From an uncultured Lachnospiraceae bacterium (lineage in GTDB: Bacteria; Bacillota; Clostridia; Lachnospirales; Lachnospiraceae): 38,289 nucleotides of DNA. The stretch lies in assembly GCA_902761665.1 (NCBI GenBank), contig CACWLA010000017.1, positions 1-38,289 of the forward strand, written 5' to 3'. Made by a program: the position numbers and the translations under genes. Shown in pieces: positions 1-38,289 of the stretch. Numbering within the stretch: the stretch's first letter is position 1; every line of letters begins with the position of its first letter. Below the pieces are notes generated by a model that was given only the letters and a program-made list of their open reading frames with translations, did not search any database and was not told the origin of the DNA.

Positions 1-626
1 GCATTGGGGATCAGGGCGGCAGACAGCCGTTTCATGCCGTTTCTGAGGTTTTCCTTTTCACCGATCACATAGATCGACAGGATAAAAGCGATCACCCAGT
101 TGAACAGGCTCTTTCCGACGCTGGCCGTACCGGATATGATGCTGTCCATGTTATTCGACAGCATTTCCAGCACTTTTTTCAGAAGGGCACCGGAAGAATT
201 CAGGATCTCCTCAAGACCTTCGATCTTGCCGGCAAAGCCAAGGTTTTTCAGCAGTTCCCTGGCTGCCGCCAGATATTCATCCAGGTGGTCCGCCAGAAAT
301 ACGATGCTGCTGAACAGCTGCGGGATCAGCATGAAGAGGATCAGAACCAACAGCAGAATGAACGTCACGAAAGCCAGGATATTGGAGAGCGGATGGCGTT
401 TCTTCCGTTCCTCTGACTTGCCGTAAAATATCCTTTCATAGAGCTTCGTCAGCGGATTGACGATATAGGCGATGACGACTGCCATGATGACCGGCATGAA
501 AAATTTGACCAGATTTCCGAGACTGAAAAGGATCGGTCTCAGATTTGTCAGTACGACAAAAAGGACAACACCGATAGAGATCGCTACCGCCATTGGATAC
601 CAAGGTTTGTCTTTAAATCTGTTCAT
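1..626 (-). CDS. AI-2E family transporter, truncated by window edge
   Basis: This is the N-terminal ~208 residues of a polytopic membrane protein of the AI-2E transporter family (PF01594). The C-terminal part lies outside the window. Visible are an opening hydrophobic segment (about residues 10-30), a second one after GNLVKFFMPVIMAVVIAYIV, a basic loop (KSEERKKRH), a third membrane segment rich in Leu/Ile, and a long amphipathic stretch typical of the family's central region. The ATG at 626 is preceded by an AGAGGTG ribosome binding site. The gene begins 13 bases after galE and is probably its operon partner. Family members include proposed autoinducer-2 exporters and Na+/H+ antiporters, so the substrate cannot be assigned from sequence. 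The family call is fairly sure; the function is not. Confidence 0.8.
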   Translation of the reverse strand, partial: MNRFKDKPWYPMAVAISIGVVLFVVLTNLRPILFSLGNLVKFFMPVIMAVVIAYIVNPLTKLYERIFYGKSEERKKRHPLSNILAFVTFILLLVLILFMLIPQLFSSIVFLADHLDEYLAAARELLKNLGFAGKIEGLEEILNSSGALLKKVLEMLSNNMDSIISGTASVGKSLFNWVIAFILSIYVIGEKENLRNGMKRLSAALIPN

Positions 627-639
627 TTTTCACCTCTTT

Positions 640-1671
640 TCAGTGCGAACGCAGTATGCGCAGCTCATCCGCGATTTTTTTCTGGAAACGCCAGGTGTCG
701 CGGCAGCAGTCTTCGATGGTCTTCTCTGCACGCCAGTGCAGGATCTTTTCGGCCTTGTCCGGTGCCGCGTACATCTCGGCGATGTCGCCGGCACGGCGGG
801 GAGCGATCTCATAGGGGATCTTGATCCCGTTCGCTTTCTCAAAGGCATGGATGAGTTCCAGCACGCTTACGCCGCGGCCGGTTCCCAGGTTGAAGGTCTC
901 TGCACCGGTGTGCGTCCGGCTGTAGCGCAGTGCCGCGACATGTCCTCTCGCCAGATCCGTGACGTGAATATAGTCACGGATGCCTGTCCCGTCCGGCGTC
1001 GGATAGTCATTGCCGAAGACGTTCAGATGATCGCGGATCCCCGCTGCCACCTGCGCAACATAGGGCATGAGATTGTTCGGGATGCCGTTGGGCTTCTCGC
1101 CGATCAGGCCGCTTTCGTCAGCACCGATCGGGTTGAAATAGCGCAGCAGCACGACCGACAGTTCCTGATCCGCTTTCGCGGCGTCTCTCAGGATCTGCTC
1201 GATCATGTATTTCGTCCAGCCATAGGGATTCGTAATGCCGCCGGTGGGCAGGTCTTCCGTCATGGGCGGAACGTTATGTTCGCCGTATACCGTTGCGGAT
1301 GAGCTGAAAATGAAGCGCTGCACTTCGTGCTCCGCCATCAGTTCCAGCACGGTCAGCGCGCTGTCAATATTGTTGCGGTAATACATGAGCGGCTTCGCAA
1401 CGGACTCTCCTACCGCCTTGTATCCCGCGAAATGGATCACGGCACTGACGGCGCGGTCCCTGAATATCGGCTGCATCTGCTCCTTATCCGCGGCATTGAC
1501 CTGATAAAAAAGCGGGCGTATGCCGGTGATCTTTTCAATGCTGTCCAGTACTTCGGCTGAACTGTTGGAGAGATCGTCGGCAATGATCACGTCATAGCCT
1601 TCCCGCAGCAGTTCTACGGCCGTGTGCGAGCCGATATAGCCCATTCCGCCGGTCAGCAGTACAGTTTCCAT
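640..1671 (-). CDS. galE: UDP-glucose 4-epimerase
   Basis: A cytosolic short-chain dehydrogenase/reductase that interconverts UDP-glucose and UDP-galactose, and in some members their N-acetyl forms, supplying nucleotide sugars for the surface glycan made by the neighbouring genes. The 343-residue length is normal for the family. It shows the NAD-binding TGGMGYIGSH motif at residues 7-16, the SSSATVYG segment around 123-130 with the catalytic Ser, and the Y150/K154 pair in PYGWTKYM. The ATG at 1671 follows a GGAGG site 8 bases upstream. It sits 24 bases downstream of glmS and 13 bases upstream of the AI-2E-family gene, which suggests one transcript. Nothing unusual was seen. Confidence 0.95.
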   Translation of the reverse strand: METVLLTGGMGYIGSHTAVELLREGYDVIIADDLSNSSAEVLDSIEKITGIRPLFYQVNAADKEQMQPIFRDRAVSAVIHFAGYKAVGESVAKPLMYYRNNIDSALTVLELMAEHEVQRFIFSSSATVYGEHNVPPMTEDLPTGGITNPYGWTKYMIEQILRDAAKADQELSVVLLRYFNPIGADESGLIGEKPNGIPNNLMPYVAQVAAGIRDHLNVFGNDYPTPDGTGIRDYIHVTDLARGHVAALRYSRTHTGAETFNLGTGRGVSVLELIHAFEKANGIKIPYEIAPRRAGDIAEMYAAPDKAEKILHWRAEKTIEDCCRDTWRFQKKIADELRILRSH

Positions 1672-1695
1672 AGTCAGTTTCCTCCACTCAGGTTG

Positions 1696-3429
1696 TTATT
1701 CCACCGTAACGCTCTTGGCAAGGTTGCGGGGTTTATCGACGTCAAGGCCCTTCGAGACCGAGACGTAATAGGCGATCAGCTGCAGCGGAACGACGGTCAC
1801 GGAAGCCATGAAAAGGTCGTCGGCTGCCGGCAGGACCAGAACGTAGTCCGCAGTCTTTACCACGAGGTCTTCCAGGCCTTCCCGCGTCACCGCGATCACG
1901 TAGGCACCGCGGCTTCTGCATTCGACCATGTTGCTCACGGTCTTTTCCGCCGTATTTTTGAATTTCAGGCTGCCCTCAAGGCTGACGGCATAGTCGATGC
2001 CGCGTCCGATGTAGAAAATATCTTTTTCGGCACATTTTTCGGCCGCCAGGCGCTGGATCTTCTCTTTGTTGTCAAGGATCCGGGACGAGATCTCAGGAAG
2101 CGCCTTCAGGCTGTTCAGAAGGCCTCTGTAAGCCTTTTCGTCGAGGTTTCCGCGCACGCGCGCAAATTTGACCGCCAATGCGTAAAGCGCCATCAGCTGG
2201 GCGCTGTAGGCCTTTGTCGTAGCTACGGCGATCTCCGGACCGGCTAAGGTATAGAAGACGTGATCGGCCTCCCGTGCGATCGACGAGCCGAGTACGTTCA
2301 CGATCGCAAGGGTCCGGGCGCCGAGTTTCTTCGCCTCCCGGAGCGCCGCAAGGCTGTCTGCAGTCTCCCCGCTTTGGGAAATGACGATCACAAGCGTCGT
2401 CGGCTTCAGGATCGGATCGCGGTAGCGGAATTCCGATGCGAGTTCCACCCGGACCGGGATCCTCGTGAGTGTTTCCGTCACGTACTGACCGACGATGCCC
2501 GTGTGGTAGGCTGAGCCGCAGGCCGTGACCGTAATGTCCGTGATCCCTCTTATCGTTTCGTCGTCAAGACCGACCTCCGAAAAGTCAAGATCATCTTCTT
2601 TCAGGACGCTGTTCAGGGTATCCGTCAGAGCCTTTGGCTCCTCGTAGATCTCCTTCATCATGAAATGCTCGAAGCCGCCCTTTTCCGCAGCCTGCGCATC
2701 CCAGTCGATGTGGACCATGTCCTTGTCCACTATGTCGCCGTCAAGGTTGAAGAAGGTGACGCCGCTTCCCGAGAGACGGACCATCTCAAGATTGTTCACG
2801 TAGTAAACGTCACGGGTGTATTTCAGGATGGCCGGAACGTCCGAGGCCAGGAAGGATTCCCGGTCGCCGCGCCCAACGATCATCGGGCTGTCCTTGCGGC
2901 AGGCAAAGATCACGTCCGGATAGTCCTTAAACATGACGACGAGGGCATAGGATCCGCGTACGCGGACCATCGTCTTCGCCAGCGCGTCAATGGGGCCGAC
3001 CTTATATTTGCGGTAGTAGTAATCCACCTGATCGATCAGGACTTCGGTATCCGTCTGCGAATAGAAGGTGTATCCCTTCCGTTCCAGCTTCGCGCGCAAT
3101 TCCTGATAGTTCTCGACGATGCCGTTGTGGACGCCGACGACCATGTTTTCGGGCGAAACGTGCGGGTGTGCATTGGTCTCGCTCGGTTCGCCGTGGGTCG
3201 CCCAGCGCGTATGGCCGATGCCGCAGCATCCGGCGACGTTCTCGCCGCCGTCCGTCTTTTCAACAAGGCCTTTCAGCCTTCCCTTAACTTTAATGACTTC
3301 CGGGTCATTTCTGCCGTTCCGTACGGCGATGCCGGCCGAGTCATAGCCTCTGTATTCCAGTTTTGCCAGTCCTTCAAGGAGTACAGGGGCTGCCTTGCGG
3401 GGTCCGATGTAACCTACGATTCCGCACAT
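1696..3429 (-). CDS. glmS: Glutamine-fructose-6-phosphate aminotransferase lacking the isomerase active-site loop
   Basis: GlmS makes glucosamine-6-phosphate from fructose-6-P and glutamine. The start is the ATG at 3429, because Cys2 must become the N-terminal nucleophile (MCGIVGYIG) and an AAAGGA site precedes it; the longer frame up to 3468 is rejected. The glutaminase domain (GHTRWATHGEPSETNAHPH) and both SIS domains (SQSGETADSLAA; NLAKSVTVE at the C terminus) are present. The protein is 577 residues, against about 608-613 usual. The missing part lies after LEGSLKFK (residue 491, near 1957-1959): the family segment beginning EISYIHAEAYAAGELKHG is absent and the sequence resumes at TAEKTVSN. 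That removes the residues equivalent to E. coli Glu488 and His504. The gene overlaps the upstream membrane-protein gene by 16 bases, so there is no room for a glmS ribozyme. It may be isomerase-dead, or the assembly may be in error. Confidence 0.9.
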   Translation of the reverse strand: MCGIVGYIGPRKAAPVLLEGLAKLEYRGYDSAGIAVRNGRNDPEVIKVKGRLKGLVEKTDGGENVAGCCGIGHTRWATHGEPSETNAHPHVSPENMVVGVHNGIVENYQELRAKLERKGYTFYSQTDTEVLIDQVDYYYRKYKVGPIDALAKTMVRVRGSYALVVMFKDYPDVIFACRKDSPMIVGRGDRESFLASDVPAILKYTRDVYYVNNLEMVRLSGSGVTFFNLDGDIVDKDMVHIDWDAQAAEKGGFEHFMMKEIYEEPKALTDTLNSVLKEDDLDFSEVGLDDETIRGITDITVTACGSAYHTGIVGQYVTETLTRIPVRVELASEFRYRDPILKPTTLVIVISQSGETADSLAALREAKKLGARTLAIVNVLGSSIAREADHVFYTLAGPEIAVATTKAYSAQLMALYALAVKFARVRGNLDEKAYRGLLNSLKALPEISSRILDNKEKIQRLAAEKCAEKDIFYIGRGIDYAVSLEGSLKFKNTAEKTVSNMVECRSRGAYVIAVTREGLEDLVVKTADYVLVLPAADDLFMASVTVVPLQLIAYYVSVSKGLDVDKPRNLAKSVTVE

Positions 3430-4769
3430 TGATTTTCTGTTCCTTTCATCATCTTCGGCAGCGTCCAAATCGCTGCCACGGTCAGCGCGTACCAGGCAAT
3501 ACCGAGTGCCGCGTTCATCCAGGGGTTAAAATAGGTCGCGATCAGGAACGCGGCCAGACCGATCATGACAGATCCGGGTTCAGGGAAGGTCTTCAGCGCC
3601 CTTCGTCTTTTTATCAGCCGGATCAGGCTCAGGAGGATCGGAAGCATGTACAGCGTGAGCCCGACGATTCCCATGCGCGCCAGCATGTCCAGATAGAAAT
3701 ACTCATCAGCGCCGCCTCTCGCTTCCGTCGTCGCCCCGAGTCCTTTTCCGATCAGCGGATATTCGGCTATGATCTCCTTCAGGTCCCTGATCGTCTCCGC
3801 TCTCATCTCATCACCGACTTCCGTGACATTTCCGGAGCTCCAACCGGCTCTGTCCCAGGTATGCGGGATATGGATATGCGCGTCAAGGTCGAAAGCCATG
3901 CCGCGCATGAAGGCATACTGGATGATCCCCTGCTTCAGCACAAGTTCCTGTCCGTATACCACGGCAATAAGCAGGATCAGAAGCAGCGCCGTGCGGAGCA
4001 GGACCTTTCTGACCGGCGCGGTCAGCAGGCACAGGATCAGCGTCAGGAGGAAAGCCGCTGCGGTTGCCAGATAAAGGCTGCGGGTATAGGTCATGATGAT
4101 CGCTTCCGCATCCAGAAGAAACAGGGCCCCCCAACCGCATACTGCCTTCGCTTTTTCCGTCCTGACGATCCGGACGAGCAGCAGGACGCAGGCCGCGATC
4201 AGATAAATGCTGCTTTTGCAGAAAATACGGTAGGCGTTGTATCTGGCGGACATGATGATCCCCCAGTTCGCTGTCCACGGCTCCTGTACGAAAGCTTCAT
4301 AGAAACTGGGCGCAAGACTGGAAAAAAGCGCATTGCTGACGATGCAGAATACTGACTGGACAAAGCAGCCCGCAATGACGGCATTGGCCGCACGGCGCAG
4401 CTGTTTGCTGTCCCTGATCAGCACCGGTACCGCAGGGATCAGCAGCATGTAGATGAAGCCTTTGATGTCGCTGATCAGAACGTTCTGGTCATTCCCGAAC
4501 GCCTGCCCCCGGAACGCTGCGAAAACCACGTAAAACATGAAGATCAGAACGATCCAGTTGACCGGCCTTCTGATCTGATTCTCAATATCGGCAAAGAACG
4601 GAATCGCTGCTGACATCACGATCAGCACCGCCAGCACGATACGCGGGGTAAAAGGCCCTATCGTAATGTACCTGCCGGAGCCTGTCGCAGCACAGTCGAA
4701 AAGAAAAAGATACAGCCAGAACCGTCCGATCTTTCCGCAGATATCCGTCAGTTTTATCTTCCCGGCCAT
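3414..4769 (-). CDS. O-antigen ligase/polymerase-type membrane protein
   Basis: A 451-residue polytopic inner-membrane protein of the O-antigen ligase / Wzy type (PF04932-like). It is expected to polymerise or transfer lipid-linked glycan units on the outer face of the membrane. About ten to twelve hydrophobic segments are visible, with a large extracellular loop (roughly residues 250-335, containing the HIHIPHTWDRAGW stretch) followed by YPLIGKGLGATTEARGG, the kind of loop that carries the catalytic Arg/His residues in this family. I place the start at ATG 4769, preceded by AAGGGGG, rather than the upstream in-frame codon at 4853, because the intervening DNA holds a terminator-like hairpin and a promoter. 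Its stop codon overlaps the glmS start. Whether it is a polymerase or a ligase cannot be told from sequence. Confidence 0.75.
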   Translation of the reverse strand: MAGKIKLTDICGKIGRFWLYLFLFDCAATGSGRYITIGPFTPRIVLAVLIVMSAAIPFFADIENQIRRPVNWIVLIFMFYVVFAAFRGQAFGNDQNVLISDIKGFIYMLLIPAVPVLIRDSKQLRRAANAVIAGCFVQSVFCIVSNALFSSLAPSFYEAFVQEPWTANWGIIMSARYNAYRIFCKSSIYLIAACVLLLVRIVRTEKAKAVCGWGALFLLDAEAIIMTYTRSLYLATAAAFLLTLILCLLTAPVRKVLLRTALLLILLIAVVYGQELVLKQGIIQYAFMRGMAFDLDAHIHIPHTWDRAGWSSGNVTEVGDEMRAETIRDLKEIIAEYPLIGKGLGATTEARGGADEYFYLDMLARMGIVGLTLYMLPILLSLIRLIKRRRALKTFPEPGSVMIGLAAFLIATYFNPWMNAALGIAWYALTVAAIWTLPKMMKGTENQCAES

Positions 4770-4797
4770 AACAGCCCCCTTTGCACCATAATAATAT

Positions 4798-4826
4798 ATT
4801 TTATCATAAAAATCAGCGGCGGACAA
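4798..4826 (-). promoter_or_regulatory. Promoter for the ligase-glmS-galE block
   Basis: On the minus strand, -35 TTGTCC (4821-4826) is separated by 17 bases from -10 TAAAAT (4798-4803), about 30 bases before the ATG at 4769. The -35 box lies inside the 3' arm of the preceding hairpin, so terminator and promoter share DNA. Confidence 0.6.
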
Positions 4827-4844
4827 GCATTTTGCGTCCGCCGC
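4808..4844 (-). terminator. Rho-independent terminator after the glycosyltransferase trio
   Basis: On the minus strand a perfect 9-bp stem (GCGGCGGAC / GTCCGCCGC, arms at 4836-4844 and 4816-4824) is followed by TGATTTTTA. It lies about 45 bases after the last glycosyltransferase stop codon. The U tract is interrupted near its start, so termination may be partial. Confidence 0.65.
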
Positions 4845-4889
4845 ACGGTTCATCTTCAGTTTTCCTTACGAGAGCGGTCCCGGAGCGTT

Positions 4890-5852
4890 TCATCGTCCGG
4901 TCATTTTTCCTTTCACGGCATAGAGCGTTTTCCAGGCAAAGGGAGCCCTGATCAGTATCTTTTCCTTGGCGGAAAGTGCCCGGCCGCAGCTGCGGCTCAT
5001 CTCCTGCGCTTTACCGCGCAGTGCCTGGACGCGTTCCTTCTGCGCTGCCGCGTCATGCGGCAGGTCGCGCACTGCCATCGTAAAGGCGCTCATGAATGTC
5101 TCAAAGCAGGATGCCAACAGGTCATCGTCGCCGTGTGCCCGGAAATAGTCCCAGCGCAGCGCAAGAAATTCCGCATTATTGATATGATCTTCTTCCCGGT
5201 TCTCACTCGACATGATGCTCTTCGCGCGGTGGAGGTAGTGATAAAAGGGCTTATCGACGGTTACGATCTTCTCTGCTGCGCCGAGGATCTCATGCGCCGT
5301 GAGTTCGTCTTCATGGATCCTGCCCTCGGGAAAAAGAACCTTGTCATAGATCTCCCGGCGGCAAAGCCGGTTCCATGCGACGATGAAGACAACCCCGTTC
5401 TGGCCGGCAACTTTGGCCAGTGCCTCTTTCCGGCTCAGAACACCTTCACCCGGCAGAACAGATACGCCCTGCCTGTCAGCGTTTTCATATTCATGAACGA
5501 AACCGCAGACGGCGATGTCCGCGCCGCTTTCCGCAAGCGCTCTTTCCATCGTCTCCAGCATGTCCGGATCGACCCGGTCGTCGCTGTCGATCACGGCGAT
5601 CAGTTCTCCGGAAGCAGCTCTGATCCCGCTGTTTCTGGCGGCAGAAAGACCGCCGTTTTTTTGATGAATGACGCGGATACGCGCATCCTTTTCTGCCCAG
5701 GCGTCGCACATCCTGCCGCAGCTGTCCGGGGATCCGTCGTCAACAAGAATGATCTCCAGATCCCTGAATGTCTGGCGAACGAGGCTTTCCACGCAGGCGT
5801 CCAGATAAGCTTCGACCTTGTATACCGGAACGATGACGCTGATCCTGCTCAT
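4890..5852 (-). CDS. Family 2 glycosyltransferase
   Basis: A cytoplasmic GT-A fold glycosyltransferase (GT2, PF00535) adding one sugar to a lipid-linked surface glycan. The N-terminal half shows the family signature: ISVIVPVYKVEAYLDACVESL, then ILVDDGSPDSCG, NGGLSAARNSGI and the metal/nucleotide-binding IDSDD around residues 88-92. The C-terminal half (LFPEGRIHEDELTAHEIL) fits the acceptor-site region with its ED motif. I choose ATG 5852, giving 320 residues, because AAAGGAAG lies just upstream and the start overlaps the previous gene's stop as ATGA; the longer frame from 5876 has no such support. It is the last of three coupled paralogues. Sugar and linkage are unknown. Confidence 0.85.
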   Translation of the reverse strand: MSRISVIVPVYKVEAYLDACVESLVRQTFRDLEIILVDDGSPDSCGRMCDAWAEKDARIRVIHQKNGGLSAARNSGIRAASGELIAVIDSDDRVDPDMLETMERALAESGADIAVCGFVHEYENADRQGVSVLPGEGVLSRKEALAKVAGQNGVVFIVAWNRLCRREIYDKVLFPEGRIHEDELTAHEILGAAEKIVTVDKPFYHYLHRAKSIMSSENREEDHINNAEFLALRWDYFRAHGDDDLLASCFETFMSAFTMAVRDLPHDAAAQKERVQALRGKAQEMSRSCGRALSAKEKILIRAPFAWKTLYAVKGKMTGR

Positions 5853-6817
5853 GCTTTTCTTCCTTTCAGGCGGCAAAATGCATCGACGCCGATTATCGGT
5901 GAGAATGCGGAAAGACGCCTGCGCAGGCGTTCTTTTCGGTCAAGATCCGCAAAGCCTGCGATCTCGGCCGCAAGTTTCCGGGCATTCCTTCTGTGTTTTC
6001 TGAAGGCATCCTTCTTTCCTTCCGCATGTGCCAGCCTTGCCGCTTCGATCTCGTCGTCGGTAAGAAGCTTCAGCAGATGATGGTATGCCTTACCGCCGCG
6101 TTCCTTCCGGACGGCTGCCATGGCCTTTGCTGCTTCGATGACCTTTTCCTGCTTGGACAGGGATATTCTCGTCGCGGTATTGCCGTCACGCGTGATCAGA
6201 TAATGATAAAGAGGTTCCGGTTCGTAATACACGGAACCGGCCCGTGAAAGAACTTCGCAGAGCCAGAGGGAATCTTCCCCGTAAGGGAGATCCTCCCGGA
6301 ATGCAACGCTTTTGGCCAGGTCGGCCGGATACATTCCGATCCAGACCGAAAGAAGCATGCCGTTTGCTTCGCCGAGTGCTCCGGCAATGAATTCGTCAGG
6401 GGAAAGAAGCGTCTTCTCCAGTGCTTTTGCAGGGCACTCACTTCCATTGGACGTTTCGCGCACATAGCCGCAGCAGACAATGTCAGCGCTGCTTTTCCGC
6501 TTTTTTTCAAGAAACCAGGCAAGGAGTCCCGGATCCGCCCGGTCGTCGCTGTCCGCGAAGCAGATGAACCTTCCTGCAGCCTCCTGCAGTCCGCGGTTCC
6601 TCGCACGGCTCACGCCGCTGTTTTCCTGGTGGATCACCCGTATGCGGGCGTCCTCAGCAGCAAGGCGGTCGCAGATCTCTCCGGAGCCGTCGTCCGATCC
6701 GTCGTCGACAAGGAGCATTTCCCAGTCGGAAAAACTCTGTGCGAGAAAGGAACGGACACATGTTTCCACGTAATCTTTTGTCTGATAGACCGGAACGATG
6801 ATGCTGATCTCAGCCAC
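5849..6817 (-). CDS. Family 2 glycosyltransferase
   Basis: A GT2 enzyme of 322 residues, the middle member of a three-gene tandem. It carries ISIIVPVYQTKDYVETC, LLVDDGSDDGSGEICD, ENSGVSRARNRGL and the ADSDDRADPG aspartate motif, then LPYGEDSLWLCEVL in the acceptor half. It starts at GTG 6817, preceded by AAGGAGGGG; no ATG is available in a better position. The start overlaps the stop of the upstream paralogue by 8 bases and its stop overlaps the next start as ATGA, so translation of the trio is coupled. It is clearly similar to both neighbours, indicating tandem duplication. The sugar donor cannot be inferred. Confidence 0.85.
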   Translation of the reverse strand: MAEISIIVPVYQTKDYVETCVRSFLAQSFSDWEMLLVDDGSDDGSGEICDRLAAEDARIRVIHQENSGVSRARNRGLQEAAGRFICFADSDDRADPGLLAWFLEKKRKSSADIVCCGYVRETSNGSECPAKALEKTLLSPDEFIAGALGEANGMLLSVWIGMYPADLAKSVAFREDLPYGEDSLWLCEVLSRAGSVYYEPEPLYHYLITRDGNTATRISLSKQEKVIEAAKAMAAVRKERGGKAYHHLLKLLTDDEIEAARLAHAEGKKDAFRKHRRNARKLAAEIAGFADLDRKERLRRRLSAFSPIIGVDAFCRLKGRKA

Positions 6818-7787
6818 GGCGCCCCTCCTTCAGTTTCTGATAAAGATTGACGCCCAGGATGGGCGAGGCCGCAGCAAGCGTCAGCCGAAGCTTATCCTTG
6901 CGGCTTATCGCCGGAGAAGACTGCACGGCCCGGGCATGCATGCGCGCGGCTCTCCGATGGACTTCAAAAGCTGGTCTGATGCCGGCATCGTAAGCCAGGC
7001 GCGCTGCGACGATCTCCAGATCGGCCAGGATCTTTTCCAGAAGCGGCCGTACCTTATCATTATCTCTCCAGACCGTCCTGATCGCTTCAAGCGAGATGAT
7101 GCGGCTCTCCTGCTTGGTCAGGGAGAGTTCGGTATAGGTATTGCCGTCCCGGCTGACCAAATAATGGTACAGCGGAACGGGATCGTACCACACTTTCGTG
7201 ATGCGGGAAAGCACGAGGCCGAGAAACAGGCTGTCTTCACCGTAGGCGAGTTGGTCCGCAAAACGGAGGCTTCCTATGGCTTCCATGCTGAACATGCCGA
7301 GACAGACCGAAAGAATGATACCGTTTTCTTCCTTCAGCGCACCGGCCAGAAAATCTCCCGGCAGCAGGCCTTTATCCCCAAGCGGTTTCGAAGGAGCTGC
7401 AGGAGCACCGGAACCGTCTTCCAGCGCATAGCCGCAGACAACAAGTTCCGCGCCGCTCTCCTTCTGCCACGTGCGCAGCCGTTCCAGATAATCGGCATCT
7501 ACCCAGTCGTCACTGTCCAGAAAAACTGCAAAAGCACCGCGGGCTTCCTCAAGCCCCCGGTTTCTCGCAGCGCTCACCCCGGCATTTTCCTGGTGGACAG
7601 TGCGGATGCGCGCGTCCTCTTCCGAAAGCCGGTCGCAGAGCGCACCGGAGCCGTCCGGTGACCCGTCATCTACCAGGATAAGTTCCCAGTTTCCGTCTGT
7701 CTGCGCCAGCACCGAGCGTACGCATTTTTCCAGCCAGGCTTCGGTCCGGTATACCGGAACGATAATGCTGATCAATCCTTCGTCCAA
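6810..7787 (-). CDS. Family 2 glycosyltransferase, probable TTG start
   Basis: First member of the tandem GT2 trio. Motifs are ISIIVPVYRTEAWLEKC, LILVDDGSPDGSGALCD, ENAGVSAARNRGL, FLDSDDWVDADY and LAYGEDSLFLGLVL. An in-frame ATG at 7826 exists, but it lies across the -10 box of a near-consensus promoter and cannot be in the transcript. A GGAGG (7796-7800) is placed 8 bases before a TTG at 7787, giving a 325-residue protein that begins LDEGLISIIVPV (Leu read as Met), which suits the family. I therefore call the TTG. The three paralogues share their order of motifs and an 'EDARIR' segment. The role is addition of successive sugars to the lipid-linked repeat unit. Confidence 0.82.
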   Translation of the reverse strand: MDEGLISIIVPVYRTEAWLEKCVRSVLAQTDGNWELILVDDGSPDGSGALCDRLSEEDARIRTVHQENAGVSAARNRGLEEARGAFAVFLDSDDWVDADYLERLRTWQKESGAELVVCGYALEDGSGAPAAPSKPLGDKGLLPGDFLAGALKEENGIILSVCLGMFSMEAIGSLRFADQLAYGEDSLFLGLVLSRITKVWYDPVPLYHYLVSRDGNTYTELSLTKQESRIISLEAIRTVWRDNDKVRPLLEKILADLEIVAARLAYDAGIRPAFEVHRRAARMHARAVQSSPAISRKDKLRLTLAAASPILGVNLYQKLKEGRRG

Positions 7788-7814
7788 ATGCCTTACCTCC
7801 TCTTTCGCCGTCTC

Positions 7815-7843
7815 ATTATAAAGCATTTCAAAAGTCTTATCAA
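7815..7843 (-). promoter_or_regulatory. Promoter of the glycosyltransferase trio
   Basis: On the minus strand, -35 TTGATA (7838-7843), a 17-base spacer and a perfect -10 TATAAT (7815-7820) precede the TTG start at 7787 by about 27 bases. The -35 box occupies the same bases as that of the divergent promoter. Confidence 0.8.
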
Positions 7844-7866
7844 GTTTTTCGCATTTATGCTATAAT
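7837..7866 (+). promoter_or_regulatory. Promoter of the plus-strand glycosyltransferase
   Basis: On the plus strand, -35 TTATCA (7837-7842), an 18-base spacer and -10 TATAAT (7861-7866) with an extended TGC upstream precede the ATG at 7909 by about 42 bases. The -35 overlaps the opposite promoter's -35 by five bases. Confidence 0.75.
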
Positions 7867-7908
7867 GAGTCCGAGTGCGGCGGTATTCCGCCCGGAAAGT
7901 GAGCCCCC

Positions 7909-8928
7909 ATGACCTTCAGTATTCTTATTCCCGTATATAAGGCCGAAAAATACCTTGCCGAGACCGTATCTTCCGTTCTTCGTCAGAAGGGTGATTTCGA
8001 GATCGTTCTGGTCGAGGACGGCTCTCCTGACCGGAGCGGCGAGATCTGCGATCAGCTTTCGGCTGCACATCCGGAGAAGATCCGCGCGGTCCACAACGAA
8101 CACCGGGGGACCGTCTTTACGCGCCGCACAGCCGTCCGGGAGGCGCGCGGAGAATATCTTGTCTGGCTGGACGCCGACGATGTTCTCGCTGAAAACGCCC
8201 TGGAAGTCCTTGCCTCCGCACTGAAGACCGAACCGAAGCCGGACGCTGTTCTCTACGACCTCTCCTTCTTCTTCGAAAACGGACAGCCTGACGTCATCCG
8301 TCCAGCCATCTTTCCCGAAAAAAAGCTGGTTTCCGGTGAAGGCAAAAAAGAAATCTACGAGATGCTGATCGGAACGAATCTTCTTGACGGTCTGGTCCTC
8401 AAGATGATCCGCGCTGATCTCATGAAAAACGATCCAACGGATTATGCGCCGCTTATGGACAACCCGTACAGCGAAGACGTCTGCCACTCACTTTATCCGT
8501 TAACGGAAGCGGAAAATATCCTGCTCCTGCCTGACGTCCTCTATCGCTACCGCATTCACGGCGGGAGCGTCATGCATGTTTTTGACGAGAAGAACATGGA
8601 CCGGCGCTTCAACACCGCGCGTCTCGCGCTGTTTGAGAAATTCATGGAAAAATGGGGCATGAACGATGCCGAACACCTTTCGAAGCTGAAAGCAAATGCT
8701 TACAAAAGCATCGTCAATGACGTCCTGTATTTTCTTGAGCAGGGGGAAGACAGAGCCAAAATCAACGCATTTGTCAAACGTTTCAACACATCTCACCCTG
8801 AACTTAAGGAGATCGCCGCAAAACCTTTCCTGCCTGCGCGCCAGCGGATCATCCTGAAACTGTTTTCAAAGGGCCGGACCGGTCTTCTCGTCCTCATGAA
8901 CAAAGTCTGGCAGAAGCTCAGACACTGA
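7909..8928 (+). CDS. Family 2 glycosyltransferase, solitary
   Basis: A 339-residue GT2 enzyme transcribed opposite to its neighbours, as a single-gene unit bounded by its own promoter and a terminator. It shows FSILIPVYKAEKYLAETV, IVLVEDGSPDRSG, EHRGTVFTRRTAVREA and the WLDADD aspartate motif. The second half (NPYSEDVCHSLYPLTEA) matches the family acceptor region, and the C terminus is helical and basic. It is more divergent than the tandem trio: the usual DDGS is EDGS. The role is presumably addition of a sugar to the same glycan, perhaps as a conditional side branch given its separate control; that is inference. Confidence 0.82.
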   Translation: MTFSILIPVYKAEKYLAETVSSVLRQKGDFEIVLVEDGSPDRSGEICDQLSAAHPEKIRAVHNEHRGTVFTRRTAVREARGEYLVWLDADDVLAENALEVLASALKTEPKPDAVLYDLSFFFENGQPDVIRPAIFPEKKLVSGEGKKEIYEMLIGTNLLDGLVLKMIRADLMKNDPTDYAPLMDNPYSEDVCHSLYPLTEAENILLLPDVLYRYRIHGGSVMHVFDEKNMDRRFNTARLALFEKFMEKWGMNDAEHLSKLKANAYKSIVNDVLYFLEQGEDRAKINAFVKRFNTSHPELKEIAAKPFLPARQRIILKLFSKGRTGLLVLMNKVWQKLRH

Positions 8929-8954
8929 CTTTCCGCATTGCAGTACGGATACGC

Positions 8955-8981
8955 AAAAACCGCCCTCACGGGGCGGTTTTC
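8955..8981. terminator. Bidirectional rho-independent terminator
   Basis: Arms AAAACCGCCC (8956-8965) and GGGCGGTTTT (8971-8980) with a 5-base loop have T-rich flanks on both strands. It serves the plus-strand glycosyltransferase and the minus-strand flippase gene, which converge here. Confidence 0.85.
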
Positions 8982-8995
8982 TTCTTTCTGCGGCC

Positions 8996-10456
8996 TTACT
9001 CCGCGGGTTTTTCTTCATTGCCGGCGTTTCTTCTTCTGCGGAGCAGCGCCAAAGCATATTCTAAGCTTTCCACGCGGAACAATTTTGCACCGGACACATA
9101 GAGCAGGACCCCAAGCGGGATCTGAATGAGAAGCGTCAGCCAGTCGGGCAGGTGCAGGAAATAAATGCAGTATACGGCAGCCCCCATCACGAGCGTCAGC
9201 AGGATATTCGGCAGCATGTCCTTCAGCTGGTCAAGATAACTGTAATTCATCAGTTTCCGGTTAGGCCAGGAATTGATCAGCTGACTGAGAACACTCGAAA
9301 CGAGTGAAGTATATGCCATGGCCATCACGCCGTAATTCATGGAGATGAGAAGGAGCGTGATCCCCATGCATTTTTTGATGATCTCCAGTTTCAGAAAAAT
9401 GTCGCTGCGGCCTAACGCCTTGATGGCGTTCAGGTTGGCTGTATGCACGCAGTAGAATGCGTAGCCGAAGCAGAAAATGCGGATGAAAGGAACAGCCGGC
9501 ATCCATTTTTCCCGCAGGATCCAGTGAATGAAGGCTTCCGAGCAGACCGCTAGCCCCATCATCATCGGCATGATAACGAAGGAACTGAACGATATCGCGC
9601 GGCGGGTCATCGCTTTGACCCGTTCGGGATCGTCCTGTGCTTCGCTCATGATGGGGAGCAGCACGCTGTCAGTAGCTGAGTTGATGCTGGTAACGAGCAG
9701 GTTCGGGAAGGTATCGCCCTTATTGTAGTAGGCCAGGGCGAAGTCATCGTATTTTTTCGCGATCACCAGCTGGTACAGCCGGTTGTAGACCACGTCGATC
9801 AGCGCACTCACGAGTAGTTTCCACGCATAGGAAAACAGTTCTTTCAGGCGTGCGAAGGAAAACATCTTTTTCGGCCGCCATCTGACGGTGATCCAGAGGA
9901 TAAGCGTATCGATCGTCGTGTTGACGAGATTCTGGACGATCAGCGCCCATGCACCGAACCCCTTCAGCGCCATCCAGATGCCGACGACTGCCGCAGTAAC
10001 GGTACCGATCAGCGTCGCGAAGAAAAAGCGTTTGAAGAGAAGGTTGCGCGCCACATAAGCGCACTGAATGTTCTTGACACCGCCGAACACGAGGATCAGC
10101 GACAGCGCGCGGATGTAAGGCACCAGATACGGACGGGCATAATAACGTGCGATGAGCGGTGCGCCGAAGAACATCAGCGCGTACATCGTAAGACACATGA
10201 CGATATTGAAATAGAACACCGTGGAAAAGTCCAGGTCGTCAGCATCTTTCTTATGGACCAGTGCATCGTTCAGGCCGCTTGTGACGAACACGGAAAGGAT
10301 CGACGTAAAGATCGATACGATCGCGACGATCCCGTAGTCTTCAACGTCCAGGATCCGCGCAAGGATCAGGCCGACGACAAGAGTGACCCCCTGCGCGCCG
10401 AAGCGCTCAAGGAGTCTCCATATGAATCCGTTCGCGACTTTTTTTCCGTCAGCCAT
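8996..10456 (-). CDS. Wzx-like oligosaccharide flippase
   Basis: A 486-residue polytopic membrane protein of the polysaccharide transport / MOP superfamily (PF13440/PF01943 type) that should move undecaprenyl-linked repeat units across the membrane. It shows the family's N-terminal pattern (FIWRLLERFGAQGVTLVVGLILARIL, then EDYGIVAIVSIF), about twelve to fourteen hydrophobic segments and the central basic loop (VRWRPKKMFSF) before NKGDTFPNLL. The C-terminal tail is basic (LLRRRRNAGNEEK). The ATG at 10456 follows AAAGGCAG. It is the last gene of the minus-strand block that starts with the LicC-type gene and ends at the terminator near 8970. It pairs naturally with the ligase/polymerase upstream in a Wzy-type pathway. 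Confidence 0.85.
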   Translation of the reverse strand: MADGKKVANGFIWRLLERFGAQGVTLVVGLILARILDVEDYGIVAIVSIFTSILSVFVTSGLNDALVHKKDADDLDFSTVFYFNIVMCLTMYALMFFGAPLIARYYARPYLVPYIRALSLILVFGGVKNIQCAYVARNLLFKRFFFATLIGTVTAAVVGIWMALKGFGAWALIVQNLVNTTIDTLILWITVRWRPKKMFSFARLKELFSYAWKLLVSALIDVVYNRLYQLVIAKKYDDFALAYYNKGDTFPNLLVTSINSATDSVLLPIMSEAQDDPERVKAMTRRAISFSSFVIMPMMMGLAVCSEAFIHWILREKWMPAVPFIRIFCFGYAFYCVHTANLNAIKALGRSDIFLKLEIIKKCMGITLLLISMNYGVMAMAYTSLVSSVLSQLINSWPNRKLMNYSYLDQLKDMLPNILLTLVMGAAVYCIYFLHLPDWLTLLIQIPLGVLLYVSGAKLFRVESLEYALALLRRRRNAGNEEKPAE

Positions 10457-10505
10457 GTATCTGCCTTTTCGCCAATATGGTTTCCGTCAGTGAAGCACCG
10501 TTCGC

Positions 10506-11471
10506 TCAGCCGAAGATCTTATGTTTCAGCCGCACGAGCCAGGGGAATTTATCGTTCAGGATGCGGTGGAATCTGTAGTGTCGCCAGCGAGCCCTGAATC
10601 TCGGCTGTTTCAGGGTTTCCTTATCGTTCTTCTGCACTGCGATCGTGAATTCCGTATTCAGGATGTCTGCTTCGCGTTCGGCGATCGCACCGGCAAAGGC
10701 TTCATGATATCTGCCGAAATGAGCTTCGATCCGGGAAAGATATTCCAACATCGCCTTCTGATGTTTTACGCGGTTTTCGGGATCGTTCCAGATCCGCACC
10801 GTCCAGGAATCCTTTACCCCTTCATTGTGGCGCGACATCGGCTGCGAAAGGCAGTAAACCTTTCCGTTCATCGCGGCGTTCATCAGGATCGAGTAATCGT
10901 TGAAATCCTGCATCTTGAAGCATTCCGGCATGTCAACGTAGAAGGGGCGCCTTACCATGAAGGAGTTCGTGGCAAACATTCCCGCGCCGCGGCGGATCAG
11001 TTCCTCCGGAGGAAAATCGCAGTCCTCATCGACGCCCGCCGGATAGATCTTATCCTCCGATTCATCCGTTCCCACAATATGCTTGTATGCCGTATGCACG
11101 CACATGGCATAATCCGGATGACTGCGCAGAAAATCGACCTGACGCTGGAGCTTCAGCGGATCCTCCCAGGAGTCATCGCATTCGCAGAACGCGAAAAACT
11201 CACCTGAAGAAAGCGGGACCAGAAGATCCCGCGTAATATGCAGAGCAGGGTTGTAATACTGGTTTTCCGTCTCGTAATAACCGTGGATCTTGTCCGGATA
11301 CCGCGCCTCGTATTCGCGCAGGATCTCCGCCGTGCGGTCCGTTGACGCATCGTCGTGCACGAAGATCTCGTATTCGAAATCCGTTTGCTGGCAGACCATG
11401 CTGTCCAGCGAGCGCGCAATGTAGTCTTCGTGATTGTAGGCGAGGCAGAATACCGATACCAGAGCAGACAT
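10506..11471 (-). CDS. Family 2 glycosyltransferase (capsule type)
   Basis: A 321-residue GT2 enzyme of the sub-type beginning LVSVFCLAYNHEDYIARSL and EIFVHDDASTDRTAEIL, often found in capsule loci. The aspartate motif reads CECDDSWEDPLKL. The central part has GMFATNSFMVRR and FNDYSILMNAAMNG, as expected for the acceptor half. The C-terminal region is basic (RARWRHYRFHRIL; LVRLKHKIFG) and probably associates with the membrane. The ATG at 11471 follows AAGGAAAC. It lies 21 bases after the DegT-type aminotransferase and 49 bases before the flippase gene, in one operon. The specificity is unknown; adjacency suggests it could transfer the amino sugar made by the aminotransferase. Confidence 0.83.
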   Translation of the reverse strand: MSALVSVFCLAYNHEDYIARSLDSMVCQQTDFEYEIFVHDDASTDRTAEILREYEARYPDKIHGYYETENQYYNPALHITRDLLVPLSSGEFFAFCECDDSWEDPLKLQRQVDFLRSHPDYAMCVHTAYKHIVGTDESEDKIYPAGVDEDCDFPPEELIRRGAGMFATNSFMVRRPFYVDMPECFKMQDFNDYSILMNAAMNGKVYCLSQPMSRHNEGVKDSWTVRIWNDPENRVKHQKAMLEYLSRIEAHFGRYHEAFAGAIAEREADILNTEFTIAVQKNDKETLKQPRFRARWRHYRFHRILNDKFPWLVRLKHKIFG

Positions 11472-11492
11472 AAGCGTTTCCTTGAGGATGTT

Positions 11493-12593
11493 TTAGTGCA
11501 GAATGATGTCGCAGATGCGGTCGATGTCGTCCGCAGCAAGATCTGCGAACATCGGCAGCGTCAGTACGCGGTCAGCAACATGCGCCGCCACGGGCGTTTT
11601 CTCACGGCCGGCCGTCGGCCATCCGCGGTAGCATTCGTAATCGCTGGTCAGCGGATAGAAATACTTCCGGGCAAAGATCCCGTTCTCGGCAAGACGCGCA
11701 GCGATCTCGTCACGCGCATACTTATAGCCGTCGAAGATCGCCGGGAAATAAGCGTAGTTCGGCTTCGTATCTGCCTGCGGGGCAGGTATCACGATGCCCG
11801 GGACGCCGTCCAGCCTTCCGTGGTAGTGCTTCCAGACTTCCTTTCGCTTTTCGATCTCCCCTTCCAGATGGCGCAGGTTGCAGATGCCCATCGCTGCCTG
11901 GAATTCGTTCATCTTTGCGTTTCCGCCGATATATTTGCACTCCTCGGCATTGCGGATGCCGAAATTCTTCCGGTCGTTCATCTCCTGGACCATTGCGTCA
12001 TCCCTGAAGCAGACCGCACCGCCTTCGATGGTGTGAAATACCTTCGTGGCGTGGAAACTGAACATGGACATGTCGCCGAAATTGGCCGTGCTGACGCCCT
12101 TGTAGCGCACTGCAAAGGCATGCGCGGCGTCATAGACCACCTTCAGCTGATATTTCTCTGCAAGCTTTGCGATCTTTTCCACATCGCAGACGTTGCCGTA
12201 GACGTGGACAGGCACGATGGCCACGGTCTTATCCGTGATCAGCGATTCGATCTTGTCCGCGTCGATCGTATAATCCCGGTCATTGATATCGCAAAAGACC
12301 GGAACGAGGCCGTTCCGGCTGATCGCATGCGTAGTCGAGACAAAGGTAAACGGCGTCGTGATGACCTCCCCGCCTTCGGGGAGGTCCATCGCGGCGATCG
12401 CGTTTTCCAGTGCCAGATGTCCGTTCGTATACAGAATGACGTGCGGGACCCCAAGGTATTCTTCGAGCGATCGCTGAAGTTCCTCATGCTTGCTGCCCAT
12501 GTTGGTCAGCCAGCGGTTTTCCCACAGGTCCCTGATCTCCTCACTGTACTCTTCAAAAGAAGGCATGGAGGAGCGGGTCACATTGATGCGCAT
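11493..12593 (-). CDS. DegT/DnrJ/EryC1/StrS-family sugar aminotransferase
   Basis: A PLP-dependent aminotransferase acting on a nucleotide-linked keto-sugar to give an amino sugar for the glycan. It has VILYTNGHLALENAI (residues 52-66), TTPFTFVSTTHAI, the PLP-nitrogen Asp155 in VYDAAHAF, and Lys184 in SFHATKVFHTIEGG, the Schiff-base lysine. At 366 residues it has family length. I use ATG 12593, preceded by AAAGGAG, because the ATG six codons upstream contains that site within its own reading frame. The opening LWENRWLTNMG recalls the VioA/FdtB/WecE group, which aminate TDP-keto-deoxyhexoses. No dehydratase making such a substrate is in the window, so the sugar is not determined. Confidence 0.88.
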   Translation of the reverse strand: MRINVTRSSMPSFEEYSEEIRDLWENRWLTNMGSKHEELQRSLEEYLGVPHVILYTNGHLALENAIAAMDLPEGGEVITTPFTFVSTTHAISRNGLVPVFCDINDRDYTIDADKIESLITDKTVAIVPVHVYGNVCDVEKIAKLAEKYQLKVVYDAAHAFAVRYKGVSTANFGDMSMFSFHATKVFHTIEGGAVCFRDDAMVQEMNDRKNFGIRNAEECKYIGGNAKMNEFQAAMGICNLRHLEGEIEKRKEVWKHYHGRLDGVPGIVIPAPQADTKPNYAYFPAIFDGYKYARDEIAARLAENGIFARKYFYPLTSDYECYRGWPTAGREKTPVAAHVADRVLTLPMFADLAADDIDRICDIILH

Positions 12594-12626
12594 AGGACTC
12601 CTTTCCGGCATTGCCGGAGCGTATCG

Positions 12627-13109
12627 TTATTTTTCGGCAGGCAGTTCGCTCGTGCAGTGCGGGCAGCGGACGGCATCGATGGCGATCTCGCTCTTGCAGA
12701 ACGGGCAGATCTTCGTGGTCGGGGCTTCAGGTTCGGGAGCGGGTGCGGCAGCAGCCTTGCGTTCCTCTTCCAGCTTGCGGGCCTTGTTGATCGCCTTAAC
12801 GATCATGAACACGATCAGGGCAAGGATCAGGAAGGTGATGATCGCACTGATGAAGGCACCGAACTTGATGGCGACTTCTTCCGTGACCACCGCACCTTCG
12901 GCATCCAGTACGGCTTCCTTCAGCACGATCTTCAGGGCATTGTCTAGGCTGTTGACGCCGGGGATCAGTGCCATCAGGGGGTTCACGATGTTGGCTGTAA
13001 AGGCACCGACCAATGCCGTGAAGGCGCCGCCGATGATGACGCCGATGGCCATGTCGATCATGTTGCCCTTCAGTGCGAACGCTTTGAATTCCGAAATGAA
13101 TTTTTTCAT
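12627..13109 (-). CDS. mscL: Large-conductance mechanosensitive channel with C-terminal zinc ribbon
   Basis: A homopentameric membrane channel opened by membrane tension, releasing solutes on osmotic downshock. The ATG at 13109 follows AAAGGAG and gives 160 residues; the frame upstream is not coding. The N-terminal MKKFISEFKAFALKGNMIDM is the amphipathic S1 helix plus the start of TM1 (about 16-43), with the glycine-rich IGVIIGGAFTALV pore lining. The second membrane segment spans about 81-107. A Pro/Ala-rich linker (119-131) leads to a rubredoxin-like ribbon with Cys135, Cys138, Cys149 and Cys152, which many MscL proteins lack. It has its own promoter and looks like an insertion within the glycan operon. 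Confidence 0.95.
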   Translation of the reverse strand: MKKFISEFKAFALKGNMIDMAIGVIIGGAFTALVGAFTANIVNPLMALIPGVNSLDNALKIVLKEAVLDAEGAVVTEEVAIKFGAFISAIITFLILALIVFMIVKAINKARKLEEERKAAAAPAPEPEAPTTKICPFCKSEIAIDAVRCPHCTSELPAEK

Positions 13110-13146
13110 TGTTTTCTCCTTTCGGGAAATACGGTTGTATCCGTGT

Positions 13147-13175
13147 ATTTTAAATGATTCTTTCCTCAATTGCAA
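13147..13175 (-). promoter_or_regulatory. Internal promoter for mscL and downstream genes
   Basis: On the minus strand, -35 TTGCAA (13170-13175), a 17-base spacer and -10 TAAAAT (13147-13152) lie within the last codons of the upstream aminotransferase gene. The mscL ATG is 37 bases downstream. Confidence 0.7.
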
Positions 13176-14271
13176 GTCTTGTCACGTCCAGTACCTTCTG
13201 CATCTGATCCTCCGTACCGACCGATACCCGGATGCAGTTTATGAGCGAAGCGCTCTGGCTGACATTGCGTACGAAGATATCGTGCGCTTCATACCATTTC
13301 AGGATCGCTTCCTTGATCTTCGCATTCCGGCAGCGCAGGAGCACGAAGTTGCCGCAGCTGGGGAAAGCTTCGAAAAAGTCTTTGAGCGGTGCCCGGTTCA
13401 TTCCGTGGATGAAGATCTCCCGGGCGCTCCGTACTTCCTCTGCATAGGCACGCATGTAGTCAGCATCCTTAAGCGCCGCGATGGCAGCGACCTGCGTGAA
13501 GGTGGTGATGTTCTTCGGATTCCGGATGCGCGAGATCGCCTGAATGTTCTCCTCCGAAGCGATCAGATAGCCGAATCTGATGTTTGCAAGTCCGAATGCC
13601 TTGGAGAGCGTCCGTGTCACCAGAAGGTTTTCGTGGTTAAGGACCAGGCGGCATGAGGAAGAAGCGCCGGAAAATTCGATGTAGGCCTCATCCAGCAGGA
13701 AGACCGTATCCCGGAAATCATTGACCAGCTCTTCAACGCATGCGGAAGGGATCAGCGTTCCGGTGGGGTTGTTCGGATTGCAGACATAGGCCATGTCAGG
13801 CTTTTCGCGCGCCAGATCCTCCCGAAGCTGCTGCAGGGACAGTTCAAAATCGGGACTCATTTCCGAGTAGCAGAGCTTTGCCCCCGTGGACTCGGCTGTC
13901 AGGCGGAAATTATCGTAGGACGGCCAAAGCACCAGCACCTTCCTGCCCTCGCCGAGATAGGCGCGGGCGATGTATTCGTGGAGCGAATCGGAACTGCCGA
14001 AATACTGAATGTTCGCTTCGGGTACGCCCGTGTAGGCAGAAAGCGCCTTCATCAGTTCTTCGTTGAACGTCGACGGATAAAGATGGAAGAAATCCTCTTC
14101 TTCCATGAGGTCCTTCAGTGCCTGTTTCACTTTCGGCGACGGCGGGACGGTTGCTTCGTTCCAGTCCAGTTTCAGGATCCTGTCGCGCTCACCGGCCGGG
14201 ACCGACCAGATCTTATGCGATGCCACCTTATAAGGTTTTAAAGTCAGAAGACGCGGATTAACGTAACTCAT
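13150..14271 (-). CDS. HisC/CobD-like PLP enzyme, candidate amino-alcohol phosphate synthase
   Basis: A fold-type I PLP enzyme of 373 residues resembling histidinol-phosphate aminotransferase and CobD. It shows KLDWNEATVPPSP (34-46, replacing the usual NENPYGPSP), CNPNNPTG (164-171), the PLP Asp194 in LLDEAYIEF, and Lys224 in TRTLSKAFGLANIRFGY. The start overlaps the stop of the LicC-type gene as ATGA, so the two proteins are co-translated. No histidine genes are nearby, which argues against a HisC role. CobD-like relatives decarboxylate phosphoserine or phosphothreonine; from memory, Campylobacter capsule homologues make ethanolamine phosphate or serinol phosphate. I infer that it supplies the phosphorylated amino alcohol that the partner nucleotidyltransferase activates. 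The exact reaction is unproven. Confidence 0.8.
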   Translation of the reverse strand: MSYVNPRLLTLKPYKVASHKIWSVPAGERDRILKLDWNEATVPPSPKVKQALKDLMEEEDFFHLYPSTFNEELMKALSAYTGVPEANIQYFGSSDSLHEYIARAYLGEGRKVLVLWPSYDNFRLTAESTGAKLCYSEMSPDFELSLQQLREDLAREKPDMAYVCNPNNPTGTLIPSACVEELVNDFRDTVFLLDEAYIEFSGASSSCRLVLNHENLLVTRTLSKAFGLANIRFGYLIASEENIQAISRIRNPKNITTFTQVAAIAALKDADYMRAYAEEVRSAREIFIHGMNRAPLKDFFEAFPSCGNFVLLRCRNAKIKEAILKWYEAHDIFVRNVSQSASLINCIRVSVGTEDQMQKVLDVTRLAIEERII

Positions 14272-15176
14272 GCTCTCCCCTCCTGATAATTTTCGTATGA
14301 AGGATCGATCGCCTTCAGTTCGGCAAAGGTATCGATCTCCTGGATGTCATCCTCGCTGCAGGGTCTTATTGCAACGCGGTAACGGTCTTTCAGGACCGAC
14401 ATGGGGACCTGTTCCCAGTAATATTCGCGGCCTCCGGGCATTTCCGCCACGGTCTGAAGATCTTCCGCCATGCGCGCGCCGTCAGCAGCATTCCAGTACG
14501 AAATACCGATCACCTGATAGCAGTCCAGACCGCCGCGCTTTTCATCCTGGATGATCCCGTTCTTTACCGGGAAGCACCAGTCATCGGTCCGTTCCTTGTA
14601 GACCCCCAGGAAGTCGGAGGTGTAGTGATAGCGGGTGATCACGCCCGGATTCCGGATCAGCAGGTCAGCGTCGAAGATATAACTGTTCTGCAGTTCATTC
14701 TTCACGCACAGCGCCGAAAGGATGTTGTTGGCCTCGGCATAACCGGGGTTGTCGACGAAGCGGATCATGGGATATTTTTCTTTCAGAACCTCGAATTTCT
14801 CTGCCATGTAGCCGCGCACGATGATAATGTCTTCGATCCCCGCGGCAAGCACGGCGTCGATGAGGCCGTCGATCAGACGTTTTCCGTGTACCGGTACAAG
14901 CGGCTTCGGCATGTCCAGCGTGACCGGAACGAGCCGTGACCCGAACCCGGCAGCAATGAAAACCGCCCGTTTTGCCCGGTAGGGCTGAAGGGCCAGGATG
15001 CCTTTCGGCGTGATCCGGCTGTCCTGCATCAGCTCGCGTGCCGTCAGGTTTCTGACAAGCTGATTGACGGAACCGAGAGAATATCCCGTCCGGGAAGAAA
15101 GTGCACGCTGCGGCAGAGCTTCATCCGTCTCTGCCAGCGCTGCCAGTATGCTGAATTCCTTACGGTTGAGATCCAT
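14268..15176 (-). CDS. Winged-helix domain fused to LicC-type nucleotidyltransferase
   Basis: A 302-residue protein. Residues about 4-62 form a winged helix-turn-helix (FSILAALAE, LPQRALSSRTGYSLGSVNQLVRNL), and residues 70-300 form a nucleotidyltransferase of the LicC / phosphocholine cytidylyltransferase type. The latter has IAAGFGSRLVP (74-84), MPKPLV (89-94, the catalytic Lys) and the metal-binding IFDADL (167-172). It should couple CTP to a phospho-amino-alcohol such as phosphocholine or phosphoethanolamine, yielding the CDP-activated donor that LicD uses. The ATG at 15176 follows GAGGAGG. It heads an operon from a near-consensus promoter crowded with TTGAACG repeats that the fused DNA-binding domain may recognise. 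No choline kinase (licA) or choline permease (licB) is in the window. Confidence 0.87.
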   Translation of the reverse strand: MDLNRKEFSILAALAETDEALPQRALSSRTGYSLGSVNQLVRNLTARELMQDSRITPKGILALQPYRAKRAVFIAAGFGSRLVPVTLDMPKPLVPVHGKRLIDGLIDAVLAAGIEDIIIVRGYMAEKFEVLKEKYPMIRFVDNPGYAEANNILSALCVKNELQNSYIFDADLLIRNPGVITRYHYTSDFLGVYKERTDDWCFPVKNGIIQDEKRGGLDCYQVIGISYWNAADGARMAEDLQTVAEMPGGREYYWEQVPMSVLKDRYRVAIRPCSEDDIQEIDTFAELKAIDPSYENYQEGRA

Positions 15177-15189
15177 AAATCCTCCTCTG

Positions 15190-15303
15190 GTTCATTTATT
15201 GAACGGAAAAAGGCGTTCATTTCCAAATGATAATATCACGGAATTGAACGCCTGTCAAGGATTTGTGTTCAGTTTTTGTATGAGTCGTGCCAAATTTGAA
15301 CGG
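15190..15303. repeat. TTGAACG-type operator repeats around the licC-type promoter
   Basis: Copies of a TGAAC core occur in both orientations. GTTCA-5-TGAAC forms a palindrome at 15190-15204. GGCGTTCATTTCC (15212-15224) and GGAATTGAACGCC (15240-15252) form a 13-bp inverted repeat with one mismatch, flanking the -10 box. A further TTGAACGG lies at 15296-15303. The arrangement looks like multiple operator half-sites covering the promoter and ribosome binding site. Confidence 0.65.
15230..15258 (-). promoter_or_regulatory. Promoter of the licC-type operon
   Basis: On the minus strand a perfect -35 TTGACA (15253-15258), a 17-base spacer and -10 TATTAT (15230-15235) precede the ATG at 15176 by about 54 bases. 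The spacer and -10 lie between the arms of the inverted repeat. Confidence 0.85.
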
Positions 15304-15320
15304 ACCTGAAGCCAGGTCCG
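15298..15320 (-). terminator. Weak hairpin terminator after licD
   Basis: CGGACCT and AGGTCCG arms (15301-15307 and 15314-15320) follow the licD stop codon. On the minus strand the hairpin is followed by TTCAAATTTG, a poor U tract, so termination is likely to be leaky. Confidence 0.4.
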
Positions 15321-15333
15321 CTTTCAGGCGGCA

Positions 15334-16260
15334 TCAGAGACCTATGCTTTTCCGGTAAGCCTGCAGCGCTTCCTCAAAAGGAATGTCGGGCTGCATGTCT
15401 TCGTCCGAATGCAGATCACCGCGCTTTTCCACGGGCGGGAAGGCATGCCAGTCGCCGTACTGCGAGGTCAGGAAACTGTCGTATCCGGCGGGGACGGGAA
15501 GCGTAATGTCTTCAAACGGTAGCCGGACGATCTCATCAAAGCATTCCCGGCGGAAATAATTGTGGCGGAAAGCATCAAGCGTGATGACCGCATGGGACCA
15601 ATATGCCGCGCCGGTACCGTTAAACTGCCGTGCCAGCGCTTCCACTTCACGCACGTTTTCCATGGGATCCCTGCCGGACCAGGATGCCGCGCGCTGCCTG
15701 CCCTCTTCCGAAAGATAAGGATTGCTGCGTCGCATGAAGTTGGAATTGTCAACGCAGAGATCACGGATGCGGTTGTAATACGGTTCCGCGCCGTCAGGCT
15801 CCCATTCATCAAGCGGGAAAATGTCCAGATACAGCCCCATGTTGAAGCCCTGGAGGGCAAAAGCAGGGTTGAGCGCTGAAGTCCGCACATTGCGCAGGCG
15901 CGCGAACGTGAAGAAATACCCCTGCGTTTTTCCGGGTGCCTGCAGTTCGTAGGGGGCGGCAAATTCCGGCATCAGCGTCAGAAGCTTCTCGTAGTCTTTC
16001 CGGGGCATGCCGGCGTCGATGTCATCGTCCCAGGGAATGAATCCGCGGTGGCGTGCCGCACCGAGCATGGAGCCGCCGACCAGGAACCAGGTAAGACCGT
16101 GTTCCCTGCAGAAACGGTCAAATTCCATCGCAAGATCCAGAAGGACCAGCCAGATTTTCTTCCGCCTCGTGTCGCAGAAAAATTCGCAGCGGGTCTCCTC
16201 TTTCAGAAAATCAGCCGAAAACTCAGGCCTCTCTGCCAGTATCCGTTCAACTTCGGTCAT
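15334..16260 (-). CDS. LicD-family phosphotransferase
   Basis: A 308-residue LicD protein (PF04991), which transfers a phospho-amino-alcohol (classically phosphocholine) from its CDP donor to a surface glycan. The signature is complete: WFLVGGSMLGAARHRGFIPWDDDID (residues 58-82), with metal-binding aspartates at 78-80 and 82, and MPRKDYEKL after it. The family's LYLDIFPLDEWEPDG segment follows near residue 150. The ATG at 16260 has an AAAGGAG site upstream. It lies upstream of, and in the same direction as, the LicC-type/aminotransferase pair, but with its own promoter and a weak terminator between. Together the three proteins form a make-activate-transfer set. The transferred group could be phosphocholine, phosphoethanolamine or a relative. 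Confidence 0.9.
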   Translation of the reverse strand: MTEVERILAERPEFSADFLKEETRCEFFCDTRRKKIWLVLLDLAMEFDRFCREHGLTWFLVGGSMLGAARHRGFIPWDDDIDAGMPRKDYEKLLTLMPEFAAPYELQAPGKTQGYFFTFARLRNVRTSALNPAFALQGFNMGLYLDIFPLDEWEPDGAEPYYNRIRDLCVDNSNFMRRSNPYLSEEGRQRAASWSGRDPMENVREVEALARQFNGTGAAYWSHAVITLDAFRHNYFRRECFDEIVRLPFEDITLPVPAGYDSFLTSQYGDWHAFPPVEKRGDLHSDEDMQPDIPFEEALQAYRKSIGL

Positions 16261-16308
16261 TGCCTGCTCTCCTTTATTCCTCTCGTGCGGGTCTTAACCG
16301 CTGTCTGT

Positions 16309-16337
16309 ATTGTACCCTTGCACCGGGGTCTTGTAAA
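16309..16337 (-). promoter_or_regulatory. licD promoter
   Basis: On the minus strand, -35 TTTACA (16332-16337), 17 bases and -10 TACAAT (16309-16314) lie about 48 bases before the licD ATG. The -35 box coincides with that of the divergent promoter. Confidence 0.75.
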
Positions 16338-16359
16338 GTCCGCCTTTTTTCGCTATAAT
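16331..16359 (+). promoter_or_regulatory. PAP2 phosphatase promoter
   Basis: On the plus strand, -35 TTGTAA (16331-16336), 17 bases and a perfect -10 TATAAT (16354-16359) lie 36 bases before the ATG at 16396. Confidence 0.8.
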
Positions 16360-16395
16360 GACGGAACGAAAATCGTTCGTCAACAGGAGTTTGCC

Positions 16396-17313
16396 ATGGG
16401 TAACGTCTTTTATTTCAACTGGGAACCGCAGCTGATGATGTGGCTGCAGCAGGTACTCGGCGATTTCGGCGCGAAAGCCGCGTCGCTGATCTCCGCTTTC
16501 GGCGAAGAGATGCTGATGGTCGGCATCATGGGCTTCGTCTACTGGTGCATCGACAAGCGCTGGGGCATTTATCTCGGCATCAATCTGACCGCCTCCGCCG
16601 CCTGGAATCCGATGATCAAGAACATCGCACTCCGCCCGCGCCCCTATATGGTGCATGACGGCGTGAAGTGCCTGAAACCTGTCGACAAGAGCGGCGATAT
16701 CATGGATCCGCTGGTCCAGGGCTGGTCTTTCCCCAGCGGGCACTCCTGCAACGCAGTTACGGTCTACGGCTCGTTAGCCTATTACAAAAGGGCAAAAGCC
16801 CTCATCGCGATCGCAGTCGTCATCCCTCTTCTCGTCGGCATTTCCCGCTTCGTGCTCGGGGTCCACTATCCGACAGACGTTTTAGCCGGCTGGTCGCTCG
16901 GCCTTGCCAGCGTCCTTCTCGTTTCCTGGATGCAGAAAGCGATCAAAAAGGACTGGGTGCTCTACCTGATCCTTCTCGCGACGGCGGTTCCGGGACTTTT
17001 CTACTGCACCAGTACTGACTATTTTACCTCTCTCGGCATGATGATCGGGACCTACGCCGGCGCCATGGTCGAGACCCGTTTCATTCACTTTGAGAACACG
17101 AAGAGCATCCCGCGGATGATCATCCGCACGCTCATCGGCATCGCGCTTTACCTCGGACTGAATACCGTGCTGAAAATGCCTTTCAGCAAGGAATTCCTGA
17201 ACTCCGGCTCTGCCGCCGCGCATGCGGTGCGGATCGCGCGCTATGCAATCATCCTCTTCGTCGAAGTCGCCCTTTATCCGGCCTGTTTCAGATTCTTCCG
17301 AAAAAAGGCCTGA
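16396..17313 (+). CDS. PAP2-family membrane phosphatase
   Basis: A 305-residue integral membrane phosphatase of the PAP2 superfamily. All three catalytic motifs are intact: KX6RP (Lys75 to Arg82-Pro83), PSGH (113-116) and SRX5HX3D (Ser150-Arg151, His157, Asp161). Hydrophobic segments flank the motifs and fill the C-terminal half. The start is ATG 16396 with AGGAG upstream; the frame continues further upstream without coding character and crosses the promoter. Likely substrates are undecaprenyl pyrophosphate or another lipid pyrophosphate, which fits recycling of the carrier used by the adjacent glycan genes. The gene is divergent from licD and shares its promoter region. The exact lipid substrate is inferred. 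Confidence 0.88.
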   Translation: MGNVFYFNWEPQLMMWLQQVLGDFGAKAASLISAFGEEMLMVGIMGFVYWCIDKRWGIYLGINLTASAAWNPMIKNIALRPRPYMVHDGVKCLKPVDKSGDIMDPLVQGWSFPSGHSCNAVTVYGSLAYYKRAKALIAIAVVIPLLVGISRFVLGVHYPTDVLAGWSLGLASVLLVSWMQKAIKKDWVLYLILLATAVPGLFYCTSTDYFTSLGMMIGTYAGAMVETRFIHFENTKSIPRMIIRTLIGIALYLGLNTVLKMPFSKEFLNSGSAAAHAVRIARYAIILFVEVALYPACFRFFRKKA

Positions 17314-17352
17314 CGCCGGCCGGATGTCTCCGTCTGCCAGGAGGCATCACCG

Positions 17353-18432
17353 TCACGTCCTCACGGCCGTGACCGCAGCCCATTCTCCGATGAAGTCGGT
17401 GTGAACGTCCGTCCAGGACGGATTTGCCGTAAAAGCCGCCGCGACTTCATCGGCACGCGTGCCTATGATCCCGGAGCCGATGAACACGCCGCCCGCCTTT
17501 ACATAGCGGTCTGCTGCGCCCGGCGCGGCAAGTTTAAGAATGACCGGCGCGAGAATGTTGGCGGCAGCAACGTCATATTTCCCCGCAGCCCCCGCCTGTA
17601 CGGCAGGATCTGTCAGAATATCTCCCATGAGCAGCCGGAAACGGCTGCTTTTTTCGTCGAGATGATTGAGACGCAGATTTTCGTATACCACGGCTTCACA
17701 GGCCGGATCGACTTCGGTCGCCGTGACCTGTTCCGCACCGGAGAGAAAAGCGGAAAGCGCAAGCACCCCGCTCCCCGTCCCGATATCCAGAAGGCTCTTA
17801 CCCTTCAGGTCCAGTTTCGCCATGCCGTCCAGGCAGAGCCTTGTCGAGGCATGCGCGCCGGTCCCGAAAGCCGTTCCCATCTCCAGCCGGAGAAGTTTCA
17901 GTTCACCTTTTTCGATCCTCTGACGGGCTTCATCAGGCACTTCGCTCCACGCCGGGCAGATGAGGATCCCGTTCGCCTCGATCGGCTGCGCGTATTTCTT
18001 CCACTGATCCCGCCAGTCTTCCTCCCGGCTGATGCCGCATTCCAGTTCAGCCTTCTTAACAAGTCCAAAAGCCTTAAGTTCTTGAAGCCCCTCTGCTGCG
18101 GCAGTTTCGATTGCCCGGATCTCCTCCGGGGAATACCGTCTGTCGTGTATGGTATAGGAATCGTCGCTGTCTTCGGCATCCTGCGGTGCGGCTGAAGACT
18201 CCGGGTCAAGTGCGGAATGAAGATAAAAACGGATCTGCAGCTCTCCTTCCGGGACTGCGGCTTCCGGCTGCAGTTCGGCATCCGGGGCAAGGAACAAAAG
18301 TGCCTTGTCCTCCGCCGACAGCGGGTCGGCTTCTATGATCTCCAGACTGTCGATCCCGAGCCCGCCCAGCATGGCCGCAACCGGTTCTTCCGCTTCCGTT
18401 TCTGTTTTGATCGTATAGCAGAGCCATTCCAT
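17353..18432 (-). CDS. prmA: Ribosomal protein L11 methyltransferase
   Basis: A cytosolic SAM-dependent methyltransferase that trimethylates lysines and the N terminus of ribosomal protein L11. It shows LEMGTAFGTGAHASTRLCL, the SAM-binding LLDIGTGSGVLALSA and the AANILAPVI motif that replaces the classical NPPY. The ATG at 18432 follows AAAGGAAAC. At 359 residues it is about 40-50 residues longer than usual. The extra length is in the N-terminal substrate-recognition part, where an acidic Asp/Glu/Ser stretch (about residues 75-92, ALDPESSAAPQDAEDSDD) is inserted. It lies just after the ferredoxin terminator without a clear promoter, so it is probably read through. It converges with the PAP2 gene. 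Confidence 0.93.
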   Translation of the reverse strand: MEWLCYTIKTETEAEEPVAAMLGGLGIDSLEIIEADPLSAEDKALLFLAPDAELQPEAAVPEGELQIRFYLHSALDPESSAAPQDAEDSDDSYTIHDRRYSPEEIRAIETAAAEGLQELKAFGLVKKAELECGISREEDWRDQWKKYAQPIEANGILICPAWSEVPDEARQRIEKGELKLLRLEMGTAFGTGAHASTRLCLDGMAKLDLKGKSLLDIGTGSGVLALSAFLSGAEQVTATEVDPACEAVVYENLRLNHLDEKSSRFRLLMGDILTDPAVQAGAAGKYDVAAANILAPVILKLAAPGAADRYVKAGGVFIGSGIIGTRADEVAAAFTANPSWTDVHTDFIGEWAAVTAVRT

Positions 18433-18450
18433 GGCTGTTTCCTTTCCCGA

Positions 18451-18486
18451 GAAAAAGCGCTGCCCGCTTTCACGAACAGCGCTTTT
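18451..18486 (-). terminator. Terminator between ferredoxin and prmA
   Basis: On the minus strand, arms AAAAGCGCTG (18477-18486) and CAGCGCTTTT (18453-18462) with a 14-base loop are followed by a T-rich tail. It ends the ferredoxin transcript, with partial read-through needed for prmA unless prmA has an unseen promoter. Confidence 0.7.
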
Positions 18487-18517
18487 CGCGTTCTGTCAGC
18501 CTTCCGGCTTTCAGATC

Positions 18518-18688
18518 TTATTCAAGTTCGATCGTACCGACGGGGCAGCCACCGGCGCAAGCGCCGCATTCGATGCACAGATCGGGATTGATCTCATACT
18601 TGCCATCGCCTTCGCTGATGGCGCCAACAGGGCAATTGCCGGCGCAGGCTCCGCACATGATGCAGTTATCACCGATTTTATAAGCCAT
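18518..18688 (-). CDS. Clostridial-type 2[4Fe-4S] ferredoxin
   Basis: A 56-residue soluble electron carrier. Two cluster-binding motifs are complete: Cys9, 12, 15 and 19 (NCIMCGACAGNCPVGAI), and Cys38, 41, 44 and 48 (LCIECGACAGGCPVGTI). The two halves are internally similar, as in the classical duplicated clostridial ferredoxin. The ATG at 18688 is preceded by an ideal AAAGGAGG site 7 bases upstream, and a TTGCAT-17-TAAAAT promoter drives it as a single-gene unit closed by a hairpin. It probably serves low-potential electron transfer for several anaerobic enzymes; the specific partners cannot be read from sequence. It could feed the flavin reductases elsewhere in the window, but nothing links them directly. 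Confidence 0.95.
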   Translation of the reverse strand: MAYKIGDNCIMCGACAGNCPVGAISEGDGKYEINPDLCIECGACAGGCPVGTIELE

Positions 18689-18738
18689 GATCATTCCTCC
18701 TTTGTTGTACTGAGAGTAACATCTTCCTGTTCCGATTC

Positions 18739-18767
18739 ATTTTATCAAGTCCGTTCCCGTAATGCAA
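18739..18767 (-). promoter_or_regulatory. Ferredoxin promoter
   Basis: On the minus strand, -35 TTGCAT (18762-18767), a 17-base spacer and -10 TAAAAT (18739-18744) lie 51 bases before the ATG. Confidence 0.75.
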
Positions 18768-18802
18768 GAGGGAATTTTGAACTTTCTGTGAAGTTGCTCC
18801 GT

Positions 18803-20452
18803 TTAGTTCTGTACATCCTTGCGGAAGCCGAGTGTCAGTTCAACAGTGACAGGGGAATACTCACCGCGGTTCAGGCGCATCACGGTCAGTTCGACCACGG
18901 TACCGCCCTTATAATACTGCAGTTCGTTCACAAGTTCGTCGTAGCTTGCCACTTTCTTCCCGTCGAAGCTGATGATGATGTCATACGGCAGCAGGCCTGC
19001 CTTTTCAGCGGGGCTTCCTTCGCCGATCTCATAGACATAAGCGCCCTGCGGAATGCCGTAGGCATCCATATAAGCCGCCGAAAGATTCTTGAAGGTCACG
19101 CCCATGTAAGGGAAATCGTCATCCGAGACAGGCGTGCGGGCCTGCATCAGGGAGAGATCCGCCATGATTTCCTTTACACTGGAGATCGGGATCGCGAATC
19201 CGACGCCTTCAACATCGGTATCGGAATATTTCGCATTGTTGATGCCGATGAGTTCGCCGTCGGCATTCAGTAGCGCACCGCCCGAGTTGCCGGGGTTGAT
19301 CGCGGCACTTGTCTGCATCAGGTACATCTTTGTGCCGTCTTCGAATTCCACTTCACGGTTGAAGGCACTGACTACGCCGGTCGTTACGGACTGGCCCCAG
19401 CCGAGGGCGTTGCCGATCGCAATGACGCCCTGTCCGAGCTTCAGATCGTCGGAATCGCCGATCGTGATGATCTTGATGCTGTTTATCGTGCTCTTCTCCA
19501 GATCTGCAAGCTTTACGCCGACCACCGCAAGATCGTTATCCTTGTCGGTTCCCTTCACATAGGCCGAAACCGATTTTTCATCGCAGAACGTGATCTCGAT
19601 CGTGTCTGCGTCTTCGATCACGTGATGATTGGTCACGATCCAGAGTTCAGTGCCGTCATCGCCTATGATGATGCCGCTGCCGGCGCCTTTCTCTTCATAT
19701 TTGCGGTCGCCGCCCCAGTAGCTCGGGTAGGATACTGTCTGCGTGATCACGATCGATACGACGGAAGGAAGCACCTGTTCCACGATGTCGGAAACATCCG
19801 TCAGACCGGTGATCTTTCCCTTTACGGCTTCCGCAGTCCCGATCACGGGATCGGCGGAATACGTTTCCTCACTGCTCGTCGGCACGTCAGAGGATGCATC
19901 CGCAGTTTCGATCCTGCTTCCGGGTCTGCTGTGATCTTCGTTTCCGGAACGTCCGGGGATCTCAGAGGAAGGCTGCGCAGCCGTACTGCCGTCGACCAGA
20001 CGGTCCTGGCTTTCTTTCAGGCTGGAAACTTCCGCACGCAGGTCCTGAATGGTCTTCGCGATCCCGCCGGCCGCGTAACCGGCAGCGCCGACAAGAAGGG
20101 CAACCGCAAGGACTGCTGCCGTCAGGCGCAGGCCTTTTTTCTTTCGGACTTTCCTCTCCGCTTTCGCGGCTTTTTCCGCTTCTTCCCTGGCCTCGTTTTC
20201 CCTGCGGATCGCTTCAGCCCGTTCTTCTTGTTCGCGGCGGCGTTCTTCTTCCGCGCGGCGGAAGTTTGCCTCCCATTCCGCTTCCTTCTGCCTGCGTTCC
20301 GCTTCCAGGCGTTCCGCTTCGGTCTGTCTTGCTTCTTCTATGGCCTTCGCCGCTTCTTCTTCCGGCGTAGGACCGCTTACCGGTTCTTCCGGTACGGAAG
20401 GGGTTACCGGTTCCTTTTCGTTTCCGTCGGTTCTGTTCATGTCGTCGTTCAT
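18803..20452 (-). CDS. HtrA/DegP-like membrane-anchored serine protease
   Basis: A 549-residue envelope protease for quality control outside the membrane. Order (ATG 20452 = 1): a cytoplasmic Pro/Glu-rich start; a long Glu/Arg/Lys/Ala-rich helix (about 35-105) that reads as a single alpha-helix or coiled coil; one membrane segment (about 108-130); a Ser-rich linker; a trypsin-like domain with triad His277 (VTNHHV), Asp307 (DNDLAVVGV) and Ser390 (NPGNSGGALL); and one PDZ domain (about 440-545). The long charged cytoplasmic helix is larger than in typical HtrA. I start at ATG 20452 because GTGAGGTG precedes it. It follows the LCP gene, with a regulatory region between. The promoter shows TTGTGA direct repeats, suggesting response-regulator control. 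Confidence 0.92.
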   Translation of the reverse strand: MNDDMNRTDGNEKEPVTPSVPEEPVSGPTPEEEAAKAIEEARQTEAERLEAERRQKEAEWEANFRRAEEERRREQEERAEAIRRENEAREEAEKAAKAERKVRKKKGLRLTAAVLAVALLVGAAGYAAGGIAKTIQDLRAEVSSLKESQDRLVDGSTAAQPSSEIPGRSGNEDHSRPGSRIETADASSDVPTSSEETYSADPVIGTAEAVKGKITGLTDVSDIVEQVLPSVVSIVITQTVSYPSYWGGDRKYEEKGAGSGIIIGDDGTELWIVTNHHVIEDADTIEITFCDEKSVSAYVKGTDKDNDLAVVGVKLADLEKSTINSIKIITIGDSDDLKLGQGVIAIGNALGWGQSVTTGVVSAFNREVEFEDGTKMYLMQTSAAINPGNSGGALLNADGELIGINNAKYSDTDVEGVGFAIPISSVKEIMADLSLMQARTPVSDDDFPYMGVTFKNLSAAYMDAYGIPQGAYVYEIGEGSPAEKAGLLPYDIIISFDGKKVASYDELVNELQYYKGGTVVELTVMRLNRGEYSPVTVELTLGFRKDVQN

Positions 20453-20501
20453 GGATAACACCTCACTTATGCGGGCGGCATGCAGAAACGCCCGCTTTTT
20501 T

Positions 20502-20517
20502 CTTGTGATGTCACAAG
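20502..20517. promoter_or_regulatory. Palindromic operator CTTGTGA-CA-TCACAAG
   Basis: CTTGTGATGTCACAAG on the plus strand has perfect 7-bp arms and a 2-base centre. It overlaps the predicted transcription start of the htrA promoter. It sits inside a larger inverted repeat (AAACGCCCGC at 20486-20495 and GCGGGCGTTT at 20522-20531). Confidence 0.5.
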
Positions 20518-20568
20518 TATAGCGGGCGTTTGTGAGGAAATTGTGATAAAAAGTTTCAGGAATTGTGA
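20516..20568 (-). promoter_or_regulatory. htrA promoter with TTGTGA direct repeats
   Basis: On the minus strand a -10 TATACT (20516-20521) has a poor -35 (ACAATT at 20539-20544). TTGTGA, read on the plus strand, occurs at 20530-20535, 20541-20546 and 20563-20568. The first two are separated by 5 bases, and starts are spaced 11 and 22 bases, about one and two helical turns. This is the layout of OmpR-family response-regulator sites activating a promoter with a weak -35. Confidence 0.5.
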
Positions 20569-20572
20569 ATCA

Positions 20573-21883
20573 TCAGGGAGTATTCAGCTTCGCACGGATG
20601 GAATCCATCTCCTGCGTGGCAAAAGCGCTGATCCTGCGGATGTTCGCAGAAGGAACGTAGTCTTCATCGCCGTACAGGAAATTGTGAAGTTCTTTCACAT
20701 CCTTTTCCAGATCAGCGGAATACACGAATGACGTCGGGATCGGGAACGTCAGGTGGTTAAACGGAAAGCCTGCGCTGCCGCCGATGTTGTATGCAGTTGC
20801 ATTGGACAACAATTCAATGATCTCCATCTTGTCAAAACTGAAGCGGACATTATTCGTGACTGCAGCGATAAGATCGCTCAGCTGGCTGATCTTCATGGTT
20901 TTGGCTTTCTGCAGGATGAGGTTGATGATCTTCCTCTGGCGTTCGGTACGGCCGTAGTCGTCGCCGACCCCCTTGCGCATGCGCGCGACCGCGATCGTCT
21001 GGCCGCCGTTCAGATGATACGTCGCCGCCTCCTTCGGAAGCGGTTTCACCTTGTAAGGCCGGTTCGTCACCAGTTCGGTTTCATAGACAAAGCCGCGCAT
21101 CTCCGTCGCTTCTTCTTTGGTAAGGTACATGTCGATCCCGCCGAGTGCATCAACGACGTCAGCAACAGCGGTCCAGTTGACAACGACGTAATCGTCGATC
21201 TGCAGATCGTAATTGCGGTTCATTGCTTCGACCGTCTGTACTGCACCGTACAGGCAGTAAGCATCCGTGATCTTGCTGAGGCCGCCGTTCACCACCGGCT
21301 CAAAAGCACAGTCACGGTAAACGGAGCAGAGACGGATCTCATGTGTCGCATTGTTCAGGGACACCAGGATGACCACGTCCCCCTGTGTCCACTGATCCAG
21401 ATGCTCGCTGTCTCTCGCGTCAACGCCGAACACGGCAAAGGTGGAAAAGCCGGTCTTGACGGGGGCAGCCGTCTCTTCAACACTTTCTTCACTAGGCAGG
21501 GTATACTCAATGATCTCCGTACTGCCGTCGGCACCTTCGATCACGAAAGTCGGCTGGCCCTGAGATGCTGACGGATCAAGCGTAGGAAGGCCTGGCTGCG
21601 CCTGCCCGGAAGGGGTCGTTCTGCCGCCCTGGTCAGTCATGATGTCCAGTGCCTTGACAAAAGTATTGATCCCCCAGAGACCAACGCACAGCACGACCAG
21701 CAGGATGCTTTCCAGAATCAGTCCGAAAATCTTCCTGTGTCTCTTGTTCTTATATTGCTTCATCCGTTTCTGGTATTCCTTGCGGGCATTTCGTTCCGCC
21801 GATTCCGCGTCCGGCGCGGCAGTTTTCCCGGCGGCCCGCATGGAATCCGTAAGCAGGATGTCCTCGTCTTTTTTGTTTCCCAT
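20573..21883 (-). CDS. LytR-CpsA-Psr (LCP) family protein
   Basis: A 436-residue membrane-anchored protein of the LCP family, whose members transfer lipid-linked glycans (teichoic acid, capsule) to peptidoglycan on the cell surface. Visible: a Lys/Arg-rich cytoplasmic start, one membrane segment (about 52-72), a Ser/Pro/Glu linker, then the LCP domain from TFAVFGVDARD onward. Within it are GDVVILVSLN, CSVYRDC, GGLSKITDAYCLYG, and RMRKGVGDDYGRTERQRKII, which contains the conserved arginines that bind the pyrophosphate. The ATG at 21883 follows CCGGAGG. It probably attaches the glycan made by the 1-16 kb genes to the wall, although other LCP genes may exist outside the window. Confidence 0.9.
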   Translation of the reverse strand: MGNKKDEDILLTDSMRAAGKTAAPDAESAERNARKEYQKRMKQYKNKRHRKIFGLILESILLVVLCVGLWGINTFVKALDIMTDQGGRTTPSGQAQPGLPTLDPSASQGQPTFVIEGADGSTEIIEYTLPSEESVEETAAPVKTGFSTFAVFGVDARDSEHLDQWTQGDVVILVSLNNATHEIRLCSVYRDCAFEPVVNGGLSKITDAYCLYGAVQTVEAMNRNYDLQIDDYVVVNWTAVADVVDALGGIDMYLTKEEATEMRGFVYETELVTNRPYKVKPLPKEAATYHLNGGQTIAVARMRKGVGDDYGRTERQRKIINLILQKAKTMKISQLSDLIAAVTNNVRFSFDKMEIIELLSNATAYNIGGSAGFPFNHLTFPIPTSFVYSADLEKDVKELHNFLYGDEDYVPSANIRRISAFATQEMDSIRAKLNTP

Positions 21884-21909
21884 TGAATAAACCTCCGGTG
21901 TCGCGGAAG

Positions 21910-21938
21910 ATTATACTCTATGTTCCGAATAAAAGCAA
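21910..21938 (-). promoter_or_regulatory. LCP gene promoter
   Basis: On the minus strand, -35 TTGCTT (21933-21938), a 17-base spacer and a perfect -10 TATAAT (21910-21915) lie about 27 bases before the ATG at 21883. The rest of the 201-base divergent gap holds a possible plus-strand -10 TATGAT (22010-22015) for the permease, with no good -35. Confidence 0.7.
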
Positions 21939-22084
21939 TACTCAGCAGTCGGAAGTGACGGAAATCCAGAAAACTTTTATTGAAAGTTTCTTTTTTTCTT
22001 ACTTTATGTTATGATCGGTGACGGAATGCTGCCGGCCTGTACGGCTGCAATGTTCGGCAAACGAAATGATCGGAGACATGATCC

Positions 22085-23242
22085 ATGAACAAGATCCACG
22101 GTGAATCAAGACTCAGTTTTGCGGAAGCGACCAGCATCATTGTCGGCCACGGTGTCGGAAGCGGTATCCTGGCCGTACCTTTCCTTGCAGCGCACAACAG
22201 CCTCAGGGAGATCCTGCTGATCCTGCTGTTCACTTACCTCTTCAATCTTCTGCTGCACCTCATCATTGCGGAACTTTCCTACAATAACGGCGGCGCTCAG
22301 TTTATCAGCTGCTTCAATGCGGAGCTCTTCTCCGGAAAACTGAAAAAGATCCTGACCTGGCTCGCATTCGGGCTGCTGGGGCTCTCCGTTCTGATCAACG
22401 TGAGCGGTTTTCTAACCGGAGCGGCAGCCGTTTTCAAGGCCTGGTTCGGGCTGCCCGACATCGCCGGCATTCTGATCTTCTACGTGCTTGGCGCGGGAGT
22501 CGTCCTTTTCGGAATGAAGCTCGTGGGCATCTGTGAGAAATACGCCGTTGCCGCCATGGCCGCCGTGATCGTGATCCTTTTCGCTGCGACGCTCAGCAAA
22601 CCGCTCAGCGAACTGCCTTCCGGCTTTAAGGGCATCTCCAACGCGCTCGCACTGTTCGGGATGGTCTCCTTTTCCCTCTCCGCCGTCATGTCAACGCCGC
22701 AGGTGGTAAAAGGTCTGGAAGGTGACGCGAAGAAGATCCGCCGCGCCATCGCACTCGGCCTCGCGGTCAACCTTCTGCTGATCTTCCTGGTCACGCTCAT
22801 GACTCTGCTCGGCGCCGGAAAAAACATTACGGAGAACGGTGCATTGGTCGACCTGGCGGCGCATCTCGGCGGCTGGGTCAGCATCGTCGGTTATGTCTTT
22901 ACGCTTCTCGCACTCGCGACCAGCTTCTGGGCCAATACGCTGAATCTGCGCGACATCATTCACGAGCAGACAAAATGGGGGCTGAAGCCCAGCTGGCTCG
23001 CGGCTTCCGTTCCCTGCCTTGCCCTTGCGCTGCTGACTCTTGCAAGTTTTGTCAGCCTGGCGCGCTACGCGAGTGCGATCCAGGTCGTGACCGGGCTCGG
23101 GATCATCTTTGCCTACTGGCTGTCACGCAGGCGCGTCGGCGGTTCCGCCCTCGTCGGCCGCTTCGGAACGGTCCCTTTCCTGATCCTGACCGCGCTCTGC
23201 TCGCTGCTTGCCACCGTCGGCGCCATGCTGCCGGTGAAATGA
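22085..23242 (+). CDS. Aromatic/hydroxy amino acid permease-type transporter
   Basis: A 385-residue inner-membrane transporter with about eleven hydrophobic segments. It opens with EATSIIVGHGVGSGILAVPFLA, the Gly-rich unwound TM1 typical of the APC superfamily, here closest to the tryptophan/tyrosine permease type (AAAP family, PF03222/PF01490). Further features are the amphipathic loop STPQVVKGLEGDAKKIRRAI after the TM5-6 region and ALATSFWANTLNLRDII in TM8. The ATG at 22085 has GGAG 10 bases upstream. It is followed 13 bases later by the hydrolase gene, in one transcript ending at the 24.25-kb terminator. The substrate is likely an amino acid, but its identity is not readable from sequence. 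Confidence 0.82.
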   Translation: MNKIHGESRLSFAEATSIIVGHGVGSGILAVPFLAAHNSLREILLILLFTYLFNLLLHLIIAELSYNNGGAQFISCFNAELFSGKLKKILTWLAFGLLGLSVLINVSGFLTGAAAVFKAWFGLPDIAGILIFYVLGAGVVLFGMKLVGICEKYAVAAMAAVIVILFAATLSKPLSELPSGFKGISNALALFGMVSFSLSAVMSTPQVVKGLEGDAKKIRRAIALGLAVNLLLIFLVTLMTLLGAGKNITENGALVDLAAHLGGWVSIVGYVFTLLALATSFWANTLNLRDIIHEQTKWGLKPSWLAASVPCLALALLTLASFVSLARYASAIQVVTGLGIIFAYWLSRRRVGGSALVGRFGTVPFLILTALCSLLATVGAMLPVK

Positions 23243-23255
23243 TAAGGAGGATGAA

Positions 23256-24200
23256 ATGGCTGCTTCACGAAATAAAAAAAGCAGGTCTGCCCTGCTGCTT
23301 CTGCCCGCCGCCGGCGCCGCTGTGTTTTCCGCGGGGGTCCGCGAATTATACCGTTATTCGTTTACGCGTTCAGGGTCTCCTCTCGTCAGCCGGCTAAAAG
23401 GCGAAAGAAAAACGCACGAGGAAGCCTATTACACCTGGCGTGACAGCCGCAAGGAAACTCTTAAGGCAGCGCCGCAGATCCGCATGTCGATCGTTTCCGA
23501 CCGGGGTGAGCGCCTTGCCGGCTTCTATCTCCCCTGTGAAAATTCTGACGGCAGCCGGATCGCTTTCATCGTCCACGGCTACGGTTCCGAACATGCCGAG
23601 ACAGCCGGGATGGTCCTTGATTACTGGCACAGCCGCGGCTTCGACGTTTTTGCTCCGGACAACACAGCGCACGGAGAAAGTGACGGAGAGATTATCGGTT
23701 TCGATCTTTTCGAAAGCGCCGATGCGCTGAAATGGATCGGGTATCTGAAAGCCCGTACGGACAAGCCTCTGCAGATCGTCCTGCACGGTTTCTCTCTCGG
23801 CGGCGCCAGCGTCATGAAGATGAGCGATCAGGTCGGCCCGGAGATAAAGTTCATTGTCGAAGACAGCGGCTACACGGAAGCAGAAAGTCTGCTGAAGGCA
23901 TCGCCCCTCTTCCGTACGCTGAAGCTGCTTCACCGCGCCCTGACAGGCAGCGATCTGGCTGACACGGACGTCCGTCCGAACCTTTCGCATGCTTCAGTCC
24001 CCATCCTTTTTGTCCAGGGCACCGACGATCCGACTGTCCCTTCCGAAAATGCACCTGCACTGTACGAATTCTATCAGGGACCGAAGGAAAAACTCATTCT
24101 TCCGGACACGAGACACATCGAAGGCATGTATACGTCGCCGGAAGAATATGCCGCAAAACTGGATGAAATGATCGGGAGATATGTCTCCTCCCGGACCTGA
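23256..24200 (+). CDS. Alpha/beta hydrolase, membrane-anchored
   Basis: A 314-residue serine hydrolase with an N-terminal hydrophobic segment (about 9-28) that is either an anchor or an uncleaved signal. The alpha/beta fold shows FIVHGYGSEHAE (oxyanion region, 104-115), nucleophile Ser180 in HGFSLGGAS, acid Asp258 in GTDDPTVP and His287 in DTRHIEG. Together with FDVFAPDNTAHGES this resembles the B. subtilis YqkD-type hydrolases. The ATG at 23256 follows AAGGAGG. It is co-transcribed with the upstream amino acid permease; a peptidase or esterase role releasing the permease's substrate is possible but speculative. No lid domain characteristic of lipases is obvious. Confidence 0.85.
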   Translation: MAASRNKKSRSALLLLPAAGAAVFSAGVRELYRYSFTRSGSPLVSRLKGERKTHEEAYYTWRDSRKETLKAAPQIRMSIVSDRGERLAGFYLPCENSDGSRIAFIVHGYGSEHAETAGMVLDYWHSRGFDVFAPDNTAHGESDGEIIGFDLFESADALKWIGYLKARTDKPLQIVLHGFSLGGASVMKMSDQVGPEIKFIVEDSGYTEAESLLKASPLFRTLKLLHRALTGSDLADTDVRPNLSHASVPILFVQGTDDPTVPSENAPALYEFYQGPKEKLILPDTRHIEGMYTSPEEYAAKLDEMIGRYVSSRT

Positions 24201-24230
24201 CATTCTGTTTCCGATCGCTTTGTAAAACAG

Positions 24231-24270
24231 AAAAAGACGCTGCGGTTCACTGAAGCCGCAACGTCTTTTT
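24231..24270. terminator. Bidirectional terminator
   Basis: Near-perfect arms (AAAAAGACGCTGCGGTT and its mate, 24231-24247 and 24253-24270) enclose a short loop and end in TTTTT on both strands. It separates the plus-strand hydrolase from the convergent reductase operon. Confidence 0.88.
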
Positions 24271-24283
24271 ATTACCTTCCGTC

Positions 24284-25465
24284 TTACAGGATCGGGATCT
24301 TGATCTCCAGATCGCTCAGCGGGAAAGCGGAGCAGGAATGGAACCAGCCCATCTCCTTATCCATCCGGCGGCGTCCGTCGCCTAGAGGCGAAACAAAGAT
24401 GTTCCCGCCCAGCAGCTGAGCCCGGCAGTAGCCGCACTCACCGCCGCGGCAGTGTGCATCGATGGGGATGCCGGCGCGTTCAAGCGACACGGCGACCGGT
24501 TCATCGGCCTTCGCGTCAATGACGTCCTTCTGAATGCCGCGGACGACCGTGATCTTATGCATCTGCCCGATCTGATCTTCGGGGAAACCCGGGATCTGCT
24601 TCACGTTCGCCGGCTGCATCATCGCTTCATGGCGGAAGCGGCGGTCCGGAACCCCCATGTTCTTCAGCGCTTTCTGCACCAGGAAGAACATCGGCCAGGG
24701 GCCGCAGAAGAAATAGGTCACGTCACCTTTCGAATACTTGCGGATAAGTTCCTCCGTGACGAAGCCTTTTTCACCTTCCCAGTCGGGATCGTCGGACATG
24801 ATATTCACGATCTTCACGCGCGGGCAGGCTGCCGCGATGCGGTCTAATTCCTCGCCGCATACGATGTCACCGTGCTGCACGGAGCCGTAAAGGATCGTCA
24901 GGTCAGCGTCCAGGGTGCCGTGGGCGATCTCACGGGCCATGGACAGGAACGGCGTGATGCCGCTGCCGCCCGCAAGGCCCATGATCGTCTTCGAATCGCG
25001 CACCGCATCCAGATGGAAGGCGGAGAACGGAAGGTCGACTCTGACCTCGTCGCCGACCTTTACTTCACTGTAAATGTAGTCCGGGACGAAATACGGTCGG
25101 TTCTTGCGCACCGTGATCTCGAAGAAAGGCTTCTCCAGCCTGGCTTCGTAAGGCGCGGAGGAAATCGAATAGGCGCGGGTGACCACGCTTTCGCCGATCT
25201 TGAAATAAAAGCAGGCATACTGTCCTGCCTGGAATACCGGGACGTGGCCGCCGACCGGTTCAAAGCGGAAGGTCTTCGCCGTCGGGCTCGCATCCGTTAC
25301 GGACACGAGACGGTAGCTTTCGGGACCGGGGTGCAGCGCATCCGCAAGTGCGCGGATGGGATCCTTCGGATCGGGGATACTGGAAGCCTTTTGAATCGTT
25401 TCCCGGCGCAGTTTCGTTACGCGCGAAGCCCCGCCGACGTCTTTTAGAAATCCTTTAACTTTCAT
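24284..25465 (-). CDS. FAD/NAD(P) reductase with C-terminal [2Fe-2S] ferredoxin domain
   Basis: A 393-residue electron-transfer protein with FAD domain, NAD(P) domain and plant-type ferredoxin domain in that order, as in Hcr- or phenol-hydroxylase-type reductases. After a ~50-residue N-terminal extension come RAYSISSAPYE (FAD/FMN binding, about residues 98-108), GLAGGSGITPFLSM (NAD(P) binding) and FFCGPWPMF. The cluster cysteines are Cys339, 344, 347 and 378 (CRGGECGYC ... HSC). The start overlaps the stop of the upstream flavoprotein as ATGA, and GGGAGG lies upstream. This tight coupling suggests it passes electrons from NAD(P)H through the iron-sulfur cluster to that flavoprotein. The acceptor is inferred from position only; no oxygenase is present in the window. 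Confidence 0.87.
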   Translation of the reverse strand: MKVKGFLKDVGGASRVTKLRRETIQKASSIPDPKDPIRALADALHPGPESYRLVSVTDASPTAKTFRFEPVGGHVPVFQAGQYACFYFKIGESVVTRAYSISSAPYEARLEKPFFEITVRKNRPYFVPDYIYSEVKVGDEVRVDLPFSAFHLDAVRDSKTIMGLAGGSGITPFLSMAREIAHGTLDADLTILYGSVQHGDIVCGEELDRIAAACPRVKIVNIMSDDPDWEGEKGFVTEELIRKYSKGDVTYFFCGPWPMFFLVQKALKNMGVPDRRFRHEAMMQPANVKQIPGFPEDQIGQMHKITVVRGIQKDVIDAKADEPVAVSLERAGIPIDAHCRGGECGYCRAQLLGGNIFVSPLGDGRRRMDKEMGWFHSCSAFPLSDLEIKIPIL

Positions 25466-27009
25466 TTCGTGCTTCCTCCCTTCGCTGCGTCCATGGCGGC
25501 CTTCGTATACTTGGCCGCGGCTCTGCCGTTCGTCACGGCAGGTCCCATGCCGTTGCCGCTCATGCCGGTCGCGCAGGCAAATTCAAGGCCTTCGATGAAG
25601 TGGTCTTCTTCGCGCATCTGGAGCCTGGCCACCGCATGGTTGTCGATCGAATGGGTATAGCCGTAGATGCTGCCCTTCCAGGAGCCCAGATAATGGGCGA
25701 TGGTCGCAGGCGTCGAGACTTCGATCTCTTCGATGCGGTCGTGGATCGTGACGCCGGAAACGCGTTCGTACTCAGCGATCATCTCACGTGCCAGCTTTTC
25801 CTTGTAGGCGTAATAATCCTCTTCCTTCATGTCCAGGAAGCCCTGTACGCGCGGCAGCGTCGTGATGGAGAACTGCGTATAGCCTTCCGGCGTGCATTCC
25901 GGATTGGACAGGTTCAGACAGATGCTGGTCAGATACTTGAACGGGCCTGCCGTCAGTCCCTCGGCGCGCAGGTCGGCCGATTCCATCGTATCCGCCTGGA
26001 AAATATTGTAATCCTTAATGCCGATCTCTTCCGGCGTTCCCTTCAGGATCATCATGACCGAGCAGGTCGTCACGGATAGTTTCATGCCGTTGATGAATTT
26101 TACGGCGCCTTCCGGCACTTCCGAAGCCGGTTCGATCATCTGGGTATAGACACGGTTCGGATAGGCAGCGCTGATGACGTAATCGCAGTTGATGACATCG
26201 CCGCGCTTAGTCCTGACGCCCGTTACTCTGCCGTTCTTCACCAGGATCTTTTCCACTTCCTGGCGGAATTCGATCTGGGCGCCGTTTTCTTCGGCTTTCC
26301 GCTCCAGCTTCATGCTCATCTCATGCGAGAAGCCGCGGCACACATAGGAACCGCCGCGGAAATAGTCGGCCATCAGGAAAGCATAGATCGTAAACGGAAG
26401 GTTGTCGATGGGTTCGCCGACATAGATCCAGTAAGGCGTAAGAACGTCCACGACGTCCTGCGGGAAGCCCCAGGTATCGATGACTTCCTTCGCGGTGTAA
26501 CCGGCAGTCTTGACGAAATCCGGATGCTTCAGCAGCATCTGTACCTTGCTCATGGAATGCGTGGAGAGGAAGTTCATCGAGTCATACACCGTGTTGCACA
26601 GCAGCATGAACTGATAGACCTTCTCGCCCCAGCCGGGATATTTGGCGCCGATTTCGTCCGCCATCGTGCGGAAGCCGGCGTGCAGCGTAATGTCGATGTT
26701 CTTCTTCGGTTCCACGAAGCGGTAGGCTTCGGGTACGCGCAGCCAGTCGATGTCCACGCCCATTTCGTCGAAGAACTGACCGACTTTCAGACGGTCTTCC
26801 TTCGGGCCGATCGACATCATCTCATGCAGCGTCGCTTCGATCTCGAAACCGTCGCGTACGAACGACGTCGCAAGGCCGCCTGGCAGGTTGTGCTTTTCGA
26901 GGATCAGGATGTCCTTCACGCCGAAGGCCTGCAGCTGCAGCGCCGCCGAAAGGCCGGCCAGCGCACCGCCGATGATGACCACCTGATAATGATCTTTGTA
27001 AAAGCTCAT
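25462..27009 (-). CDS. Phytoene desaturase/RetSat/CrtISO-family FAD oxidoreductase
   Basis: A 515-residue flavoprotein with an N-terminal dinucleotide-binding motif (VVIIGGALAGLSAALQL, about 9-25), ILEKHNLPGGLATSF and a C-terminal FAD motif (GMSGNGMGPAVTNGRAAA). The overall pattern is that of CrtI-type desaturases, carotenoid isomerases and retinol saturases, which add, remove or isomerise C=C bonds in long lipophilic chains. ATG 27009 is preceded by AAAGGAAC; an ATG five codons earlier contains that site and is rejected. It overlaps the FAD/[2Fe-2S] reductase gene by 4 bases and lies downstream of the fatty acid isomerase homologue beyond a leaky hairpin. There are no carotenoid genes nearby. 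I infer a fatty-acyl C=C reductase or isomerase role; the direction of the reaction is not shown. Confidence 0.82.
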   Translation of the reverse strand: MSFYKDHYQVVIIGGALAGLSAALQLQAFGVKDILILEKHNLPGGLATSFVRDGFEIEATLHEMMSIGPKEDRLKVGQFFDEMGVDIDWLRVPEAYRFVEPKKNIDITLHAGFRTMADEIGAKYPGWGEKVYQFMLLCNTVYDSMNFLSTHSMSKVQMLLKHPDFVKTAGYTAKEVIDTWGFPQDVVDVLTPYWIYVGEPIDNLPFTIYAFLMADYFRGGSYVCRGFSHEMSMKLERKAEENGAQIEFRQEVEKILVKNGRVTGVRTKRGDVINCDYVISAAYPNRVYTQMIEPASEVPEGAVKFINGMKLSVTTCSVMMILKGTPEEIGIKDYNIFQADTMESADLRAEGLTAGPFKYLTSICLNLSNPECTPEGYTQFSITTLPRVQGFLDMKEEDYYAYKEKLAREMIAEYERVSGVTIHDRIEEIEVSTPATIAHYLGSWKGSIYGYTHSIDNHAVARLQMREEDHFIEGLEFACATGMSGNGMGPAVTNGRAAAKYTKAAMDAAKGGSTK

Positions 27010-27020
27010 ATCTGTTCCTT

Positions 27021-27061
27021 TCAAAATAAACAGGCCGCCTGCATGACTGTAAGCGGCCTGT
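27021..27061 (-). terminator. Leaky intra-operon terminator
   Basis: On the minus strand, arms ACAGGCCGC (27053-27061) and GCGGCCTGT (27030-27038) with a 14-base loop are followed by TTATTTTG. No promoter is visible between this hairpin and the flavoprotein start 12 bases later, so downstream expression probably relies on partial read-through. Confidence 0.65.
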
Positions 27062-27075
27062 GCATATGCTTCCGC

Positions 27076-28461
27076 TTAGAAGAAGCGGTCGACCAGCTCG
27101 CGGGAGTATTCCGCGGTCTCGTCCATGTCACCGAAGGCCATGATCTCGCCGGCATAGTAGGTATCGTACTTGCCCTGCATGGCTTCGACCTTGTCATACC
27201 AGCCCGCGGCATAGTCTTCCGAGAAGACGTGCGGGAAGTAATAGACGCTCCATTCGTTGATGACGTTGGAGGCGGGGTTGTGCATGGTCTTCAGATCGTC
27301 CAGCACCATCTTCTTGCATTCGTCGTAAGGGATTTCCCTGGTATCTTTGTGTTTGCGCAGCGCATAGGTGGTGATGACCTGATCCTTGGTATCTCTCCAG
27401 CGGCGGTAATAGACCATCAGGTGGCCGAGGCGTTCCTTGGTCATGTTGTCGAAGACGTAGTAAGAGATCTCCGGATGATCTTCGGGCTTGGTCTCCACGG
27501 CCAGAACGTCGTAGCGCTCGTAGTCGATCTTGGAGAACAGGGCTTTTTCGTCTTCACGGGCATCGAAATAGTCGACCATGCCGACCTGGCCATCCGTGCG
27601 CTTGTTCGGGATGTACAGCGGTGCGGTCACGATGATCTTATCGTATTCTTCGACCTTGCCGTTCACGGTCACATAGACCTTGCCGTCCTTACGCTCGACC
27701 TTTTCGATCTTGGAATTCAGTCGGGCAGGATTTTTCAGTTTGTTGTTCAGGCTTTCCCAGATGAACTGGGTGCCGTCTTTCCAGGTCCACAGATTGATCT
27801 TCACGAAGTTCATGCAGGTCTGGAAATCCAGATATTTCAGCACGTACGCAGCCGGGATCTCATCGAAGTAGCCGTAGCCGAAGGAGGTGTACGGTCCGAT
27901 CCAGACGTCCTGGGTCAGTTCGACGCCGTTCAGTCTGCACCAATCCTTGAAGGGCATGGTCAGATCCTTCAGGTTCGGGTTCACGCCTTCCACTCTCTCG
28001 CGGCCGGGCGTGCAGGCATAGCCGTCATAGCGGCCTTCCGCAACGCCGCGGTGGCCGTTCAGGTCGTAGCCTTTATACTTGGTCTCCAGGATCTCGCCGA
28101 GCTTCTTGATCTGCTTCTTCATCTTCAGCAGTCGCGGGATCTTCAGGATGTTCTTCTTCGGTTCAAAGGGCTCGATCACGTCGCCCCTGCTGTTCTTGTA
28201 GTTGCGGTTCAGCTTCGGACCGTCATGCGTGATGCCGCAGAATTCTTCCACGTCATGCACGGCATAATAGCTGGGCACGCCCATGATGGCGCCCATCTCA
28301 TAGCGTCTGCCGTTGTAATGCGGAGACCAGCACTTGCCGCCCACACGGTCCAGACGTTCCAGGATGGTGTAGTTGGTGTAGCCCTTCTGCTCCAGATACA
28401 TACCCGCGGAAAGACCCGCAGGACCGCCGCCTACGATACAGATACGTACGTTCTTATCCAT
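27076..28461 (-). CDS. Polyunsaturated fatty acid isomerase (PAI) homologue
   Basis: A 461-residue FAD protein matching, along its whole length and from memory, the Cutibacterium acnes linoleate isomerase PAI, which turns linoleic acid into trans-10,cis-12 conjugated linoleic acid. Shared blocks include GPAGLSAGMYLEQ (13-25), ILERLDRVGGKC, RRYEMGAIMGVPSY (52-65), DEIPAAYVLKYLDF, DLKT and near the C terminus YYFPHVFSEDYAAGWYDKVE and YAGEIMAFGDMDE. Arg86 aligns with PAI Arg88, reported to hold the substrate carboxylate. An extra stretch of about 25 residues (around 140-165) is not in PAI. ATG 28461 follows GGAGG. The promoter carries a perfect palindrome. The likely role is cytosolic double-bond migration in host or dietary polyunsaturated fatty acids; product geometry is unknown. 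Confidence 0.85.
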   Translation of the reverse strand: MDKNVRICIVGGGPAGLSAGMYLEQKGYTNYTILERLDRVGGKCWSPHYNGRRYEMGAIMGVPSYYAVHDVEEFCGITHDGPKLNRNYKNSRGDVIEPFEPKKNILKIPRLLKMKKQIKKLGEILETKYKGYDLNGHRGVAEGRYDGYACTPGRERVEGVNPNLKDLTMPFKDWCRLNGVELTQDVWIGPYTSFGYGYFDEIPAAYVLKYLDFQTCMNFVKINLWTWKDGTQFIWESLNNKLKNPARLNSKIEKVERKDGKVYVTVNGKVEEYDKIIVTAPLYIPNKRTDGQVGMVDYFDAREDEKALFSKIDYERYDVLAVETKPEDHPEISYYVFDNMTKERLGHLMVYYRRWRDTKDQVITTYALRKHKDTREIPYDECKKMVLDDLKTMHNPASNVINEWSVYYFPHVFSEDYAAGWYDKVEAMQGKYDTYYAGEIMAFGDMDETAEYSRELVDRFF

Positions 28462-28477
28462 GAATTACCTCCAGTTT

Positions 28478-28510
28478 TTGGTTTGCGAAACCAATTCCGG
28501 AAATATTATA
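28478..28510 (-). promoter_or_regulatory. PAI-homologue promoter with palindromic operator
   Basis: A perfect -10 TATAAT (28505-28510, minus strand) has no convincing -35. Immediately downstream, across the predicted start of transcription, lies TTGGTTT-GCG-AAACCAA (28478-28494) with 7-bp perfect arms. This position suits a repressor that blocks initiation. The ribosome binding site follows directly. Confidence 0.65.
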
Positions 28511-28567
28511 CTCCACCCCGCAGGAAAATGCACGAAGTATTTTATGAAAATGTATCTTTTTCCGTAC

Positions 28568-28595
28568 AAAAAAAGTCCGCGGAGGTATTCCGCGG
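28568..28595 (-). terminator. Terminator of the glsB-type gene
   Basis: On the minus strand, CCGCGGA and TCCGCGG arms (28589-28595 and 28577-28583) with a 5-base loop are followed by ACTTTTTTT. It isolates the upstream small-protein gene from the PAI operon. Confidence 0.85.
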
Positions 28596-28610
28596 GCCTC
28601 TTTGGGGCAG

Positions 28611-28626
28611 CCGGTCTTAAGACCGG
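28611..28626. repeat. Perfect 16-bp palindrome
   Basis: CCGGTCTTAAGACCGG is fully self-complementary and lies between the glsB-type stop codon and its terminator. It may be a protein-binding site or part of an RNA structure protecting the 3' end; nothing in the sequence decides this. Confidence 0.6.
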
Positions 28627-28647
28627 TCCGTTCAGTTCAAGCACTTC

Positions 28648-28899
28648 TCATTTTTTACCGGCAAGTTTGCGGTAAAGCCAGATGACAAGGCAGGCACCGG
28701 CAGCAGAGATCAGGATCCCGCCGATACTGATCTTATTGGCATGAATGCCGATCAGGGCAGCGAGGAAACGGCCGACTACGGAGCCCGCGATACCAAGGAT
28801 CGCATTCATCCAGAAACCGTTCTTGGCATTCATCAGGACGCTGGCCAGCCAGCCGGCCAGGGCGCCGATGCAGATCGAAATAATAATGTTCCAGAGCAT
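28648..28899 (-). CDS. GlsB/YeaQ/YmgE-family small membrane protein
   Basis: An 83-residue protein with three hydrophobic segments and the family's Gly-rich pattern: WNIIISICIGALAGWLAS, the loop NAKNGFWMNAILGIAGSVVGRFL, and ISIGGILISAAGACLVIWLY. It belongs to the transglycosylase-associated (YeaQ/YmgE/GlsB, PF04226) family, linked in Gram-positive bacteria with general or alkaline stress; the biochemical function is unknown. The ATG at 28899 follows AGGAGG 7 bases upstream, which rules out the longer frame to 28935. It is transcribed alone from a strong TTGACA-17-TAAAAT promoter and ends at its own terminator. The Asp23-like partner often found with GlsB is not in the window. Confidence 0.9.
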   Translation of the reverse strand: MLWNIIISICIGALAGWLASVLMNAKNGFWMNAILGIAGSVVGRFLAALIGIHANKISIGGILISAAGACLVIWLYRKLAGKK

Positions 28900-28978
28900 T
28901 TTGATTCCTCCTAAAACTGTGGATGACCGGAGCATTCCCTCAGGTCTTCGCGTCTGAGATCACTGTTTTAACTGCTTA

Positions 28979-29007
28979 ATTTTATAACTTTCGTGTATTT
29001 TTGTCAA
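28979..29007 (-). promoter_or_regulatory. Strong promoter of the glsB-type gene
   Basis: On the minus strand, a perfect -35 TTGACA (29002-29007), 17 bases and -10 TAAAAT (28979-28984). The leader to the ATG at 28899 is about 72 bases. Confidence 0.85.
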
Positions 29008-29058
29008 TCATGTACAGAACGGTCCCGTCAAGCCTTCTTGGAACTGCTGAAGAGAATG

Positions 29059-29784
29059 TTACTGAACGTGAATATGCTCGGAACAGCTCTGGAAAAGCTT
29101 GTCCATCTCATCATTATCAGCCGTATAGGTGATCGTCACGGACCGTCCGTCCATGAACAGCGTGCAGGATGTCTGCTTTAACACGACTCCCTGCTGCACA
29201 AAATCGGCAGTGTAATGGGCGATGACAAGTTTTCCGCCCTGGATCTCATTGCTGGTGTACGTAAAGTCTTTGACTTCCGCTCCGTAGCTTGATGCATAAG
29301 AGTTCGTGATGGCATTCTTAAATGCTTCTTCCGTGTAGTCTTCGTATTTGTCGTTCGCTGTGATCAGCGTGATATTGCTGCCCTGCGTTTCTCCGGCAGG
29401 GATCAGCGAAAGCGGATACGAATTTTCCTTCTCAGTATAATTTTCGGGGATCCAGCATACGACTCCGTCAAAAACGTATTCCTTCAGGCCTTTCGAAGGC
29501 TGATCGGCAGCTTCTTCCGTTGTCGGTTCTGCCGTCGTCGGTGCTTCAGTGGTCGGTTCTGCCGTCGTCGGCGCTTCGGTGGTCGGTTCCGCCGTCGTCG
29601 GCGCTTCGGTGGTTTCTGCTGCCGAAGTTTCCGGTTTCGTTGCCTCAGTTGACTTTTGGGTCGCTTCCGCGGTCTGTGTTTCCGTCGGCGTTGCATTGCC
29701 TCCACAGGCCGAAAGGAGCGTGACCGCAAGAAGAGCCGCGAGGATCATTGCCGGTATTCTGGGTTTCATTTTCATGGTATTCAT
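29059..29784 (-). CDS. Lipoprotein with Thr/Glu/Pro repeat linker
   Basis: A 241-residue exported lipoprotein. The N terminus has basic residues, a hydrophobic core and the lipobox LLSAC, placing the lipidated Cys at residue 27 from the first ATG. A low-complexity linker follows, rich in Thr, Glu, Ala and Pro, containing three copies of a ten-residue unit (TTEAPTTAEP), which probably spans the cell wall and may be O-glycosylated. The C-terminal ~140 residues (from KGLKEYVFDGVVCWIPENY) form a soluble domain of the PsbP/DUF1795-like appearance common in clostridial lipoproteins, without a known activity. Either ATG (29784 or 29775) is possible; AGGAG lies 3 and 12 bases upstream of them respectively. 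It is divergent from the AMP-ligase gene. Confidence 0.85.
   Translation of the reverse strand: MNTMKMKPRIPAMILAALLAVTLLSACGGNATPTETQTAEATQKSTEATKPETSAAETTEAPTTAEPTTEAPTTAEPTTEAPTTAEPTTEEAADQPSKGLKEYVFDGVVCWIPENYTEKENSYPLSLIPAGETQGSNITLITANDKYEDYTEEAFKNAITNSYASSYGAEVKDFTYTSNEIQGGKLVIAHYTADFVQQGVVLKQTSCTLFMDGRSVTITYTADNDEMDKLFQSCSEHIHVQ
29523..29612. repeat. Three 30-bp tandem repeats inside the lipoprotein gene
   Basis: Units at 29523-29552, 29553-29582 and 29583-29612 differ at only a few bases and encode the Thr/Glu/Ala/Pro unit. Such in-frame repeats can expand or contract by slippage without breaking the gene. Confidence 0.9.
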
Positions 29785-29812
29785 TCTCTCCTGAATTATT
29801 GTCTGCTGTGAA

Positions 29813-29874
29813 TGATCACAGGGTGATCAGAACGCACCTGCATATCATAACACACATTTCAGCAATTTTGTCAA
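29813..29874 (-). promoter_or_regulatory. Lipoprotein promoter and leader palindrome
   Basis: On the minus strand a perfect -35 TTGACA (29869-29874) precedes -10 TATGAT (29844-29849) with a long 19-base spacer. Downstream in the leader is TGATCA-CAGGG-TGATCA (29813-29829), a possible operator. A plus-strand TATAGT near 29941 is the likely -10 of the AMP-ligase gene. Confidence 0.5.
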
Positions 29875-29969
29875 CTTTTTTGACTCCTGAACCTGCATCG
29901 AAAAATGAGATTTCTCTTTTCCGGCGGCTGAAAATGTGTTATAGTGTTCAACGGACAAGGAGGTTCGTG

Positions 29970-31328
29970 ATGCGCTTCAACGATTTTGACGATCTGCTGA
30001 AAAACAACGCTGAAACGCTGCCGGATCATACCGCGCTGCGCTTCGGCGAAAAACGCTGGACCTACAGGGAACTTTACGAAGCGGTCTGTGCAGAAGCGGA
30101 GGCATACAAAGCCACCGGCAAGACCTGTCTCGGCATTCTTGCGGACGGCAGCGCTGACTGCGTGATCGCACTCTTCGGCGCGGCGAAGGCCGGCCTGCAG
30201 CTGGTCTTACTGGATGCATCGCTTCCGGATGAGGCCTATCCCATGCTCCTTGCCTATACGGATGCAGACATCCTCTGGGGGGATGAAGAACTGTGCGGGG
30301 AACTGACGCCTCATCTTTCCGGCGGCGTACAAAACGGTGCAGGAAAAGTGCTCTTCTTTACCTCCGGAACCACGAGCCGTTCCAAAGCCGTGGAACTGAC
30401 GCAGCATTCCCTCTGCCAGAGCGCCTGGAACGGCAGCAGCCTCCTGCCGCTGTCCGAAGATGACACGCTTCTTTGCCTCCTGCCTCTTGGACACGTCTTC
30501 GGTTTTGTCTGCGGACTCCTCTGGGGACTGTCCTGCGGCGCCGCTGTCGCGCTCGGACGGGGGCCTCGCCACTATGCAGACGACTGCCTGTACTACCGCC
30601 CGACTGCTATCTCAGTCGTCCCTCTCCTTCTCGGTTTTCTGCTGAAATCCCGGGCTCTGGATCCTGAACTGAAGCTGATCCTGATCGGAGCAGGCGACTG
30701 TCCGGCACCAATCCTGAAAGCCGCAAAAATGACCGGCGCGCGCGTCTCTTTCGGATACGGCCTGACAGAAACAAGTTCCGGTGTCGCGCTTAGCCTCGGA
30801 GACGATCCTTATGCCATGACGGTCTGCCCGGACGACATCGTCAGTATTGCCGAAGACGGCGAGATCCTGATCCGTGTTCCGACTTGCGTCATGCAGGGCT
30901 ATTACAAGCGTCCCGATGAAACGGCAGCCGTACTGAAGGACGGGGTCTTATTCACCGGCGACCTCGGCCGCTTTGACGAAAACGGCCTGCTGCACGTCAC
31001 CGGCCGGAAAAAAGACATTCTTGTCCTTTCCGACGGCACGAAACTCTATCTTCCTGAATACGAGGGGCAGCTCGCCGCTGCTCTGGGAAATGCGGAACTT
31101 GCCGTGGTGCTGAAAAACGGACGTCCCATCCTCATCATTCAGGATACCGGCGGGGACGCGGATCCTGCCGCCCGAAGAGCCGCCATTCTGAACGCTCTCG
31201 CCCCGCTCATGAAGACACTGCCGCGCGGCCAGCAGATCACGGACGTCGTCTTCTCTGCATCGCCGCTTCCCCGCACCGCGACGGGAAAGATCAAGCGTTA
31301 TGAACTGGGAACGGTCACCGAAGCGTAA
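29970..31328 (+). CDS. AMP-forming acyl ligase, probable acyl-ACP synthetase
   Basis: A 452-residue member of the ANL superfamily (PF00501), slightly shorter than typical acyl-CoA ligases. It has the adenylate motif FFTSGTTSRSKAVELT (129-144), GYGLTETSSG (aromatic A5 motif, about 259-268), the hinge TGDLGRFDENGLLHVTGRKKD and the C-terminal catalytic lysine in TATGKIKRYELG (about 440). ATG 29970 is preceded by AAGGAGG. The next two genes encode an acyl carrier protein and an acyl-ACP thioesterase in the same direction, so the natural product is an acyl-ACP rather than an acyl-CoA. The acid substrate could be a fatty, aryl or short-chain acid. It lies 1.5 kb from the PAI homologue, on the other strand. 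Confidence 0.85.
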   Translation: MRFNDFDDLLKNNAETLPDHTALRFGEKRWTYRELYEAVCAEAEAYKATGKTCLGILADGSADCVIALFGAAKAGLQLVLLDASLPDEAYPMLLAYTDADILWGDEELCGELTPHLSGGVQNGAGKVLFFTSGTTSRSKAVELTQHSLCQSAWNGSSLLPLSEDDTLLCLLPLGHVFGFVCGLLWGLSCGAAVALGRGPRHYADDCLYYRPTAISVVPLLLGFLLKSRALDPELKLILIGAGDCPAPILKAAKMTGARVSFGYGLTETSSGVALSLGDDPYAMTVCPDDIVSIAEDGEILIRVPTCVMQGYYKRPDETAAVLKDGVLFTGDLGRFDENGLLHVTGRKKDILVLSDGTKLYLPEYEGQLAAALGNAELAVVLKNGRPILIIQDTGGDADPAARRAAILNALAPLMKTLPRGQQITDVVFSASPLPRTATGKIKRYELGTVTEA

Positions 31329-31384
31329 ACGCGCCCTGACCGCTCCTTTGCCGAAATGAATACTCTCCGAAAGGAAACTTACGC

Positions 31385-31636
31385 ATGGAACGCACCGAGA
31401 TCATCGAAAAGATCAAAACCACCATTTCCGACTGCTTCCCCGACATGGACACGAAATCTCTCGAGGAAAGCTCCGTCATCAACACGGAGACCTCTATCGA
31501 CTCCATGGGATTCGTGCTGATCATCTGCAAGCTGGAAGCACTCTTTGACATCCGTATTCCGGAACGCCAGTGGCAGAAGCTCTCTACGCTCGGCGACGTG
31601 GCCGACGCCATTGAAAAGAGGCTGCCGAAGGCATGA
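31385..31636 (+). CDS. Acyl carrier protein
   Basis: An 83-residue acidic four-helix carrier protein. The phosphopantetheine site is Ser40 in TSIDSMGFVLI, a DSM variant of the usual DSL. The C-terminal half (PERQWQKLSTLGDVADAIEKR) is typical of ACPs used outside core fatty acid synthesis. The ATG at 31385 follows AAAGGAAAC. It begins 56 bases after the AMP-ligase and its stop overlaps the thioesterase start as ATGA. It presumably carries the acyl group loaded by the ligase. No phosphopantetheinyl transferase or ketosynthase is in the window. Confidence 0.9.
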   Translation: MERTEIIEKIKTTISDCFPDMDTKSLEESSVINTETSIDSMGFVLIICKLEALFDIRIPERQWQKLSTLGDVADAIEKRLPKA

Positions 31637-32364
31637 GCGGCATCTACGAAAAAGCCTACCATCTAAAGAGTTCGGACGTGAACCGCTGGCAGCGGCTCCG
31701 CACGAGCGTGATGATGCGCTGGCTGCAGGAAGCCGCCATCGCTCACACGGAAGAGCTCGGCATGGGCCGGGAAAAAACGCTGGACAGGGGACTTCTCTGG
31801 ATCGTAAGCCTGCAGCGCACCGAGATTCTGCGCCTTCCGATCTACGATGAAAAGATCATCGTGCGCAGTTGGCCGGGGAAGACCATGCACGTTTTCTTCC
31901 CCCGTTACTACGAGCTTGTCACGGAAGACGGCGAACCGCTGGTCCGTGCTTCTGCCCTCTGGATGCTTCTCGATGAAAAGACCCGCCGCTTCGTGTTTCC
32001 GGAAGCTTACGGCATCGTGATCAACGGCGTCGTGACCGGCAGTGAGACCGCGCTCCCCGCTTCGCCGAAATCCCTGCCTTTCACGGCGGAAAAGCCTTTT
32101 TCCGTTCCCTTCAGTTATGTGGACCTGAACGGTCACATGAACAACACGCGCTACTACGATCTGGCAGACGATCTGCTGCCTTTCGAGAAAGAAGGACAGC
32201 GCCTGAAAGCGCTCGCTGCGGAATACCTGCATGAGATCCGCGAGGGGCGGGACATCCGTCTGCGCTGGGGTTTGAACGAAAACAGCTCCGCCGCATTTCT
32301 TGCCGGCGAAGCCGATGTCCCTTTGTTCCGTCTCAGGCTCGAATACGAGCCGGCAGGATCATGA
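31633..32364 (+). CDS. Acyl-ACP thioesterase (FatA/FatB-like)
   Basis: A 243-residue double hot-dog thioesterase (PF01643) that hydrolyses acyl-ACP to free acid. The first hot-dog begins with VMMRWLQEAAIAHTEELG and LLWIVSLQRTEIL; the second holds the conserved YVDLNGHMNNTRYYD with Asn166 and His168 of the active site. Length and layout match bacterial FatA-like enzymes. Translation is coupled to the ACP gene by the ATGA overlap. With the ligase and ACP it makes a self-contained load-carry-release set with no elongation enzymes, which is odd unless the acyl-ACP is modified by another protein. Its stop codon overlaps the convergent azlD gene end by 6 bases. Confidence 0.88.
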   Translation: MSGIYEKAYHLKSSDVNRWQRLRTSVMMRWLQEAAIAHTEELGMGREKTLDRGLLWIVSLQRTEILRLPIYDEKIIVRSWPGKTMHVFFPRYYELVTEDGEPLVRASALWMLLDEKTRRFVFPEAYGIVINGVVTGSETALPASPKSLPFTAEKPFSVPFSYVDLNGHMNNTRYYDLADDLLPFEKEGQRLKALAAEYLHEIREGRDIRLRWGLNENSSAAFLAGEADVPLFRLRLEYEPAGS

Positions 32365-32661
32365 TAAGATCAGTTCCAGTATGAATACCACGGCGCAGCA
32401 GATGCCTGCGACCGTAAGCAGTTTGCAGCCCTTCCAGGCCGCCGCGATTCCCGCGATCAGCGCCGCGGCGCCTGCGAGGGGCTGATTTGTTGCCCGGACG
32501 ATCGCCGGGAAGGTCATGACCGCCAGCGTGACATAGGGCACGTAGTAGAGGAAAGAACGGATGAAGCGATTTTTGATCGGTTTCCTGATCAGAGTGAGCG
32601 GCAGTACGCGCACGGCATAGATCACGGCGAACGCGGCAAAGATATAGATGTAATTACTCAT
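32359..32661 (-). CDS. azlD: AzlD-type branched-chain amino acid transport subunit
   Basis: A 100-residue membrane protein with about four hydrophobic segments and the AzlD (PF05437) pattern: RVLPLTLIRKPIKNRFIRSFLYYVPYVTLAVMTFPAI. It is the small partner of AzlC; the pair is described as a branched-chain amino acid exporter (azaleucine resistance). The ATG at 32661 overlaps the azlC stop by 8 bases and GGGGAGG lies upstream, so the longer frame is rejected. It converges with the thioesterase gene, the two coding ends overlapping. Confidence 0.9.
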   Translation of the reverse strand: MSNYIYIFAAFAVIYAVRVLPLTLIRKPIKNRFIRSFLYYVPYVTLAVMTFPAIVRATNQPLAGAAALIAGIAAAWKGCKLLTVAGICCAVVFILELILS

Positions 32662-33364
32662 CTTCCGCCTCCCCTCTCGGAAACAGAGCTGCAGCAGCCG
32701 CGGAAATGACCACCGTGAGCAGGATGGTCCGCGTTCCGGCGGAGATCTCAGACAGCTGCGGTACAAGGTCAAAGAGCAGCGCCGCGGCAAAGCTGGCGGC
32801 AACGCATCCCAGGATCACCTTGTCTTTCTTCGCCGGCGGGATGAAGACTGCGATGAACATGCCGAAAAGGGCAACGCTTAATGCGCTCACAAGACGGGCA
32901 GGAAGAAGCGTTCCCATCAGGATCCCAAGTCCTGTTCCAATGGCCCAGCCGGGCATCGTGACCGCCATCGCGCCGTAATTGTACCATGGGTCGAGGTATC
33001 CCGGGCGGGCGACCGTGATCCCGAAGATCTCATCCGTTACCACCGCACCGAAAAGAAAGCGGTGGTAATTTTTCATTTCCGGGTCGATCTTCTGGCTGAG
33101 GGCGCAGCTCATGAGGAAATAGCGGGCATTCGTGATCAGGGTCACAAGAGCGATCTCGCCGAGGGAGGCAGCCGCGCCGATCAGAGAAAAGAGCGCGTAT
33201 TGGCCTGCGGAAGCCATGCAGAGGAAACTTGCGAGCATCCCCTGTACCGCCGTGATCCCGACGTTCCGGGCGGCGATCCCAAGCGAAAAGGAGACGGCAA
33301 AATATCCCAATGCAATAGGAATGCCGTCTCTCACACCTTCGAGAAACACCGATTTCGCTTTCAT
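32654..33364 (-). CDS. azlC: AzlC-type branched-chain amino acid transport subunit
   Basis: A 236-residue inner-membrane protein of the AzlC family (PF03591). It shows FLEGVRDGIPIALGYFAVSFSLGI, the conserved MASAGQYALFSLI and TNARYFLMSCALSQKI, and about six to eight hydrophobic segments. It should work with AzlD to export branched-chain or related amino acids. I prefer ATG 33364, with AAGG 8 bases upstream, over ATG 33370, which is only 2 bases from that site. It begins 35 bases after hypA in the same direction, so it is probably part of the hyp transcript, an unusual association. Confidence 0.9.
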   Translation of the reverse strand: MKAKSVFLEGVRDGIPIALGYFAVSFSLGIAARNVGITAVQGMLASFLCMASAGQYALFSLIGAAASLGEIALVTLITNARYFLMSCALSQKIDPEMKNYHRFLFGAVVTDEIFGITVARPGYLDPWYNYGAMAVTMPGWAIGTGLGILMGTLLPARLVSALSVALFGMFIAVFIPPAKKDKVILGCVAASFAAALLFDLVPQLSEISAGTRTILLTVVISAAAAALFPRGEAEDE

Positions 33365-33399
33365 TGCCATAACCTTCGAGGCGAGTTCTCAGCCGTGTG

Positions 33400-33744
33400 T
33401 TACTCCGCTTCGATCTCCTTGATGATGCATTCGTTGCCCTGCAGCAGCCAGGTCTCGCCGGAGCCGCAGTGCGGGCAGGTCTTGCCGTATTTCACGGTTT
33501 CATAAGTTTTCTTGCAGTTATCGCACCAGGTGACCGCCGGAATGGTTTCGAGCACGAGCTCGCATTCCGTCAGCATCGGGTGTTTTTTCTTGAAATAGTC
33601 CCAGGCGTCGGTAAAAAGGTCGGTCATGATCCCGGAGACTTCGCCGACCTGCAGGGTCACGCGGCCGATCTTCGTCAGCTGATTCTGCTCGGCTGTTTCA
33701 TCCAGCGTTTTCGCCATATGCAGGACGATCCCCATTTCGTGCAT
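33400..33744 (-). CDS. hypA: Hydrogenase/urease nickel metallochaperone HypA
   Basis: A 114-residue nickel chaperone that delivers Ni2+ during maturation of [NiFe] hydrogenase, and in some bacteria urease. It begins MHEMGIV, with the essential His2 of the nickel site. The structural zinc site is Cys74, Cys77 (WCDNC), Cys90 and Cys93 (CPHC). It starts a single base after the second hypB stop codon, so the genes are coupled. HypC, D, E and F and any nickel enzyme are absent from the window, so the client lies elsewhere. Confidence 0.94.
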   Translation of the reverse strand: MHEMGIVLHMAKTLDETAEQNQLTKIGRVTLQVGEVSGIMTDLFTDAWDYFKKKHPMLTECELVLETIPAVTWCDNCKKTYETVKYGKTCPHCGSGETWLLQGNECIIKEIEAE

Positions 33745-33745
33745 G

Positions 33746-34420
33746 TTATGCCTCCTTCCGTGTGCCAGCCTGCCAGGCAGCCAGTTTCCTGCGCAGCCAT
33801 TCTTCCAGCTCAGCCATTCCTTCGCCGGTCTTCGCCGATACCGGGAAGACGTGAATGTCCGGGTTCAGTTTCTTTGCCCGCGCCGCACAGAGATCCGTAT
33901 CAAAGCGGAAATACGGCAGCGCGTCGGTCTTGGTGATCACGAGCGCATGGCTCTTTGCAAACATCAGCGGATACTTGAGCGGCTTGTCGTCGCCTTCCGG
34001 CACCGACAGGATCATCATGTCAAGGCCTGCACCGGTATCGTATTCCGCAGGGCAGATCAGATTGCCCACATTCTCAAGGAAAATGAGCTGCGCACCGTCT
34101 TCTTCGAGGGCTTCGAGGGATGCTCTCGTCATGCCGGCGTCCATGTGGCACATCCCGTCCGTATGGACCTGGATCGCCTGCGCGCCGAGCGCTTCGATCC
34201 TTTCCGCGTCCACCGCTGATTCGATGTCTGCCTCCATGACGGCGATCTTCACTTCCGGCATGTCTTTGATAAGACGCGACAGCAATGTCGTCTTGCCGGA
34301 GCCGGGAGAGCTCATGAGGTTGACCATCAGCTGTCCCTTTGCACTCAGTTCTTCCCGAAGCAGCGCCGCGTCACGGTCGTTCGAGGCCGTCACCGATGCA
34401 CCGACGTTAATGATCTTCAT
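33746..34420 (-). CDS. hypB: Hydrogenase maturation GTPase HypB, second copy
   Basis: A 224-residue SIMIBI-class GTPase acting with HypA in nickel insertion. It has the P-loop SSPGSGKT (37-44), the dimer-interface metal site Cys91-His92 in DGMCHMDAGM, FLENVGNLICP and the specificity motif ITKTD. It lacks the N-terminal high-affinity CxxCGC nickel motif and His-rich stretch of some HypB proteins. The start overlaps the stop of the first copy as ATGA, and AAAGGAGAGG precedes it. It is paralogous to the upstream gene, with strongly conserved central segments. Confidence 0.93.
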   Translation of the reverse strand: MKIINVGASVTASNDRDAALLREELSAKGQLMVNLMSSPGSGKTTLLSRLIKDMPEVKIAVMEADIESAVDAERIEALGAQAIQVHTDGMCHMDAGMTRASLEALEEDGAQLIFLENVGNLICPAEYDTGAGLDMMILSVPEGDDKPLKYPLMFAKSHALVITKTDALPYFRFDTDLCAARAKKLNPDIHVFPVSAKTGEGMAELEEWLRRKLAAWQAGTRKEA

Positions 34421-35091
34421 CGCTCCCCTCTCCTTTCCCGGACGAAACTCCGCAGATACTTCGCCAGTTCGTCAAAGCCTTCTCCTGTTTCCGCACTGAC
34501 CGGGAAGACGGCCAGGCGCGGGTTCAGGGCGCAGGCGCGTTCGCAGGCGGCAGCAAGGTTGAAATCAAAGATTGGCGCCGTATCGATCTTATTCACGATC
34601 ATCACGTCGCTGACCGTGAACATCAGCGGATACTTCAGCGGCTTGTCGTCGCCTTCCGGCACTGACAGGATCATCATCCGGAGATCGGCGCCGATCTCAA
34701 ATTCCGCAGGGCAGACGAGATTGCCAATGTTCTCCAGGAAGATGAGGTCAAGCCCTTCCGTTCCCATGGCTTCGAGCCCGCGCCTGGTCATGTCTGCATC
34801 CATGTGGCAGAGCCCCGCAGTATGGAGCTGGATCACGCGCACGCCGGCCTCTCCGACGGTCCTTGCATCCACGTCAGAGTCCACATCAGCCTCCATGACA
34901 CCGATGCGGAACTCGTCCTTCAGGCGGCTGATCAGCTGCAGCAGGGTCGACGTCTTTCCGGCTCCGGGCGACCCCATGAGGTTGACAAGGACCGCGCCCT
35001 GTCCGCGCATTTTTTCTCTGTTCCGCGCTGCAGCGGCTTCGTTATCCGCCAGCACGGCCTCCTTTGTTTCCACGATGCGAATGGGATCCAT
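34417..35091 (-). CDS. hypB: Hydrogenase maturation GTPase HypB, first copy
   Basis: A 224-residue HypB paralogue at the head of the operon. It has P-loop GSPGAGKT (40-47), Cys95-His96 in AGLCHMDADM, FLENIGNLVCP, SVPEGDDKPLKYPLMF and the NKID specificity motif. The ATG at 35091 follows GCGGAGG. Both copies keep all recognisable GTPase and metal residues, so neither looks decayed. They may form a heterodimer, or serve different nickel enzymes; this is inference. The first copy is somewhat more divergent at the N and C termini. Confidence 0.92.
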   Translation of the reverse strand: MDPIRIVETKEAVLADNEAAAARNREKMRGQGAVLVNLMGSPGAGKTSTLLQLISRLKDEFRIGVMEADVDSDVDARTVGEAGVRVIQLHTAGLCHMDADMTRRGLEAMGTEGLDLIFLENIGNLVCPAEFEIGADLRMMILSVPEGDDKPLKYPLMFTVSDVMIVNKIDTAPIFDFNLAAACERACALNPRLAVFPVSAETGEGFDELAKYLRSFVRERRGER

Positions 35092-35123
35092 CTGTGCCTC
35101 CGCTATAGTAATGCTGTTTTGAG

Positions 35124-35132
35124 ATTATAGCA
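35124..35132 (-). promoter_or_regulatory. hypB operon -10 element
   Basis: On the minus strand an extended -10, TGC-TATAAT (35124-35132), lies 33 bases before the hypB ATG. The -35 position (TGGCGC) is poor, so the extended element may compensate. Confidence 0.55.
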
Positions 35133-35232
35133 CGTTCCGGCACGCCGCGCCACAGGAAAATGAAGGCTCATTCCTCAAGCGGAAAACCTTCCGGCGAACG
35201 TGCGAAAATCCCCCCGGGGAGGTTGAAAACGC

Positions 35233-35261
35233 TTGCAATTCACGTCTTCGTACGCTATAGT
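35233..35261 (+). promoter_or_regulatory. Promoter of the large flavoprotein gene
   Basis: On the plus strand, -35 TTGCAA (35233-35238), 17 bases and -10 TATAGT (35256-35261). The leader is about 87 bases. Confidence 0.75.
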
Positions 35262-35277
35262 ATTTTGAGGTGTGTGT

Positions 35278-35317
35278 CCGGAAAATGCAAGGCTGTTCCT
35301 AAGCCCTGTTTTTCCGG
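35278..35317 (+). other. Structured leader hairpin
   Basis: In the 5' leader, CCGGAAAA (35278-35285) can pair with TTTTTCCGG (35309-35317), and within the loop GGCT (35291-35294) pairs with AGCC (35302-35305). The U run is inside the stem, so it is not an ordinary terminator. It could be a regulatory or stabilising element; no known riboswitch class is recognised. Confidence 0.4.
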
Positions 35318-35354
35318 CAAAAGCAGAATCTATCATTATGCCAAGGACGAAAAC

Positions 35355-38171
35355 ATGGTAAAAGAAGTGAATCCGATGATCCACGTCAATGAACGGGATT
35401 ATCCTGTGAACGGCCATCACTGCGACGACCCTGAGAAGGCGAAGCTGGTCAAGAAACTGGCTCTCCTGATCACCGACAACATCCCCCGCAAGCTCCCCGG
35501 CGGCATGAAGGAAAACCACATGGATTTCTGGATCCTGGACCGCCTGCTGACCAAGGAAGAAGTCATCTTCATGCTCAGCTTCAAGAAGCGCCGCTTCGGT
35601 CTGACCACGAAGGAACTGGCCGAACGCAACAACATGAGCGTGGAAGAAGCCCAGAAGATCATTGACCACCTGATCTGGATCGGCATCCTGGAGCAGAACC
35701 GTGACAACGCGGACCAGCACATCCAGTACTGGATCCCGAAGTGGGTCGTCGGCTCCGGAGAATACATGGTGGAGCACAAGACGCTGTGCGAGACCAATCC
35801 CGAAGTCGCCACCATGTTCAACCTTGCTCCGCAGGAACCGCTTGAACTGGCTGCAAAACTCGTGCCTCTGGGAGGCGCCGGCATCGGCATGCACGTCATC
35901 CCCGTGGAAAAGGCCATCGACGCCGCCTCCACGAGCGTCAGCGTGGAACATCTCTCCCACTGGCTTCAGAAATACGATAAGTTCTGCACCATGGTCTGTG
36001 CCTGCCGCAAGGCCCAACGCGTGCGCGGCGAAGGTGTCGGCGACATCGAAGGCCACATGTGCATCGGCCTCGGCGACATCGCTGAATTCCTGGTCGAGAC
36101 CGGCAAGGACGCGAAGTACGTGACCCGTGAAGAGGTCATCGAGATCCTCGAACGCGCCGAGCGCAAGGGCTACGTCCACCAGATCACCAACCTCGACGGT
36201 CCGAACCGCATCGTCGGCATCTGCAACTGCTCACCGGGGAGCTGCTACGGCCTCCGTACCTCCCAGCTCTTCAATACCCCGAACATGTCCCGCTCCGCCT
36301 ACCGAGCCCACGTTGAAGCTGAAAAGTGCGTCGCCTGCGGCAAATGCGTTGAAGTCTGCCCTGCCGGCGCCGCAAGGCTCGGCCAGAAGCTCTGCCGCGC
36401 AGACGGAAGCAAGGTAACTTATCCTTACCACGACCTTCCGGACGATCACGTTTGGGGCGAAAAGAGGTGGAACCGCAATTACCGCGATACCAATAAGCTG
36501 AACTGCTACGATACCGGCACATCGCCGTGCAAGACGGCCTGCCCGGCGCACATCGCCGTCCAGGGCTACGTCAAGATGGCTTCCGAAGGCCGCTATGCCG
36601 AAGCCGTGAAGCTCATCCGTCAGGACAACCCCTTCCCGGCCGTCTGCGGCGCCGTCTGCAACCGCCGCTGCGAAGACCGCTGCACCCGCGGGACCATCGA
36701 CAATCCCGTCGCCATCGACGAGATCAAGAAGTTCCTGGCGCAGTGGGAACTGGAGAATCCCCAGGACTACACCGTGATGTGCGAAAACGGTGAGGGGAAG
36801 CAGTGGGACGATTACAAGATCGCCGTCATCGGTGCCGGCCCCGCCGGTCTTTCCGCTGCCTACTATCTCCGCACCGAAGGCTATCCTGTCACCGTATTCG
36901 AAAAAGAATCGCGACCGGGCGGCATGCTCCTAAACGGCATCCCGAATTTCCGTCTGGAAAAGGACGTCCTGGAAAAAGAGATCGGCATCATCGAAAAGAT
37001 GGGCGCCGAGATCCGCTGCGGCGTCGAAGTCGGTAAGGATATCAGCCTTGACGAACTCCGCGCGCAGGGCTACAAGGCCTTCTACATCGCCATCGGTCTG
37101 CAGGGCGGCCGCCTTGCGGGCGTGCCCGGTGAAGATGCTGAGGGCGTCGAAAGCGGCGTTGCTTTCCTGAAGCGCGTGAACCAGGCCGGCGAAGGCCATT
37201 TCGACGGCGATGTGGTCGTGGTCGGCGGCGGCAACGTTGCAGCTGACGTAGCACGGGCAGCTCTCCGCTGCACGAAGGGCAAGGTCACCATGCTCTGCCT
37301 GGAGCAGCGTCACGAAATGCCTGCCGCGAAGGATGAAGTTGCGGAATGCGAAGAAGAAGGCATTGAGGTCAAAAACGGCTGGGGTCCGAAGAAAGTCCTG
37401 ACTGAAAACGGCAGGGTCACCGGCATCGTCTTCAAGCGCTGCACCAGCGTCTTCGACGAGAACCACCGCTTCTCCCCCAAATATGACGAGAACGATACCA
37501 TCACGATCCCCTGCGGCAACGTCCTCATGGCGATCGGCCAGTCCGCCGAATGGGGCGGCCTGCTGGACGGCGCGAAGGTCGAACGGCGTCCGAACGGCTC
37601 CGTGATCGCCGATCCGGTCACCCTTCAGACCGCTGAGCCGGATATCTTCCTGGGCGGCGACATCTACCACGGCGCACGCTTCGCCATCGACGCGATCGCG
37701 GAAGGCAAGCAGGCGATGGTCTCCATCAACCGCTTCGTCCATCCCGGCCAGTCCATGACGATCGGCCGCGACCTCAGGGAATTCATCGAATTCAACCGCG
37801 ATGACATCACCCGTCCGGACGGCTTCGACAATGCCGAGCGCCAGCGTCCGGGTTCGAAGCCCGGTACGGCCCGCGAGACCTTTAAGGATCTTCGCCTGCC
37901 GCTTACCGAAGAACAGGTAAAGATCGAAGCGAAGCGCTGCCTTGGCTGCGGCGCGACCACGGTCGACATCAACCAGTGCATCGGCTGCGGCCTCTGCACC
38001 ACGCGCTGCCAGTTCGACGCGATCCACCTGACCCGCGACCTCCCGGCGGCCTCCGACATGCACACCGCCGAGGAAATGATGAAGCTGGTCGGACCTTATG
38101 CCTTAAAGCGCATGGGTAAGATCATCAAGCGCGCCGTTACCGGCAAGTCGGATTATCCGACCCATTCGTGA
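35355..38171 (+). CDS. Winged-helix/Fe-S/GltD-type flavin oxidoreductase
   Basis: A 938-residue multidomain redox protein. In order: a winged-helix-like segment (about 85-120, LTTKELAERNNMSVEEAQKII); a Cys-rich part (about 210-295, with CTMVCACRK and ICNCSPGSC); a [4Fe-4S] motif CVACGKCVEVCP (about 324-335); the GltD N-terminal domain with CKTACPAHIAVQGYV and CNRRCEDRC; an FAD motif VIGAGPAGLSAAYYL (about 490); an NAD(P) motif VVGGGNVAADVA (about 620); and C-terminal CLGCG plus CIGCGLCTTRC. The FAD part resembles the glutamate synthase small subunit, which passes NADPH electrons to a partner. Start ATG 35355 has AAGGA upstream; no coding signal exists further upstream across the promoter. No GltB is nearby, so the electron partner is unknown. 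It is a single-gene unit. Confidence 0.85.
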   Translation: MVKEVNPMIHVNERDYPVNGHHCDDPEKAKLVKKLALLITDNIPRKLPGGMKENHMDFWILDRLLTKEEVIFMLSFKKRRFGLTTKELAERNNMSVEEAQKIIDHLIWIGILEQNRDNADQHIQYWIPKWVVGSGEYMVEHKTLCETNPEVATMFNLAPQEPLELAAKLVPLGGAGIGMHVIPVEKAIDAASTSVSVEHLSHWLQKYDKFCTMVCACRKAQRVRGEGVGDIEGHMCIGLGDIAEFLVETGKDAKYVTREEVIEILERAERKGYVHQITNLDGPNRIVGICNCSPGSCYGLRTSQLFNTPNMSRSAYRAHVEAEKCVACGKCVEVCPAGAARLGQKLCRADGSKVTYPYHDLPDDHVWGEKRWNRNYRDTNKLNCYDTGTSPCKTACPAHIAVQGYVKMASEGRYAEAVKLIRQDNPFPAVCGAVCNRRCEDRCTRGTIDNPVAIDEIKKFLAQWELENPQDYTVMCENGEGKQWDDYKIAVIGAGPAGLSAAYYLRTEGYPVTVFEKESRPGGMLLNGIPNFRLEKDVLEKEIGIIEKMGAEIRCGVEVGKDISLDELRAQGYKAFYIAIGLQGGRLAGVPGEDAEGVESGVAFLKRVNQAGEGHFDGDVVVVGGGNVAADVARAALRCTKGKVTMLCLEQRHEMPAAKDEVAECEEEGIEVKNGWGPKKVLTENGRVTGIVFKRCTSVFDENHRFSPKYDENDTITIPCGNVLMAIGQSAEWGGLLDGAKVERRPNGSVIADPVTLQTAEPDIFLGGDIYHGARFAIDAIAEGKQAMVSINRFVHPGQSMTIGRDLREFIEFNRDDITRPDGFDNAERQRPGSKPGTARETFKDLRLPLTEEQVKIEAKRCLGCGATTVDINQCIGCGLCTTRCQFDAIHLTRDLPAASDMHTAEEMMKLVGPYALKRMGKIIKRAVTGKSDYPTHS

Positions 38172-38220
38172 TCCGAACGGCACATGTCACAAAAGGGCGC
38201 GTTGCAAAATAAGCGCAAAA

Positions 38221-38269
38221 CAAAAGAGACACCAGTACAGCCCAAAGGGGTTGGCTGGTGCCTCTTTTT
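38221..38269 (+). terminator. Rho-independent terminator after the flavoprotein
   Basis: GAGACACCAG (38226-38235) and CTGGTGCCTC (38254-38263), with one mismatch and an additional GCC/GGC pair toward the loop, are followed by TTTTTG. It closes the single-gene transcript. The last 20 bases of the window show no start of another gene that I can support. Confidence 0.85.
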
Positions 38270-38289
38270 GCGTTAAAATCAAGGTGTGA

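Follow-up and report, generated by a model that had tools for sequence, protein, structure and literature searches.

The window, by which we mean the whole stretch of 38,289 nucleotides from an uncultured Lachnospiraceae bacterium analysed here, probably holds a biohydrogenation gene cluster, in which a fatty acid isomerase homologue (PAI) would conjugate the substrate, a flavoprotein and its reductase partner (RETS and FE2S) would reduce it, and a divergent operon of ligase, carrier protein and thioesterase (LIG-ACP-TE) would load and release the acyl chain. The predicted activity of the gene set, rearrangement followed by hydrogenation of polyunsaturated feed fatty acids, is very likely. Gene content, motifs, conserved linkage, co-occurrence and a predicted fold are the observations at hand, and the RETS-FE2S-PAI neighbourhood exceeds chance.

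RETS (25462..27009, minus strand) encodes a CrtI-fold FAD protein of 515 residues and 57.6 kDa, a candidate conjugated-diene reductase on the basis of domain matches, a structural model and linkage; its start is the ATG at 27009, preceded by GAAAGGA. Its proposed electron donor, FE2S (24284..25465, minus strand; 393 residues, assigned from domains and linkage), follows with a four-base overlap, an ATGA stop/start (25462..25465, minus strand); the coordinates and the overlap given in the earlier note are correct, as is the strand. That FE2S is an NAD(P)H-FAD-[2Fe-2S] protein, as the same note had it, is borne out by FAD_binding_6, NAD_binding_1 and C-terminal Fer2 domains, all above cut-off, and by the four [2Fe-2S] cysteines, conserved in all 99 homologues of at least 370 residues (101 in the cluster). 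The gene upstream of RETS had been called a fatty acid isomerase homologue, and rightly so: PAI (27076..28461, minus strand; 461 residues) is 54% identical to the solved chain of the polyunsaturated fatty acid isomerase of Propionibacterium acnes, 2b9w (224 of 416 aligned positions; E 3.9e-137), in an alignment that reaches both ends. The PDB title of 2b9w is 'putative aminooxidase'. R86, F194 and F219 of the window protein match R88, F168 and F193 of P. acnes PAI, with equivalents conserved in 65, 66 and 66, respectively, of the 66 PAI homologues of at least 430 residues (73 in the cluster). Arg88, Phe168 and Phe193 are functional residues of the P. acnes enzyme, in which Arg88 binds the free carboxylate.

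Linkage was counted over the best 80 RETS loci of a scan of named genomes, with gene places found by tblastn. FE2S lies directly after RETS in 79 of the 80, and PAI directly before it in 68. A survey of genomes for the three genes had been proposed in the earlier note, and its outcome, a conserved PAI-RETS-FE2S operon, favours that note's interpretation. By raw share, habitat labels place 63 of the 80 records in the ruminant gut (27 ruminant host names plus 36 RUG labels). All PAI-linked members fall within one RETS clade (39 sampled). PAI was not seen before RETS in 12 of the 80 loci, five of which have at least 5 kb upstream; seven genomes of such loci were searched, and five yielded no PAI match at all; RETS and FE2S can thus occur as a pair in the absence of PAI. 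Pairs lacking the isomerase, which the earlier note regarded as telling against its proposal, therefore do occur: most belong to distant RETS clades, and some belong to the window's own clade. One RETS in genome G075 (L038) has no FE2S within 19.5 kb, and among the weak RETS relatives L042-L045 (45-105 bits) none has FE2S. Plasmid tblastn searches gave distant matches only, in 3 records with PAI and 22 records with RETS, the best place reaching 28% in each case.

A single draw of 150 genomes from the family to which the window belongs was also examined for co-occurrence, with RETS called above 450 bits. RETS is found in five genomes, PAI in six, and both in four, including the window's own. 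With that genome excluded, three genomes are shared among 4 RETS and 5 PAI carriers in 149 (p = 7e-5). Two genomes carry PAI without RETS (G069 and G081) and one carries RETS without PAI (G075).

Divergent from PAI on the plus strand lies an operon of three genes which the earlier note overlooked and which co-travels with PAI-RETS-FE2S. LIG (29970..31328; 452 residues) is an AMP-forming acyl ligase by its PF00501 match, scored on a longer reading frame from 29748; the ATG at 29970 has AAGGAGG before it, and the C-terminal Lys is conserved among homologues. ACP (31385..31636; 83 residues) is an acyl/peptidyl carrier protein by a PF00550 match barely above cut-off (21.8 against 20.8 bits), with the phosphopantetheine serine Ser40 conserved in 40 of 40. 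TE (31633..32364; 243 residues), which overlaps ACP by four bases, is an acyl-ACP thioesterase with PF01643 (73.5 bits, cut-off 23.7) and PF20791 both above cut-off and with 2own and 2ess as its closest PDB chains; N166, G167, H168 and N171 are conserved in at least 97% of 56 homologues, and the N166/H168/N171 region matches the NxHxxN-type motif of acyl-ACP thioesterases. Further along, NADFER (35160..38171, plus strand), identified by family matches as a GltD-like NAD(P)H/FAD protein of 1003 residues with 4Fe-4S domains, is possibly a member of the cluster, if not a constant one: a homologue occurs in 14 of the 47 loci having 5 kb either side, and in genome G130 it directly follows LIG-ACP-TE. 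Family matches also place HypA (33400-33744) and two copies of HypB (33746-34420 and 34417-35091) on the minus strand; these are recurrent rather than constant neighbours, and their membership of the cluster is uncertain.

From this set we infer enzyme activities, substrate, regiochemistry, electron path, step order and a role for ACP. The substrate of PAI would be a methylene-interrupted fatty acid, linoleic or linolenic acid being the likeliest, in which the enzyme would move one double bond so that a conjugated diene results; RETS would then place two electrons and two protons on the diene, leaving a trans monoene. The electrons would pass as a hydride from NAD(P)H to the FAD of FE2S and from there, one at a time and by way of the [2Fe-2S] cluster, on to the RETS FAD. 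LIG and ACP would load the free fatty acid onto a dedicated carrier, and TE would release the product. At least one step probably takes place on acyl-ACP, the likeliest being that of RETS, since PAI retains the arginine that binds a free carboxylate in the P. acnes enzyme. Such a cycle of ligase and thioesterase would consume ATP, which counts against this reading. According to Verhulst 1987, as cited in PMC2885616, P. acnes forms trans-10,cis-12-CLA and, at about 10%, trans-10-octadecenoic acid. If PAI has kept a P. acnes-like regiochemistry, linoleate would be converted to trans-10,cis-12-CLA and then to trans-10-18:1, the 'trans-10' rumen pathway. We suggest tentatively, at somewhat less than even chances, that the six-gene system of PAI, ligase and carrier, CrtI-fold diene reductase, [2Fe-2S] reductase and thioesterase is the first gene-level definition of rumen trans-10 biohydrogenation.

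How new is such a reductase? The earlier note believed the pairing to be undescribed. In the literature searched, which covered few subscription papers, neither a PAI-RETS-FE2S operon nor a CrtI-type CLA reductase was found. The available portions of two sources describe a direct, NADH-linked and membrane-associated reduction of conjugated dienes in rumen Butyrivibrio, with a gene sequence reported in 2007 (PMC4478896, PMC2654759); the reaction itself would thus not be new. The earlier note had drawn its comparison with lactobacilli only. The stoichiometry of NADH to rumenate is given as 1:1 (Hunter 1976, as cited in part of PMC4478896), and in 2015 the CLA reductase was described, in the portion available, as unsearchable, being absent from KEGG, COG and Pfam (PMC4478896). 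RETS may be an orthologue of this enzyme, CLA-R, in which case a known enzyme would be seen in a new gene context, and we give this a substantial chance, if one short of even. Set against it is the description, in the accessible part of PMC12254105, of Butyrivibrio as having a membrane-bound isomerase and forming cis-9,trans-11-CLA, compared with the soluble PAI. Orthology with CLA-R would overlap with the biohydrogenation cluster proposed above, changing its novelty and leaving its mechanism the same. The novelty of RETS-FE2S as a diene reductase is provisional, set beside the 2007 CLA-R by description only.

A second alternative concerns the divergent operon. LIG-ACP-TE may be a separate fatty acid salvage or release module that is merely co-selected, with PAI and RETS using free fatty acids only. 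The conservation of the Arg88 equivalent of PAI in all but one of the 66 homologues is consistent with this, as are 4 of the 51 testable loci (those among the 80 in which PAI is present and the upstream sequence extends 5 kb or more) in which the trio is not nearby, although one of the four, L088, whose contig is as long as C30 of genome G130, has the trio elsewhere in its genome, on a separate contig. In the other 47, however, LIG, ACP and TE are all present and divergent from PAI. Moreover, in the 150-genome draw the trio follows PAI and RETS together, not PAI alone or RETS alone. The top three foreign matches of LIG (411, 355 and 294 bits; next 229) and of TE (181, 154 and 105 bits; next 100) fall in the three other genomes that have both PAI and RETS, and the 12 genomes with LIG at E<=1e-30 include neither of the PAI-only genomes nor the RETS-only genome. 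The third TE match is barely ahead of the fourth, and the LIG match in G043 contains an in-frame stop. In G130 the full trio is on one contig (C33) and PAI-RETS-FE2S on another (C30), which indicates that the co-occurrence is more than mere physical linkage. We consider a separate module less likely than not.

The family of RETS raises a third possibility. Pfam finds Amino_oxidase, DAO and NAD_binding_8, and the top NCBIfam models are carotenoid isomerase TIGR02730 (106.9 bits, curated cut-off 586.9) and the CrtI family TIGR02734 (105.2 bits, cut-off 238.1). The predicted structure (pLDDT 89.5) has as its top PDB fold match the gamma-carotenoid desaturase 4rep (TM 0.79/0.83, 17% identity), with 4dgk also among the matches; no RetSat model or chain is among the family and structure matches listed. 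The CrtI-type assignment made earlier is thus upheld by the fold and the best models, but the curated carotenoid cut-offs are not reached, and RETS falls so far below them that membership of the family does not reveal what class of substrate it uses. That no carotenoid gene is present, as the earlier note remarked, agrees with a search for phytoene/squalene synthase: PF00494 has no match in the genome of the window, which is 94% complete, whereas the control gave matches in 7 of 14 genomes. On these scores and this result, the reading of RETS as a carotenoid enzyme was rejected. One might still propose that the substrate reduced by RETS-FE2S is an isoprenoid from the diet or another conjugated lipid (a carotenoid, phytol or a retinoid), and that PAI is an unrelated detoxification gene beside the pair, given a fold and closest models that belong to carotenoid enzymes and given PAI-less RETS-FE2S pairs of other clades, some of which adjoin GntR or TetR-like regulators. 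We consider this improbable, with PAI being the usual neighbour in the closest loci and with fatty-acyl enzymes (ligase, ACP and acyl-ACP thioesterase) co-occurring. Least probable is that RETS works oxidatively as a desaturase or dehydrogenase, as CrtI relatives such as 4rep and 4dgk do, in view of the resemblance of FE2S to the NAD(P)H-oxidising oxygenase reductases BenC and PaaE and of an upstream PUFA isomerase and a gut habitat, taken as anaerobic, that would suggest an electron sink.

If the biohydrogenation reading is true, genes can be assigned to one of the rumen conversions on which the fat of milk and meat depends. Published work describes what is known about the species in these pathways as limited. 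PAI-RETS-FE2S with LIG-ACP-TE provides a compact syntenic marker that points to candidates, both bacteria and enzymes, among the Lachnospiraceae, Oscillospiraceae and other Clostridia, and the cluster opens a direct enzyme test of an isomerase-reductase route.

Several known systems can be compared with the one proposed here. The Lactobacillus route of CLA-HY, CLA-DH, CLA-DC and CLA-ER (names from the available part of PMC13365329) likewise saturates linoleate-derived conjugated acids, but relies on an oleate hydratase. PF06100 has no match in the window's 94%-complete genome (as a control, it matched 4 of 14 genomes, above cut-off in one), and on this ground a hydratase/enone-reductase route of the lactobacillus type was rejected as unlikely in this bacterium, in keeping with the earlier suggestion of a distinct route. 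Closer in chemistry is the CLA (rumenate) reductase of B. fibrisolvens (Hunter 1976, Hughes 1982, Fukuda 2007), which, as portrayed in the accessible parts of PMC4478896 and PMC2654759, saturates one bond of a conjugated diene with NADH, as proposed for RETS; it acts on cis-9,trans-11-CLA, those parts mention no PAI or reductase partner gene, and the likeness to RETS is by description only. Propionibacterium (Cutibacterium) acnes PAI (PDB 2b9w series) is homologous to the window PAI over its full length, with the FAD fold and matching key residues, whereas the window protein is about 22 residues longer net, around 139-164, and shares its operon with a reductase pair, of a kind not mentioned for P. 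acnes in the source portions at hand. FE2S has the same three domain types as BenC/PaaE-type reductases, also with the [2Fe-2S] domain C-terminal, but differs in having about 50 residues ahead of the FAD domain, in falling below every curated cut-off listed, and in its neighbour, which is a flavoprotein of the CrtI fold where those reductases have an oxygenase. Finally, JamA/JamB/JamC-type systems consist of an acyl ligase, an acyl-ACP desaturase and an ACP, and so, as here, set a ligase and a dedicated ACP beside an enzyme that modifies the acyl chain by redox chemistry; they desaturate, whereas the window cluster would reduce, and would add a thioesterase for release.

The isomerase homologue PAI (27076-28461), the CrtI-fold flavoprotein RETS (25462-27009) and the NAD(P)H-FAD-[2Fe-2S] reductase FE2S (24284-25465) follow one another on the minus strand, and RETS and FE2S have an ATGA in common, so the position and four-base overlap of the pair are as the earlier note gave them. 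Its identification of a fatty acid isomerase homologue upstream is likewise borne out: PAI shares 54% identity with the P. acnes PAI of known structure, and Arg88, Phe168 and Phe193, the carboxylate clamp and lid of PAI, are present in the window protein and conserved in 65/66, 66/66 and 66/66 homologues of at least 430 aa. FE2S has the domains of an electron donor (FAD_binding_6, NAD_binding_1 and a C-terminal Fer2), from which a donor role would follow; BenC- and PaaE-type reductases are nearest to it, and the four cluster cysteines are conserved in 99/99 homologues of at least 370 aa. For RETS, where domain search gives an N-terminal dinucleotide fold and Amino_oxidase-type domains, carotenoid isomerase and CrtI are the top curated models, but both scores fall far below cut-off. 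An AlphaFold2 model from a 39-row alignment (pLDDT 89.5, pTM 0.88) best matches gamma-carotenoid desaturase 4rep among solved structures (TM 0.79 and 0.83, 17% identity), followed by nicotine oxidoreductase and then CrtI 4dgk (TM 0.56 and 0.69). The predicted structure supports a flavoprotein able to handle long unsaturated chains; the fold alone names no substrate.

A scan of named bacterial and archaeal genomes with a six-row RETS alignment gave at least 538 related stretches (loci, numbered with L); on the 80 that scored best, the window proteins were placed by tblastn. Among these best 80, FE2S is immediately 3' of RETS in 79, the contig of the sole exception (L095) stopping 88 bases further, and PAI is immediately upstream in 68. 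The 12 loci without PAI upstream comprise five with at least 5 kb of upstream sequence (L051, L053, L058, L059, L123) and seven with 176-1513 bases; whole-genome searches for seven of them (L051, L053, L058, L059, L070, L111, L123) found PAI elsewhere in two and not in the other five. The outer flanks are weakly conserved, the next gene cluster being present in 24 of 105 sequences. The closest named locus in this set, with a RETS 99% identical to that of the window, is from a Lachnospiraceae MAG. By title the 80 are assigned to Oscillospiraceae (31), Lachnospiraceae (15), Anaerovoracaceae (4), Eubacteriaceae (2), Clostridiaceae (2), Erysipelotrichaceae (1) or no family (25), and raw label counts give a ruminant host in 27, a RUG label (rumen uncultured genome) in 36 more and neither in 17. 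The system is real, conserved and mostly ruminant-associated.

At L051, L053, L059 and L070 a DUF5692 gene (one member scanned) replaces PAI beside RETS-FE2S, and genes resembling the 2-hydroxyglutaryl-CoA dehydratase D-component are nearby. RETS-FE2S pairs in tandem, or one FE2S flanked by two RETS, are seen at L111:1451-7024, L157 and L158. Some tblastn matches are fragmented (PAI in L063, L107 and L109; FE2S in L059), and RETS of genome G425 (L154) has an in-frame stop, which suggests frameshifts, decay or assembly errors.

A draw of 150 genomes of the window's family, taken as Lachnospiraceae on the strength of that 99% RETS identity, and including the window's own (G000), was searched with RETS, PAI and the acyl ligase (LIG) and acyl-ACP thioesterase (TE) of a second, divergent operon. 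RETS exceeds 450 bits in G000, G130, G109, G043 and G075, and PAI is found in G000, G130, G043, G109, G069 and G081; the two occur together in four genomes, or, with the window's own excluded, in 3 of 149 (carriers four and five, p = 7e-5). The co-occurrence of PAI and RETS, part of the survey which the earlier note proposed, is seen here as well as in the linkage of named loci. At E<=0.001 RETS matches extend to 83/150, nearly all weak or short; G048 (203 bits) and G113 (175 bits) have a RETS relative with an adjoining FE2S relative. In a class draw of 391 genomes, again including the window's own, RETS at E<=1e-40 is present in 16, three at >50% identity and the others at 31-38%, and PAI in two, each adjoining RETS.

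A quick tree search on 39 RETS rows, several outer ones being long-branched, places all 19 rows with a PAI neighbour in one clade of 26 (SH-aLRT 100, stem 1.29); none of the 13 rows outside it has such a neighbour. In one of the 19, L151 (G191), PAI is reduced to a 109-aa piece before RETS (L151:8455-8784), and the class search at E<=1e-40 found no PAI in that genome. Seven rows within the clade lack PAI: L038 and L039, grouped together at its base; L111, which has 1.5 kb of upstream sequence and a GntR gene where PAI would sit; L123, for which 8 kb of upstream sequence is available; and L066, L072 and L077, each cut off by a contig end 176-853 bases upstream. Pairs without the isomerase, which the earlier note had set against its own proposal, therefore do occur, mostly as distant relatives, yet also as some rows in the PAI clade. 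RETS with FE2S, or with a FAD-binding oxidoreductase, also stands beside TetR-like or GntR/FCD regulators (L156, L159, L160, L161, L111, L154, L155, L168), the TetR_N match of the TetR-like ones being below the Pfam cut-off, and one pair on a Ligilactobacillus acidipiscis plasmid adjoins an annotated TetR gene. We regard these as part of a broader two-component flavoprotein family.

When the ORFs of 104 loci and the window are clustered, the neighbours that recur most widely besides RETS, FE2S and PAI are an AMP-binding ligase, present at 61 loci, an acyl-ACP thioesterase, at 56, and a protein of 83-84 aa, at 40. The last is an acyl carrier protein (ACP), with PF00550 narrowly above cut-off and its serine conserved in 40/40. 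On the plus strand of the window, 1.5 kb from PAI, lie LIG (29970-31328), ACP (31385-31636; PF00550, conserved serine) and TE (31633-32364). Of the best 80 loci, 51 contain PAI together with 5 kb or more of upstream sequence; the whole trio runs divergently from PAI in 47 of them, and none of its genes lies nearby in L047 (upstream 5.3 kb only), L088, L096 and L116. The ligase directly adjoins PAI in most clustered loci, unlike in the window, where two small genes intervene (28648-29784), one coding for a small membrane-type protein of 95 aa, the other for a putative lipoprotein of 241 aa that carries a TTEAPTTAEP-type repeat.

Across the 150 family genomes LIG is found at E<=1e-30 in 12, which include neither the PAI-only G069 and G081 nor the RETS-only G075; the top foreign matches are G130 (411 bits), G109 (355) and G043 (294, with an in-frame stop), the next being 229. 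TE homologues occur in 112/150, the top foreign ones again in G109 (181 bits), G130 (154) and G043 (105; next 100). G130 carries PAI-RETS-FE2S on contig C30 and LIG, ACP and TE in order on C33 (L195); the gene directly after TE there is homologous to that of the 1003-aa GltD-like/4Fe-4S protein in the window. This protein, HypA and two HypB (window 33400-38171) recur close to RETS or PAI, including at PAI without RETS (L166, L167) and at RETS without a full PAI (L038, L151); the 1003-aa protein may be an additional electron-supply component.

The proposal that RETS and FE2S may reduce a conjugated diene made by PAI is well backed by genomics, and the carrier-protein operon extends it beyond two components. 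PAI chemistry is hydride abstraction; RETS would run its reverse, chemistry accessible to the same fold, protonating the diene and delivering hydride from reduced FAD, with electrons probably passing, judging by the domains, from NAD(P)H through FAD and [2Fe-2S] to RETS. The diene itself would come from PAI, passages of PMC12254105 and PMC2885616 giving trans-10,cis-12-conjugated linoleic acid (CLA) as product of the P. acnes homologue. Because the conserved neighbours identified include no ketosynthase, ligase, ACP and thioesterase would be best explained by chain editing on the carrier; gene content points to RETS as the best candidate editor of an acyl chain that would be held on ACP.

No phytoene synthase or oleate hydratase match was found in the window's genome, which agrees with the earlier statements that no carotenoid gene is present and that the route differs from the hydratase type of lactobacilli; as the genome is 94% complete, these absences are not proof. 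Our literature search found no report of a PAI-RETS-FE2S operon. Direct CLA reduction in Butyrivibrio is a long-known reaction, and RETS may belong to the family of the CLA reductase behind it. Passages of PMC4478896 describe reduction that is direct, 1:1 with NADH and membrane-associated, and a reductase sequence published in 2007 that KEGG, COG and Pfam were without in 2015; according to passages of PMC2654759, the purified enzyme reduces conjugated 18:2 and 18:3 acids.
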